Positions 1 to 64,000 of a stretch of DNA of 64,000 nt are shown here, in pieces. The position numbers and the translations under genes were made by a program. Below the pieces are notes generated by a model. It saw nothing but the letters and a program-made list of their open reading frames with translations, ran no database searches and was not told where the DNA came from. Where the stretch lies: NCBI GenBank assembly GCA_032622095.1, contig CP136069.1, positions 3,561,566-3,625,565 of the forward strand. The letters run 5' to 3'. This DNA comes from Siphonodentalium dalli. Taxonomy: Eukaryota > Mollusca > Scaphopoda > Gadilida > Siphonodentaliidae. The number at the start of each line of letters is the position of its first letter. Within the stretch, counting starts at the first letter, position 1.

Positions 1-784
1 ACATCCATCACAAATTTCATAATGATCAGACGAACAGTACGACCTGTAGCACGAACCAATGGATTGAATTTTGAAATCCAAAATGGCCACCAGTGGCCAT
101 GTTTTTTGGCCGAATGACCCCAAAATGACTCGTTCCCATCTACATGTTAATGTCAACATTCATGCAAAATTTCATTAAGATCAGACCAAAGGTACGACCT
201 GTAGCCCGCGCCAAAGGATTTAGTCATGCAAAGAGTAAAATCCAAGATGGCTGCTGGCGGCCATGTTTTTTGGCCGAACAACCCCAAAATCACTCGTTCC
301 CATCTACATGTCATTGTTAACATCCATGACAAATTTCATGAAGTTCCAATCAAAACTACGACCTGTAGCCTGCGCCAAATGATTTAGTCATGCAAAGAGT
401 AAAATCCAAGATGGCTGCTGACGGCCATGTTTTTTGGCCGAACGACCCCAAAATGACTCGTTCCCATCTACATGTCAATATTAACATCCATGACAAATTT
501 CATGATGATCAAAAGAACAGTACGACCTGTAGCCCGCGCCAATGGATTGAATTTTGAAATCCAAGATGGCCACCAGCGGCCATGTTTTTTGGCCGAATGA
601 CCCCAAAATGACTCGTTCCCATCTACATGTTAATGTCAACATTCATGCAAAATTTCATTAAGATCAGACCAAAGGTACGACCTGTAGCCCGCGCCAAAGG
701 AAATTGTTGACGGACACACGGACACACGGACGACGGACGCCAAGCCATGGCAATAGCTCAAACTTACAAAAGTAAGTTGAGCTA
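1..784 (-). mobile_element. Tandem-array element B, copy 1 (cut by window start)
   Basis: At least four units of about 165-175 bp alternate between two types, one with ATTGAATTTTGAAATCCAA and one with GGATTTAGTCATGCAAAGAG. Both carry a GGCCATGTTTTTTGGCC palindrome and CTCGTTCCCATCTACATGT. The array ends in a GGACACAC/GGACGACGGACG microsatellite-like stretch and a terminal hairpin at 755-784. The same structure recurs inverted at 31086-33546. Core repeats plus microsatellite plus subterminal hairpin recall bivalve pearl elements and Helentron-associated elements; that class is inference. No coding capacity. Confidence 0.75.
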
Positions 785-888
785 AAAATGTATTATTAAA
801 TCTTATGGTGGCTCTTGTTTATCTGCAAGGATGGCTTTTTTTATTTTAATTAATTGGTAACAATTGATTTTCATATTTATGAAAGTCA

Positions 889-892
<4 letters not shown>

Positions 893-936
<44 letters not shown>
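893..936. repeat. Poly-C tract
   Basis: An uninterrupted run of about 44 C. The proline-rich frame through it is an artefact. Length is probably unreliable in any assembly. Confidence 0.9.
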
Positions 937-1214
937 ATTGGCAATGTGCAATTTTTTTTTATTTAATTCATACTACATCCTTAGTATGGGAAGAGCAGGT
1001 AAGATGATTTGTTTGATCATATATTCCATCTGGCGATGGAGAACAAGGAGACACTATGGAGTTGGTAGGTATCTTTCCGGATTTTTCTTGACCCTGATTC
1101 GTTGCATAGAATTAAAATCAATTTCACATTGAAATGTATCAGATTCTGAATTTTATTGCTGTCATTCCAGCTGGTAATTTCCGAAAATTTATCGTATTAT
1201 TGTGTTCAATTTAT

Positions 1215-1705
1215 CAACAGAAATATTGCAAAACAAAAAACGCCGGAGATCTGGTTGTGTACGGTACTGCGTGAGACAACACAGTCGCCATAATTTCTTT
1301 ACTGTTAGCAATCACTTTCAAATAAAAAAATGAGATCGTTTTGCAGTGCATTCCTTTAAATTTTCACATCTACATGTGCACCAATCACTCTAGTTCATGT
1401 CCACATGAATGCATACCATAATTTGACATCGTTAAACAAAATTATCCCCCATTATATATTGCATATATAAATTTGCAAAACAGAAAACGTCGTCGCCGAT
1501 TGAGTTGTGTATTACGTAAGACGTCAAGGCAACACAGTTGCCGTACTTTCTTTACTGTTAGCAATAACTTACTAATAAAATAATGAGATCGTTTTACGCG
1601 TGCATTCCTTTAAATTTTCACATCTACATGTGCACCAATCACTCTAGTTCATGTCCATATGAATGCGTACCATACTTTGACATCGTTTAATAAAATTATC
1701 CCCAA
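1215..1705. repeat. Two-copy direct duplication of about 245 bp
   Basis: The stretch beginning at the TTGCAAAACA words near 1225 is repeated from about 1475. Shared blocks include TTCTTTACTGTTAGCAAT, ATGAGATCGTTTT and CACATCTACATGTGCACC. Divergence is roughly 10-15 percent by eye. A third truncated start may lie near 1705. No gene seen. Confidence 0.75.
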
Positions 1706-3390
1706 TATTTTATCAACAAAAACACCGCGAAGATTTTGTATGAAGTTTGACGTTGTAACCTCGATTTCCAGAATTACCTTCACTTTTCCACAATCACTAG
1801 CAAAGTGTTAACCAACTTCTATTTATTTGCATTTAATAATGTACCAACGAAATTCAATAAAATGTGGAAATGCATTGTGAAATTGATTCCAGTATTGTAA
1901 AAATCTGATTAACTGTTGTTGACACGTGATCACAAAATAGTAACCAATGTAAACAAAACACAAGCCATGATCGTGAGGATACAGAAATAAGATGTTCAAC
2001 GTCGACGTAAATACTTCGACAATTACTCCGTGTGTCATGTATAAAAAAAGACATAAATACAGCATTAATAGACTAAAATTTCAATTTTTTAAATCATAGG
2101 TTAGAAGTTGAAATGCTATTCAGTAACAATATAATGTTTAATATGTCGGAATTGAAATATATATCGCAAGAACTATATATTCAGCGCTGACAACAACTCC
2201 TTCTGTGTACCTCATGAACGTAATGCGTATGTACTTCGAACTTGACCCAGTTTATTACGATATATCTTTGCACATTTACATGCGTAGATCATGTCCATCA
2301 CATATTGTCATTTGAAAAAGATTGAATGGCCATTAATGTCGATAACAGTGCTTTTCTCTTCGTGAATATATGATGCCAAACTCAATAATAGTTAGCAAGA
2401 CATCGTATTGAATAAGGATGACGAAATATACTAAAAATAAATCACATTGCGACACAGGCGTTACCTTGACCTTGATGTAATGATGATGCAATGTATATCA
2501 CAGTTAGTGCCAAAACACAAGGTGTGTACACAGTTAAACTACCGGTAATAGATATATTGTTTGGCCTATGTTCAACTTGTAACAAAGGACATACTAATAG
2601 TGCAATTTTGTTTGATTAAATGATAAATATCTCTTGAAAAATTATTGATAATTATAAGATTGAAATTCGCGCCCAGCTTGGATGGAAGCCACGTGTTCAG
2701 AAATTGGTAAACGCGCTGTTTGCTGGAAGTTTCTAATTAGTTCCTTGCATTGCTATTCAATACATTTTATACACTCTATAAAAAATATAATATTGTCAAT
2801 ATGATCATGTGAAGAATTAGGAAAAATAAAAAAATAATTGGAAACAGTTTTATTTGGGAATAGGCCTACACAGCAGTAAGAACAAACACGGCGTCCTTTA
2901 GTAAAAAAAACTAACATCAGCATGTCATCTTGCTCTTACCGTAGCTTCGTTAGTCAAATTAATGGTAGTGATTGTTTTATATTTGGATGCATATGATATA
3001 AAAACATAAACAAGTCAAGTAAATATTTTATTGGAAATAAAAATAAAGTTCGAAAATCAATAAATGTCAGTTAGACGACCGTACACAGTTGCCCGAGTAC
3101 GCTGATTTCTCTAGTCGACTTCAAAAAATAGCACCGCGGCATTCCACTTTTCGTTTTATTGCGATTTTATTGACAACTATCGATTAAATTGTACAAAATC
3201 TGCCACAAAACCCCACAAAAACGTAACAATTAATAATGTAACATATATTTTATTATTTACATTAACAATGAAAGCAATTTGTTGTGTTATAATGCAATAG
3301 TTTTCTTGTAAACTATGACTGAAAAAAACGAAAAACTCCGGGCTCTCTGGACGCTAAAGGGTTAAAGGATTGCTATCCTGATAAATACAA
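1706..3390. other. No recognisable feature
   Basis: AT-rich sequence without a supported exon, terminal repeat or array. Short open frames on the minus strand (1823-2065) lack splice or family signals. Confidence 0.5.
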
Positions 3391-3393
3391 CAG

Positions 3394-3499
3394 TGAGAGC
3401 TTTCCGATGAATGGCAACAAGCCATATTTCCGACTAAATCCTGAAAAATTACCCATAATTCTGCTGTGGTTAAGGAGTCGATTATTTTGGGCATTACTG
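3394..3499 (+). mobile_element. Palindromic Tc1-type MITE E, right half only
   Basis: Begins at the centre of the E palindrome (GAGAGCTTTCCGATGAATGG) and runs to the terminus GGGCATTACTG followed by TA. The left arm is missing, so this is a solo half. Confidence 0.8.
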
Positions 3500-3839
3500 T
3501 ATTTCAAACTGCAATCACACTTATTAGACGCAGCTCTGTTCAACAGTTTGCGAATTCTGCCCCCCCCCCCCCAGAATGTTAGTTAATACATTAATGTCAG
3601 AAAAAAGTAGTCTAAATGTGTATATTTTAATTGACGTGTATTTTTGTGTGGGTGAAAACTATTGACAATTATTGGTTGCTACATTGTATGTAATCTTCCT
3701 TTTTGCAGACTTCACGGCCTTTGACGCCGTGACAAGGAACCAGCTTGTCACTTGATCATATAAAAGAGGGGCTGTCGATGGGATATATTACGTTATTGGG
3801 ATATATTACAGAACTAGAGGTGTGACTGTCCCAATGGAT

Positions 3840-3871
3840 ACCCCCACCCCCCCCCCCCCCCCCCCCCCCCC
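3840..3871. repeat. Poly-C tract
   Basis: About 30 C in a row after CCCCCA; a shorter C run lies at 3560-3571. Simple sequence. Confidence 0.85.
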
Positions 3872-3949
3872 GTGTTTGTTTTTAAAACACTAAGATGTTT
3901 CACATGTCAGTAAACATTTAGTTAAAATAATAAAATAACAGATTCCCAT

Positions 3950-4200
3950 TGCAGGTGCACAACCCTAACCCTTAACCCTAATCCTAAACCTATTGTCCAA
4001 AAAATGTAGGAATAAAAGCACGGACAAAATTATGCATGTTGACAAAGTCGACAAACGGGAATAACATGACAAAAAAAGTCTGAATGACGTCATAATCGCA
4101 GGTGCACAGGTTCCCACGGTACTAAATATCTGTGCTAAGTTTAAAAAACATTGACCTAAAATGTAGGAATAAAAGCTCCGACAAAATTATGCATGTTATA
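3950..4200. repeat. Diverged direct repeat with a telomere-like stretch
   Basis: AAAATGTAGGAATAAAAGC and GACAAAATTATGCATGTT occur twice, about 155 bp apart (from about 4002 and 4157), each preceded by a GCAGGTGCACA word. Positions 3961-3992 hold degenerate CCCTAA-type units, like the animal telomere repeat TTAGGG on the other strand. Confidence 0.6.
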
Positions 4201-4307
4201 TTAACATTAGAACCGTGTTGATGGTCATTTTTCAACACTGTCGAGAGCGACACTTGTCATTTCGACCAGAGTAAGAAATAAATGATGAAACTGAAACTTG
4301 AACTTAC

Positions 4308-4342
4308 CTCCAACCTGAACAATTTCTTGAGCAAGTGAGACC
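4308..4342 (-). CDS. Possible 35-nt exon
   Basis: On the minus strand an acceptor (TTTTCTCTTTCAAG) precedes 35 nt followed by a strong donor GTAAGT. Two frames are open, one reading VSLAQEIVQVG. It lies beyond the stop and poly(A)-like signal of the candidate terminal exon at 4870-5184, so it may belong to another transcript or be a chance splice pair. Confidence 0.3.
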
Positions 4343-4869
4343 CTTGAAAGAGAAAACAAATAAGTAAACTATCTCAATGAATTGTTTTGAAAGCAAGAAA
4401 AGCTATTTTTTTTCACACAAGAATGTGATGGATGTGTAAGATCTAAATAAAAATATTCATAGTTTCAGTCCTTGAAATTGGCCACGGCAATAAGCAATGC
4501 CGTGGGAAATTAATGGTGAAATTATTAGGGGTTTTCAGAAGTCGACTAGTTGACAGGAGAAGTTGAGTACAAGTCGAACCACATCTCCTGGTGACATATG
4601 ATTGACAACAGAACAGCTTAATTTTCAAACTTTATTTTTAAAAACTGTTATTCATAATTTTATGACTGATTATTTCACAAATATGTTGTTAATGCCAACT
4701 TAATGGTAAGTGTCACAAGAAATTCAGTCACATATAAAAATAATAGGCTCGATGGATGTAACTAATCTATAGGAATAACGAGTAGAGAAGCTAAACATGA
4801 TAGTCAATGACTGGGTCGCTCACCAGACTGTAAAGACTGAGAAGACTGGGACTCTGAAGACTACAACAG

Positions 4870-5184
4870 TCAGTACTTGACAAAATCACTTAAGACAAGT
4901 AGTTCTAAACATGGACACAGCTGGAGGTTCTCAGATGAGCAGGGCTCCCATCTTGAAATTTCTAATTGCACACCACTGACAAATCTCCAACCCCTTACCC
5001 TTTTTAAAGAAGACAACCAGACCACAGTATTAAGTTCACAAAATTCCTTTTGCACATCCCTCTTAGGTTGAATTTTACAACTGGTACCCGGCACTTCTTG
5101 AAAGCTCTCAAACTTTTGAATATTACCAACCTGACATCCCCCATAAAGTTTTACTTTGTGGCCAATGCGGTCCAACATTTTAAC
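4870..5184 (-). CDS. Candidate terminal exon of the minus-strand gene
   Basis: A minus-strand acceptor (TTCCTACTTCAG) at 5185 opens a phase-0 frame of about 105 codons starting VKMLDRIGHKVKLYGGCQ and ending LVLSDFVKY before TGA. AATAAA on the minus strand lies about 235 nt downstream (4631-4636). The length of open frame in AT-rich DNA and the splice site support coding. A donor-like AAAGG/GTAAGG inside could end the exon earlier. Its phase does not match the last upstream exon (8133-8221 ends in phase 2), so at least one exon is missing between them. Product not recognised. Confidence 0.4.
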   Translation of the reverse strand, partial: VKMLDRIGHKVKLYGGCQVGNIQKFESFQEVPGTSCKIQPKRDVQKEFCELNTVVWLSSLKRVRGWRFVSGVQLEISRWEPCSSENLQLCPCLELLVLSDFVKY

Positions 5185-5189
5185 CTGAA

Positions 5190-5797
5190 GTAGGAACATA
5201 TGGAGTGTTGGTTTAAAAACTTACTGGTTGGAAAATTAAATCAATCTATGAGAACAATTCTGACATATTTTTGGTGTGAAAATCTTATATACATCTAACG
5301 TTGTATCAGGCATGAAACTTATCAAAATAGGGGGTCAAAATTACACGCCCCCTCCCCATTGCCTCAAACATTGCCCCTCACTCAGGCAGCCTAGAAATCA
5401 ATATTATTATACCAGTACCAAACAGCATAGATACATGTAGGGAGGGTGGGGTTAAATCTCTTATCTCTGCCCCTATTTGAACAAATTGAAATTACCAGAT
5501 GAATGGATCTCATAGATGGGGATTCACATTTGTTCAAATAAGGGTAGATTTAAGAGTTGAAGTGAATTGATTTCCCTCAAAGTTTCCTAAAAAATGACCC
5601 TATTGAACAAATCTGAACCCCAGTCACCCTCCATACCAAATACAAGCTAAATAGGCCCGAAGTAATTGTTTTAAGAATTACTATGGAGGAAAAGAGTTAT
5701 GGCCCTGGCTGCGCACCTTTTGATCTGATGAACTTATTTGAACAAATCTGATTGTGAGTCACCTAGCGAACATCCACACCAAAAACTCATTCCATCT
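5190..5797. other. Intergenic or intronic sequence, no gene seen
   Basis: Contains repeated phrases of the TTGAACAAATCTGA type seen as dispersed low-copy repeats. No splice pair or open frame supported. Confidence 0.45.
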
Positions 5798-5801
5798 TTA
5801 A

Positions 5802-6247
5802 CCCTTTACCCAACAAAACGGCCAAAAACGCCCAAATAAAGCTTCAACAGCCTAAAATATCTTCGGTCTGTCTCACTAACACCATACAAAAATATGGATA
5901 TCATTGGAACCGGTTCATTGACCACATTGTGATGGTTACAGTTATGCCCTGTGCCAATGCATTCTCTTATATATGGTCGCCTCGCATATATAAGAGAATG
6001 CACTGGCCTAAACAAAATCTTTTTTTAACACTGTTTACCATTTTTTTCTTACATTCTTTAACAATTTTATAATTTTTTCTTACATTTTTTAACAATTTTT
6101 ATAATATTTTTCTACATTCTTTGACAATTTTATCATTTTTAATATGTGTTAAGCCAATGCATTCTCTTATATATGCGAGGCGACCTATGGTCGACTCGCA
6201 TATATAAGAGAATGCATTGGCACAGGGCCGTTCTGTTGGGTAAAGGG
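5802..6247 (+). mobile_element. piggyBac-type MITE A, copy 1
   Basis: Terminal inverted repeats CCCTTTACCCAACA and TGTTGGGTAAAGGG are flanked by TTAA on both sides (5798-5801, 6248-6251). The left hairpin module has lost part of one arm (5951-6005); the right one (6155-6222) is complete. The T-rich spacer carries an extra internal duplication. Non-coding; recurring peptides such as FSYICESTIGRL arise from the hairpin. Confidence 0.9.
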
Positions 6248-6251
6248 TTAA

Positions 6252-6994
6252 TATGGATCTGGAGAAGAAAACATTGTTGATGGACGGGTGGATAGATATT
6301 TTGATCAAGGCGGGGGGGGGAAATTTGCAAGTTAACTGCTTCGATTGTCACCTAATCAGTTTATGATAATGCCACAGAAACATCTGAAATCCATGCGCAT
6401 ATACAATATTCTGGCAAATGAATCACCTAGCTTTTAAATGTTCCTATTGACTATCATCTGAACTTTGGAAGCAAGAACAAGCCTTAGTCTCCAGATACTT
6501 ACTCTAGTGTCCCGAATAAACATATGTGTATGTTTATTTTTTTTCATGAAAATTGCCGTCCTGTATGAGCTTATTCCGGTCTATATATTTATTATTTTTT
6601 TCAATTTCAATCTGACATAATCGTATAAAAATTGCCAGCTGTGACAAGCTGTAGCTTTTTACTGACAAATTTATAAGCCACAGCTGGCAACAGCCAATTA
6701 CGCATACATGTCATGATACTCAACCCCATCTAAATTTACAACTAGTAGTACATGTATCAGTAGTAATACATGTACCGGTATTGGTACTGGTAGATATCGA
6801 AAACTGGATGTCATTGACTTTGAATTCAATTACAGTTATTGGACACTCAAGTACCAGCAAATACCAAGGGAGGGTTGACAGATTGATAGCCAATGATCGG
6901 CTTGTTCGAATATTGAGACATCTAAGAATTTGTCCACCCTGTACTTCTATTCTGGTCTGTTCTTATATTCGGAGTACCATTGGGAGTTTACTTA
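6252..6994. other. No recognisable gene
   Basis: Plain AT-rich sequence. An open plus-strand frame at 6781-7047 runs into MITE P and has no splice or homology support. Confidence 0.4.
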
Positions 6995-7000
6995 CCAGTT

Positions 7001-7082
7001 CAGCCCTCATAACAAACTGGACCCATGGAAATGGTTGCCATAGCTGATTGCCGAAGCCAAAAAATCTGAATTAAGAGGACTG
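7001..7082 (+). mobile_element. Short MITE P, copy 1 (6-bp target duplication)
   Basis: CAGCCCTCATAA at the left and AAGAGGACTG at the right are flanked by the direct repeat CCAGTT (6995-7000, 7083-7088). The interior word GCTGATTGCCGAAGCCAA matches copy 2 at 45817-45939, which also has a 6-bp duplication. Confidence 0.7.
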
Positions 7083-7126
7083 CCAGTTTACTTACAATGC
7101 TGTGATGAAGAATGAACTTGTATTTA

Positions 7127-7339
7127 CAGTAATGCCTTAAATAATCGACCCCTTATCCACAGCAAAATTATGGGTAACTTTTCAGGATTTAGTCGGAAAT
7201 ATGGCTCGTTGCCATTCATCGGAAAGCTCTCACTGAGAGCTTTCCGATGAATGGCAACAAGCCATATTTCCGACTAAATCCTGAAAAGTTACCAATAATT
7301 ATGCTGTGGTTAAGGGGTCGATTATTTAGGGCATTACTG
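7127..7339 (+). mobile_element. Palindromic Tc1-type MITE E, complete copy
   Basis: A 213-bp near-perfect palindrome with arms of about 105 bp. Termini are CAGTAATGCC and GGCATTACTG with TA on each side. Folds into one long hairpin. Related copies lie at 10267, 14342 and 40285. Confidence 0.9.
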
Positions 7340-7359
7340 TATCTTCCCCAATTTGTCAT

Positions 7360-7590
7360 TCATTTCTGGATGTTGAGCCCATGGGCTACACTGTCACTGT
7401 TGTATACACGGGCATTTCGTTGTACATAAATATTTATTGACAGTACGAATATTTTTAATATATCGATATCTGTATATGGACAATCTACACATGGCCCATC
7501 TTTGTTATTGTGCTTGACACAGGCAATGTGCCAACTTTGCAGCAACGCCACGTCCCCCTGTATCCAATATTCCCGATACGGTAATTTTTC
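7360..7590 (-). CDS. Weak exon candidate
   Basis: A minus-strand acceptor (GATGAGTTTTCAG) precedes an open frame beginning EKLPYREYWIQGDVALLQSW with a C-x5-C-x2-C stretch near HNNKDGPCVDC. No good donor was found, and phase 0 does not fit the upstream exon at 8133-8221 (phase 2). Could be a real exon after an unseen one, or chance. Confidence 0.2.
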   Translation of the reverse strand, partial: EKLPYREYWIQGDVALLQSWHIACVKHNNKDGPCVDCPYTDIDILKIFVLSINIYVQRNARVYNSDSVAHGLNIQK

Positions 7591-7796
7591 CTGAAAACTC
7601 ATCAAATAATGTCATATTAAATGGACAAATTCATTTGAATGGTGGTACCAAATAGTCTTTAGCATGTCCTCTTTAGTTATGTCATATAATAAAGATAGCA
7701 CTTGATTTTGTACATAATTGTAGTGTTGTATGACGATCATTGATCAGTACATGCCTGCTATATACAAAAAAAATTATGATATACTATAAATGTTTC

Positions 7797-8160
7797 AGAG
7801 TTGTCTTATAAATTCCTTCGCCCTACATGTAAAATTACTCACAGCATAGGGCTGCTGCTCCATAAATTCTTATAAATTACATTGTCCTACATGTAAAATT
7901 ACTCACAGCATAGCCATAAATTCTTATAAATTACATCGTCCTACATGTAAAATTACTCACAGCATAGCCACAAATTCTTATAAATTCCATCGTCCTACAT
8001 GTAAAATTACTCACAGCATAGCCATAAATTCTTATAAATTCCATCGTCCTACATGTAAAATTACTCACAGCATAGGGCTCCTGCTCCATAAATTCTTATA
8101 AATTACATTGTCCTACATGTAAAATTACTCACAGCATAGCCATAAATTCTTCATCTTGCA
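7797..8160 (-). repeat. 55-bp tandem repeat carrying a 5' splice site
   Basis: About six copies of a roughly 55-65 bp unit. On the minus strand each contains GAATTTATGG-CTATGCT followed by GTGAGTAAT, the last bases and donor of the exon at 8133-8221. The copies spread downstream into the intron. Two copies are longer by a GGGCTGCTGCTC-type insert. Confidence 0.85.
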
Positions 8161-8221
8161 TGTACTCTTCTTTTAAAATCAGAGGACAGTTCTCCAGAAG
8201 TATATTCAATGTCTTCAAGGT
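8133..8221 (-). CDS. Internal exon, armadillo/HEAT-like gene
   Basis: Minus-strand acceptor TATTTTTTCAG, 89 nt, donor GTGAGT. Phase 0 in, phase 2 out. The peptide starts TLKTLNILLENCPLIL and ends EYMQDEEFMAM, an amphipathic helix pair. In frame with the exon at 8546-8636, giving CMK then TLKTL across the junction. The donor is repeated about five more times downstream. Confidence 0.7.
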
Positions 8222-8545
8222 CTGAAAAAATACAATGAGAGGCCGATCACAATCGGCAGATGTTTAACCCATACCTTGGTGATAGCGATTAGCTATAACT
8301 GATAATTGGTCAAAGATATGATCACAGTAATCCATATATCAGTACCTAACTTAAAATCAAAAGCTCAAATAATTTGTCTTAAGAAGGGGTTAAAGTATTT
8401 GGGGTGGGGGAGGAGTCCTTTTAAATCTCATAACTCTATCCTATTCACACAAGGACCTCTCACTGTGAGATCCAATGGTTTAGCGATTAATCAATTTGAC
8501 AGATAGGATAAACAATTATCCAGCCAGCAGGTTGTTTATCTTTAC

Positions 8546-8636
8546 CTTCATACAACCACCCCCTAGAGCAAGGGCCCAAGCTAGGGTTTGAAAACGGAGA
8601 AGTGACTTCTCCCTGTGGAGATTTTGTGAACAACTT
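8546..8636 (-). CDS. Internal exon, armadillo/HEAT-like gene
   Basis: Minus-strand acceptor CTTCTGATCAAAG, 91 nt, donor GTAAAG. Read with one leftover base it gives 30 codons, including SLLRFQTLAWALALGGGCMK, and ends in phase 0, matching the next exon. A second open frame exists (KLFTKSPQGEV) but would put a stop in the next exon, so the helical frame is preferred. It needs an upstream exon ending in phase 2. Confidence 0.6.
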
Positions 8637-8639
8637 CTT

Positions 8640-9322
8640 TGATCAGAAGGGCATATTTTAAGGCAATGTTTCGCCAAATGGTCAGAGAGATGGGACAACA
8701 ACATTATGACTTATATGTTTTAATATATGTTTTGGCAAAACAAATCAAATTACCACCGGTAAATCTCAGTTTGGTCAAATTTGGAAGGCGACTTCGTTTT
8801 CGCCTCGCGGACGTCTGAGGGCGAAGTCGTCAGCCGGAAGGCGAGAACTTCGCCCGAGTCGTCTCCTAGCTTGGGGCCTGCCTAGAGCTCTGTACCATAT
8901 GTCACCACTCAATTAATAACAGATTTCACTTGGAATGACATCTATTAAAGGTAATCTCATATACTCTGGATATTGGATGTTCACATGGTAATTTATTGCT
9001 ATCATTATATTACATGCAACTATTGCAATAAAATCTTCATATTTTCACACCTAATTAATGGTATACAACTAAAACAAATTAGTGTCAATAACAAATAATT
9101 TTTTTTAATTAAATAATTTTTTTATTATTATAAAAGTTTTAAAATATTTTTTGTGTGTTAAATTTGAGCGAGGAGTTCAATCTAAAAACAAAATTAAAAT
9201 TAAAATAAATATTGTTTTCAAAAAAAGGGTCATAACTCCTTTAAAATAAATCGGATCAAACCCATATTTGAGCTCAATCTGTATTTTGGGCTTGCGTGAA
9301 ACTGATAAGTTAGTATTCAGGC
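8640..9322. other. Intron; CG-rich patch, otherwise featureless
   Basis: Positions 8787-8875 form a CG-rich island in AT-rich DNA, with repeated GGCGA/TCGCC and GACTTCG words on both strands that could pair into several hairpins. The rest is AT-rich without a gene. Confidence 0.5.
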
Positions 9323-9324
9323 AC

Positions 9325-9545
9325 TATGCCAACTGGAGGAAAAAGGTATTCTACTAACATTGCCGAAAATCTCAAGCAAATCGACCATACCACTCACAGA
9401 CACTCCATAGAAAACATCATCTGAATTACGCTCAATTGTAAATATTTACATCTCGATTCGAGACGCAACTATTAGTGATAAACTAACAAATATGATTTCG
9501 CCATGCAAGATTCACAGCATTTTATTAATATACAAGAATGATTAT
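9325..9545 (+). repeat. Dispersed repeat M, copy 1
   Basis: Matches 45268-45455 in order: TACTAACAT-GCCGAAAATCT, AGCAAATCGAC, CACTCCATAGAAAACATC, CGCTCAATTGTAAATATTTA, ATAAACTAAC. No terminal repeats seen. Confidence 0.7.
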
Positions 9546-9592
9546 TCTCGATCTATTTTATCACCCTACCGGAGTGTTTCACATCACTTTAA

Positions 9593-9984
9593 CCCTTTAC
9601 CCAACAAAACGGCCAAAACCGGCCAAATAAAGCTTCAACAGCCTAAAATATCTTCGGTCTGTCGCAATAGAACCATACAAATATGGATATCATTGAAACC
9701 GGCTCCTTGACCACATTGTGATAGTTACAGTTATGCCCTGTGCCAATGCATTCTCTTATTTATGCGAGTCGACCATAGGTCGCCTCGCATATATAAGAGA
9801 ATGCATTGGCCTAAACAAAAATTTTTTTTAACACTTTTTACCATTTGTTCTTACATTCTTTAACAATTTTATAATTTTTAATGTGTTAAGCCAATGCATT
9901 CTCTTATATATGCGAGGCGACCTATGGTCGACTCGCATATATAAGAGAATGCATTGGCACAGGGCCGTTTTGTTGGGTAAAGGG
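9593..9984 (+). mobile_element. piggyBac-type MITE A, copy 2
   Basis: CCCTTTACCCAACA to TTGGGTAAAGGG, with TTAA at the left and the mutated ATAA at the right. Both hairpin modules are present in opposite orientation (9741-9812, 9890-9960). Confidence 0.9.
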
Positions 9985-10266
9985 ATAAAAGGCTTCCCCG
10001 AATAAGTTGAATTTATTTGACAAGTAGCTTTTTTAGAAATGAAAAATTTCTAAGTCAACAAGGGCCAGAACTCCGGTGAAAAGGAGTAGACCAAACCTAA
10101 ATTTGAATTTGACCTGCATTTTCATGTGAGTAATCCAATTACCAAAAACACAGAAACCAAAATAATCGACAAATTCTAAGTAGACAGGGACCATAACTCT
10201 GGTAAAAATAGCTGGACTGAACCCAAAGTCAAACTAAACCTGTATTTTATGTGGGTAATCCACATA

Positions 10267-10479
10267 CAGTAATGCCCTAAATAATCGACTCCTTAACCAC
10301 AGCAGAATTATGGGTAACTTTTCAGGATTTAGTCGAAAATATGGCTTGTTGCCATTCGTCAGTAAGCTCTCACTGAGAGCTTTCCGATGAATGGCAACAA
10401 GCCATATTTCCAACTAAATCCTGAAAAGTTACCCATAATTCTGCTGTGGTTAATGAGTCAATTATTTAGGGCATTACTG
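10267..10479 (+). mobile_element. Palindromic Tc1-type MITE E
   Basis: CAGTAATGCC to GGCATTACTG within TA. Long arms meet near 10373 with a CTCTCACTGAGAG centre. Confidence 0.9.
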
Positions 10480-10555
10480 TACTACGACCAGATGGATGGA
10501 CACCAGTGATTTATATAGTCCCCTGAAAACATTTCGGGGGGAGAACCCCACTTAC

Positions 10556-10584
10556 TTTCAAGACTGTCTGATCAGAATAACCAG
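10556..10584 (-). CDS. Possible 29-nt micro-exon
   Basis: Strong donor GTAAGT on the minus strand. The acceptor would be the ATTAAG made at the TTAA of MITE A3. 29 nt would convert phase 0 (exon 11993-12078) to phase 2 (needed by 8546-8636), but that frame has a TGA; another frame (GYSDQTVLK) is open but breaks the phase chain. Either a disabled exon or chance. Confidence 0.25.
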
Positions 10585-10589
10585 CTTAA

Positions 10590-10964
10590 CCCTTTACCCA
10601 ACAGAACGGCCCTGTGCCAATGCATTCTCTTATATATGCGAGTCGACCATAGGTCGCCTCGCATATATAAGAGAATGCATTGGCTTAACACATTAAAAAT
10701 TATAAAATTGTTAAAGAATGTAAGAAAAAATGGTAAAAAGTTTTAGGCCAATGCATTCTCTTATATATGCGAGGCGACCTATGGTCGACTCGCATATATA
10801 AGAGAATGCATTGGCACAGGGCATAACTGTAACTATCACAATGTGGTCAAGGAGCCGGTCCCAATGATATCCATATTTGTATGGTTTTATTGAGACAGAC
10901 CCAAGATAATTTAGGCTGTTGAAGCTTTATTTGGCCGGTTTTGGCCGGTTTGTTGGGTAAAGGG
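10590..10964 (-). mobile_element. piggyBac-type MITE A, copy 3
   Basis: TTAA-flanked (10586-10589, 10965-10968) with CCCTTTACCCAACA and TTGGGTAAAGGG ends. Inserted only a few bases from the possible exon at 10556-10584. Confidence 0.9.
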
Positions 10965-11193
10965 TTAATTGATATAAAAATTAAAAAATATTGGCATGTT
11001 CTGAGCAAGCCTTGAAATAGGGTGTCTGTCATTTGCAGAATGAGGTCCCCAGAGTGTGAATTTAGTGATGCTACCCCACATAGCGGGCTAGCATCACCAA
11101 ATTCACCCTCTGGGAACCTCATTCTGCTGAGGTGTAAGCAGAATGAGGTCCCCAGAGGGTGAATTTGGTGATGCTAGCCCGCTATGCGGGGTA

Positions 11194-11895
11194 CTCTTGA
11201 GTGCCTAATAAAAGTACAGGGTGGAATAATAGTACAGGTTGGAAAATGTCGCATAACTGAATAATAGTACAGGCGGAATAAACGTAGACTGGAAATATTA
11301 GTACCATTCATCCCAACAAAACGCACCATCTGACTGGTTTACTGATGCCATGGGACAGAAATAGTTTCGATGGATAGCCAGGTCTGTGAATCTACAGAGT
11401 GCTGATCACTGTCAACAATCAAGAGTTCATTTATTTAAGTGAATTGGTGAATTATTTCTTTTGGTTAATTTAATAAACATACAGGACCATATAACGATCG
11501 TACAGGTGGGAATTTTACCTAGATTTTAATAATCGTACATGTATGTTTATCACATAATTTGGCCATAAAAGCAGTTTCATAATTATCGGTAATAGACACG
11601 TTTAATATCAGCGCGTGCGATGACGTCACGGCGTTCTTCAAATAACTTGCGATCGCTGTAGTTTATGATTGTTGTTTTCGATGAATATTTCGCGTTGCTT
11701 CGGGTTTATTTGATCATGTGATAAAAGTTATCTCACACTCGTCCTATTTTATACGTAATTTATCAACCTCGTCCTCTAAATTCTATTTGAGCCTCGGTAA
11801 ACCTCGGCTCAAATCGAATTTAGTGAACTCGGTTGATAAATTCCGTATAAAATAGAAACTCATGTGAGATCCTCTATTTATTAGGCACTCAAGAG
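11194..11895 (+). mobile_element. TA-targeting MITE G, copy 1, with insert H
   Basis: Terminal repeats CTCTTGAGTGCCTAATAAA / TTTATTAGGCACTCAAGAG with TA duplicated at 11192-11193 and 11896-11897. The target GGGGTAGCATCAC of element F is restored exactly if G is removed. The interior has CGTACAGG/GTACAGG words. The uninterrupted copy is at 39893-40278. Confidence 0.9.
11551..11876 (+). mobile_element. Insert H inside element G
   Basis: Absent from the second G copy. Flanked by TTTAT (11546-11550, 11877-11881), which gives the intact G sequence when one copy is removed. It has a 3' foldback (11728-11872) and TGACGTCA at about 11621, but no terminal inverted repeat. Possibly SINE-like or a foldback element; class unknown. 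Confidence 0.75.
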
Positions 11896-11992
11896 TAGCA
11901 TCACTAAATTCACCCCCTGGGGGACTTCATTCTGCAAATGACAGACACCCTATTTCAAGGCATGTTCTGAGAATATTCATGAAATCTCGTAC

Positions 11993-12078
11993 CTCAAGTC
12001 TCTGTAAGAAACTGGCTTTCTTGTTCAATGATATTCCGAACAATATGGTGCAACAGGACCTCACTATCTCCAGCTTAC
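11993..12078 (-). CDS. Internal exon, armadillo/HEAT-like gene
   Basis: Minus-strand acceptor TTTATTTCCATAG and donor GTACGA. 86 nt, entering with two leftover bases (completing the G left by exon 15213-15237) and ending in phase 0. Peptide begins KLEIVRSCCTILFGISLNKK and ends ASFLQRLE. Phase agreement across the junction strongly supports both exons. A 31-bp minisatellite begins within about 12 nt of the acceptor. Confidence 0.75.
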
Positions 12079-12084
12079 CTATGG

Positions 12085-12930
12085 AAATAAATTATACACG
12101 TACATGTACACACGACCATCAACACAAATTATACACGTGCACACTATCATCTACACAGATTATACACGTAGACACTATCATCTACACAGATTATACACGT
12201 ACACACTATCATCAATACAAATTATACACATACATGTACACACTATCATCAACACAGATTATACATGTACACACTATCATCTACACAGATTATACACGTA
12301 CACACTATCATCTACACAGATTATACACGTACACAAAATCATCAACACAAATTATACACATATATACATGTACACACTATCATCAACACAGATTATACAT
12401 GTACACACTATCATCAACACAGATTATACACGTACACACTATCATCAGTCCTTCCCAGGAGGAAAACACAACAAGAACACTTATTTGCAATTCATAAGAC
12501 GGATGTAATTGCACCCTGTAATATATAATCATAAGTTAGGTGTTTCTCAAACAAAATGTCATAATGGGACATCTACATGTAGTCACACTTTCACATGCCC
12601 ATAATTGAATTGAAACAGAAAATGATCAAAATAAACCTTGAAATAGTTCAATATTAAATCAACGATTACAGTCATCATAATCATTTTGACAAGAGGGATG
12701 AGTGCACATTTTGGCACCTGTAAATTTAAAATTGCGAGTGTGTACGGGTGCGAGAGCAATCCCTCCCATCTCCTGGGAAGGACTGTATCATCAACACAAA
12801 TGATACACGTACACACTATCATCAATACAGATTATACACGTACATGCTATCATCAACATGGATTATACACGTACACATTATCATCAACACAGATTATACA
12901 CATAGACATTATCAACACAGATTATATTAA
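12085..12930. repeat. 31-bp minisatellite, split by MITE K
   Basis: Units of the form ACTATCATC-ACACAGATTATACACGTACAC, roughly twelve before and five after MITE K (12446-12785). Open frames here (LSSTQIIHVHT repeats) are read-through of the array. It lies in the intron upstream of exon 11993-12078. Confidence 0.85.
12446..12785 (+). mobile_element. MITE K with 6-bp target duplication
   Basis: Termini CAGTCCTTCCCAGGAG and CTCCTGGGAAGGACTG. TATCAT is duplicated at 12440-12445 and 12786-12791 within the minisatellite. 340 bp, non-coding. A related terminus (TGGGAAGGACTG) occurs near 52492-52503. Confidence 0.85.
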
Positions 12931-13307
12931 TGTATGTCGTAATCGGAAGTCAAGAAGATGACCCAAATCGGTCAATTTGCAACTTCAATCAGCAATCGTC
13001 ATCATCGCCGTGACGATCTCAACAACATTCTCCTATTTATATAAACGTCATCAAATCATTATTTGTTTTCGAATGACAAGGGCAAGTAGGCTTATAATGT
13101 ATTTCTAATAGGTCTACTCACTCTACTGAATCAAATTCTCGGACCCTATCCGAAAGTTTTGGATACTTGTCAGTTGGACAACGTTATTGGAAGTTTTAAT
13201 TTTCACGACAAATGGGCTATGCCCCACATAAATAGGTATTTGACATATTAAACTAAAATAACTTGACCCACATTTCTGCTATATAACCCTACTTGATGCT
13301 ATAGTCG

Positions 13308-13599
13308 GCAAACTCGGGAAAATAACCATAAATTCATTGTGGCAAAAATCCCTATTTTAATGGTATTTGTCGGTTTTTATGGCCGTTTTGTGATAAAATT
13401 GACAAAACATTAATATTCCTTGTGAAATTGGTGGTATTTGGACCAAAAAAGTCACATTTTGCTATAAAAACACGAGATTAAACACACAAAAAGCATTTTC
13501 TGTCTCCAGAAAAAGGGCAAGTCCTGCCCCCGCTCGCCCCCCTTGGTCAAGGGCAGGGGGGTCAGCTGCCCCCTCTGCCCCCCTCTTCCGGCGCCCCTG
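13308..13599 (-). mobile_element. hAT-type MITE I, truncated
   Basis: The reverse-strand equivalent of 23270-23622. Keeps the CTTCCGGCGCCCCTG terminus at 13599 but starts inside the element at 13308, with no opposite terminus or duplication. Confidence 0.8.
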
Positions 13600-13666
13600 A
13601 TACTGCATGGTACTGTATGTAGAGACTTTGTGAAAGGAAATAACATAATATTTAAAATGGAATTAA

Positions 13667-14034
13667 CCCTTTGCCCAACAAACAGGCCAAAAACGGCCAA
13701 ATAAAGCTGCAACAGCCTAAATTATCTTGGGTCTGTCTCAATAAAACCATACAAATATGGATATCATTGGAACCGGCTCATTGACCACATTGTGATGGTT
13801 ACAGTTATGCCCTGTGCCAATGCATTCTCTTATATATGCGAGTCGGCCATAGGTCACCTCGCATATATAAGAGAATGCATTGGCCTAAAAAAAATCTTTT
13901 TTTAACACTTTTTACCATTTTTTCTTACATTCTTTAACAATTTTATAATTTTTAATGTGTCAAGCCAATGCATTCTCTTATATATGCGAGGCGACCTATG
14001 GCATTGGCACAGGGCCGTTCTGTTGGGTAAAGGG
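13667..14034 (+). mobile_element. piggyBac-type MITE A, copy 4
   Basis: TTAA at both ends (13663-13666, 14035-14038). The second hairpin has lost its distal arm (GACCTATGG joins directly to CATTGGCACA at about 14000). Confidence 0.9.
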
Positions 14035-14341
14035 TTAATTGTTAAGTCTGCATACATACATCTGATAATCCACATATCCTACTATGCAGAAGATACATTC
14101 AGGTTCAGGAGAATTTCGGTCAATGGGGAAAGTTACATAATGACATCGTTCGTCGACATTCGTTGAAATCGACATGATGACATCTTTTGAATGAAATGAA
14201 GATTATGAAATGGACACGCCTCTCCATCTGGCCTGAGTATCTCAAGCGTAGAGCTCCCCATGCAGCGCGCCAAGTTATATAATGGTTAGTTTCAGTTCCA
14301 CTGTCGACAATAAGAACTATTTTCACTCTTGAGTACTTTTA

Positions 14342-14524
14342 CAGTAATGCCCTAAATAATCGACTCCTTAACCACAGCAGAATTATGGGTAACTTTTCAG
14401 GATTTAGTCGGAAATATGGCATGTTGCCATTTATCGGAAAGCTCTGTCATATTTCCGACTAAATCCTGAAAAGTTACCCATAATTCTGCTGTGGTTAAGG
14501 AGTCAATTATTTCGGACATTACTG
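14342..14524 (+). mobile_element. Palindromic Tc1-type MITE E, centre deleted
   Basis: CAGTAATGCC to GACATTACTG with flanking TA. Arms meet after GGAAAGCTCTGTCATATTTCC, so about 30 bp of the central hairpin is missing. Confidence 0.85.
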
Positions 14525-14526
14525 TA

Positions 14527-14910
14527 TGTTGGTTGTGTTATTTGGGGTTTAAAAACATGAGATGGTGGAGAACCCGTTTGTTTACATTTTAGGCCCTTGT
14601 GAATAGTGGGTTTTTTATCAAATCAAATTCGAACAAAATAGCTCTAAAACTATTCGAAAACAAATTGATTATTTCATAATCTTGCTTGCCGAAATGATAA
14701 GATAAATAAATGTTTCCCATTTCCGTCTGTATATCAGAATTATATTATTTAAAACACATTGTCATCTTGTTTTGTGAACGGTGGATGACACTTAAAGACA
14801 CAATTATGATTCAAAATATAACAAACAATTAGGAAAATACGCTTTTCATGCATAGTAAATAAAAACTTCCGACATCATTAGCGGGGAATAGCACATCGAT
14901 TCAAAACGCT
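14527..14910. other. No recognisable feature
   Basis: AT-rich intronic sequence; nothing found on either strand. Confidence 0.45.
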
Positions 14911-15212
14911 AAGTTAGGAGTGTTATTAATGACCCATACACTGATGCTAAGTTAGAAGTGTTAATGACCCATACATGCTAATGCTAAGTTAGAAGTGTAA
15001 TGACCCATACACACTAATGCTAAGTTAGAAGTGTTATTAATGACCCATACACTGATGCTAAGTTAGAAGTGTTAATGACCCATACACACTAATGCTAAGT
15101 TAGAAGTGTTATTAATGACCCATACACTGATGCTAAGTTAGAAGTGTTAATGACCCATACACACTAATGCTAAGTAAGAAGTGTTATTAATGACCCATAC
15201 ACTGATACATAC
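14911..15212. repeat. About 36-bp minisatellite next to a 5' splice site
   Basis: Seven to eight units of GCTAAGTTAGAAGTGTTA-TTAATGACCCATACACTGAT. Lengths vary because TTA is present or absent. On the minus strand it starts about nine bases into the intron after exon 15213-15237. Confidence 0.85.
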
Positions 15213-15237
15213 CATCTTTGCTCCATTCACCCAGAAT
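15213..15237 (-). CDS. Small internal exon, armadillo/HEAT-like gene
   Basis: Minus-strand acceptor TCTTCTTTTTCAAG, 25 nt, donor GTATGT. Reads ILGEWSKD plus one base (phase 0 in, phase 1 out). Joins the exon at 22328-22426 (ends TETIC) and the exon at 11993-12078 (starts with the two missing bases), giving TETIC-ILGEWSKDG-KLEIV in one frame. Confidence 0.65.
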
Positions 15238-15367
15238 CTTGAAAAAGAAGAAAAAAAGATAATGAGATGAATATTTATCACATAATTAGCTCCGAAACCC
15301 AGCCTCATATTTTTAAGTGAGAAACATGTGTATTGGCATGCACAGCTTAGTACAATGTACAACTTAA

Positions 15368-15760
15368 CCCTTTACCCAACAAACCGGCCAAAACCGGCCA
15401 AATAAAGCTTCAACAGCCTAAAATATCTTCGGTCTGTCTCAATAGAACCATACAAATATGGATATCATTGGAACCGGCTCCTTGACCACATTGTGATAGT
15501 TACAGTTATGCCCTTTGCCAATGCATTCTCTTATATATGCGAGTCGACCATAGGTCGCCTCGCATATATAAGAGAATGTATTGGCCTAAAAAAAATTAAA
15601 AAATTTACACTTTTTACCATTTTTTCTTACATTCTTTAACAATTTTATAATTTTTAATGTGTTAAGCCAATGCATTCTCTTATATATGCGAGGCGACCTA
15701 TGGTCGACTCGCATATATAAGAGAATGCATTGGCACAGGGCCGTTCTGTTGGGTAAAGGG
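15368..15760 (+). mobile_element. piggyBac-type MITE A, copy 5
   Basis: TTAA-flanked (15364-15367, 15761-15764). Both hairpins complete. Confidence 0.9.
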
Positions 15761-15790
15761 TTAATACAGATGACAATGTCAATGCCACTA

Positions 15791-16277
15791 TGGGGAATCA
15801 CGTGGTTTTGAGTTGATGAGTATCACGCATTCAAAATGGCCGAGGCGATCTAAAACGCGACCAGAAGCGAGGAAAAAAGGTAATAAACTAAGATATGACA
15901 TATTACATAGCATTTTGACAGCTACAAGCAGATGCTATACTATCTTTCAAACAAGCTGATACCTCATTTATGTCCAAATTCACATTTGTTTGCTCTACTA
16001 TTCTGACCAAAGTTGTCAATCAAAGGATTTTCCAAGAAGTATGGACTGGTGTATTCCTCGCACCTCGGACTGGCAACTTTGGACAGAATGTTATAGAAAA
16101 CCACAAAGTATTTCCGAACAAATAAGGTATAAACTTGTTTCAAAAATAAACCAGCATATGCTCGTAACAGACAAACTGCTACGTTTTGTGTCCGTTCCTC
16201 GTATAGTATGATTTTGTGCATTTGTATATTTTGAATGCATGGTACTAACCAACCTCAAACCATGTGATTCCCCACCG
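15791..16277. mobile_element. Foldback element Q
   Basis: TGGGGAATCACGTGGTTT at the left pairs with AAACCATGTGATTCCCCA at the right, and ACGCATTCAAAAT with ATTTTGAATGCAT just inside. A second internal inverted repeat surrounds about 16050 (TTCTGACCAAAGTTG and TTCTGTCCAAAGTTG on opposite strands). No clear target duplication. Confidence 0.65.
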
Positions 16278-16423
16278 TGAATGCCAGAACTTTATTAATA
16301 TGTTAATAAGAATATAATTATGATAATCAATTTGTGTTGGGTTATTTAGTGTTGACTGTGAGATAAACATGGGTGATAAGGGTGGTTGAACAATTTTGTC
16401 AACATGAAAAGACACATTTAAAA

Positions 16424-16815
16424 TGAAATTGGGTTGAATTTTTTTTGGCTTAAATTTTTTTGGGTATGCTTAAGCATGCTATAGCAAATTTAAAAACAAA
16501 CTGGATAAAACCTTAGGGGCATGTTATAACTCAAAACTATCACCAAGTATTGATAGTAATAATTTTTATGCCCATGAAAAATGTAAGATTCCCTGGCACT
16601 AAACCTACAAAGTAAGTCTGTTAAAGAATACAAGAAAAAATTATTAAAATTGTAAAAAATTGCGAAAAATAATAACAAATGATGAAAAATTGTTAGGCTA
16701 ATGCATTATCTTATATATGCGAGGCGACCTATGGTCGACTCGCATATATAAGAGAATGCATTGGCACAGGGTATATGGGTTGATACAAAAATCGGACCTG
16801 GCACTGAAAGGATTA
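16424..16815 (-). mobile_element. Hairpin MITE C, left-truncated
   Basis: Shares TTAAGCATGCTATAG, AACAAACTGGATAAAACCTTA and one 70-bp hairpin with copies at 18649 and 34572. The right end reads TGGCACTGAAAGGATTAA (GGG changed to GGA). The CCCTTTCAGTGCCA left end is missing. Confidence 0.75.
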
Positions 16816-17320
16816 AAAAGCCTAGGATCTGCATGGTATGTTCCATTCATGTCGGCTTCTAAAATTTTGTCTCTTAGGCCATAATTAAAAAGGAATTTGT
16901 TTGTCCTCGCCCCGACCGACTCGATTTTAACGCCTGACTGGAAATTCTTTTATTCAGATCGCTAAATTTTTTTTAATTTTTTTTAAGTAGTGGTATGTTG
17001 TCTGAGAAGCTCATTTTCGGTCAGAAACTCCAGCAACTGTGACTGAACAGCATAATTATTTATTGTTCTTGTTGTGTTTTTCCAACTATTAAATTTTTAA
17101 TTTGTTATCAAATTAATTCCCGACTATTTATTAATATTGATACCCTCGGCCTGCACCATGGAGGGGACCCTTAGTATGCCATTCCACCTTGCAAAAAAAA
17201 AAATCCCTACCTACCTACCCACCTGAAAATTTTTGGGTAGGGGTGTGGACAAACAAACAATTTATTAATTTTGGCCCTACAAAAATCTAATTTTACAGGA
17301 GACACAAAAAACTATTTAAC
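16816..17320. other. No recognisable gene
   Basis: AT-rich, with A- and T-runs near 16966 and 17195. No supported feature. Confidence 0.45.
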
Positions 17321-17322
17321 CC

Positions 17323-17362
17323 TTTCAGTGCCAAGTCCGATTTTTGTATCAACCCATATTTC
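17323..17362 (+). mobile_element. Terminus fragment of MITE C
   Basis: CCCTTTCAGTGCCAAGTCCG then ATTTTTGTATCAACCCATAT, preceded by TTTAA. Only the left end is present; the sequence departs before any hairpin. Confidence 0.7.
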
Positions 17363-17647
17363 CTTGTTCATTTTTCAAATTTATTGATTATAATAATGTG
17401 ATACATTGATGGAAAGAGCTCTTAGAGGTATAAGAGAACGTGCGCCATCGGGGGTATATGAATGATCCTTGAACTGGCAGTTTCCACCAATCGTGACGTT
17501 GCTCTCGCACGCGGAATTTGACATCACCTGCTGCCGGATCCTTAGGTCAGCTACTGAATTATTCTTATTGGTGTGAATTAATCGGATAACCTATGAAAAG
17601 CACACTTATATTAAGGAGACATGGTTATTGTTGTGGGGACAAAATTG

Positions 17648-17762
17648 TTATCTCCCGCATCATCGTGGGGTACATGGAGATTTAATACCTGGTTGTCTCT
17701 TTTTGAAAACCGACCTCCAGGTATTAAATCTCCATGTACCCCCGATGTTGCCGAAGATAACT
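17648..17762. mobile_element. Short foldback
   Basis: Two arms pair around 17705: GGTACATGGAGATTTAATAC / GTATTAAATCTCCATGTACC, continuing to GTTATCT at both ends. Probably a small MITE; no duplication identified. Confidence 0.7.
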
Positions 17763-18007
17763 AATAATATCACAGTTGTTTTATACAACATTTTAGAAGT
17801 AAAAATACTAAGTTGTCTATTTAGAGTTGACAATTTTACACAGGTTTGATTAATATCTGTCACTCAAGATATGGAGGAAACACATTCCAGCCATTCCACT
17901 TCAAAACAATTACACAAGAAACCCCAGCTCATGCAACATTTTAGAACCCAATTTTTATCGAAAAATGGCAGTTATACCTGTTTATACTTGAAAAATTGAG
18001 AAGTTAA

Positions 18008-18393
18008 CCCTTTACCCAACAAAACGGCCAAAAACGCCCAAATAAAGCTTCAACAGCCTAAAATATCTTCCGTCTGTCTCACTAACACCATACAAATATG
18101 GATATCATTGGAACCGGTTCATTGACCACATTGTGATGGTTACAGTTATGCCCTGTGCCAATGCATTCTCTTATATATGCGAGTCGACCATAGGTCGCCT
18201 CGCATATATAAGAGAATGCATTGGCCTGAATAAAATCTTTTTTTAACACTTTTTACCATTTTTTTCTTACATTCTTTAACAATTTTATAATGTGTTAAGC
18301 CAATGCATTCTCTTATATATGCGAGGCGACCTATGGTCGACTCGCATATATAAGAGAATGCATTGGCACAGGGCCGTTCTGTTGGGTAAAGTG
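18008..18393 (+). mobile_element. piggyBac-type MITE A, copy 6
   Basis: TTAA-flanked (18004-18007, 18394-18397). The right terminal GGG is mutated to GTG. Both hairpins intact. Confidence 0.9.
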
Positions 18394-18474
18394 TTAATAT
18401 CTGAGAAACTTATTCAACAATCGAATCTGTAGATTCTAAATATGCAAAAAAGTTATTTTGCACCAAAATGCCAC

Positions 18475-18595
18475 ACATGTATAGTCATGTCCCCTATTAC
18501 CGGTGGTCCTTTATTACCGGTGTATATCATACATGTATAGTCATGTCCCCTATTACCGGTGGTCCTTTATTATATCATACATGTATACAACATTT
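18475..18595. repeat. Two-copy 60-bp tandem duplication
   Basis: ATACATGTATAGTCATGTCC then CCTATTACCGGTGGTCCTTTATT occurs twice in succession. No function apparent. Confidence 0.75.
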
Positions 18596-18648
18596 TAGAA
18601 GCCAACTGACGATATATAATCTTGATTTTACAATAGGAACAAGTTTAA

Positions 18649-19125
18649 CCCTTTCAGTGCCAAGTCCGATTTTTGTATCAACCCATATACCCTGTGCCAA
18701 TGCATTCTCTTATATATGCGAGTCGACCATAGGTCGCCTCGCATATATAAGAGAATGCATTGGCCTAACAATTTTTCATCATTTGTTATTATTTTTTACA
18801 ATTTTTTACAATTTTAATAATTTTTGCTTATATTCTTTAACAGAGACTTATTTTGTAGGTTTAGTGACAGGGAATCTTACGTTTTTCATGGGCATCAAAA
18901 TTATTACTATGAATACTTGGTGATAGTTTTGAGTTATAACATGCCCCTAAGGTTTTATCCAGTTTGTTTTTAAATTTGCTATAGCATGCTTAAGCATAAC
19001 CAAAAAAAATTCAACCCAAAAAAATCTATAAAAAAAAGGAAAAAATAATATTTTTTATTTTTTTAGGGCCGATTTTACAGACCGTAAATTAGGGCCGATG
19101 AGATCGGCCCCTGGCACTGAAAGGG
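18649..19125 (+). mobile_element. Hairpin MITE C, complete
   Basis: Termini CCCTTTCAGTGCCA and TGGCACTGAAAGGG within TTAA (18645-18648, 19126-19129). Contains a single 70-bp hairpin (18695-18763) identical in design to those of MITE A, beginning right after CCATATACCCTG. The long A/T-rich right part includes AAATCGGCCCTAA-type words near the end. Confidence 0.9.
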
Positions 19126-19127
19126 TT

Positions 19128-19536
19128 AACCATTTATCACAGACTTTGTTTGGTCTCATTTACCAATAAAACAGCTAATAGCCTTTGTTTTCTTGTCCTT
19201 CAATCCATTTTATATGTTGACTTCAGAAATGCCAAAATGTGACCCCAAATGCAATTCCCACAGTAATTCCTTATTTGTTTCCCTATTTTCAGAAACCCAA
19301 GTATGCATACATGTATAATATATGTGAATTGCTACAGAACATAACCTTTAAGTTTACATTATATATATAGATGAAATGAGTCATTCAGAGATGTGGCTAG
19401 AGGTTCCCTAATGTGGGGGGGATTGTCCACCTTGGAAATTTCCAACTGAACCCCCCCCCCAAACTCCTAGGACACATAATTCAATTTGCACCCCAAAGTT
19501 TCCAACTAGTGCCTGAAGCTTTTACAACTGATAGCC
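19128..19536. other. No recognisable gene
   Basis: AT-rich with a C-run at 19450-19459. Nothing supported. Confidence 0.4.
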
Positions 19537-19539
19537 ATT

Positions 19540-19632
19540 TAACCCTTTATAGAGCCCCACATAGACTGGAGCAGACGACACTCTGCAGTGCATGCTTCCA
19601 TCTGTGTGAGGCTCCCTGTAGGATAAATCTCT
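19540..19632 (+). mobile_element. Short MITE D, copy 1
   Basis: AGAGCCCCACA at the left and TGTGTGAGGCTCCCTG at the right around GAGCAGACGACACTC. Same unit at about 20138-20216, 28732-28813 and 62412-62464. Confidence 0.65.
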
Positions 19633-19639
19633 TAATTAA

Positions 19640-20021
19640 CCCTTTACCCAACAAACCGGCCAAAACCGGCCAAATAAAGCTTCAACAGCCTAAAATATCT
19701 TCGGTCTGTCTCAATAGAACCATACAAATATGGATATCATTGGAATCGGCTCCTTGACCACATTGTGATAGTTACAGTTATGCCCTGTGCCAATGCATTC
19801 TCTTATATATGCGAGTCGACCATATGTCGCCTCGCATATATAAGAGAATGCATTGGCTTAAAAAAAATCTTTTTTTACCATTTTTTCTTACATTCTTTAA
19901 CAATTTTATAATTTTTAATGTGTTAAGCCAATGCATTCTCTTATATATGCGAGGCGACCTATGGTCGACTCGCATATATAAGAGAATGCATTGGCACAGG
20001 GCCGTTCTGTTGGGGAAAGGG
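19640..20021 (+). mobile_element. piggyBac-type MITE A, copy 7
   Basis: TTAA at 19636-19639 and 20022-20025. Both hairpins present. Right terminus changed to TGTTGGGGAAAGGG. Confidence 0.9.
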
Positions 20022-20111
20022 TTAAGATAAAACATTTGACCAAAAGTCTAAAAACAACAAAATTCCCAAATGGTTGGAAAATCAAACAATATATAAGAAC
20101 AATGTCAACCT

Positions 20112-20216
20112 ACAGTAATGCCCTAAATAACCTGTATGGTGCCCCTCACGGACACGAGCAGATGACAGTCAGTAATAGATCCTTCTATCTGTGTGGGGCT
20201 CTCTATGGGAGTTAGT
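20112..20216 (+). mobile_element. MITE E end fused to MITE D fragment
   Basis: TACAGTAATGCCCTAAATAA (an E terminus) changes abruptly at about 20131 into a diverged D unit (GTGCCCCTCAC to TGTGTGGGGCTCTC). Confidence 0.6.
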
Positions 20217-20887
20217 CATATATAGTAGAGACACACCCCTAAACCCCGAAGCCACGACAAATAGTTTTCGTGGCTGGCTCAACCAATTTCGTGGCTGGTT
20301 AGCTAAGCTGGCTCAGTCGCGACGTTCGTGGCTGACGAAATATGGCGGCTCAGCCAGCTGAGACATTATCAGTCAGCGTATTATCATTTCTGAAATATTC
20401 CTAATCCCCAGTTATATACCCCAATTAAGTCCTTCGTATATGAACATAATGGAAAAGCCCAACACGGGCAACACCAAATGAATATGTGTGGTCTGGCATT
20501 CGACGGGTTCACCACCAACGCTAAAACAAACGCATGGATGTACTATGTAGTTTCCCCATCTAATCGATATAGTTACATTGAGACTTCTGTCGACTTCAGA
20601 CTGCTATCATTACTGGCATCTTGTGATATATGCATGCATCATTGAATGATGAATCCGATAGCAATGATATAATATTTCAAACTATTTTCTATTCTCTTCT
20701 ACAGGTTATGTGCATATATTGACAAAATTAATGTCGGCAATGTCTGAGACTGAGTCGTGTCGAAATAAACAATTTATACCTTAACCCTTTCAATACTGAG
20801 TGGATGCTCCCATTCATATGAAAGCATGCATTGGAATAGTCTATTCCACATTGAGGGCCCAGGTGTTCTGATATTAATATAACAACC
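20217..20887. other. No gene; local iterated motif
   Basis: 20258-20365 repeats TTCGTGGCTGGCTCA-like words. 20776-20865 has AACCCTTTCAATACTGAG resembling a diverged MITE terminus. The rest is featureless. Confidence 0.4.
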
Positions 20888-20895
20888 ATGCCGTG

Positions 20896-21992
20896 TAGAG
20901 ATGGGCGGTTAACCGTGGAATCAGTTCGGTTTCGGTTGTCGGGAAAAACCGGAAATGACAACCGTGGTAAGTTGGAAAAACCCGTAGTTTCGGTTGTCAC
21001 AACTTCCTGTAATCATGGCAGAACACGACGAACAAACGAGTCCTGTGTGGTAATATTTTTCAAAGAAAGATAAGAAATCTTGCCGCCTGTAATATATGCA
21101 GAAAGGAGTTCGCATGGTGAAATCGCGCGACGAATTAATTACGTTGCTTCCGTGTACACCTATTTTCGCCGTAGTAAACACAACAAAAGTCACTAGTTTA
21201 TTTCTCATGTTATTTTAATCATTAAGGCCGTACAAATACTCTGAAAGGTGAATTTGATAACGAGGATACGATATGAAAAGGTATCAATGATTGTTACCCG
21301 CATTCCCTATTAGTTTTTATCACTGTTTGGATGTTAAATCGTCAAATATATTTGTGCGCCGTTGATTAAAAATGTTATGCCGGAATCGGAGCCGGAATGA
21401 ATTATACCGTTTGTCGGTAAACTGTTGAGAAATAGCACTCATTCAGGTGACTTGTATTGGATGCATGTATACTGTATAGTGTGTACAATATTATGTTCCC
21501 TAAATATGGTAATAGGCATATAGCCAGATAATGTGATTGAGAGATTCTAGTCATGTTTTATTTTCATTTTGTTGTTTATTTCAAATTTTATTTTTCAAAT
21601 CATAACTATACACATATATCTAGTCACACACATTAGTTTTATGCCAATATAAATGATCAATATATTATTTCACACTTATGATCACATGATGCTGAATTGC
21701 AGTCATACACAATACACAGACTCACTTGCATTCTAGCACTGCCACTCGACATGGACATTAACAATATACATGTAATAGTAACAATATGATACATAATTTA
21801 ATATTATAAAAGGACATGTACCTCACAAGTTATGGTGATACAATTGGTGTGTTTTCTTTGTAATATGATGAAGCATAATTAGATTTTGTTCACATTAGTA
21901 ATTTTTATTAATAAAAACCGAAACCGAAACCGAGACTCAACTCTTTTTCCACAACCGAAACCGAGGCAAAATTTCACAACCGCCCATCTCTA
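20896..21992 (+). mobile_element. hAT element with decayed BED-finger ORF
   Basis: Terminal repeats TAGAGATGGGCGGTT and CCGCCCATCTCTA are flanked by the perfect 8-bp duplication ATGCCGTG (20888-20895, 21993-22000), the hAT hallmark. Near the left end (about 21015-21115) a broken frame reads MAEHDEQTSPVW, stop, YFSKKDKKSCRL and, after a frame change, CNICRKEF, the layout of a BED zinc finger. The rest of the transposase is missing, so the element is non-autonomous. Subterminal AACCGAAACCGA words occur at both ends. Confidence 0.88.
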
Positions 21993-22000
21993 ATGCCGTG

Positions 22001-22262
22001 TCCATGCGACTATGCCAGTATTAGGCAATGCGGTTTAGTTCTTTGCGTTTCACAGAACAGTTTTGCTTGACATATTAGCCCATTCACACGTACGGCTCTG
22101 CCATTTTACAATTCTGGCGGCGGAGATTTTTTCATGTGGCTGGCGTTAGAGATAATATGGCTGGTGGTGGCTTGTGGCCAATATGGCTGGCGGCGGCGTG
22201 CGATGGCGGCTTTGGGCTTTACACACCCCTCCCTCGCCACATCCCTGGAGTCATTGAACATT
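22001..22262. other. Intron with GGC-rich patch
   Basis: 22117-22215 is rich in GGCGGC/GGCTGG. No splice pair. Confidence 0.4.
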
Positions 22263-22264
22263 AG

Positions 22265-22385
22265 TTTTACACATATAGTTTCGGTAAATTGGAGAAGGTT
22301 ATCAGGCTGTTCTGGTTTCTTACTTACACATATAGTTTCGGTAAGTTGGAGAAGAAGGTTATCAAGCTGCTCTGGTTTCTTAACA
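22265..22385 (-). repeat. Tandem duplication of an exon end and its donor
   Basis: The 3' part of exon 22328-22426 plus donor occurs twice. On the minus strand ACCGAAACTATATGT is followed by GTAAGTAAG in the proximal copy and by GTAAAACTA in the distal one. The distal copy encodes KKPEQPDNLLQFTETIC, so the two donors differ in strength but keep the frame. Confidence 0.8.
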
Positions 22386-22426
22386 GCTGTCGAGTTCAAT
22401 CTGAATTTCAGAATGAGTTCTCTGAT
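22328..22426 (-). CDS. Internal exon, armadillo/HEAT-like gene
   Basis: Minus-strand acceptor CTTTATTATTTACAG and donor GTAAGTAAG. 99 nt, phase 0 at both ends. Peptide starts IRELILKFRLNSTAVKKPEQ and ends NLLLQLTETIC. Follows exon 23027-23155 and precedes 15213-15237 in matching phase. Confidence 0.75.
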
Positions 22427-22477
22427 CTGTAAATAATAAAGAAGACACAATTGAAATTTCTGGTGGTTACTGTAATA

Positions 22478-22585
22478 CAGTAATGCCCCAAATAATCGAC
22501 TCATTAACCACAGCAGAATTATGGGTAACTTTTCAGGATTTAGTTGGAAATATGGCTTGTTGCCATTCATCAGAAAGCTTTCACT
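22478..22585 (+). mobile_element. Palindromic Tc1-type MITE E, left half only
   Basis: TA then CAGTAATGCCCC, running to the palindrome centre (CATCAGAAAGCTTTCACT), where it stops. Confidence 0.8.
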
Positions 22586-23026
22586 TAAAGAAACTATTAT
22601 CAACCATACTTTGATTACGAGCATGAGTAGCTTCATACATGGAAACCCTGTGCACAAAATATCGATACTCAGCAGTCCCGCGGCATTCTTCAATGTTACG
22701 CCACATTTTCATATTTGTATTACGCTGTATACAAGGTCACTAATTGACTGCACACCAAACATTGCATTGTAGTTTTGGCGCTTAATTCTATTTTACAGTG
22801 TTAAATTGACCTGCTGTTTCACCAGTATTCTGTTTAACCTTCGAACTCCCATTGCAGTCGGATTATTCAATAGATTGCTATTGACTTTAGGTACATGTAT
22901 GTCTCAAACATATCATCAGCAAGGGGAATGAGGATGCTGAGCCATAGTAACGGAAACTCTGGAACATGCCCAATTATTTGAATATTCAATTTTCAGTATG
23001 AACTGCTCAAAAATAGAAATATATAC

Positions 23027-23155
23027 TGCAGTTAATGATGGTGGGTCCTGCTTAATTGATATGATGCTGGTAGAACAAACTGATGCTGTTAAGAAAAAGT
23101 ATCTTATGTTTTCTAAAGTTGCCATTTTCACGGTGATCAGATAATCTGAACATAT
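23027..23155 (-). CDS. Internal exon, armadillo/HEAT-like gene
   Basis: Minus-strand acceptor GGCTTTTCTCAG and donor GTATAT. 129 nt, phase 0 at both ends. Peptide includes ICSDYLITVKMATLENIRYF and ends KQDPPSLTA. An inverted, decayed copy lies at 29010-29165. Phase fits the exons at 33719-33859 and 22328-22426. The donor is weaker than the others, so the downstream boundary is less certain. Confidence 0.55.
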
Positions 23156-23269
23156 CTGAGAAAAGCCATCATGTGTTTCAAAAATAAAAAACATTCATAT
23201 GACATAATTGTAAAATATTTTATTCCCTTGTTCCCAATCATTATCAAACTTGGATCCCTGCCCCAAGAG

Positions 23270-23622
23270 CAGGGGCGCCGGAAGAGGGGGGCAGAGGGGG
23301 CAGCTGACCCCCTTGCCCTTGACCAAGGGGGACGAGCGGGGGCAGGACTTGCCCTTTTTCTGGAGACAGAAAATGCTTTTTGTGTGTTTAATCTCGTATT
23401 TTTATAGCAAAATACCACAAATTTCACAAGGAATATTAAGTTTTTGTCAATTTTATCACAAAACGGCCATAAAAACTGACAAATACCATTAAAATAGGGA
23501 TTTTTGCCACAATGAATTTATGGTTATTTTCCCGAGTTTGCGGAGAAAATGCCCTTTTTTGCGGAAAAGTGCCCTTTTTGTAGGGTCTGCCCCCCTGCCC
23601 TTGGATGCTTCCGGCGCCCCTG
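23270..23622 (+). mobile_element. hAT-type MITE I, complete
   Basis: CAGGGGCGCCGGAAG to CTTCCGGCGCCCCTG with the exact 8-bp duplication CCCAAGAG (23262-23269, 23623-23630). 353 bp, no transposase. Confidence 0.92.
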
Positions 23623-23892
23623 CCCAAGAGAGCATGCTAAACCAAGATTCACACCCCCAGGGGATTTGCTTGTTGTTAAATGTGACACAATAGTTGAGGT
23701 TAAGTACTAACTATCATGTAAAACTGGTTGTATATTAGTTATTGCAAATCAACTATAATCAAGATGGATATTCACATCATTTTGCAAACATCAGGGCAGC
23801 CATTATTAAATTTTTTTTTAATTTGACCCGCCATATCAAATCCAGTCGTAAGTCGGGATTTTTTTACCCTGTGCCAATGCATTCTCTTATAT

Positions 23893-25690
23893 TAGTGTAG
23901 TGACTTAGCGACAAAATTTTGTCATATTGGAACGGACTGGCCAAAAGTGCCATTTTTATATATTATGTCAAGTTAGGTGTGCTCTTTCAGAAAGTGAACT
24001 AGAAACAGGTTTATGATCAATATTAACCCTTGTTTCCAGTATAAATCCAAGATGGCGGCCAAATTCAATCATTATTTCACCATGACGTTCCAACTGGTAT
24101 ACAATTTAAGGCACATGCATAATAAAGGCATCATTCCATCCGGCATTGTCATATTTTGAAGATATTAGCAATCCAGGCTGACCAAATTTGAAAATTATCA
24201 CTTTTTGGACCAAAAGCATGAAATTTTGTCATAAAATCATTCTCGTTTCAATTATTTCGGAATAATAAACAGACAATTTCTCAAAACTGTTTCAGTGCAG
24301 ATCAAAGGTTAAGATCTTAAAACTTTCAGAAAAGTATACTGCAAACAAAATATACAACAACTAGGACAAATTCGTAACCATATTTTAGACATTTTGGATT
24401 ATGTTACCCCTCACCCCAAAAATCATGACATTTTGTTTTTGTGATAAACATCCGATAGAACATGGATGAGAATCTATAAAGGGCACTATTCGATCACGTT
24501 TCTAAATACTGTAATTGCAATTACACACACAATGACCAAAGTTGAAATTTACAACTTTTTCGACTAAAATATTCAATTTTGTAAGAAAATCCTCGTCATT
24601 TCAAATATTTTGGTCCAATAAATGGTCATTTACACATAAGATATTTGCGATAGTTCAAAATGTTTGGTCTTAAATGTTTTGGACATATATACTGAAAACA
24701 ATGAATACATTTTCTGTGGTTAATATGTAACAACGTTTCAGAAAATTTGGTTTATGTTACCCCTCACCCCAAAAATCACGAAAATGTGACTTGGTAAATG
24801 TATTTTAAGATTCAATAAATCTTTGGTTAAATCTTATAAAGTGAGTTTGTCGATGACAATTAGTCATATATTGTTATGTAACAATCTCATTGACAGTATA
24901 CTGTTTAAATATACAATTGTATGCCTAATAACAGCTATATTTTATGGTAAAATAACCATCATTTGAAATATTTTCAACCAATATATGGGCAATTTCTCAA
25001 AATTTCCCAAGATCGTATACCACGTGCGGCCTTGAAAGTTTCGAAAATGACTGTCGAATACAACACATTTAAAGGTGTATACATGTCATGTCTTGGTGAA
25101 ATAGAATAAAATTCTAATAATCTATTATACCATAAATAATTTGAAGGTTTTGACTTATATAATCTACAAATGTAGCATACAATAGGGGGTATATATAGAC
25201 ATGTAGTTCAGATCACAACTTTAATTTGTCTATCAATAATACACATAACATAAAGATGGTCTATCTTTGTTTATACTCTGTTCTTAAATTCACGTTTGTT
25301 ATGTTGTACCTGTATAACTATAATGTGCACAGTCTGATCATACCAGCAGATATATAGCTCATAGATTGTCATGTTATAATCACCGGTGACCATGTTGATA
25401 CATTGAACAAATATTTTAGGCATTCTTAATATCACAATTACAACTGCATAATTATGAGCATGGCAAATCAGCTATTGCACATTTCCATCTGTTAAAAGTT
25501 TGGGATTTGCAACAACACTTGATGAGTTCTGAACACGCAGCTGCAGCTTCTGGTAATGTAGTCCACAATATGGTTTACATCCATGATCTTCAACTGTCCA
25601 TTCCCAGTCATGCGGGCCATGTATTGGAATTGTTATGTCATGACAAGTGTACCACAATCCTGGCTCATTTCATATGCTGTATCAGCTAGG
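23893..25690 (+). repeat. Left long inverted arm with subterminal tandem units
   Basis: Inverted partner of 26985-28642. Contains about three diverged units of roughly 330 bp, each with an AATTATTTCGG/ATTTTGGTCCAATAAATGG block. The motif CCCCTCACCCCAAAAATCA occurs at about 24408 and 24750 and, inverted, at about 27767 and 28117 in the other arm. Confidence 0.8.
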
Positions 25691-26289
25691 GCCCCTTTTG
25701 AGCGACAAGTTTTGGAGAATTCTCTTCATATGCCTCGTTATCAGCAACTTTTGACAACCTTTATTATAATTAATGGTAATGAAACGTTCGAGTTCTTTGA
25801 AAATATATGAGGACGAATCTAGTTGAATAAAGGGTTGATTCGCCTATAGAAGAAATGTACATGTATCTGTGATAACGGGATAATATTTCCATGCTATCCA
25901 GAAACTTTTTCTGCCCTTTATATGGAAGAACAAAGTGGTATCAAAACCAGATATCGAATGAAAATTGGGTAGTGATAACAATTGTCATCGCCCAGAGCGG
26001 AAAATGTGCTGTTGTCATGGTACAATGTTTTAGTTTTGCCTGTTCCTAGAGAAACACATGTATCACTACCACTATTAGCATCCGTAAACTTTGAAAACAG
26101 ACCGATGACCATTACCAGGACATCTGTGTCAACAATCCGAGCACGGATGGTCGTCAGCCCACAAGAAAGCGCATGGATAATGTGCGGCACAATTCTAATA
26201 TCAGCTTCCTCCTGACAACAGTTTCTCAAGATTGACCAGGAAGAATTTGCTATTTTGAGAGTTGACGAACATTCTGTCATGTTTAACAC
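25420..26289 (-). pseudogene. Broken PIN/FEN-like nuclease with CXC cluster
   Basis: Minus strand, read through several frames. The first frame (26289-25918) has CCQEEADIRIVPHIIHAL and RIVDTDVLVMVIGLFSKF; the EEAD and DTD acidic residues fit the XPG-I/PIN metal site. A frame change near 25965 leads to GFDTTLFFHIKGRKSFWIAW, where relatives usually have GCDT, so the Cys is lost. More frame changes follow through FKELERF and LIQHMK. LPEAAAACSELIKCCCKS then starts the CXC cluster at about 25575, with a stop inside it (CAIADLPCS, stop, LCSCNC). It cannot make a full protein. Family assignment is from remembered motifs, not a search. Confidence 0.65.
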
Positions 26290-26389
26290 TTTATCATCTT
26301 GTTCTGACGCATTACTTGTCAGGAATTTCTCATTATTGCTGCCTTTTGTGCTGCCTTCAAAATACCTATCCTACACAACACACATGATA

Positions 26390-26961
26390 TTAACACTTCT
26401 TAGTTTGTAGAGTAGAAACTTCATTGGTGACTGTGTAATAATTAAAAGTACATGTAGGCACAATTATATGCACAAGAACGCCTCTATCAAATATCTTGCA
26501 CGTACTTCCAATATTTTATTTCTTGTAATAGTGTGTTCGAACAACATTTGGGCAGTTCAAAAAACCCGAAATCGCTTCTCCGCAATTCCAAACGATCAAG
26601 TGCAGGAACAGGAGAACATCAAATTGAAAGGAAATGGAGCGTTGATAGGTTTAACAGAGAGCTCATCAACAATAACGAGATGGCTACAACTCCCCGAACC
26701 AGATGTGTTTTTCTCCCATGAGAGTCGGCTATTTCCCCCGCCTTATCAACGGGAGGTAAATTCAAGGGGACACAATCTGATTTGCTGGGATGTATCCGGG
26801 AAGCAATTGGAGATATATCGGACCCACCTAAAAATGTTCAGTGCAAGATATTTGATGGAGGCGTTCTTGTAGATATGATTGTACCTGCAATATAGTATCT
26901 ACTTTTAATGATTACGCCCAGTCACTAATGAAGTTTCTACTCTACAGACTAAGAAGTGTTA
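26390..26961. repeat. Internal inverted repeat bracketing a flipped segment
   Basis: 26390-26456 (AACACTTCTTAGTTTGTAGA...) is the near reverse complement of 26880-26961. The segment between them carries the nuclease N-terminus on the plus strand while the rest of that gene is on the minus strand. Inversion by recombination between these repeats would explain this. Confidence 0.65.
26765..26890 (+). pseudogene. N-terminal piece of the nuclease, inverted
   Basis: The plus-strand frame reads CIREAIGDISDPPKNVQ then CKIFDGGVLVDMIVPA before TAG. IFDGGVLVDM matches the first conserved Asp block of the same nuclease family. Its orientation is opposite to the core at 25876-26289. Confidence 0.55.
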
Positions 26962-27019
26962 CTGTCATATATATGTGGTGTGGGACATATGAAATGAGCT
27001 GCCTACCAGGTAGGATTGT

Positions 27020-27175
27020 GGTACACTTATGTCATGCCAAGCTGCAGTTGTGTGCTCAGAACTCATTAAGTGTTGTTGCAAATCACAAACTTGTAACAGA
27101 TGCAAATGTGCAAACGCTGATTTACCATACACAGAGTTATGTAAATGTAATTGTGTGCTTAAAATATTTGTTCAA
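27020..27175 (+). pseudogene. Second CXC cluster in the right arm
   Basis: The plus-strand frame reads ACSELIKCCCKS-type sequence (here VVCSELIKCCCKSQTCNRCK, then CANADLPYTELCKCNC). The cysteine spacing matches a CXC/tesmin-like motif and is better preserved than the left-arm copy. The upstream part of the gene is absent in this arm. Confidence 0.6.
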
Positions 27176-29009
27176 CGTATAAACACAGGCAGCGGTGATT
27201 ATAACATGACAATCTATGAGTTGCTATCTATCGGCTGGTATTATCAGTCTGTGAACATTATAGTTATATAACATAACAAACATGAATTTAAGAACACAGT
27301 ATAAACAAAGATAGGCCATCTTTATGTGTATTATTGATTGACAATTTAAAGTTGTGACCTGAAATGCATATCTATATATACACCCCTCTTGAATGCTAGA
27401 TTACATAAGTCAATGATATTGGGTCAAATATATCAATTAATGGTATTATAGATTCTTTTATTTTTATTTTATTTCACCAAAACATTACATGTATATACCC
27501 TATATGTGTTGTATATATATTGGATGTTCATTTTCGAAACTTTTAAAACCGCATATTGTATATGATTGCATATTGCCATTCTATTGGTTGAACATATTTG
27601 AAATGATCAAATAAATTGTTATTATGCATACAATTGTTAATTTCAACAGTATACTGACAATGAGATTGTTACATTATAATATATGACGAATTGCGATCGA
27701 CAAACTCATTTTATAAGATTTAACCAAAGATTTATTGAATCCTTACAACAAGTCACATTTTCGTGATTTTTGGGGTGAGGGGTAACATAAACCAAGTTTT
27801 CTGAAACGTTGTTACATATTCAACACATACAATGTGTTAATCGTTTTCAGTATATATGTCCAATACATATAAGACCGAACATTGTGAACTATCGCAAATA
27901 TTCTATGAGTAAATGACCATTTATTGGACCAAAATATTTGAAATGACGAGGATTTTCTTACAAAATTGCATATGTTTTGTCGAAAAAGATGTTATATTTC
28001 AACTTTGATCATTGTGTATGTAATTGCCATTGCAGTATTTAGAAATGTGATCAAATAGTGTCCTTTATAGATTCTCATCCATGTTCTATCGGATGCTTAT
28101 CACAAAAACAATATTTCATGATTTTTGGGGTGAGGGGTAACATAATCAAAAATTTCTAAAATACGGTTAAGAATGTGACCTAGATATTGTATGTTTTGAT
28201 TAGAGTATACTTGTCCAAAAATGCTAAGACCTTAACCTTTGATCTACACTGAAACATTTTTGAGAAATTGTCTGTTTATTATTCCGAAATAATTGAAACG
28301 AGAATGATTATATGACAAAATTGCATGTTTTTGGTACAAAAAGTGATAAATTTCCAATTTGGTCAGCCTGGGTTGCTACTATCTTCAAAATATGACAATG
28401 TCAGGTTGAATGACGCCTTTATTATGCATGCGACTCAAATGTTTATACCAGTTGGAACGTCAGTGTGAAATAATGATTGAATTTGACCGCCATCTTGGAT
28501 TTATACTTTAAACAAGGGTTAATATTGATCAGAAACCTGTTTCTAGTTCACTTTCTGAAAGAGCACACATAACTTGACAAAATATAAAAAAATGGCACTT
28601 TTGGCCAGTCCGTTCCAAAAAAAACGCTAAGTCACTACACTATATATAAGAGAATGCATTGGCTTAACAATTTTTTACAATTTTAATAATTTTTTCTTGT
28701 ATTCTTTAACAATTTTATAATTTCACCCATACAGAGCCCCAGACAAACATGAGCAGACGACACTCTTCTACATGTATATGCTTCTATATATGTGTGGGGC
28801 TCCCTGCAGGGTAATGGATGTTTTTTATTTTATGTCCTAAAAATTGTAAGAAACATTTATTTAAAAAAATTGTTAGGCCAATGCATTCTCTTATATATGG
28901 GAGGCGACCTATGGTCGACTTGCATATATTAGAGAATGCATTGGCACAGGGTAAAAAAAATCCTGACTTACGACTGGATTTGATATGGCGGTTCACAAAT
29001 ATGTTTTTA

Positions 29010-29165
29010 AATGTTTTATAAAAACACTGGCATTTTCTCAATCACTCTGATTAGACAAACACTGCAAAAAATGACAACTTTAGAAGAATTAACGGTACTT
29101 TTTTGTAACAGCATCAGTTTGTCCTACCTACATCATAGCAATTCAGCAGAACCCCAACATCATAG
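29010..29165 (+). pseudogene. Inverted decayed copy of exon 23027-23155
   Basis: Plus-strand sequence from CATTTTCTCAATCACTCTGA to CAGCAGAACCCCAACATCAT parallels the minus strand of 23155-23027 (ACTTTAGAA, TTTTT-TAACAGCATCAGTTTGT, TACC-CATCATA-CAATT-AGCAG). The acceptor AG is lost. The encoded KMTTLEELTVLFC still echoes KMATLENIRYFF. It directly adjoins the 33-bp minisatellite. Confidence 0.55.
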
Positions 29166-29169
29166 CACA

Positions 29170-29738
29170 CTAGCAGAACTCTATTCAGGACCACTATATC
29201 AGGGGTGGTAACTCTATTCAGGACCACTATATCAGGGGTGGTAACTCTATTCAGGACCACTATATCAGGGGTGGTAACTCTATTCAGGACCACTATATCA
29301 GGGGTGGTAACTCTATTCAGGACCACTATATAAGGGGTGGTAACTCTATTCAGGACCACTATATCAGGGGTGGTAACTCTATTCAGGACCACTATATCAG
29401 GGGCGGTAACTCTATTCAGGACCCACTATATCAGGGGCGGTAACTCTATTCAGGACCACTATATCAGAGGCGGTAACTCTAGTCAGGACCACTATATCAG
29501 GGGTGGTAACTCTATTCAGGACCACTATATCAGGGGTGGTAACTCTATTCAGGACCACTATATCAGTGGCGGTAACTCTATTCAGGACCACTATATCAGG
29601 GGCGGTAACTCTATTCAGGACCACTATATCAGGGGCGGTAACTCTATTCAGGACCACTATATCAGGGGCGGTAACTCTATTCAGGACCACTATATCAGGG
29701 GCGGTAACTCTATTCAGGACCACTATATCAGGGGTGTT
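29170..29738. repeat. 33-bp minisatellite
   Basis: About 17 units of GGTAACTCTATTCAGG-ACCACTATATCAGGGGT. The unit is 11 codons long, so several frames stay open on both strands (LFRTTISGVVT; PDIVVLNRVTT). One unit at about 29420 has an extra C that shifts them. Not believed to be coding. Confidence 0.9.
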
Positions 29739-29879
29739 AATGTAGACATAGTTATCTTTATATCCACCAGTTCCAATCTGTAAAATTGCCAAAAACTATC
29801 GTATGTAACTACCGTATGTATAGCGGATATCTGATTATCTGGTACTTATTTATGGATGTACCAGTACACCCTGTACATG

Positions 29880-30222
29880 TACTAATATTCCGAACTGTAC
29901 TGTTATTAAAACAATTTAGATTTACACGCTGTAGTAATATTCCGACCTGTACTGTTATTAAAACAATTTAGATTTTACACGCTGTAGTATTATTCCGACC
30001 TGTACTGTTATTAAAACAATTTAGATTTACACGCTGTAGTAATATTCCGACCTGTACTGTTATTAAAACAATTTAGATTTACACGCTGTAGTAATATTCC
30101 GACCTGTACTGTTATTAACACAATTTAGATTTACACGCTGTAGTAATATTCCGACCTGTACTGTTATTAAAACAATTTAGATTTTACACGCTGTAGTATT
30201 ATTCCAACCTGTACTATCAGGC
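29880..30222. repeat. 52-bp minisatellite
   Basis: About six and a half units of AATATTCCGACCTGTACTG then TTATTAAAACAATTTAGATTTACACGCTGTAGT with small variants. Non-coding. Confidence 0.9.
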
Positions 30223-30224
30223 AC

Positions 30225-30826
30225 TTTAAAGCAGGGTTCATGCTGCCTGTGCCCAAATTGGCCAATGGCCATTTTTTTGTAAAGAAAGTTTGAACACACA
30301 AGCCAGTAATCACTTCTCCAATTACCATCAGATTTCCGTGAAACACTTAATTAGATATAGGTAGTTGCTCCTCTGTGTGTGAATAACAATTTATCAAAAG
30401 TCACACATGCTAATTTATCAAAACAATGATATTAGCTGCTAGAACGGTGTAAGTACAATAATCTACTACTTTGTTATTTCAAAATAAGAAAATGTGGGCA
30501 AATCAATGATTATTTATTTTGATATATGTTATCAGCTATAGCCCTATTTCAGTTTTGGCAGTTCCCATTGTGAAAATTTATCACTTTTATTCAACTCGAA
30601 ATTTATTAGTTATTTTTTTCCGCATTTCTTTATATTATTGTTTTAGTTTCAGTATCCCATATTTTGGTCTTTCAATTCGGCCAAAGTTTCTGATTATTGG
30701 CCAATAAATCTCAGAAATGGACTAAAAATTAGCTAAACTAATTTTCTGACCAGCGTTAATATTCTCGATTCAACAGTAGTGCATTGCACTCATAAAAAAA
30801 TTCTTGCAAATGTCTGATTGAAGAAG
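30225..30826. other. No recognisable feature
   Basis: AT-rich sequence without supported exon, array or terminal repeat. Confidence 0.45.
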
Positions 30827-30830
30827 TTAA

Positions 30831-33705
30831 CCCTTTACCCAACAAACCGGCCAAAACCGGCCAAATAAAGCTTCAACAGCCTAAAATATCTTAGGTCTGT
30901 CTCAATAGAACTATACACATATGGATATCATTGGAACCGGCTCATTGACCACATTGTGATGGTTATAGTTATGCCCTGTGCCAATGCATTCTCTTATATA
31001 TGCGAGTCGACCATAGGTCGCCTCGCATATATAAGAGAATGCATTGGCCTAAAAAAATCTTTTTTTAACACTTTTTACCATTTTTAGCTCAACTTTACTT
31101 TGTAAAGTTTGAGCTATTGCCATGGCTTTGTCGTCCGTCGTCCGTGTGTGCGTGTGTGCGTGTATGCGTGTGTGCGTGTGTGCGTGTGTACGGGCGGCGT
31201 CAACAATAGAGGCTACAGGACGTACCTTTGATCGGATCATTATGAAATTTGTCATAGCTGTTGACATCAACATTTGTACCAGAATGATTCATTTTGGGGT
31301 CATACGGAAAAAAAACATGGCCGCCAGTGGCCATCTTAGATTTCAAAATTCAATCCATTAGCACGGGCTACAGGCCGTACTGTTCATCTGATCGTCATGA
31401 AATTTGTTATGGATGTTAATATTGACATGTAGATGGGAACGAGTAATTTTGAGGTCATTCGGCCAAAAAACATGGCCGCCAGCAGCCATCTTCGATTTTA
31501 CTCTTTGCATGACTAAATCCTTTAGCACGGGCTACAGGTCGTACCTTTAGTCAGATCGTCATAAAATTTATCATGGCTGTTGAAATTGGAATGTAGATGG
31601 GAACGAGTCATTTTGGGGTCATTCGGACAAAAAACATGGCCGCCAGTGGCCATCTTTGTTTTCAAAATTCAATCCATTAGCACGGGCCACAGGTCGCACT
31701 GTTCGTCTGATCATCATGAAATTTGTCATGGATGTTAATATTGTCATGTAGATGGGAACGAGTAATTTTGGGGTCATTCGGCCCAAAAACATGGCCGCCA
31801 GCAGCCATCTTGGATTTTACTCTTTGTATGACTAAATTCTTTAGCACGGGCTACAGGTCGTACCTTTAGTCTGATCATCATAAAATTTGTCATGGATGTT
31901 AACAATGACATGTAGATTGGAACGAGTCATTTTGGGGTCAATTGGCCAAAAAACATGGCCGCCAGCAGCCGTCTTGGATTTTACTCTTTGCATGACTAAA
32001 TCCTTTAGCACGGGCTACAGGTCCTACTTTTCGTCTGATCATCATAAAATTTGTCAAGAATGTTAATAATCACATGTAGATGGGAACGAGTCATTTTGGG
32101 GTCATTCGGCCAAAAAACATGGCCGTCAGCAGCCATCTTGGATTTTACTCTTTGTATGACTAAATCCTTTAGCACGGGCTACAGGTCGTACCTTTAGTCT
32201 GATCATTATAAAATTTGTCTTGGCTGTTGATATTGGAATGTAGATGGGAACGAGTCATTTTGGGGTCATTCGGACAAAAAACATGGCCGCCAGCGGCCAT
32301 CTTGGATTTCAAAATTTAATCCATTAGCATGGGCCACAGGTCGTACTGATTGTCTGATCATCATGAAATTTGTCATGGATGATAATATTTACATGTAGAT
32401 GGGAACGAGTAATTTTGGGGTCATTCGGCCAAAAAACATGGCCACCAGCAGCCATCTAAGATTTTACTCTTTGTATGACTAAATTCTTTATCACGGGCTG
32501 CAGGTCGTACCTTTAGTCTGATCATCATAAAATTTATCATGGATGTTAACAATGACATGTAGATGGGAACGAGTAATTTTGGGGTCAATCGGCCAAAAAA
32601 AATGGTCGCCAGCAGCCATCTTGGATTTTACTCTTTGTATGACTAAATCCTTTAGCACGGGCTACAGGTTGTATCTTTAGTCTGATCATCATAAAAATTT
32701 TCATGAATGTTAATAATGACATGTAGATGGGAACGAGTCATTTTGGGGTCATTCGGCCAAAAAAGATGGCCGCCAGCAGCCATCTTGGATTTTACTCTTT
32801 GTATGACTAAATCCTTTAGCACGGGCTACAGGTCGTACCTTTAGTCTGATCATCATAAAATTTTTCATGGCTGTTGAAATTGGAATGTAAATGGGAACGA
32901 GTCATTTTGGGGTCATTCGGACAAAAAACATGGCCGCCAGTGGCCATCTTGGATTTCAAAATTTAATCCATTAGCACGGGCCACAGGTCGTACTATTCGT
33001 CTGATCATCATGAAATTTGTCCTGGTTGTTAATGTTGAAATGTAGATGGTAACGAGTAATTTTGGGGTCATTTGGCGAAAAAACGTGGCCGCCAGCAGCC
33101 ATCTTGGATTTTACTCTTTGTATGACTAAATTCTTTAGCACGGGCTACAGGTCGTACCTTTAGTCTGATCATCATAAAATTTGTCATGGATGTTAACAAT
33201 GACATGTAGATTTGAACGAGTCATTTTGGGGTCAATCGGCCAAAAAACATGGCCGCCAGCAGCCATCTTGGATTTTACTCTTTGTATGACTAAATTCTTT
33301 AGCATGGGCTACAGGTCGTACCTTTAGTCTGATCGTCATAAAATTTGTCATTGATGTTAACGATGACATGTAGATGGGAACGACTCATTTTGGGGTCATT
33401 CGGCCGAAAACATGGCCGCCAGCAGCCATCTTGGATTTTACTTTTCTCTTCATGTCTATAAACTAGTATTAGACATTCAACTTTCCACATTCCTAATCGC
33501 TCCATTGACTGTAATATATTAAATTATTCCCTTTCCAAGTTGAGCTACAGTGTCATTGACACTTTCATTTCTTACATTCTTTAACAATTTTATAATTTTT
33601 AATGTGTTAAGCCAATGCATTCTCTTATATATGTGAGGCGACCTATGGTCGACTCGCATATATAAGAGAATGCATTGGCACAGGGCCCTTCTGTTGGGTA
33701 AAGGG
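30831..33705 (+). mobile_element. piggyBac-type MITE A, copy 8, split by element B
   Basis: TTAA-flanked (30827-30830, 33706-33709). The left half with its hairpin stops at TTTTTACCATTTTT; the right half resumes at TTTCTTACATTCTTTAAC. Element B fills the gap. The right TTAA lies only about nine bases from the donor of exon 33719-33859. Confidence 0.9.
31086..33546 (+). mobile_element. Tandem-array element B, copy 2
   Basis: Begins with the hairpin AGCTCAACTTTACTTTG/TAAAGTTTGAGCT, then GTCGTCCGTCGTCCG and a GTGTGCGT microsatellite, then about 14 units of about 170 bp containing CATGGCCGCCAGCAGCCATC, and ends AAGTTGAGCT. Possible CATTT duplication around it. Units alternate between the AGATTTCAAAATTCAATCC and GGATTTTACTCTTTG types. 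Confidence 0.85.
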
Positions 33706-33718
33706 TTAAATGACCTAC

Positions 33719-33859
33719 CAGGTCTATGACTCCTGCCTCAAACAACATACTGACATTTTCCGAGGCAGCATCTTCAGTAAAGTCAGGTAGATTTTGTACT
33801 GTCTCAAGAAGTAAGCAAATATTCTTTGATAAGTCTTCGAAACTGCAATCCTTTGTTTC
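33719..33859 (-). CDS. Internal exon, armadillo/HEAT-like gene
   Basis: Minus-strand acceptor TTTTATATGCAG and donor GTAGGT. 141 nt, phase 0 at both ends, 47 codons. Includes ETKDCSFEDLSKNICLLLET, then ENVSMLFEAGVIDL, typical of helix pairs in armadillo-like solenoids. It continues exon 38871-38966 in phase. Its 5' splice site is nine bases from a MITE A insertion. Confidence 0.8.
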
Positions 33860-33874
33860 CTGCATATAAAATGA

Positions 33875-34040
33875 ATACAATCACCTGTCGTACTCCAACA
33901 CATAATTAATACAATAATCATTTATTCCAACACTGATTTAATACAATCACCTACTGTCATACTCCAACACATAATTAATACATGTGCAATTATCACTTAT
34001 TCCAACACTGATTTAACACAATCATCACCTACTCCAAACA
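33875..34040. repeat. Short tandem duplication near an acceptor
   Basis: ACTCCAACACATAATTAATAC and TTATTCCAACACTGATTTAA occur twice in sequence, with a further partial CCTACTCCAA. It lies in the intron just upstream (minus strand) of exon 33719-33859. Confidence 0.7.
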
Positions 34041-34045
34041 AGAAT

Positions 34046-34410
34046 TACAGTAAAACCTCTCCAAACCGGACCCTCTATAAACTGAATCCTTCTCCATACC
34101 GACCGAATTGTCCGGAAATATGATACGTTTCTAGATATGGCACTTTCCTATGCTCATATTTAAATTCGCGCAGAACTATTTTTTGCTCAGTTTTGAATTC
34201 GCGCACTTTAAATTCATGCAGCTGCGCGAATTCAAAACTGACAAAAATATTTTCGAGATATTTCTGTGATATTTTCGTACATCTTGGAGCTACATGTAAT
34301 GACAGTTTATGTTCTCATTGCTGGAGATAATATATGTGTAAGGCTTATAATTCTCTATTTAACTGTTGGGTGTGCGAAAAATATTACTGCACGAATTTAA
34401 ATATGAGTAA
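34046..34410. mobile_element. Tigger/pogo-like terminus plus foldback insert
   Basis: ACAGTAAAACCTCTCCAAAC and following CGGACCCTCTATAAAC resemble pogo-type termini; only one end is seen. Within it TGCTCATATTTAAATTCG (34151) pairs with CGAATTTAAATATGAGTA (34393), delimiting a foldback with further GCGCGAATTC inverted words. Both calls are tentative. Confidence 0.45.
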
Positions 34411-34571
34411 CTTAAGGTAGGTCAGTTTGTAAGCTAGGCGTGGGAAATTTGGTATTCAAGAGAGACCACCCAAACAGAGACAGTGATACACCCATGTTTA
34501 CAATTCCAGAGTTCAGGTTTAATAACCAAAACCGATTGAAGAGGGAATTTTTAAATATAAACTTCAATTAA

Positions 34572-35010
34572 CCCTTTCAGTGCCAGGGGCCGATCTCATC
34601 AGCCCTAATTTACGGTCTGTAAAATCGGCCCTAAAAAATTGGATTTTTTTGGGTTGAATTTGTTTTGGGTATGCTTAAGCATGCTATACTCGAATTTAAA
34701 AACAAACTGGATAAAACCTTAGGGCATGTTATAACTCAAAACTATATTCATAGTAATAATTTTGATGCCCATGAAAAATGCAAGATTCCCTGGCACTAAA
34801 CCTACAAAATAAGTCTGTTAAAGAATATAAGAAAAAAATTATTAAAATTGTAAAAAATTGTAAAAAATAATAACAAATGATGAACATTTTTTAGGCCAAT
34901 GCATTCTCTTATATATGGGAGGCGACCTATGGTCGACTCGCATATATAAGAGAATGCATTGGCACAGGGTATATGGGTTGATACAAAAATCGGACCTGGC
35001 ACTGAAAGGG
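34572..35010 (-). mobile_element. Hairpin MITE C, complete
   Basis: CCCTTTCAGTGCCAGG to TGGCACTGAAAGGG within TTAA (34568-34571, 35011-35014). Opposite orientation to the copy at 18649. One 70-bp hairpin (34895-34963). Confidence 0.9.
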
Positions 35011-35208
35011 TTAAACCCAAAGTTTTTCCTTATCTTTCAACAATAGTTGGGTTTGGGTTCAATATAATGCAGTTTCCGTAGTTTGATTTCTCTGCCATTA
35101 TTTGTTTTTGATTGTAATTTGTGTACTAACTGTACATACTTTTTATGTGTTTCATTATTTCTTCATAAAGATCGATTCATAATCTTTATATTCCACTGCA
35201 TCCTGCAC

Positions 35209-35467
35209 TCAAGCCTCGAAATAGTGTGTCTGTCATTTGCAGAATGAGGTCCCCAGAGGGTGAATTTAGTGATGCTATCCCACATATCGGGCTAGCATCA
35301 CCAAATTCACCCTTTGGGGACCTCATTCTGCTTACACCTCGGCAGAATGAGGTTCCCAGAGGGTGAATTTGGTGATCCCCACCCGCTATGTGGGGTAGCA
35401 TCACTAAATTCACCCTCTGGAGACCTCATTCTGCAAATGACAGACATGCTATTTCAAGGCTTGCATG
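35209..35467 (+). mobile_element. Foldback MITE F, complete
   Basis: TCAAGCCTCGAAATAG to CTATTTCAAGGCTTG. Two inverted copies of the CAGAATGAGGTCCCCAGAGG module flank a centre CTGCTTACACCTCGGCAGAA. Same palindrome-of-palindromes layout as MITE A but unrelated sequence. Confidence 0.85.
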
Positions 35468-35469
35468 CA

Positions 35470-36147
35470 CTTCTATTTGGCACATGAAAGTAATAATTAG
35501 GCCATATAAGCCTGATGTATTGGATAATGCACATGTAGGCAATTTAACAAAAAAATTAAAAAAATTCCATAACTTTTCCATAACTTTTCCAGACTTCCTG
35601 ATCATTTTTTCAAGACTTTTCAATGAACAAATTCAATAACTTTCCCATACGTCACATCAGGGAATTTGAAGAAAAAAATTGGGAAAGACTTTACAATTTC
35701 CTTATTTTGAAAAGGTCACTGGACTTAGTGTTCGAAATATAGGAAGATGAGTAGCTATTGTGTTTACCATCCATAAAGTCTATGCTTTTATATGTTTTCA
35801 TGGTTGATCACCGTGGCCTCCCCCATGTTTGCTGCAGTGATATATTATCCCTGAACAAACAGTCATTTAGACATCATGTAAGTAATCAGCACTGATATTT
35901 TATATTATTCCATGACTTTTCAAGACCTACTCCCTGTCCCCCACCAATTTTCAAGACCTTTTCCATAACTGGGTGAGAAAAGGTCCCATTTTCCAGACTT
36001 TTCTAGGGTATGGAAATCAAATTTTCGAATTCCATAACTTTTCCAGGATTCTAGACCCGCGTATGAACCCTGTTCTATTTAGCACATGAGTAATAATTAG
36101 GCCCTATATTAAAGCCTGATGTATTGGATAATGCACATGTAGGCAAT
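35470..36147. other. No gene; iterated CATAACTTTTCCA words
   Basis: Words such as TTCCATAACTTTTCCA and CAAGACTTTTCAA recur from 35560 to 36055. The stretch 36075-36150 repeats 35470-35545 (CTATTT-GCACATGA, AGTAATAATTAGGCC, TGCACATGTAGGCAATTTAA), a second copy about 600 bp on. Confidence 0.55.
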
Positions 36148-36151
36148 TTAA

Positions 36152-36511
36152 CCCTTTACCCAACAGAACGGTCCTGTGCCAATGCATTCTCTTATATATA
36201 TAAGAGAATGCATTGGCTTAACACATATTAAAAATGATTAAATTGTCAAAGAATGTAGAAAAATATTATAAAAATTGTTAAAAAATGAAAGAAAAAATTA
36301 TAAAATTGTTACAGAATGTAAGAAAAAATGGTCGACTCGCATATATAAGAGAATGCATTGGCACAGGGCATAACTGTAACCATCACAATGTGGTCAATGA
36401 ACCGGTTCCAATGATATCCATATTTGTATGGTGTTATTGAGACAGACCGAAGATATTTTAGGCCGTTGAAGCTTTATTTGGCCGTTTTTGGCTGTTTTGT
36501 TGGGTAAAGGG
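36152..36511 (-). mobile_element. piggyBac-type MITE A, copy 9, rearranged
   Basis: TTAA-flanked. The first hairpin has collapsed to the perfect short palindrome AATGCATTCTCTTATATATA-TAAGAGAATGCATT, without the GCGAGTCGAC centre. The second has lost its left arm. Confidence 0.85.
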
Positions 36512-36533
36512 TTAAGCAAATTCAAGTCTGAAT

Positions 36534-37062
36534 TAAGAGTGTCTGACATTTGCAGAATGAGGTTCCCTGAAGATGAATTTAGTAATGCTACCCCACACAG
36601 CAGGCTAGCCTCACTAAATTCATCCTCTGGGAACCTCATTCTGCTATCTATCACCTTAAATTTACACTGTTTTTAGTTACTTTTTCTCCTTCTGTTCATG
36701 TTCTATATCCCCTAATTTGCAGAAGATAAAATGCATAATCGAGGTGACTAATTGGTGAACATCACCAACTTCAACTGGGGAACATCAACCTGATCCTATG
36801 GTAGCTAGGTCTCCCAATATAGCAGGTGAGGCATAAACAGATTGAGGTCACCAGAGGGTGAATTTTGTGATGTTAGCCCGAAGGATAGAGTAACTAAATT
36901 CAACATCTGGGGACCTCATTCTGCATATGTCAGACACTCTACATTCAGGCTTGGGTAAAATCCTGATGTGACATGTAGGCAATTCTGAGCGGGCTAGCAT
37001 TACCAAACTCACCCTCTCGGGTCCTCATTCTGATTAGGCCTCAACTGCTATGGGAGACCTAG
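36534..37062. mobile_element. Cluster of diverged MITE F pieces
   Basis: F modules at 36550-36650, 36838-36955 and 36996-37035 show GAATGAGG, GGTGAATTT-GTGATGCTA and CCTCATTCTG in both orientations with gaps between. They look like two or three old copies, one interrupted. Confidence 0.65.
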
Positions 37063-37220
37063 GATCAGATTTAAGCTTCCCAGAACCATTCATCGACCTA
37101 TTTTAGTAATCGGAACATGACAAAAGTGCAAAATTCCTAGGTTTAGTTTGAGGACTGAAGTTTATGAGTTGCTTCAACGAGAGACGTGATACCTGGAAGG
37201 GGGAGGGGTTAGGTTGGGTT

Positions 37221-38389
37221 TAGGGCTGGGCGATATTGGCCCCAAAAAATATCGCGATATTATGGTGAACACACCACGATACACGATATTATCGCGATAT
37301 TATTTTGGTATATAACAGTTGGTAAGTACAATGTATAATATATGCAATATTTCATGAATAAAGTTTGCACAATACATCCCTACGTTTTATTTACGTTTTA
37401 TGGGCCATGCGAGGTCGAGTAAATGTAAATTGAACAATTATCAGTAACACATCACAGTATACATATGTATATAATGACCACTCGTCTGCAACAATTGACA
37501 GTTTGCCGACAGAGAAAACAATAACTTTAAAACAAAGGGATGTAATCATATAACAAGGCCCATGTGCGTTTTAGCATAAATTTTTAGAGTTATATCCCTT
37601 CGACCATAGCGCTCAACACCACACATTAAGCACCACATTCGGTTTCAAATTTCCATTTTATTTATTCGTGAGGAATTGGTTGTTTCAACTTGTTTGTGAG
37701 ACTATTTATTAGTGGTAATTGGTAGCACCGTGAGTCTGCGTGAGACTTCAATGTACATATACGGCAGCCCTGGGAATTAGCGTCGACAATGGGCAGTGCC
37801 GAGGCAAAAGCCGATGTGAAATGAATTTGCATTTTTTTAGCCGAGGAAAATAAATATATACATGTTCAATTAGTTTTATGAATTTGACGTTTGTTGAAGC
37901 GATAGAATCATAGCAATGCCATGATCCGTACGGCACATGTCCACAAAATCATTTTACTCCGAATTTGCACACATTGACACAGTGACACCATCAGCTGGTG
38001 TGGTCAATATAAAATCTGACATCGTAATCCGTCTCCAAGCAACCGGTTACGGTTGATAGAGCAAGCTGCACCAACTTGAAAGGAGGTCATTGTGCCAGTC
38101 GCATGCACTCGACAAACCTGCAATATCACAATGTAGCCAACTGATGCTAGCGCTTTGATGTTTCCGACGAAGCATATCCAACTTGACAAGCACTTTTTTC
38201 CACTGCATATTTCTGGGAATACTTACTCTAACTTCCCTGTTTGTTGGGACCATATGATGGGTTTCAACCTACATGGAGAATATTACAACTTGGGACGGTT
38301 TTACGATATTTTTATATCAGACGATATTATTGACGATATCAAAATTAAAACCGGCTATACCCGATATATCGTCATATCGCCCAGCACTA
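37221..38389. mobile_element. Non-autonomous hAT element
   Basis: Left end TAGGGCTGGGCGATATTGG and right end GTCATATCGCCCAGCACTA lie within the exact 8-bp duplication GTTGGGTT (37213-37220, 38390-38397). Subterminal ATATCGCGATAT words are dense at both ends. About 1.17 kb; no transposase recognised. Confidence 0.88.
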
Positions 38390-38399
38390 GTTGGGTTAC

Positions 38400-38790
38400 C
38401 CTCTAACTGTGGTAAAAATGTTCAACAGTTGGAAATTCCTTGACTGACACAGCAACAGTGGAAATTTCGAAACAAATATAGCTTAATTAAAATTATTATG
38501 ATACATGTAGTTTAGTGTGGAATATGCTGTTTTCTGACCAAAAATTGAATATTTAACTACTTTTGGTAAAATTTCGGACTGAAATGGCCATTGGCTGGAA
38601 TTTTTTCAGCCATATATACATGTATGTTGCTATATGTTGGAAATTATGAACAGTTGGAAACATTCAAATACCAGTTGGAAAACTCTGAAATTACAAAAAT
38701 GTCCCACAGCAAATTTTGTGCTGTGGCATATGTTAGATTCCACATGTTGCCACGGCATTGCTTATATAAATTGCCATGGCCAATTTTGAG
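38400..38790. other. No gene recognised
   Basis: AT-rich. Contains the word CCACGGCATTGCTTATA with inverse TTGCCATGGCCAATT at 38750-38790, a fragment resembling MITE P and 4479-4512. Confidence 0.45.
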
Positions 38791-38796
38791 GACTGC

Positions 38797-38880
38797 ATAC
38801 CTGGACTATGAATATTCAATAGCTTGTTGTCATAACTGGACTATAAATATTCAATATCTTATTGTCATACCTGGATAGTT
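38797..38880 (-). repeat. Tandem duplication around a 5' splice site
   Basis: CATACCTGGACTATGAATATTCAATA occurs about two and a half times in about 38-bp steps. On the minus strand each copy carries CCAGGTATG, the exon end and donor of exon 38871-38966 (one copy mutated to CCAGTTATG). Confidence 0.7.
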
Positions 38881-38966
38881 GATGCAATAACTTTGCTCAG
38901 TTTTTGGACGTTATTCCCAGAATTGTTGTTGAGAATGGTCTGCAGGTTTGAGAATGACATCTTGAT
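38871..38966 (-). CDS. Most 5' confident exon of the minus-strand gene
   Basis: Minus-strand acceptor TTATAATTTCAG and donor GTATGA. 96 nt, only phase 0 is open. Reads IKMSFSNLQTILNNNSGNNV and ends KLSKVIASTIQ. The Met at codon 3 could be the start if the upstream exon is 5' UTR; alternatively it is internal. In phase with exon 33719-33859. Confidence 0.7.
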
Positions 38967-39044
38967 CTGAAATTATAAATTTTCTAACTGAAATCACCAA
39001 AACCTTAAAATAATTCCTCTAATCTTCACTTTCACCAAGACTGA

Positions 39045-39340
39045 GTTTAGTGTGACTGTCATTTACAGAATGAGGTCCCCAGAGCGCTAGCAGCCTAGCA
39101 TCACTATATTCACCCACTGGGACCTCATTCTGCTTAGGCCTCGTCTTCTCTTGAAAGTTTCTTTATTATTAAATTTCTGTTGAAACTTCTTCACATAGAT
39201 TCTATTTCTTTTTTAGTTTAGTTTCTCTACATCCCCCAAATTGAGTCTATATCTCCCATAGCAGATGAGGCCATGCAGAATGGGGTACCCAGCGGGTTAA
39301 TTTGATGATGCTAGCCTGCTGTAGAGGAACACTCTTTATT
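39045..39340. mobile_element. Two diverged MITE F pieces
   Basis: 39055-39145 has CTGTCATTTACAGAATGAGG and GACCTCATTCTGCTTAGG, a nearly whole short F unit. 39265-39330 has GCAGAATGGGGTACCCAG and GATGATGCTAGCCTGC. Confidence 0.6.
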
Positions 39341-39503
39341 GACAATTTACACAGAACTTAGAAGCAGGGCTTTTATTTCGGTAAGAATCCAAATCTAGAT
39401 TCTCGTAAATATGCTCGCAAATTACCCTGGATTGTCGTGAAAAGTATGTATGGATTCTCGCAAAATCAGATGATTACAGTAATTAGTCGACTAAATCTCT
39501 CAC

Positions 39504-39889
39504 ATGGTTACAGTTATGCCCTGTGCCAATGCATTCTCTTATATATGCGAGTCGACCATAGGTCGCCTCGCATATATAAGAGAATGCATTGGCTTAACAC
39601 ATTAAAAATTATAAAATTGTTAAAGAATGTAAGAAAAAATGGTAAAAAGCGTTAAAAAAAGATTTTTTTTAGGCCAATGCATTCTCTTATATATGCGAGG
39701 CGACCTATGGTCGACTCGCATATATAAGAGAATGCATTGGCACAGGGCATAACTGTAACCATCACAATGTGGTCAATGAGCCGGTTCCAATGATATCCAT
39801 ATTTGTATGGTTTTATTGAGACAGACCCAAGATAATTTAGGCTGTTGCAGCTTTATTTGGCCGTTTTTGGCCGTTTGTTGGGTAAAGGG
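39504..39889 (-). mobile_element. piggyBac-type MITE A, copy 10, left end lost
   Basis: Starts inside the element (ATGGTTACAGTTATGCCCTG), contains both hairpins and ends TTGGGTAAAGGG. Its right TTAA is itself split by element G at 39893. Confidence 0.88.
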
Positions 39890-39892
39890 TTA

Positions 39893-40278
39893 CTCTTGAG
39901 TGCCTAATAAAAGTACAGGGTGGAATAATAGTACAGGTTGGAAAATGTCGCGTAACTGAATAATAGTACAGGGCGGAATAAACGTACAGACTGGAAATAT
40001 TAGTACCATACATCCCAACAAAACGCACCATCTGACTGGTTTACTGATGCCATGTGACAGAAATAGTTTCAATGGATAGCCAGGTCTGTGAATCTACAGT
40101 GTGCTGATCACTGTCAACAATCAGAGTTCATTTATCTATGAATAACACAATTTAAGATTGGTGAATTATTTCTTTTGGTTAATTTAATAAACGTACAGGA
40201 CCAAATAACGATCGTACAGGTGGGAATTTTACCTCGATTTTAATAATCGTACATGTATGTTTATTAGGCACTCAAGAG
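39893..40278 (+). mobile_element. TA-targeting MITE G, complete
   Basis: CTCTTGAGTGCCTAATAAA to TTTATTAGGCACTCAAGAG, 386 bp, with TA at 39891-39892 and 40279-40280. Removing it recreates GGGTTAA of MITE A10. Confidence 0.92.
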
Positions 40279-40284
40279 TAATAA

Positions 40285-40404
40285 TCGGAAATATGGCTTC
40301 TTGCCTTTCATATAAATGGCAACAAGCCATATTTCCGACTAAATCCTGAAAAGTTACCCATAGTTCAGCTGTGGTTAAGGAGTCGATTAATTACGGCATT
40401 ACTG
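40285..40404. mobile_element. Palindromic MITE E, left arm mostly deleted
   Basis: TCGGAAATATGGC short left arm, then the full right arm to GGCATTACTG/TA. It starts just after element G. Confidence 0.75.
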
Positions 40405-40510
40405 TAACTGCACAAGGGCAAAGATTATCATCCATTTTAAACCAAACCAAAGTTTGCCTTGATAATAAGGAGCAAGTTCCAATTCTAAACTGAAGTTGTA
40501 TGTGTAGAGT

Positions 40511-40888
40511 CAGGGGCGCCGGAAGAGGGTGGGCAGAGGGGGCAGCTGACCCCACTGCCCTTGACCAAGGGGGGCGAGCGGGGGCAGGACTTGCCCTTTT
40601 TCTGGAGACAAAAAATACTTTTTGTGTGTTTAATCTCGTGTTTTTATAGCAAAATGTGACTTTTTTGGTCCAAATACCACCAATTTCACAAGGAATATTA
40701 ATTTTTTGTCAATTTTATCACCAAACGGCCATAAAAACCGACAAATACCATTAAAATAGTGATTTTTGCCACAATGAATTTATGGTTATTTTCCCGAGTT
40801 TGCTGAGAAAATGCCCTTTTTTTGCGGAAAAGTGCCCTTTTTGTAGACTCTGCCCCCCCCCTGCCCTTGGATGCTTCCGGCGCCCCTG
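40511..40888 (+). mobile_element. hAT-type MITE I, complete
   Basis: CAGGGGCGCCGGAAG to CTTCCGGCGCCCCTG with the exact 8-bp duplication TGTAGAGT (40503-40510, 40889-40896). About 25 bp longer than the copy at 23270 because it keeps GTGACTTTTTTGGTCC. Confidence 0.92.
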
Positions 40889-40898
40889 TGTAGAGTAT

Positions 40899-41256
40899 AT
40901 ACTCTTGTGTGCCAAATAGAAGTGCAGGGCGGAATATAAGTATAAGGTGGAAACTTCCAACAAAATTTATAATAGTGCAGGGTGGAAGCATGTTATTAAT
41001 TCTCACAACAATAATTTTTTCAAATGCCTGGACAATTCCACATGACTTGTAACTTGTAACTTGTAAGAATACTCAAAAGATGATCAAGAGAATGATATTC
41101 TGGTATTTTATTTGCACGGCTGACAGCAGCTTTTATGAACTCCACTTTCGAGCCATCAATTTTCAAGACAACTTGCAGACCCAAATAAGCATCGTGCAGG
41201 GTGGAATATTTTTCATAAAATTAATAAACATACATGTATGTTCATTTGACAGACAA
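40899..41256 (+). mobile_element. Diverged relative of MITE G
   Basis: TACTCTTGTGTGCCAAATAGAA, then GTGCAGGGCGGAAT, ending ACATGTATGTTCATTTGACAG and ACAAGAGTA. Same layout as G with many changes; termini still mostly inverse. Confidence 0.6.
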
Positions 41257-41270
41257 GAGTAGAGCAATAC

Positions 41271-41714
41271 TTAAAGGTACTCAATCCAATTTGACGGTCC
41301 CCATATCATCAGATTCCAACAACAACATTTTTTGAAATGCCGCTTCAGTTATCAGAATCGATTAATTGCCCAAAAATAATGCTAACCAAGTCAACTATAG
41401 TATAAAATTGCCCAAAACCTGTTATTTATTAATGTTTTGTTCAACGAAATTTTGCCAGTTGTCAAATATCTGACACAGAAGACCACTGGATTTTAGAGTT
41501 ATCGATCTTCATCTGCTATCTGGTCAGATAAGTTCTTCTCGTTTACAGTTTACTGGGCCACTTAAAATTTAAATAATAGATTTCATACATCGATATATTC
41601 ATGATCACTCCTAGCTTTGATGGGTTAGTTCCTCGAATCGAATCAAATATTTTTTACCCCTGAAGCCAAGGAAATATCAATTTGCGAGCGTTAATTCAGA
41701 TTGAGTACCTTTAA
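41271..41714 (+). mobile_element. MITE N, copy 1
   Basis: TTAAAGGTACTCAATCC at the left and GATTGAGTACCTTTAA at the right, with TTAA possibly the target. Interior words AGTTATCAGAATCGATTAAT and GAAGCCAAGGAAAT match copies at 43778 and 60187. Non-coding. Confidence 0.75.
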
Positions 41715-42260
41715 TAGGGACCTTGTAGAAAAAAATATACATGCAATAATAATACCAAAGGGGAGAACCTGGCTTTACACTAAATCTTGGTAGAGTTGAA
41801 TTTGTGGTCGTATAAACGGCATTATCATGTACATTTCGATTATGGAAAGATAATATGTTTCCGCACATCAACTGACCCTATAGCAGCAGGGGATCCCTTT
41901 TTGGGCCAATTTTTCCCCTTCTGTCATATATACCACAGGACATATTCCATATGATAATGTTACAATGTATACAGGTATAAAGATGTTTACTTCTCAATTT
42001 CGTTGGGACACTACTAAGAAATTTAAATAGTTGACAACTTTATTTTATTTCTAGCGAGAATACACCCTCGGACCGATCTAACACGAACTGAGGAAGTGAT
42101 CAAACCGACATCGCTAAAACACATACTTTGGAGTCCGCTGGTGACCGCCGATAATTTAATCATGTTATATTCCGGTACTCCAACGAGAGTGTTACCGTAC
42201 ACAGCAATTAATTTTTATCTAATAAATTTTCTATGTTTTAAAGTCATTGCAGTTGATAGC
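41715..42260. other. No gene; relatively CG-containing stretch
   Basis: 42055-42210 has several CG dinucleotides and an open minus-strand frame (including YNMIKLSAVTSGLQSMCFSD) but no usable acceptor, so it is not called. Confidence 0.35.
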
Positions 42261-42268
42261 ATAGTAAC

Positions 42269-42422
42269 CTAGGTAGAAAATGGATGCAAAATGATCAGCA
42301 AATCTACTCTCTGTTTCTTCTATTGGCCGATAAAACAAATGTAGGTCCACTAGTGTTTCCACGACATTGAAAACATTGACTGCATTTTCCCCTCGGCGGA
42401 TACAGGACCAGTTCCCCAAAAC
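42269..42422 (-). CDS. Candidate exon, minus strand
   Basis: Minus-strand acceptor GCAGGCTTTCCACTAG and donor GTTACT. 154 nt, phase 0 in, phase 1 out. Reads VLGNWSCIRRGENAVNVFNV and continues ETLVDLHLFYRPIEETESRF. Could be a further 5' exon of the same gene (an extra exon would be needed to reach phase 0 at 38966) or a separate gene. Not recognised. Confidence 0.45.
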
Positions 42423-42515
42423 CTAGTGGAAAGCCTGCCTAAAAATAACAACCGACCCTAAACTTAATTTGTTATTAATATGTTTTTCACTGTTTTTACC
42501 ACCAATGCTCATTAA

Positions 42516-42907
42516 CCCTTTACCCAACAGAAGGGCCCTGTGCCAATGCATTCTCTTATATATGTGAGTCGACCATAGGTCGCCTCGCATATATAAGAGA
42601 ATGCATTGGCTTAACACATTAAAAATTATAAAAATGTTAAAGAATGTAAGAAAAAATGGTAAAAAGTGTTAAAAAAAGATTTTTTTTAGGCCAATGCATT
42701 CTCTTATATATGCGAGGCGACCTATGGTCGACTCGCATATATAAGAGAATGCATTGGCACAGGGTATAACTGTAACTATCACAATGTGGTCAAGGAGCCG
42801 GTTCCAATGATATCCATATTTGTATGGTTCTATTGAGACAGACCGAAGATATTTTAGGCTGTTGAAGCTTTATTTGGCCGGTTTTGGCCGTTTTGTTTGG
42901 TAAAGGG
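42516..42907 (-). mobile_element. piggyBac-type MITE A, copy 11
   Basis: TTAA-flanked (42512-42515, 42908-42911). Both hairpins complete. Right end TTTGGTAAAGGG. Confidence 0.9.
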
Positions 42908-42914
42908 TTAATAT

Positions 42915-43192
42915 TGATGATTATTAGTGTGCAAAATGCATGGTTTCTAACATACATGTATCTCTGTGAAAAGTCATCATGCTTCTAAAAATTTAAAATC
43001 CCAGGTGTGTGATGGGTTGTGGATTGATGTGCATGATTTTTGTGATTTTAATTTCCTGAGAGTGGACATCAGGCCTTCTTTATACCTTGTTTGGCACTTA
43101 TGGAACAAAGGAACGCTATCAACAGACATGATGGGTGTGTATCTGTATGCATGTATATAAAGAGGTTATCACCACACATATTAGGGGTATTC
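42915..43192. other. No recognisable feature
   Basis: Ordinary AT-rich sequence. Confidence 0.4.
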
Positions 43193-43193
43193 A

Positions 43194-43297
43194 GTAATGC
43201 TCTAATTAATCGACTCCTTAAACACAGCAGAATTATGGGTAACTTTTCAGGATTTAGTCGGAAATATGGCTTGTTGCCATTCATCGGAAAGCTCTCC
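43194..43297 (+). mobile_element. Palindromic MITE E, left half only
   Basis: CAGTAATGCTCTAATTAATC to CATCGGAAAGCTCTCC. Ends at the palindrome centre, like the half copy at 22478. Confidence 0.75.
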
Positions 43298-43299
43298 CT

Positions 43300-43775
43300 T
43301 TCGTAATTTTCAAATCATGGGTGCTAAAATTCGCACCCGTCCCTCATCTCAAAATGCTAATGGAGACTGTAATTGTTGGTTCAATGACCAACTGACAATT
43401 ATAGTATGGAGGATCTGCTCCTCGAATTCTCATTCCGCCCGAGCAAAATTCCGATTCCGAGTGGTATAACGATTTTCCATGACATGTTTACTATTAAATT
43501 TATGTATATCCAGGAAGCAACACATGAGATGATACATTTAAATGATAGGACTTGTTTCTGGTGTATTTTACTCTTCACTTATACTTTAATATTCTTTAGT
43601 CCCATATCTAGCACGCTGATCCCAAATTACAAGGGTTTGCTCACTCAAATCCACACACAGATCAGAAGAAAAGTTTTTATATTTTCCTATAATATCTTGA
43701 GGTACTTTATTAAAAACACCAAACATACATGTAAACGTATGTGGGAATCCAAATTGACATTTAATAAATAATTGA
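43300..43775. other. No supported gene
   Basis: A plus-strand open frame at 43406-43771 has no homology, splice or start support. Confidence 0.35.
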
Positions 43776-43777
43776 GC

Positions 43778-44214
43778 TTAAATGTGTTCAATCTGATTCG
43801 ATGGTCCCCATATTATCAGATTCCAAAAACAACAATGTTTTTTTTTTAAATGCTGCTCCAGTTATCAGAATCGATTAATTGGCCAAAAATAATGCTAACC
43901 AGCCAACTACAACATGTTATTTATCAACATTTTGTTCAATGAAATTTTGCCGGTTTGTCAATTATTTGACACAAAAAGCCACTTGAGTTCAGAGTTATCC
44001 ATCTTCATCCGTAATTTGGTCCGAGACCGTCTTCTCATCGACCTTTAACTGGGCCACCAAAAATGATCGGTGGTGAAAAATAATAGATTCCAAAAATCCC
44101 TCTGAACTTTGATGAGTGGGTTCCTCAATTCATATCAAATATTTGACCACCGAAGCCAAGGAAATAGTAATTTACGATCGTTAATTCGGATTATGCATCT
44201 TTAAGCGCAATAAG
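43778..44214 (+). mobile_element. MITE N, copy 2
   Basis: TTAAATGTGTTCAATCTGAT to TCGGATTATGCATCTTTAA; diverged termini, same interior order as 41271-41714. Confidence 0.65.
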
Positions 44215-44257
44215 GAATCTCTAATTGCACTTAAAGACATATTATGTACTTGTTCGG

Positions 44258-45247
44258 TAGGGATATGCGAATCGGGGATTTTGCATCTCCTTCCTGACAT
44301 CGAATCGAATCGAATCTCGATTCGAATCAGCTAGTGATTGACATTGTTAACCAGCCTGTATCTCCATGTCTCAATACAAAAAACTACAAACTTCACGTCA
44401 CTCAGTCTCATGGAGGGTTTGCTATATGTTGCATTGAATTTATATCTAGCTGTGTCATTGCAAACATGACACAAGAAGTAACAATATTTGACACAAGATT
44501 TGACACAAGTGGACATGGGTACACAGTTCAGCTATATAATGGTAGTTATCTGTTAAACTGCATGTTCACCCCACAATAGATCAAAACACCTACACATCCA
44601 TATTCACAGAGGGGGCCCAATGCAGAAAAGACACAAATTACAAGTGTTAAATGTTATCAACACGATTCATCGCTTTCCCGGGACACAGAAACTGAAAGTA
44701 GGAAACTGAAAGTAGAATAACTGGTCGCACATGATGATGTCCATCTAAGAACATAATAAACCGATTGCTCTAAGGTTTCTCACTGTTTCTGTTCATTCCA
44801 ATCTATGTTTTGTCGCTCACAACAGCGGCTGACATTTAATTTTATTCATATATATAATCTGATTTGGATATCTGAAGATCTAAACATAAGGTAATCAATT
44901 GAGATCCGCATCTAGCGATCACGCACCGTGAAGACAATTTACATAGTGTGTATACAGATTACAAATATATCCAGCGATTGATCACCGTCACGGGTTACGA
45001 TCGAAGCACATAATTTGCATAATGCACGTCTATTCTGAACAGCATTCAAAATTACCTATGTTGGCTAACTTTGCAACTTTGTGCTTAAATTTTTGTAAGT
45101 TCAGGTCATTTGGTATGTGTTATTTAGACGCAAAAAACGAGACTACACAAAAGTAACACCGAATCGAAAATATCCGAATCGGCGGACAGATTCGGTGTCG
45201 ATCTCGAATCGGGTGCCCGATATCGACATCGAATCGAATCTCGAATA
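44258..45247. mobile_element. hAT-like element with degenerate termini
   Basis: The exact 8-bp direct repeat TTGTTCGG flanks it (44250-44257, 45248-45255). Left end TAGGGATATGCGAATCGG; the right end is rich in ATCGAATCGAATCTCG, which recurs inverted near the left end. The termini pair poorly, so the hAT call rests mainly on the duplication and start sequence. Confidence 0.55.
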
Positions 45248-45267
45248 TTGTTCGGGTGCGTGAAACT

Positions 45268-45455
45268 GGAGGAATGTAACAGTCTACTAACATCGCCGAA
45301 AATCTTAAGCAAATCGACAAAACCACTCCATAGAAAACATCGTCTGAACTACGCTCAATTGTAAATATTTACTACTCGATTCGGGACGCATCTATCGGCA
45401 ATAAACTAACGAAACCCATTTTGCCATCGATAGTTACTGAATTTAATAAATATAT
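45268..45455 (+). repeat. Dispersed repeat M, copy 2
   Basis: Parallel to 9325-9545 (TCTACTAACAT-GCCGAAAATCT and CTCAATTGTAAATATTTA). In both places a stretch of open country follows without terminal repeats. Confidence 0.65.
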
Positions 45456-45461
45456 AAGAAC

Positions 45462-46627
45462 TAGCAGGTTAGCCCGCCACGCCACTGGCGGCATTGGTCC
45501 CATGGCTTTGGTCGATCCATTAATTTTAGTTTTTCAAGGTAACCCCGTACAGGACCGGGCTACTCAAAAACCAAATTTCAAGTCGATAGCTCCACCTGTT
45601 TCCGAGATCTGGTCTGCGGATACGCGAAGCTGGTGTCGCACGGGCTCGGGGACCCGATAAAATTCGTATCCTGTGCAAGATACATTCACATACCAAATTT
45701 CAAGTCGATAGCTCCACCCGTTTCCGATATCTCGTCTGCGCATGCGCTGCACGGGCGTCACACGGGCTCGCCAATACGACAGCGACGACCACCTGGTCAA
45801 ACTACACTCACGTACCCAGCCCTCATAATTGGCTACGGCAATCAGCAATGCCGAAGCCATTTGCTGAAGCAAACTGGGCCACGATAAAGGGTTGCCGTAG
45901 CAGATTGCCGGAGCCAAACAATCTGAATTAAAAGGGCTGCGTACCAAGTTTCGTCCCGATCGGTCGAGGTGTTGGTATCTGATGCAAAAGACGAAATTGT
46001 GAGTGTTGGTCAATAGTCCCCGTCGTGAACCCCATCCTCGCAAAGAGCGAACAGTCAATTAATCCCGTCGTGAACCTCCATCACCAACGCGACGTAAACA
46101 TGTGTTGCGTTCTAAAAATAGGAAAGCACTTTCTCTCTGCATAATAAATTTCGAGCGATAACGTCGTTTGCGTAAATACGAAATTGTGAGTGTTGGTTTG
46201 TAACCGGGATTTCTGAGAAGCATTATGCCTATAACTACCCCCCCCCCAAGCCCTGACCTAAGTGTCATACATACTATAACAATGATGTTGTAAGAGTACT
46301 ATGGCATCCAATAAATCTCCCCGCATAGGAAAGCACTCAATGTTCCCGTATAACTCTGCAGATGCTAATAACGTTGAATGGGAAACAGACGCTCTTTATA
46401 GCGATGCGTCAAAAACAAACCCTCATTAAATAATCACTTGATTAACCCACGCCGTGCCTTTGCGGTGATTTGGGAGTGGATAAAGGGTGCTCAGAGCTTC
46501 TCCAAAATGCGACAACTACGGTGTTCGTGGGTTTTTACACTTATATACGAAATTTGAGCTTGATGGGTGCAGTCGTTTTCGATTCTATAAAGTACACACA
46601 CACACATATACGGAAGTCTCAAAATAT
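45462..46627 (+). mobile_element. Tail-bearing repeat S1
   Basis: Head ACTAGCAGGTTAGCCCGCCA, then about 130-bp units with ACCAAATTTCAAGTCGATAG, then ACCAAGTTTCGTCCCGATCG, tail CACACACACATATACGGAAG and TCTCAAAATATATA. Holds MITE P at 45817. 46338-46493 is repeated at 46981-47133. Class uncertain: non-LTR-derived retroposon or Helitron-like. Confidence 0.6.
45817..45939 (+). mobile_element. Short MITE P, copy 2 (6-bp duplication)
   Basis: CAGCCCTCATAATTGGCTAC to AATTAAAAGGGCTG, flanked by CGTACC on both sides (45811-45816, 45940-45945). The host S repeat reads straight through (ACACGTACCAAGTTT) when it is removed. Confidence 0.85.
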
Positions 46628-46633
46628 ATAGTA

Positions 46634-47135
46634 CTAGCAGGTTAGCCCGCCACTGGCGGCATTCGTCCCATGGCTTTGTTTCAGAAACATGACATTTTTG
46701 TAATTATTTTGTTTTTATTTATTTTTGTTTTTTATTTTTGAATATGAATTTAATGTTTTTTAAATTTAATATATTTTGTTTCTGAATTGTTTTTTTATTG
46801 TTAATTTTTTTTAATTTTAAATTGTTTTAATTAAATTGTTTTAATGAATTTTTTTGTTTCTGGCGGAAAAATTTACCCGTAGAAATCCCCCCCTTCCTAG
46901 GAACGACAGACAAGGTATATACTGTAAAAACAAAGCACGCCATCCGTGCTCGCAGGGAATAAATTTCGAGCGATAACGTTTGCGTTCCCGTATAACTCTG
47001 CAGATGCGAATAACGTTGAATGGGAAACAGACGCTCTTTATAGAGATGCGTCAAAAACAAACGCTCATTAAATAATCACTTGATTAACCCCCGCCGTGCC
47101 TTTGCGGTGATTTGAGATTGGAGAACGGGTGCTCG
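46634..47135 (+). mobile_element. Tail-bearing repeat S2, truncated
   Basis: Same head (ACTAGCAGGTTAGCCCGCCA, CTGGCGGCATT). A long TTTTTATTT low-complexity stretch (46680-46860) follows. The body matches S1 from TTCCCGTATAACTCTGCAGA. No tail seen. Confidence 0.6.
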
Positions 47136-47271
47136 TGTGGGCCATGCCTAACAACCATCAAACACCATACAATGTCCCAGAGAAACCAACAAATTGGTGA
47201 TAAAACTGATATATTGGGGGGAAACATATAAAACAGATAACAGTAGACAGAAACTGTTTACTAAAATTACT

Positions 47272-47721
47272 TTAATAAACCTGAAACAGGCACTGCCTTG
47301 CCACAACGGGCATCAGCCCTGCATTAAAACAATTTATACAAATAGGGAAAACTGTCCTGTAATGTTTTTTCAGAGATGTTTTTACGTCCCCATTGGGACC
47401 TGCACAATGGGCACAGGTATCAATGGCCCCAAGGGCTGCCCCATAATATCCCAATTCTATTGGAGACCGACAAACAATATCCCGCCGCACCACCATCCTT
47501 GCAGCCTGGCTACGGTCAGGTGGGAGCAGTGGTGCACCACAGGTATAGTCAAAGCCTGTGATTTTTCTAAGTTGAGAAGGGGGCATACAATATAACTGAG
47601 ACTTCTGTAAAATAACCCATATGGTGTGAATCTGACTTTTATTTTGACCCGATTGAACTAGATACCAAGTTTGGTTTGAATCAAATCTGACACCGTGACT
47701 AGAGATTTCAGGTGGAAACAA
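47272..47721 (-). pseudogene. ORF fragment with a four-cysteine zinc-ribbon-like pattern
   Basis: An open frame of 149 codons. The C-terminal half is the convincing part: GAPLLPPDRSQAARMVVRRD, then DTCAHCAGPNGD and, about 19 residues later, PICINCFNAG, a CxxC...CxxC pair that could bind zinc. Upstream (about 47600-47721) the frame overlaps ACCAAGTTTGG-type S-repeat words, so the true start is probably internal or at a lost exon. It sits between S repeats. Similar Cys-pair tails occur in uncharacterised invertebrate proteins, but I cannot name the family. May be a captured or transposon-derived gene end. Confidence 0.45.
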
Positions 47722-47841
47722 AGAAATTCATATATGAACGTAATGATCTGTATTTTGATATGATTTTATCAAATACATCTACCAAGTTTGGGGTGGGGTG
47801 GATCAATGGTTAAAAAATTTATGCCTATATATATATATATA

Positions 47842-48520
47842 CTAGCAGGTGATCCGGCTTCGTCCGGGCTTTGACCTTGTATTGACCATTTTGAAGGTCA
47901 AGGTCTGGTCGGGGGTCACGATTTGACCTGTCGAAAACACTCCCCCGACAAAAGTATCCCTAGGTATCAAATTTCGTCGAAATCCGTTAATTTTTTTATT
48001 TAATTTGAGTTAATTCTGCCTTTTTAATCAAGAGAAATGATGGTACCAGTCCCGTGATAGTACCCGTCCCTAAAAGAGGTACGTTTGTGGGTACCCGTTT
48101 CAAGGTGAAGATCACCTCGGGCGGAAAAACTTACCCGATGAAAATTTTCCCCGTTCCTTGGAACCCCTAAGTACGAAGACAGAAATAAGAATCACACAAC
48201 ACGCTCATGTCTGGATACAGACACACTCACGTCTGGCCCCAGACATAAGAATCACACTACACGCATACGCTCTTTATCAACGACACAGCGGATACGAACG
48301 CTCTTTAACTATCAACGCGATTAACCCCACAGTGCCAAGGACGGTCATTTTGGTGACTGAGAATGGAGAAGGCGTGCTCTGACGTTCTCAGAAGCGGTGC
48401 GATGACACTTCATGTGGGATTTTACCCTTAGATAGGAAGTTTGGGCTCAATCCGTCCGGCAGTTTTCCCGGCCATAGCTAACAAACAAACAGACAGACAG
48501 AAGTCCCAAAATATATATTA
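47842..48520 (+). mobile_element. Tail-bearing repeat S3
   Basis: Head ACTAGCAGGTGATCCGGCTT CGTCCGGGC, tail CAGACAGACAGAAGTCCC with AAAATATATAT. The body differs from S1 but shares GCTCTTTA and CGATTAACCCCAC words. Confidence 0.6.
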
Positions 48521-48522
48521 GA

Positions 48523-49217
48523 CTAGCCGATGAGCCCGACGTTGTCCGGGCTATTCAAAAAGCTCTACCCAGCCCGACGTTGTCCGGGCATCGATCTATA
48601 CAATATACGTCGATGGTCCGGGCTATTCGAAAACCAAATTTCAAGTCGATAGCTCTACCCGTTTCCGAGATCTGGTCTGCGCATGCGCGAAGCTGGCGTC
48701 GCACGGGCTCGGCGACCCGATAAAATTTGTATCCGGGGCGAGATACATTCACATACCAAATTTCAAGTCGATAGCTCCACCCGTTTCCGATATCTCGTCT
48801 GCGCATGCGCTAAGCTGACGTAGCACTGGCTCGGCGACCCGATAAAATTCGTATCCGGGGCAAGATACATTCACATACCAAATTTCAAGTCGATAGCTCC
48901 ACCCGTTTCCGAGATCTCGTCTGCGCATGCACGAAGCTGGCGTCGCACGGGCTCGGCGACCCGATAAAATTTGTATCCGGGGCATGATACATTCACATAC
49001 CAAATTTCAAGTCGATAGCTCCACCCGTTTCTGAGATCTCTTCTGCGCATGCGCGAAGCGGGCGCCGCACGGGCTCGCCAATACGACAACGTCCACCGCC
49101 TGGTCAAACTACACACACGTACCAAGTTTGGTCCCGATCGGTCGAGAATCGTAGATTTGTATAAATGACAAACATACAGACAAACATACAAACAAACAGA
49201 CAGAGGTCTTCAAAATA
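48523..49217 (+). mobile_element. Tail-bearing repeat S4 with internal tandem units
   Basis: Head GACTAGCCGATGAGCCCGAC, then about four 130-bp units (AATTTCAAGTCGATAGCTCC, CTGCGCATGCGC, GGGCTCGGCGACCCGATAAA), then CAAGTTTGGTCCCGATCGG and tail CAGAGGTCTTCAAAATATAT. Minus-strand frames through the units (SETGGAIDLKFG repeats) are not genes. Confidence 0.7.
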
Positions 49218-49221
49218 TATA

Positions 49222-49612
49222 TGAGACTAGCCGATGAGCCCGACGTTGTCCGGGCTATTCAAAAACCAAATTTCAAGTCGATAGCTCCACCCGTTTCCGA
49301 GATCTCGTCTGCGCATGCGCGAAGCTGGCGTCGCACGGGCTCGGCGACCCGATAAAATTCGTATCCGGGGCAAGATACATTCACATAGCAAATTTCAAGT
49401 CGATAGCTCCATCCATTTCCGAGATCTCGTCTGCGCATGCGCTGCACGGGCGCTGCACGGGCTCGCCAATATGACAATGTCCACCGCCTGGTCAAACTAC
49501 ACACACGTACCAAGTTTCGTCCCGATCGGTCGAGAATCGTAGATTTGTATAAATGACAGACAAACATACATACAGACAAACAGACAAACAGACAGAGGTC
49601 TTCAAAATATAT
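49222..49612 (+). mobile_element. Tail-bearing repeat S5
   Basis: Same head and tail as S4 with two internal units. It follows S4 directly after the AAAATATATATGAGA junction, so S4 and S5 are head-to-tail. Confidence 0.7.
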
Positions 49613-49794
49613 ATGAGATATGTTCGATAGTTGGAAAATCCAAAATATTAAGTAAATGTAAAATTAAATATAAACTTCAAACATCATCAATTAATACCTA
49701 AAATATGCAATATGTTACATGTACAAGTTGGCAATTCATCAACCCCAAATAAAATAGATGAAAATTTAGTTGGCATCCAATAGTTAGGGCCCTA

Positions 49795-49957
49795 GGGGGG
49801 GGGGGGGGGGGGGGGGGGGTGCAAATAATAAATTCAACAAAAGTTGTTGAAGTTTGGTAGTGGTCCCAAGGGAGAGGGGATGCAATTGAAAATATCAATA
49901 GAAACTCGTAGGTTTATATTCATCCCCAACCGTTACCCACCCCCCCCCCCCCCCCCA
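49795..49957. repeat. Poly-G tract and poly-C tract
   Basis: G run 49795-49819 and C run 49939-49957, 120 bp apart in opposite sense. Another G run lies at about 62590-62609. Confidence 0.85.
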
Positions 49958-49959
49958 GG

Positions 49960-50590
49960 TACATCCTGATCAATGCACGGGGACTAAAGTTATCGTGAGG
50001 TCACGGAAGCCGAACACAAATTTGAGTACAATAGATACATGTACGGGCCTTCCTCCGTCACTGCGAACTTCGCCTTTCGTGAACTATTCACATCGGAATC
50101 GACCCATGTGCGACCGCCATCGTTGAAATAAACTTATTCCCGCGTTCGAATTTCGGTTCGAATCAACCTCGGAGAACATCCATGTTTAATATAAATACCC
50201 CATATCAACACAAACACGTGCTTCCGGTCGGCGAAGAGGAACGATGACTCGTGATTTTCCAGTATTTCCGGTCGTAATTTGACTTTCCGTTTGAAGAGTG
50301 ACGATGTGGCTTTGCGAAAAATATATAAATATAACAACAACAACAAATATATCAAAGATATCATTTAATGATTTATCTCGCGAGGTGAATCAGATAAAAT
50401 GGAACCACGCGTACATAGTTTGGTTATCAGTACGGTCGGTCGGTTTATAGATTCATTTTTTTTATTTAAAACCAATAAAATGAACTTGGGTCGGGGGAAA
50501 CACGCATTCATTTTGTTTTGGCCTAAGCACAATAATGAAATATATAATTGCACCAATATATATCGCAATAATGAATATTTTATTGCATAA
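49960..50590. other. No supported gene
   Basis: A few short frames on both strands, no splice or family evidence. Confidence 0.4.
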
Positions 50591-50594
50591 TAAT

Positions 50595-51285
50595 TTTCAA
50601 GCGCAAAAAGTAATATCTAATTGCACTTTTAAAGTGCAATAAGGAATATTCTTATTGCACTGAAGTAATAAGTGCAATAAGTGGAATTAAAAATTAATCT
50701 TCCTTATTGCCCTCAAACACAATTAACCACATTACATAACCACCCTGTAATTCAAATGGTGTAGTCCATAGTGCATGCAGGGATTTTTCTGTCTATTTTG
50801 GGAATGGGTCTGGGTCCCTTCGAATTGGGAAAAATGTGTCTTTACAGACCAAAATTGGGAATTTTCCATGTTTTAGAAAAAGCCATGGACACCAAACTTC
50901 GACAAGTATTTACACGTAGGTCTATTCAGATTCTACTATTTCCACAGATGGGTGATCTCATGAGGGAGATATTAATTGCGCTTAAGCGCAATACTGATGA
51001 GGAGCCAGAGATGTAATTGCGCTTAAGTGATTTAAGGAGCGTCTTATTTCGCTTAAGCTCCATAAGGAATCTCTAATTGCACTTAAGCGCAATACGGGAA
51101 AATCTAATCGAGCTTAAGCACAATAAGAAAAGATCATATTGCGCTTAAGCGCAACAAGGAATATATCATTGCGTTTAAGCGGAATAACGAATATTCTTAT
51201 TATTATTCTTAAGTGCAAATAGTGATTCCTTATTGTGCTCAAGCTTAATTCCTTATTGCACTTAAGCTTAATTATTTATTAAATG
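50595..51285. repeat. Degenerate array of AATTGCACTTAAGCGCAATAAGG units
   Basis: About 15-18 units of 28-35 bp. Most contain the palindrome GCGCTTAAGCGC or a variant. A similar pair lies at 44210-44240. Lengths and sequence are loose, so it is an old array. Confidence 0.7.
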
Positions 51286-51289
51286 ACAT

Positions 51290-52670
51290 TTTGGCTTCCA
51301 ATACATGTACATTATATGATCAAAATAATGTGTGCATGCAATATTAGTCAGTAGAGGTATTATACTACTGTAATCTACAACATTTTAGAAACTGTGTCGG
51401 GGTTATTTGTTTTTCGTATTAGCCTTCATTGCGTTGCTATTGATGACGTAAATCATCCATACTTTTTAAGATGGCGATTGACCCACACTGATCTCTGATG
51501 GGAATGCACGTTACATAGCAATATCGAGCTTCGGGTAGGGTTTTATCTATGAGCAAGAGACGAGTCATTCAGTTGGCGATCAGCTGATTCGTTTTCGTCT
51601 ACAATTAATTTGTCAAAACAGTCGCCTGACAGCAATAATTGTAAATCAAAATCACAAAACCGCATATAATAAAAAGGAAACATATACGGCTTTTGACTGA
51701 ATACATTATATCAAGCCGGTCGTGGAAATCGGTATTTGCTTGTACCCGCTCATGATAATTCTCGTTTTCAGTCAAAAGCCATATAGTTATCCTCTCGTAT
51801 CATCGTTGATTATTTGCCCTGCTAATCGATATATATACGTCGCTCGGCACAATTTCAAAGTAAAATGTGAGACTTCCGATGCGAAACTGACGTAGGAAAG
51901 TTTTCAACGACGAATACTGTTTATATCAGGAAAATGAAGACATTGATAACATTTCATAACATTCTCCGAAAATATACTGCATAAAGAGTCTGAATGCATG
52001 CCCATTTAATACTCGCGCATCATTTTGAAGACAAAAGCTAAGGGCGGTCCCATGGAGACGTCTATCGTTAGAAAACTGGACGTTTCTATAGTCGAAATCT
52101 AAATAGCATTGCTCGGGCGACAATTGAACTTACTCGGGCGATTACGGAACATACAGGGCGGGAATTGGAGCGAAAACATAAATCACCGATTACAGCATTT
52201 TGCTGGGCTTTTTTGGCAACAAAATGATCGGGGAACATGTCCCGGTTGAAGCTAGAGGTAAAAATTAACATAATATGTTTAAACGTAACTTATATCTGTC
52301 GACCTTTATAAGTTTTTCTGCCGGTAAATTTGAAAATTGCTTGGTCGACAATCGGAAATCGGACTTTGCTCAGGCAGAATGAGAAATCGAGGAGCATATC
52401 GTCCACAGTGACAGTGGGTGCAATAGTATTACACCCAACTTCGGAATTACGGGAGCAAATAAATGCTCTCGCACTCGCAGTGTTTTCCTCATGGGAAGGA
52501 CTGCTTTAAGTCATCAAAGTTGGAAATAATATGCATACCACATACACATTGAATTGACATCAATCATCCATGATCGATCCACGCACCCAAACTTGGCCAA
52601 AGACAAAGTGACATACCCAATTTCACCCTTCTATTCCGCTTTTTGGACTTGTGTTCGTTGTTTAGTAGGA
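51290..52670. other. No gene; one foldback
   Basis: 51681-51790 has CATATACGGCTTTTGACTGA pairing with TCAGTCAAAAGCCATATAG around a 65-bp loop. 52430-52503 resembles the right part of MITE K (GCTCTCGCACTCGCAG, TGGGAAGGACTG). The remainder is featureless. Confidence 0.5.
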
Positions 52671-52698
52671 GCGATTTGCCCGATGACATATTTTTTTT

Positions 52699-53000
52699 AA
52701 ACAAATTTGCATTCCAACATCTTGAAGTAGAAGTTCTCGTACTAGTACTACTACACTACAGTAACTACTACTACTAAAACGACTCGATGAGTTAGTGAAC
52801 AACTCGTTGTTGTGTTCTTTAATCACTCTTTCGTTGATTTACTAGTAAGGTCCCTGGGCTGGTGCTGTAATAATTTGCTTGACTCTTGCCTTGGTACGTT
52901 AAACACTAGATGCTGTCCTCGGTGCTTCATATAAAGTTGAACTGCAAGTGTAATATAATAAATAACTGTTGGCTTCTTCAAGTTCTTGTCCATTTTAACA
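52699..53000 (-). pseudogene. Retrocopy-like insert between 23-bp direct repeats
   Basis: TTGCCCGATGACATATTTT plus TTTT occurs exactly at 52676-52698 and 53001-53023. On the minus strand the repeat starts with eight A, as expected for LINE-mediated insertion. The insert encodes a small frame, MDKNLKKPTVIYYITLAVQL then YMKHRGQHLVFNVPRQESSK, ending near LTSKSTKE (stop at about 52823), followed by 3'-UTR-like sequence. Source gene not recognised; a SINE without coding meaning is possible. Confidence 0.55.
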
Positions 53001-53024
53001 TTGCCCGATGACATATTTTTTTTA

Positions 53025-53730
53025 TAGTATACCGGTAATAATAATATCAGGAAATGATATTGATATTAAAACAGTCTAGTTTTAGGAGAAGTTCTGTGAT
53101 ACATGTATATGAAAATTAGAATGGTATGGTTCAAGACAAAAGATGCGAGAACACCCCTGTTAGTTTGACTCCTTCAAGGACACTGCAACGGTCACAGTGG
53201 TTTCGAAAGTTTGTTCACTGTCAGTGTCAGTCACTTTCTCAAACTTTCTGTGGTTTCAATTTGAAATTCAACAACTATTCAAATAAATAATCGAACTTCG
53301 AAGTTTTGTATGTGCATTATCATGCCATTCCAATTTCCATCACACATACCTACCGCGCTGTACTTCAGAAACAGGCGAAATCTGTTTTTCACGGGCAATG
53401 AAAATAAAATGAAAACAGTGTTTACATTTCGGGATCTCAAACTTCAATGACAGACGACATGATATAACCTTTGAACTTTCACTAACCCATGACGTCAGAA
53501 CGCGCACCTGCCGAATAAAATATTTGTACTGCTGTTATTTCGTTCATTGTTTCAAGTAAGTTGGCCATTTCAGAATTTGTTTGGTCTTTTCTTTTTCAAT
53601 CCAAAAAAATTGTATTAATTCGTCCTCGGTAAGAAAATGTCCAATATCGTAGGGGGTGTATTGGTTGGAATTTAGTATCAGTTGGAAGGTTGCGAAAACT
53701 GATTGGTTCATGTGCGTGTTTCGAAATACC
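53025..53730. other. No recognisable feature
   Basis: AT-rich sequence; a few overlapping GTCACAGTGG/CACTGTCAGTGTCAG words near 53190-53235. Confidence 0.4.
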
Positions 53731-53742
53731 CCCTTACCCCAA

Positions 53743-54174
53743 GCTGAAATGGTCATTGTCACCCCCTTTCGTTCAGTTGGGTACCCAGCTTTTTTTTATT
53801 TTCAGTTGGGTACCCATCTTTTGTAAAATTTACATTTGGGTACCCAGCTTTATGAAATCTCACACAAAGCTTGATTTAATTAGTGATTGCCCTCAGTTGA
53901 TTGCGAAATGAACCTGGTAATTTTGTGAATTCTTGTTTACATATGAATAATAATGTCTATTCGTCACGATGCTTGAAAATAATAGCGGAGAAGAATTATA
54001 TCCATAGAACATAGGTACTGCAGATTGACTGCTCATAAAGCTGGGTAGCCAACTGTAAATTTTATAAAAGCTGGGTACCCAACTGAAAGCTTTAAAAATC
54101 TGGGTACTCAACTGAAAGTTTTAAAAAGCTGGGTACCCAACTGAACGAAATGGGGTGACAATGACCATTTCAGC
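53743..54174. mobile_element. Foldback (Mutator-like) MITE L
   Basis: Long inverted ends: GCTGAAATGGTCATTGTCAC with CGTTCAGTTGGGTACCCAGC, and their inverse on the right. The GGGTACCCA(G/A)CTTTT unit is iterated two to three times inside each arm. CTTACCCCAA precedes and CTTACCCAA follows, a roughly 9-bp duplication with one C difference, which suits Mutator-like elements. Confidence 0.7.
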
Positions 54175-54184
54175 CTTACCCAAC

Positions 54185-54505
54185 GAATGTCGAACGTCCC
54201 TACAATATAGGTCACACCCTTTCCCAGACTAAAGATGTTCCATCCGAGTTGACACCAAACGACAAAAACAAGCATATAAAACGCTCTTTAACATACACCG
54301 TATACGGATAATTAAAAAAAACGCTCTTTATCATAGATGATCCAGCCGACCAAAATTTAAAACATGTATGGTAATAATCCAGTTCTCGACAACTTGCTAA
54401 AAAAAAAACTCTCGCGAAACGACAAATTGGTTCGATCTCAATAATTCTCGGATAAATTTGCAATTAACAGAAACTGTTCCACTTACATGTACCTCTTGTT
54501 CTTCG
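54185..54505. other. No recognisable feature
   Basis: Nothing supported on either strand. Confidence 0.4.
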
Positions 54506-54508
54506 GTA

Positions 54509-54970
54509 TGTCTGTGTTGTACGGCTGGATTTAACGTAGATATAGTAACTCCAACACACAAATTAAAGGGTTAATAAAGTGTATTTAAAATAAAGGCATC
54601 AACATAATAATCATATCACAGCAGTCATTAAAGATTAAACCATTAAAGATAGGCCTACTCCATAAAATGAAATCTGCATTTCATTATATATATCTAGAAT
54701 TGGTAATCCAAAATACTACGTCTGACCATTTCGAAAACTAATTAGTGACTGCCCCCAGACCGCGCTAATTTTCCCGCCAGTAACAGGTGGGTGCTAATCA
54801 GAGTGCAGGTGGCACTATCGTCCATACTCTCACGCGCATACACACTGACACACATTTCAGTTAACAAAAGGCTGAAATAACAAAGCAGGATGCGCGCAAG
54901 TATCATGATACATAAAAGAATATACAACCGCGTGTACTAAAACAGATAAAAACGGCACCTATAACATTCA
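54509..54970 (-). repeat. Putative 3' LTR
   Basis: On the minus strand a purine tract GGAGGGGG is followed at once by TGAATGTTATAGG, and the candidate LTR ends ACAACACAGACA at 54509, giving TG...CA ends and about 460 bp. It lies downstream of the Pol-like tail at 55832-56206. No 5' partner in the window. Confidence 0.4.
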
Positions 54971-54971
54971 C

Positions 54972-55830
54972 CCCCTCCAGGTGAAGAATGGCTCCCCACA
55001 TTCACTGAAATGTATGAACAATTTAGGTAGGCATTTCCATTGAGAATATCACCATCTTACAATAGTAAATGCTGAAATAAACTGCAAGTCAAAATCTGCA
55101 ACAGGTAGCTGCAAAAGTGGCAGCATGTATACTAGTACAGGTTATTGCTGAAACCGTACAACCTGATATCCAATGAAAAACACATCACTGATGTCGGGTA
55201 TCAGATCTGAAATATCTAATAATTACAGTTGGTAACATGTAGAGGAATCTGTAGTACAAGTTACAGTTTAACACGAGAGGCTGAAATAAAACATACAAGT
55301 CATTTCTGCAATAGGTCCAGTCTCTGCAAAGTTAATATGTTCAAATAAAATTGATTTATCACTAAATCAAATATCTGACATGAAATACTAATGAAGGAAT
55401 GTGGTTATATAATAGTGGAATAGTATATACAATACTATCTCCAAAGTTGAACCTGGAAAGGAAAATTTCTTACATAGCTGGAACATCAGTCAGTTTTTAC
55501 ACGGCACTGTGTCTTCAGCTGAAATAATCTTACTTGGCCTTTGATCGGAATGAGACAATATGTATAACAAGTCATTACATAATAATAAATACACAATAAG
55601 ATTAAAATATGAGAAAGCAGCAAAATACTATCTCATGAGATACCTGGATTTACAAAGGACATTTCTCATGAACTGGTACCTCAGTAGGTTTTGACCATTA
55701 CTGGATCTTCTGCTGAAATTCCTACCAGGCCCTCTTTCATACAGATAAGCATGTGTTTTAGAATCTCAAAATAGATTAATAAAATGAACAGCAATGCAGC
55801 AATGATCACTCAAGTGATTACACAGTTGGT
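54972..55830. other. AT-rich region between Pol tail and LTR
   Basis: Repeated GCTGAAATA and GGTACCTCAGTAGG-like phrases, no open frame. Consistent with the untranslated 3' part of the LTR element. Confidence 0.4.
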
Positions 55831-55831
55831 G

Positions 55832-56206
55832 TTAGACAAATACAATTGTATCTGCAACTTGAGGACAGACCCAGGATCCAAGTCGATCTGGGGCCTTCTT
55901 ATGCCTAACTGGTCTTTGATGTCTATACTGAAATTGATCATTTATAGGGGTCGAAGCAGAAGTTCCATCTGTAATGTTGTTAAGTGTGGACTGAGATGCT
56001 GGACTCCTTTCAAAGTTACCTGGAATATGAGGACTTACATTATAAGGGTGTGTTTCAGAAGTATTACTATTTCTGTGACCTGAAATGTAAGAACGAGAAT
56101 CCATAGGCGACATGTAAGTAGAAGAGTGAATAGGAGAAGACCTCTGAGAAATCTCAGGGATTCCAGAAGGAACAGATTGATGAGTAAATAAATGTTTAGC
56201 CGACAA
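55832..56206 (-). pseudogene. C-terminal tail of an LTR-retrotransposon polyprotein
   Basis: A 124-codon frame, Ser/Pro/Asn-rich and disordered-looking, ending RPVRHKKAPDRLGSWVCPQ then VADTIVFV. A basic R-R-x-APDRLG stretch near the end is typical of the tail after integrase in many Ty3-like elements (remembered pattern). Protease, RT and integrase are absent: upstream sequence goes to unique DNA and then a minisatellite, so this is a 5'-truncated copy. Confidence 0.5.
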
Positions 56207-56209
56207 TTT

Positions 56210-56685
56210 AAGTCATCACTGAGAGCGATTGTTTGATCGATTTTTCAATTATAATAACCTTGGATGGTGATGAATTTTCGGGAATCATTTCGCCACATTG
56301 CTTGAATTGGATCAAACTGGATTATTGCGCTTTCTGGATACAATATTCGGTGGTAAAACAATTATTAAATGCATGCTACATATTTAAATGGAATTGAGGG
56401 TCGCTTGTGGTATCGCATGATTGAAAGAGGAATCCTTCGTTGACACATCCATGTCAATATCGATGCCATTGCTCGGATAAACTAAATTTGTCAAATTTAC
56501 GAGTGATGGTAAATAGTACTGTTTCCCTTGTCCTCGGTATTATATGCATTAAGATAAAGCAGGCGCGTATATAGCTATGGCATATAGGGACAGTGCAAAA
56601 GGGTTATTGTGGGCAGCTGAGAGCTTTGCACACCCCTGCATGTACCTACAACCAAGGCCATCCTTTAACATTTAACCTTTAATTA
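56210..56685. other. No recognisable feature
   Basis: Unique-looking AT-rich sequence before the minisatellite. Confidence 0.4.
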
Positions 56686-56687
56686 AA

Positions 56688-58890
56688 TATACCATCAAAT
56701 GCACCCACCGGCACGTCCACGTGAACACCATGCGTGATGTGTTAAATATACAACCAAATACACCCACCGGCACGTCCACGTGAACACCATGCGTGATGTG
56801 TTAAATATACCATCAAATATACATCCACCCGGCACGTCCACGTGAACACCATGCGTGATGTGTTAAATATACGCACGGTGTTAAATATACCACCAAATAC
56901 ACCCATCGGCACGCCCACGTGAACACCATGCGTGATGTGTTAAATATACAACCAAATACACCCACCGGCACGTCCACGTGAACACCATGCGTGATGTGTT
57001 AAATATACCATCAAATATACATCCACCCGGCACGTCCACGTGAACACAATGCGTGATGTGTTAAATATACGCACGGTGTTAAATATACCACCAAATACAC
57101 CCATCGGCACGTCCACGTGAACACCATGCGTGATGTGTTAAATATACAACCAAATACACCCACCGGCACGTCCACGTGAACACCATGCGTGATGTGTTAA
57201 ATATACCATCAAATATACATCCACTCGGCACGTCCACGTGAACACCATGCGTGATGTGTTAAATATACAACCAAATATACATCCACCCGGCACGTCCACG
57301 TGAACACCATGCGTGATGTGTTAAATATACAACCAAATACACCCACCGGCACGTCCACGTGAACACAATGCGTGATGTGTTAAATATACCACCAAATACA
57401 CCCATCGGCACGTCCACGTGAACACCATGCGTGATGTGTTAAATATACCATCAAATGCACCCACCGACACGTCCACGTGAACACCATGCGTGATGTGTTG
57501 AATATACGCACGGTGTTAAATATACGCACGGTGTTAAATATACAACCAATTGCACCCACCGACACGTCCACGTGAACACCATGCGTGACGTGTTAAATAT
57601 ACAACCAAATATACATCCACCCGGCACGTCCGTGTGAACAACATGCGTGATGTGTTAAATATACAACCAAATATACATCCACCGGCACGTCCACGTGAAC
57701 ACCATGCGTGATGTGTTAAATATACGCACGGTGTTAAATATATAACCAAATACACACACCGGCACGTCAACGTGAACACCATGCGTGATGTGTTAAATAT
57801 ACGCACGGTGTTAAATATACAACCAAATACACACACCGGCACGTCAACGTGAACACCATGTGCATGTGATGTGTTAAATATACGCACGGTGTTAAATATA
57901 CAACCAAATATACATCCACCCGGCACGTCCACGTGAACAACATGCGTGATGTTAAATATACAACCAAATATACATCCACCCGGCACGTCCACGTGAACAC
58001 CATGTGTGATGTGTTAAATATACCATCAAAGGCACCCACCGGCACGTCAACGTGAACACCATGCGTGGTGTGTTAAATATACCACCAAATATACATCCAC
58101 CCGGCACGTCCACGTGAACACCATGCGTGATGTGTTAAATATACCACAAAATATACATCCACCCGGCACGTCCACGTGAACACCATGCGTGATGTGTTAA
58201 ATATACCATCAAATATACCCACCGGCACGTCAACGTGAACACCATGCGTGGTGTGTTAAATATACCACCAAATGCACCCACCGGCACGTCCACGTGAACA
58301 CCATGCGTGATGTGTTAAATATACCACCAAATATACATCCACCCGGCACGTCCACGTGAACACCATGCGTGATGTGTTAAATATACCACAAAATATACAT
58401 CCACCCGGCACGTCCACGTGAACACCATGCGTGATGTGTTAAATATACCACCAAATATACATCCACCCGGCACGTCCACGTGAACACCATGCGTGATTTG
58501 TTAAATATACCACCAAATACACCCACCGGCACGTCCACGTGAACAACATGCGTGATGTGTTAAATATACGCACGTTGCATGTGTTAAATATACGCACGTT
58601 GCATGTGTTAAATATACGCACGGTGTTAAATATACAACCAAATACACACACGCGGCACGTCCGTGTGAACAACATGCATGCGTGGTGTGTTAAATATACG
58701 CACGTTGCGTGTGTTAAATATACAAATACACCCACCGGCACGTCCGTGTGTACAACATGCGTGCATGATGTGTTAAATATATGCACGATTATGTGTTATA
58801 TACAACCAAATGCACGCACGTCCGCGTGAACACCATGCGTGATGTGTTAAATATACCACCAAATACACCACCCGACACATCCGTGCATGT
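56688..58890. repeat. About 60-bp minisatellite, roughly 36 units
   Basis: Units of CACCCACCGGCACGTCCACG, TGAACACCATGCGTGATGTG and TTAAATATACCACCAAATA. Nearly every unit contains CCACGTGAAC, an E-box palindrome. Higher-order pattern: units ending in an extra ACGCACGGTGTTAAATATA recur about every three. Frames such as VHVDVPGGCIFGCIFN are read-through. Confidence 0.92.
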
Positions 58891-58891
58891 G

Positions 58892-60180
58892 GACACCATG
58901 TTAAATACCGCCAAATATTGTTACCTGAATATCGATCAGCATGTTATCAATTTGAGATCACTTTCATTAATTGATGCCGTGCGACAAATCTCGAATATAT
59001 CGACTGTGAATGATGTATAATCTTACCTCTATATTATGCAAATATAAACAATATAATGGGCGGAATATACTCGAGTCACAGTCGAGTGTACAATGAGGTG
59101 CAGGCGAAAGTGAGCCACATACCCCGAACATGCTGAGCAATTAGCCCATATCGAAGGGTTTACGCCCGGTTCAATGGCTGGCGCTAACCATTAATTTTAG
59201 TTGAAACAGCTATGTCTCTGTGGATGCCCCGCTGCGGGAGTTCTTTGAAATCAGCCATTCACCTGTCGTGTTATTTAAATCAGCCATTCACCTGTCGTGT
59301 TATTTAAATTAAATTACGCACGCGTTTGGCTTTATTTTGATAAAAAAAAAAAATACAGAACAAATTAGAATGTAGAGTTATGCCTCTTGCGATACTCATC
59401 GGAGACAGTCACGTTGAGACGGCTGCAGTGAGATTTACCGATCTTCTTCAAATATTACCTGGGGGAGGGCGATCTTGCCAAAATAAATCCCACAGCGCGG
59501 ATATTGAATATTGCTAATTTAAAATTTTCAAATATCTCCATTATTTCGTCAATTTTATTATTGTTACGTGGTTGGCAGTCGAAATAAATTATTACGGAGA
59601 TATTTACGTCGACTGCGTGTTTGGTTATTGTGAATGTGAAGCAATTTTGGCATGCCATTGACTGCATGTATACTTGTTTGGTTGTATAGTGAAGCAATTT
59701 TTGCACGTCAGATCTAGAGCTTCAGATTGGCATGTAATATTAGCATTACCGACGGCTAATATTTCTTAACAAAAATAGACTAATGTTTGACTGTATTTGG
59801 TGTCCACAAGATTTACAATTATCTGTCATTAAGAGGCTTCACTATAAAGGCAATATTTAAAACTAAATACAGACTTGTTTCAGAGCCGATGAACTATTTC
59901 ACACGAATGGTTTTCCCGGTAATATTTGGTGACATAGCGCTCACGCAGACAATTGTATTTGTCACAGACGAGTACATTCTTTAGCATGAAATTCACCTCT
60001 CTCGACAGATATTGGGCCGCGTTTATTTATGGAAGAGGTTATTTCCCTGCAAACAAGTAAACCCCCTTCAAAATATACCGATATAATATACTTGTTGCTT
60101 ACACATGAACCAAAACTTTCAACACCAATATAATAGTTTAGTGCTATAGATGAGCTTATTTGATACAATCTGATTCCTCT
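58892..60180. other. No gene; one short duplication
   Basis: AATCAGCCATTCACCTGTCG plus TGTTATTTAA is duplicated at 59249-59310. Poly-A run at 59341-59353. Short frames without support. Confidence 0.45.
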
Positions 60181-60224
60181 TGAGGCTTAAAGGTACTCAA
60201 TCCGATTAAACACCCCTAAATTAC

Positions 60225-61600
60225 GGGTGTACCTAAAACGCTGAATCAGCAGCTGATCAGCAGGTTATCACCTAAAACGCTGATCAGCAGATTTCCCGAT
60301 TTTAATTTAACTCAAATATAACGACGATGATGGGTTGTAGGTTGTGTAAATGGCACGTAATATATGTGTTATATGCCAATATAGGAAGGGGACACATTTT
60401 GACCGCCCGCAATGCCCGTTCAGCAGATCAAAATCCCGTTCAGCAGTACGGCGGCTGCAGTTCAGCAGATTATCGCGAACGCAGTTTAACTCAATTGTAA
60501 CGAAGTTAGAAGAGTTTAGGTTTTGGCAAATGACTTGTAATTAATGGGACATAACCAGGTACATGGATAGAAAGCCATTTGGCCGACGTCCACCACAGTT
60601 CAGCAGTTCAAAATCCCGTTCAGCAGTTCATATCGAGCAGTTCAGCATATTACGCGCGAACGTAGTTTAACCGATTTTTAACGAGGATAGTCGGGTAAGT
60701 GTTGTGCAAATGACATTTTGATCGATGGTTCATAAAGAAACACAGGAAGAAAACACGATTTGGCCAACATACACCTTCGTTCAGCAGTTCAAAATCCCGT
60801 TCAGCACTTTATTTGGGGCAGTTCAGCAGAATCTCCAAAACTCAGTTTAACTGATTTTTAACAAAGATATTCGGGTATAGGTGATGCAAATTACATTTTA
60901 TCGATGGCTCATAACCATGGTACATGGATATAAAACAATTTGGACGACGTCCGCCCCAGATCAGCAGTTCAAAATCCAGTTCAGCACTTCACCGGAAACA
61001 GTTCAGCAGATTCCCCGAACGCAGTTTCACAGATTTTTAACCAAGACAGTCGGGTATATGTTGTGCAAATGACATTTTATCAATGGCCCACAAGGAAATG
61101 TAGAAAGAGAACACGATTTGACCGACCTCCACCCCAGTTCAGCAGTTCAAAATCCCGTTCAGCACTTTATTTGGGGCAGTTCAGCATATTATCACCTATA
61201 AAACGCTGATCAGCAGATTTCCCGATTTTAGTTTAACTCAAATATAACGACGATGGCGGGTTGAAGGTTGTGTAAATGACACGTAGTATATATGTGTTAT
61301 ATGCCAATACAGGAAGGGGACACATTTTGACCGCCCGCCATGCACGTTCAGCAGTTCAAAATCCCGTTCAGCACTCTATTTGGGGCAGTTCAGCAGAATC
61401 TCCAAAACTCAGTTTAACTGATTTTTAACAAAGATATTCAGGTATAGGTGATGCAAATGACATTTTATCGATGGCTCATAACCAGGTACATGGATAGAAA
61501 ACCATTTGGCTGACGTCCACCCCAGTTCAGCAGTTCAAAATCCCGTTCAACACTTTACCGGGAACAGTTCAGCAGATTCCCCGAACGCGGAATGGAACGG
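60225..61600 (+). repeat. TTCAGCAG satellite array
   Basis: Six to seven diverged units of about 185-250 bp. Each has CAGTTCAGCAGTTCAAAATC, CCGTTCAGCA, GTTTAACTGATTTTTAAC and GTGCAAATGACATTTTATC. TTCAGCAG words are clustered in every unit. Non-coding. Confidence 0.8.
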
Positions 61601-61639
61601 TGGTCACGATCATACCATTTTCTAATGATTTGGACAACT

Positions 61640-62140
61640 ATCAGTGATGTTTCTGAAGAGACTTAGTTTATATGTTTTAGTGTTAATTCTACTGAATTAT
61701 TCTGGAATGGAAGTTGATGACGTCAAAGACGTGCATAACATTGGCGCTGTGCTGGAAACTAGAACTGAACTTGTTATAGAGAAAACAACTGATGGTAAGG
61801 AACTGCGCTCGAATGGGATGAACTTATTAGAAGAGCGCAGAAGTTACAGTCACGCCGGAGATCGTGCGTTCAGTGTATGCGCTCCATCGTTGTGGAACTA
61901 TCTGTCTGGTGAAATTCGAGGCTGTTGGGATTTAATGGAGTTTCGTCATCTGTTAAAGACTCATTTCTTTAAATTAGCTTTTGAAACTGACTAACATGCA
62001 GCTACTGGTATCGTAATTTGTATTTCTCGACAACTGTTTTCAGACTCGTGTAAACTATAACTTTGTTGCGCGTGTGAACATGTATATGGAATTTGCGCGT
62101 TATAAATGTATTAAATAATAATAATAATAATAATAATAAT
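61640..62140 (+). pseudogene. 3' end of a non-LTR retrotransposon (ORF2 tail)
   Basis: The plus-strand frame ends with SYSHAGDRAFSVCAPSLWNY, then LMEFRHLLKTHFFKLAFETD and a stop at about 61994. GDRAFSV-APSLWN and F-LLKTHFF are the typical C-terminus of reverse-transcriptase proteins of CR1/L2/Rex-like LINEs. About 120 bp of 3' UTR and a (TAA)n tail at 62117-62140 follow. The RT and endonuclease domains are missing (5' truncation). Confidence 0.75.
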
Positions 62141-62246
62141 TCTGGGTTTTGATGGGTGGGTTCCTCGAGACAAATCTAATAGTTTTTACCAATGAAGCCG
62201 AAGAGATAGTAATTTAGGAGGGTCTGATCGGGTTGAGTACCTTTAA

Positions 62247-62464
62247 TACCCTGTGCCAATGCATTCTCTTATATATGCGAGTCGACCATAGGTCGCCTCG
62301 CATATATAAGAGAATGCATTGGCCTAACAATTTTTTATCATTTGTTGTTATATTTTACAATTTTAATAATTTTTTCTTATATTCTGTAACAATTTTATAA
62401 TTTCACCCATACAGAGCCCCAGACAAACATGAGCAGACGTATGTGTGGGGCTCCCTGCAGGGTA
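62247..62464 (+). mobile_element. Single-hairpin MITE fused to unit D
   Basis: TACCCTGTGCC, one complete 70-bp hairpin (62254-62322), a TTTTTAATAATT spacer, then D (AGAGCCCCAGACAAACATGA...GTGGGGCTCC) and CTGCAGGGTA. Same composition as the inside of element O but without its outer termini. TTTAA lies outside both ends. Confidence 0.75.
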
Positions 62465-62586
62465 ATTTAAAGATTAATTTGCACATTAAAACCTGATTTT
62501 GTAATTCTCAGGTGTCAGCACACCTAAAATGCCAAATAAAATGCCAAACTGCCGAGTGCCAACTTGGAGATTATTTGCCAGACGGG

Positions 62587-62610
62587 CGGGGGGGGGGGGG
62601 GGGGGGGGGT
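62587..62610. repeat. Poly-G tract
   Basis: Run of about 22 G. Glycine- or proline-rich frames across it are artefacts. Confidence 0.85.
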
Positions 62611-62734
62611 GGAATTTTTTTTTCCGGGCACGTATGCCCATCAATAGGATCAACAAACAAATTTTGCCGCAACTTAAAAATATTTTTCCTGCAAGTCGTT
62701 TTGACTGTTTTTGCAATGAGTTAGTTTGGCTTAA

Positions 62735-62930
62735 AACACATCTATATGTCAATATTAACATAATTGACAAATTTCATGATGATCATACAAACATTATAGC
62801 CCATGCTAATGGATTGAATTTTGAAATCCAAGATGGCCGCTGGCAGCCATGTTTTTTTTTTGGCCGAATGACCCCAACATGACTTGTTCCTATTTTCAAG
62901 TCAATGTTAACACCCATGACTAATAGTATG
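62735..62930 (-). mobile_element. Fragment of tandem-array element B
   Basis: One diverged core unit: ACAAATTTCATGATGATCAT, GGATTGAATTTTGAAATCC, AAGATGGCCGC, TTGGCCGAATGACCCCAAC. No hairpin or microsatellite end. Confidence 0.8.
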
Positions 62931-62934
62931 CACA

Positions 62935-63695
62935 GAAATTCATATACACCTGTTTACAGTGAATTCCCCCCCCCCCCGTAAATCTATGTTTTAGTGTTAA
63001 AAGGGGTGGGTGTCCAAAATTGTCGGAAAAACTGCCGAAAACGGAAAACAATTTGGACGCGGGGGTGGGTGGGTCCCAACAAGGGTCGAAAGTAACAAAT
63101 CAGCATACGTGCCTGCAAATTTTTTTCAGACCCCCCTCCCGGCTGTATTATCTGTCGTCTGCTTATTTTGTTCTGAAAGCCCTTCCATATGAATATACCA
63201 TTCCAATGTTTACCATTATAACTGAGTAGGAGAATAAATACAAGAACTGGAAGGTTTATACTGCGTCGCACTCCACACAGCAATAGACTGTATATCTTTA
63301 TATGAAGCGGCTATACACTCACAGGCTAATCTACTTCTCTGTCCTTACCCACAAAATGCAATAAAACAGACCACTATATGTCATGTCACGTGACATGTCT
63401 TGATTGCGAAGCATTTATTTATCTCGTTTTAAGATATCTATATAATAGAATAGGATGTCTGTCTGTTTGCGATTTTTCTCCCAGACCCAGGACCGATTTC
63501 AACCAAATATGATTAGGACTAGGGGTTCCCCGGCGGATGTTATATATAATGGTGTAAGTTTTTCAAAATTTTGATTTAAACAAAAATTAGATATAACTTA
63601 AAACAAACAAAAACTGTTAATTTGAGCAAGGGGTTCAGTAACAAATTCAAAACTTAAATTAAAAAAATATTAAATTTTACTTAAAATTTTCTTCT
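62935..63695. other. No gene; 16-bp perfect palindrome
   Basis: CATGTCACGTGACATG at 63382-63397 includes an E-box. 63440-63560 resembles S-type repeats (GATGTCTGTCTGTTTGCGAT). The rest is unassigned. Confidence 0.5.
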
Positions 63696-63700
63696 TCTAA

Positions 63701-64000
63701 CCCTTTACCCAACAAAACTGCCAAAAAACGCACAAAATAAAGCTTCAACGGCCTAAAATATCTTCGGTCTGTCTCAATAACACCATACAAATATGGATAT
63801 CATATATAAGAGAATGCATTGGCCTAAAAAAAATCTTTTTTTAACACTTTTTACCATTTTTTCTTAAATTCTTTACAATTTTATAATTTTTTCTTACAGT
63901 TTTTAACAATTTTTATAATATTTTTCTACATTCTTTGACAATTTTATAATTTTTAATATGTGTTAAGCCAATGCATTCTCTTATATATGTGAGGCGACCT
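63701..64000 (+). mobile_element. piggyBac-type MITE A, copy 12 (cut by window end)
   Basis: CCCTTTACCCAACAAAAC after CTAA (TTAA mutated). The left hairpin is reduced to its right arm, joined directly to GGATATCAT. The spacer has the same extra duplication as copy 1. The right hairpin runs off the window. Confidence 0.85.

Follow-up and report, generated by a model that had tools for sequence, protein, structure and literature searches.

Transposons of the AcademX lineage, within the Academ superfamily, encode a DDE/D transposase together with a nuclease of the XPG type, and FEN/XPG-like nucleases as a class act on flaps and hairpins. Two other kinds of element invite comparison: Foldback-type elements, whose long inverted arms form most of the element, and the EnSpm/CACTA superfamily, which has 3-bp target duplications and short terminal repeats and whose members begin with CACTA and end with TAGTG. 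In the accessible part of a published description, AcademX target duplications are 3-4 bp long and the difference between AcademX and AcademH is related to an encoded nuclease (PMC10045372, citing Kojima 2020). In bivalves, the accessible text of a second paper describes Academ elements as amplified, with a curated mean length of 5,565 bp (PMC10294476). Our searches of the open-licence literature found no paper tying a flap endonuclease plus a CXC domain, or DUF6589, to transposons, and none on the Academ superfamily with XPG or on a link between tesmin and transposable elements in bivalves; among the matches listed for PIN domain, tesmin and transposon, nothing was relevant by title.

The window, the whole stretch of 64,000 nucleotides of Siphonodentalium dalli DNA analysed here, contains an element that very probably derives from an Academ-type (AcademX-like) transposon as a non-autonomous inverted dimer, of the cut-and-paste kind and moved in trans. 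An earlier note on this DNA had reported a transposon with defined ends carrying remnants of a nuclease-CXC gene, and that observation is confirmed. The features are as follows, where P0002 is the protein of an intact relative in the same genome (locus L051):

23873-23892, plus strand: left half of the target, the stem of an abundant palindromic repeat, GCCAATGCATTCTCTTATAT
23890-23892, plus strand: left target-site duplication TAT, from the sequence and the 3-bp rule seen in genome copies
23893-28642, no strand: whole non-autonomous element, 4,750 bp, from its terminal inverted repeats (TIRs) and near-identical genome copies with 3-bp duplications of their own
23893-23910, plus strand: left 18-bp TIR, TAGTGTAGTGACTTAGCG, from sequence match and exact genome copies
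23893-26501, minus strand: left half, inverted copy of the progenitor's 3′ half, 2,609 nt, from block alignment with the right half
24223-25002, plus strand: subterminal direct repeats with a 353-363 bp period (24223, 24576, 24939), from self-comparison of the window copy
25425-25568, minus strand: CXC-like cysteine cluster, left copy, damaged (P0002 897-943, 44%, tblastn E=9e-6)
25760-26501, minus strand: left-half nuclease remnant, frameshifted, with CKIFDRG, DRYFEGSTK, EEADIR...VDTDV and GFDTT
26502-26840, plus strand: central spacer, unpaired, 339 nt, continuous with the right-half gene copy as its upstream coding sequence
26537-26686, plus strand: transposase remnant, RFSAIPNDQVQEQENIKLKGNGALIGLTE...RWL (P0002 283-332; BLASTP 44% over 50 aa, E=6e-13; also by tblastn)
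26714-26895, plus strand: nuclease-domain start, FFSHESRLFPP, then PALSTGG...CKIFDGGVLVDMIVP in another frame
26841-28642, plus strand: right half, copy of the progenitor's 3′ half, 1,802 nt, from block alignment
27041-27163, plus strand: CXC-like cysteine cluster, right copy (P0002 904-943, 49%, E=5e-13)
28625-28642, minus strand: right 18-bp TIR, a perfect match to the left, also from genome counts
28643-28645, plus strand: right target-site duplication TAT, from the sequence and the same 3-bp rule
28643-28663, plus strand: right half of the target, TATATAAGAGAATGCATTGGC

The perfect 18-bp termini claimed in the earlier note are borne out. With up to three mismatches allowed, the window contains the 18-mer at two sites only, where chance alone would give 0.04. 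A genome-wide search with the termini, as the note had proposed, returned 391 exact copies (194 + 197) and none for the reversed control; among the first 100 of these places, 31 pairs face each other at a median of 4,870 bp, and near-identical copies of the whole element were recovered. The window copy is flanked by TTATAT on the left and TATATAAG on the right, and from this copy alone a duplication of TAT or of TATAT would fit. We read it as TAT, as the note did, because tabulation of the genome elements read with both ends gave an exact 3-bp duplication in 16 of 19, with no matching duplication in the other three. Two of these elements, L011 and L014, share flanks, and the count is therefore 15 of 18 distinct sites. 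A longer similarity in the flanks (GCCAATGCATTC...) was considered as part of the element and rejected, being the target palindrome. The window copy sits at the centre of this palindrome.

Between these ends, the earlier note had described inverted arms of 1.7 kb. The inverted similarity is real and far beyond chance, but the arms are half-elements, inverted copies of the 3′ half of a gene, and the similarity reaches further inward than had been described, across the coding blocks to the spacer. The two halves are 89.5% identical over 1,749 aligned nt. Two stretches present in the left half are missing from the right one, 692 nt with the nuclease core and, beyond that, another 87 nt. The same gene is represented by its 3′ end in both halves, cysteine cluster included, and the right half also holds a pair resembling the subterminal direct repeats of the left. 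The two sides of the spacer are not similar to each other (score 12, against a mean of 11.2 and a maximum of 18 in 200 shuffles). As in Foldback-type elements, long inverted arms, here halves of 1.8 and 2.6 kb, make the element mostly self-pairing. It differs from them in that each arm repeats, in opposite orientation to the other, the 3′ half of a transposase-nuclease gene and in that its subterminal repeat is only weak.

Comparison among copies places the origin of this form in the past. Compared in 78 pairs, 13 copies agree at 96.6-99.9%, whereas the arms within each are 88.8-90.3% alike, i.e., 10-11% different; the head-to-head form is therefore old and has been multiplied as a unit. The window copy is a recent copy of a family that cannot move by itself. 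One copy, L012, is 99.9% identical to it yet inserted at a TCG site. The right flanks of these two share approximately 150 bp, which we rejected as a duplicated site and regard as a dispersed repeat because in one copy it abuts the element and in the other it begins 154 bp off. In a consensus built from 12 copies, no frame exceeds 159 aa and the nuclease is split. The longest frame among the 19 two-ended elements is 184 aa, and none of the 19 has an intact transposase gene inside its ends. The middle of one 5.17-kb TIR pair (a 681-bp sample) proved to be another scrambled derivative.

An intact relative of the broken gene encodes P0002, of which 943 aa were read from a frame of 1,029 aa. It carries a transposase-like region, a nuclease with ordered acidic motifs and a CXC-like cluster in that order and in one frame, and it matches four window pieces (E=6e-13, 3e-21, 5e-13 and 3e-6). 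The first is the spacer remnant, which aligns with the transposase-like region of P0002; the statement in the earlier note that no DDE transposase is visible is therefore not supported. Sequence like the nuclease start closely follows it, with P0002 residues 333 to approximately 496 absent there; this start matches residues 505-549 (BLASTP 45%, E=3e-6), although for its FFSHE segment the match is weak (E=0.045). In the left half, 26229-25960 matches residues 669-758 (43%, E=3e-21) and 25993-25760 matches residues 748-823 (tblastn 46%, E=1e-14). The nuclease blocks that had been listed (IFDGG, EEAD, VDTDV, GFDTT) are thus present, frameshifted and split between strands, and the cysteine cluster is found in both halves.

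The motifs of the transposase-like region suggest the DDE type, and those of the nuclease likewise suggest a FEN/XPG-like fold. Pfam placed DUF6589 (PF20231) on the transposase-like part of P0002 at E=0.02, which falls short of the cut-off, and neither an XPG nor a CXC model matched the protein; a comparison of P0002 with the PDB gave nothing meaningful. Above cut-off, DUF6589 was found at two genome places, in frames of 1,380 and 1,541 aa, whose kinship with the L051 family is putative, the likeness of DUF6589 to L051 being weak. The window pieces themselves reached no Pfam family cut-off and matched nothing convincingly in PHROGs, NCBIfam or the PDB; the lowest Pfam E-value, 0.0094 for Herpes_UL52, came from a frame without known coding. 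In at least seven genome places, a transposase core and a nuclease of the L051 type share one strand and keep the same order, with starts 1.7-1.9 kb apart, and transposase relatives have stop-free frames of up to 1,585 aa. In viral contigs, searches with the window nuclease, with two motif patterns and with P0002 found no relative. Two loci from a prokaryote collection, L001 and L002, each matched one pattern and were rejected because their translations are unrelated.

Set against the published description of AcademX, as far as its accessible part goes, the window family is alike in its 3-bp target duplications, which fit the 3-4 bp given there, and in linking a transposase-like region to a putative nuclease; it differs in being non-autonomous, an inverted dimer and the bearer of a broken gene. 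Membership of Academ, the nearest superfamily the earlier note could name, is likely.

An alternative would be a degraded but ordinary autonomous transposon, with natural terminal repeats of about 1.7 kb and one nuclease gene between them. The long inverted arms and the 31 facing pairs, at a median of 4,870 bp, would suit it; however, the coding blocks (IFDGG, the YAQ block and CXC) are oppositely oriented in the two halves, the 12-copy consensus is already broken, and P0002 residues 1-282, the transposase region upstream of the remnant, went unmatched (E up to 1e-3) in 48 fetched loci, 28 of them only 3.2-3.5 kb long. We consider it improbable. Less credible still is movement driven by the nuclease alone, without a DDE transposase. 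Nuclease sequence does fill a 150-aa open frame in the window copy (25918-26370, minus strand), but the intact relative has a transposase-like region before its nuclease in the same frame, the window keeps a piece of that region, and the consensus nuclease is split, yet the 13 copies diverge from the consensus by only 0.9-2.2%. Because P0002 joins all three parts in one frame, the nuclease appears to be a domain within a larger transposase protein, not an independent driver. Where the earlier note had offered the nuclease itself or a partner in trans, the second stands as the best explanation, with a transposase-like region now found in P0002. Membership of EnSpm/CACTA is barely tenable, since for all its 3-bp duplications and short terminal repeats the element begins with TAGTG and ends with CACTA, tips reversed in sense, and its protein pieces match a transposase-nuclease-CXC fusion.

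As an inverted dimer of Academ type, the element would descend from a gene for one long protein, comprising a DDE-type transposase, a FEN/XPG-like nuclease and a CXC-like cluster. Two copies of the 3′ half of such an element may have been joined head to head through template switching or failed repair, and the dimer would have two working ends, since the 3′ terminus of the progenitor, 18-bp repeat included, survives in each half. Movement is most likely due to an enzyme made elsewhere in the genome; the transposase of an intact relative, possibly of the L051 type, would act in trans on the dimer and make a 3-bp staggered cut at insertion, while the nuclease might process DNA ends or flaps and the CXC-like cluster might bind DNA. 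It is a long shot that the head-to-head form is a favoured substrate, with the transposase-nuclease fusion moving hairpin-folding elements especially well and sometimes picking targets that fold too, the palindrome centre of the window copy being an example.

A protein layout that the earlier note called common and uncharacterised in invertebrates, with a transposase-like region, a FEN/XPG-like nuclease and a cysteine cluster, is now tied to defined transposon ends. This two-ended fossil of a transposase-nuclease-CXC gene has multiplied in a genome that also holds intact fused ORFs, which open a way to test what the nuclease does in an Academ-type system; in other respects the element is an unremarkable non-autonomous parasite of a transposon. 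An autonomous element with exactly these 18-bp ends was looked for without success: of the 80 transposase matches on C1, C2 and the first 37 Mb of C3, none lies within 72 kb of the 100 listed TIR sites of the 391. A partner may have been missed because the best 150 of 1,436 and the best 150 of 864 candidates were scored. Among 30 end places on C3-C9, a single possible lead emerged: a transposase match at C4:33263944 lies 7.8 kb from the end at C4:33256176, past the point where a normal 4.85-kb copy starting there would stop.

The window copy is a dimer of two half-elements joined head to head. Its perfect 18-bp inverted repeats, already reported in the earlier note, have no further occurrence within the window.

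Features of the window copy
23893-28642: element, bounded by perfect 18-bp inverted repeats
23893-26501, minus strand: left half
26502-26840: spacer
26841-28642, plus strand: right half

The initial alignment had the arms stop near 25550 and 27038. A gapped comparison pairs 26501 through 23893 with 26841 through 28642, far beyond those limits, at 89.5% identity over 1,749 aligned bases (K2P 0.113). The inverted arms of about 1.7 kb proposed earlier are thus real, but their similarity extends inward to the 339-nt spacer, which lacks internal symmetry. Since the halves pair and 692 nt and 87 nt of the left half are absent from the right, the IFDGG block, the YAQ block and the CXC-like cysteine cluster (CXC) each occur twice, in opposite orientations, and EEAD, VDTDV and GFDTT are confined to the left half.

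A search with the first 208 bp of the element gave 651 first-look candidates in the window's own genome, which comprises 2.23 Gb in 9 contigs; 40 of these were scored, and each is 99-100% identical. The exact 18-mer occurs there 194 times forward and 197 times in reverse (reversed control, 0), and among the first 100 of these 391 places are 31 facing pairs spanning 4,615-12,932 bp (median 4,870). Of the 39 other ends that had been scored, the 20 best matches were fetched as 10-kb loci, so that young copies are favoured in the sample. Both ends are present in 18 of the 20, with L021 and L022 having one end only (at up to 3 mismatches). These 18 and the window copy make up 19 two-ended elements, several of them interrupted by large inserts or shortened by large deletions. 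Tabulated as the earlier note had proposed, the duplications are exact and 3 bp long in 16 of the 19, the exceptions being L015, L018 and L029. Distinct insertion sites number 18 (15 with the exact duplication), because L011 and L014 share flanks. These two represent one insertion, with near-identical flanks on contigs C8 and C6 and a 4-kb extra insert in one copy, and are probably a duplicated genomic segment. The duplicated triplets include TAT, TCG, ATA, TCA, CTA, CAT, TGA, AGT and TAA, so the target word is not fixed.

Among the 13 elements without large gaps, copies are 96.6-99.9% identical to one another (78 pairs), whereas the left and right halves inside each are only 88.8-90.3% identical, indicating that the dimer predates its spread. 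L012 matches the window copy at 99.9% identity from end to end but is flanked by TCG where the window copy has TAT, and movement was therefore recent. Among the 19 elements the longest frame is 184 aa; a 12-copy consensus has none above 159 aa, with the nuclease split across frames. Judged from these frames, the gene had apparently already died when the family began to spread, in which case the moving enzyme should be supplied from elsewhere.

A nuclease probe matched the genome within a stop-free frame of 1,029 aa (locus L051, C5:103504624), of which 943 aa were read in a single frame.

Regions of the L051 protein (P0002, aa numbering) and their matches in the window copy
Transposase-like region: FDQPL at 92, DQAHEQEN at 302
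Nuclease-like region, following it: LDGA, VWDEY, EEADTR (675), VDTDV (701), SGYDTT (762)
Cysteine cluster: from about 908
283-332: spacer piece 26537-26686, 44%, E=6e-13
505-549: right nuclease start, 45%, E=3e-6
669-758: left nuclease piece, 43%, E=3e-21
904-943: right CXC piece, 49%, E=5e-13

These matches indicate that the spacer is transposase C-terminal sequence with the nuclease start close behind; the earlier statement that no DDE transposase is visible is not supported. The arrangement is not unique to L051, since at least seven places in the genome have its transposase core and nuclease on one strand and in that order, with starts 1.7-1.9 kb apart. With a 92-aa transposase-family probe, all 150 scored places in the genome match (52-69% identity), many in stop-free frames of up to 1,585 aa. 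Examples lie at C3:252507332, C8:100820592 and C3:26276713. Frames of 1,286 aa and 1,575 aa each recur with equal lengths and scores at four or more places, which suggests recent activity; one of 1,510 aa recurs in a second match list.

The sole Pfam match of the L051 protein is DUF6589 (E=0.02, below the cut-off), in the transposase-like part, and a PDB search with this protein gave no meaningful match. DUF6589 matches occur at no fewer than 90 places in the genome, and a small number of these lie in frames 834-1,541 aa long. By its motifs the nuclease resembles FEN1/XPG enzymes; we take the order of its acidic motifs, EEAD, DTD, GxDT and then KGKKSFW, to parallel their EAEA, DxD and GSD...GIG.

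In one study, AcademX duplications are given as 3-4 bp and AcademH duplications as 9-10 bp, a difference related to nuclease and helicase (PMC10045372); another describes Academ amplification as specific to bivalves (PMC10294476). The element, a candidate member of AcademX, agrees with that lineage in the length of its duplications and in the layout of its protein.

No transposase match lies near the ends at 100 of the 391 sites, which cover C1, C2 and C3 up to 37 Mb; the nearest of at least 80 matches there is 72 kb away. For 30 end places on C3-C9 set against at least 220 transposase matches, the nearest distance is 7.8 kb (end C4:33256176, match C4:33263944), beyond a normal-length copy. 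Two neighbouring elements might account for this stretch, C4:33256176-33264198, or else a single element that is larger and perhaps more complete. At C1:34514497-34519664 the same 18-bp ends bound an element of 5.17 kb; its centre, of which 681 bp were sampled (L054, C1:34516700-34517380), shows a scrambled derivative with the nuclease ahead of the transposase box, and at least one further derivative form therefore exists. None of the 48 loci fetched contains a match to the upstream transposase region (aa 1-282 of P0002). The partner may carry slightly different ends.

In the mechanism we propose, a transposase from an intact relative would bind the 18-bp ends, and perhaps subterminal repeats, excise the element and reinsert it with a 3-bp stagger. 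Trimming of flaps or of second strands may fall to the fused nuclease, and DNA binding to the cysteine cluster. Each end of the dimer is a copy of the 3′ end of the progenitor, its presumed Academ-type parent.

The flanks of the window copy are compatible with a 3-bp or 5-bp duplication, because the element lies within the TA-rich middle of a palindromic repeat that is abundant here. Searching by pattern gave 25 modules of this repeat over 5953-62323, with centres of 39 nt in 23, 25 nt in one (5953) and only (TA)5 in one (36178-36217); the last resembles an unfilled target. The module, a high-copy repeat with hairpin ends and no assigned name, is usually 69 bp long (GCCAATGCATTCTCTTATATATGCGAG...CTCGCATATATAAGAGAATGCATTGGC) and frequently paired about 150 bp apart. 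Elsewhere in the window, satellite-like sequence at 31211-33440 (periods 155/164 bp) has an inverted relative, 82-88% alike, about 30 kb off at 1-701. Tandem arrays lie at 29045-29853, with units of about 33 bp, and at 56630-58790, with units of 59/62 bp.
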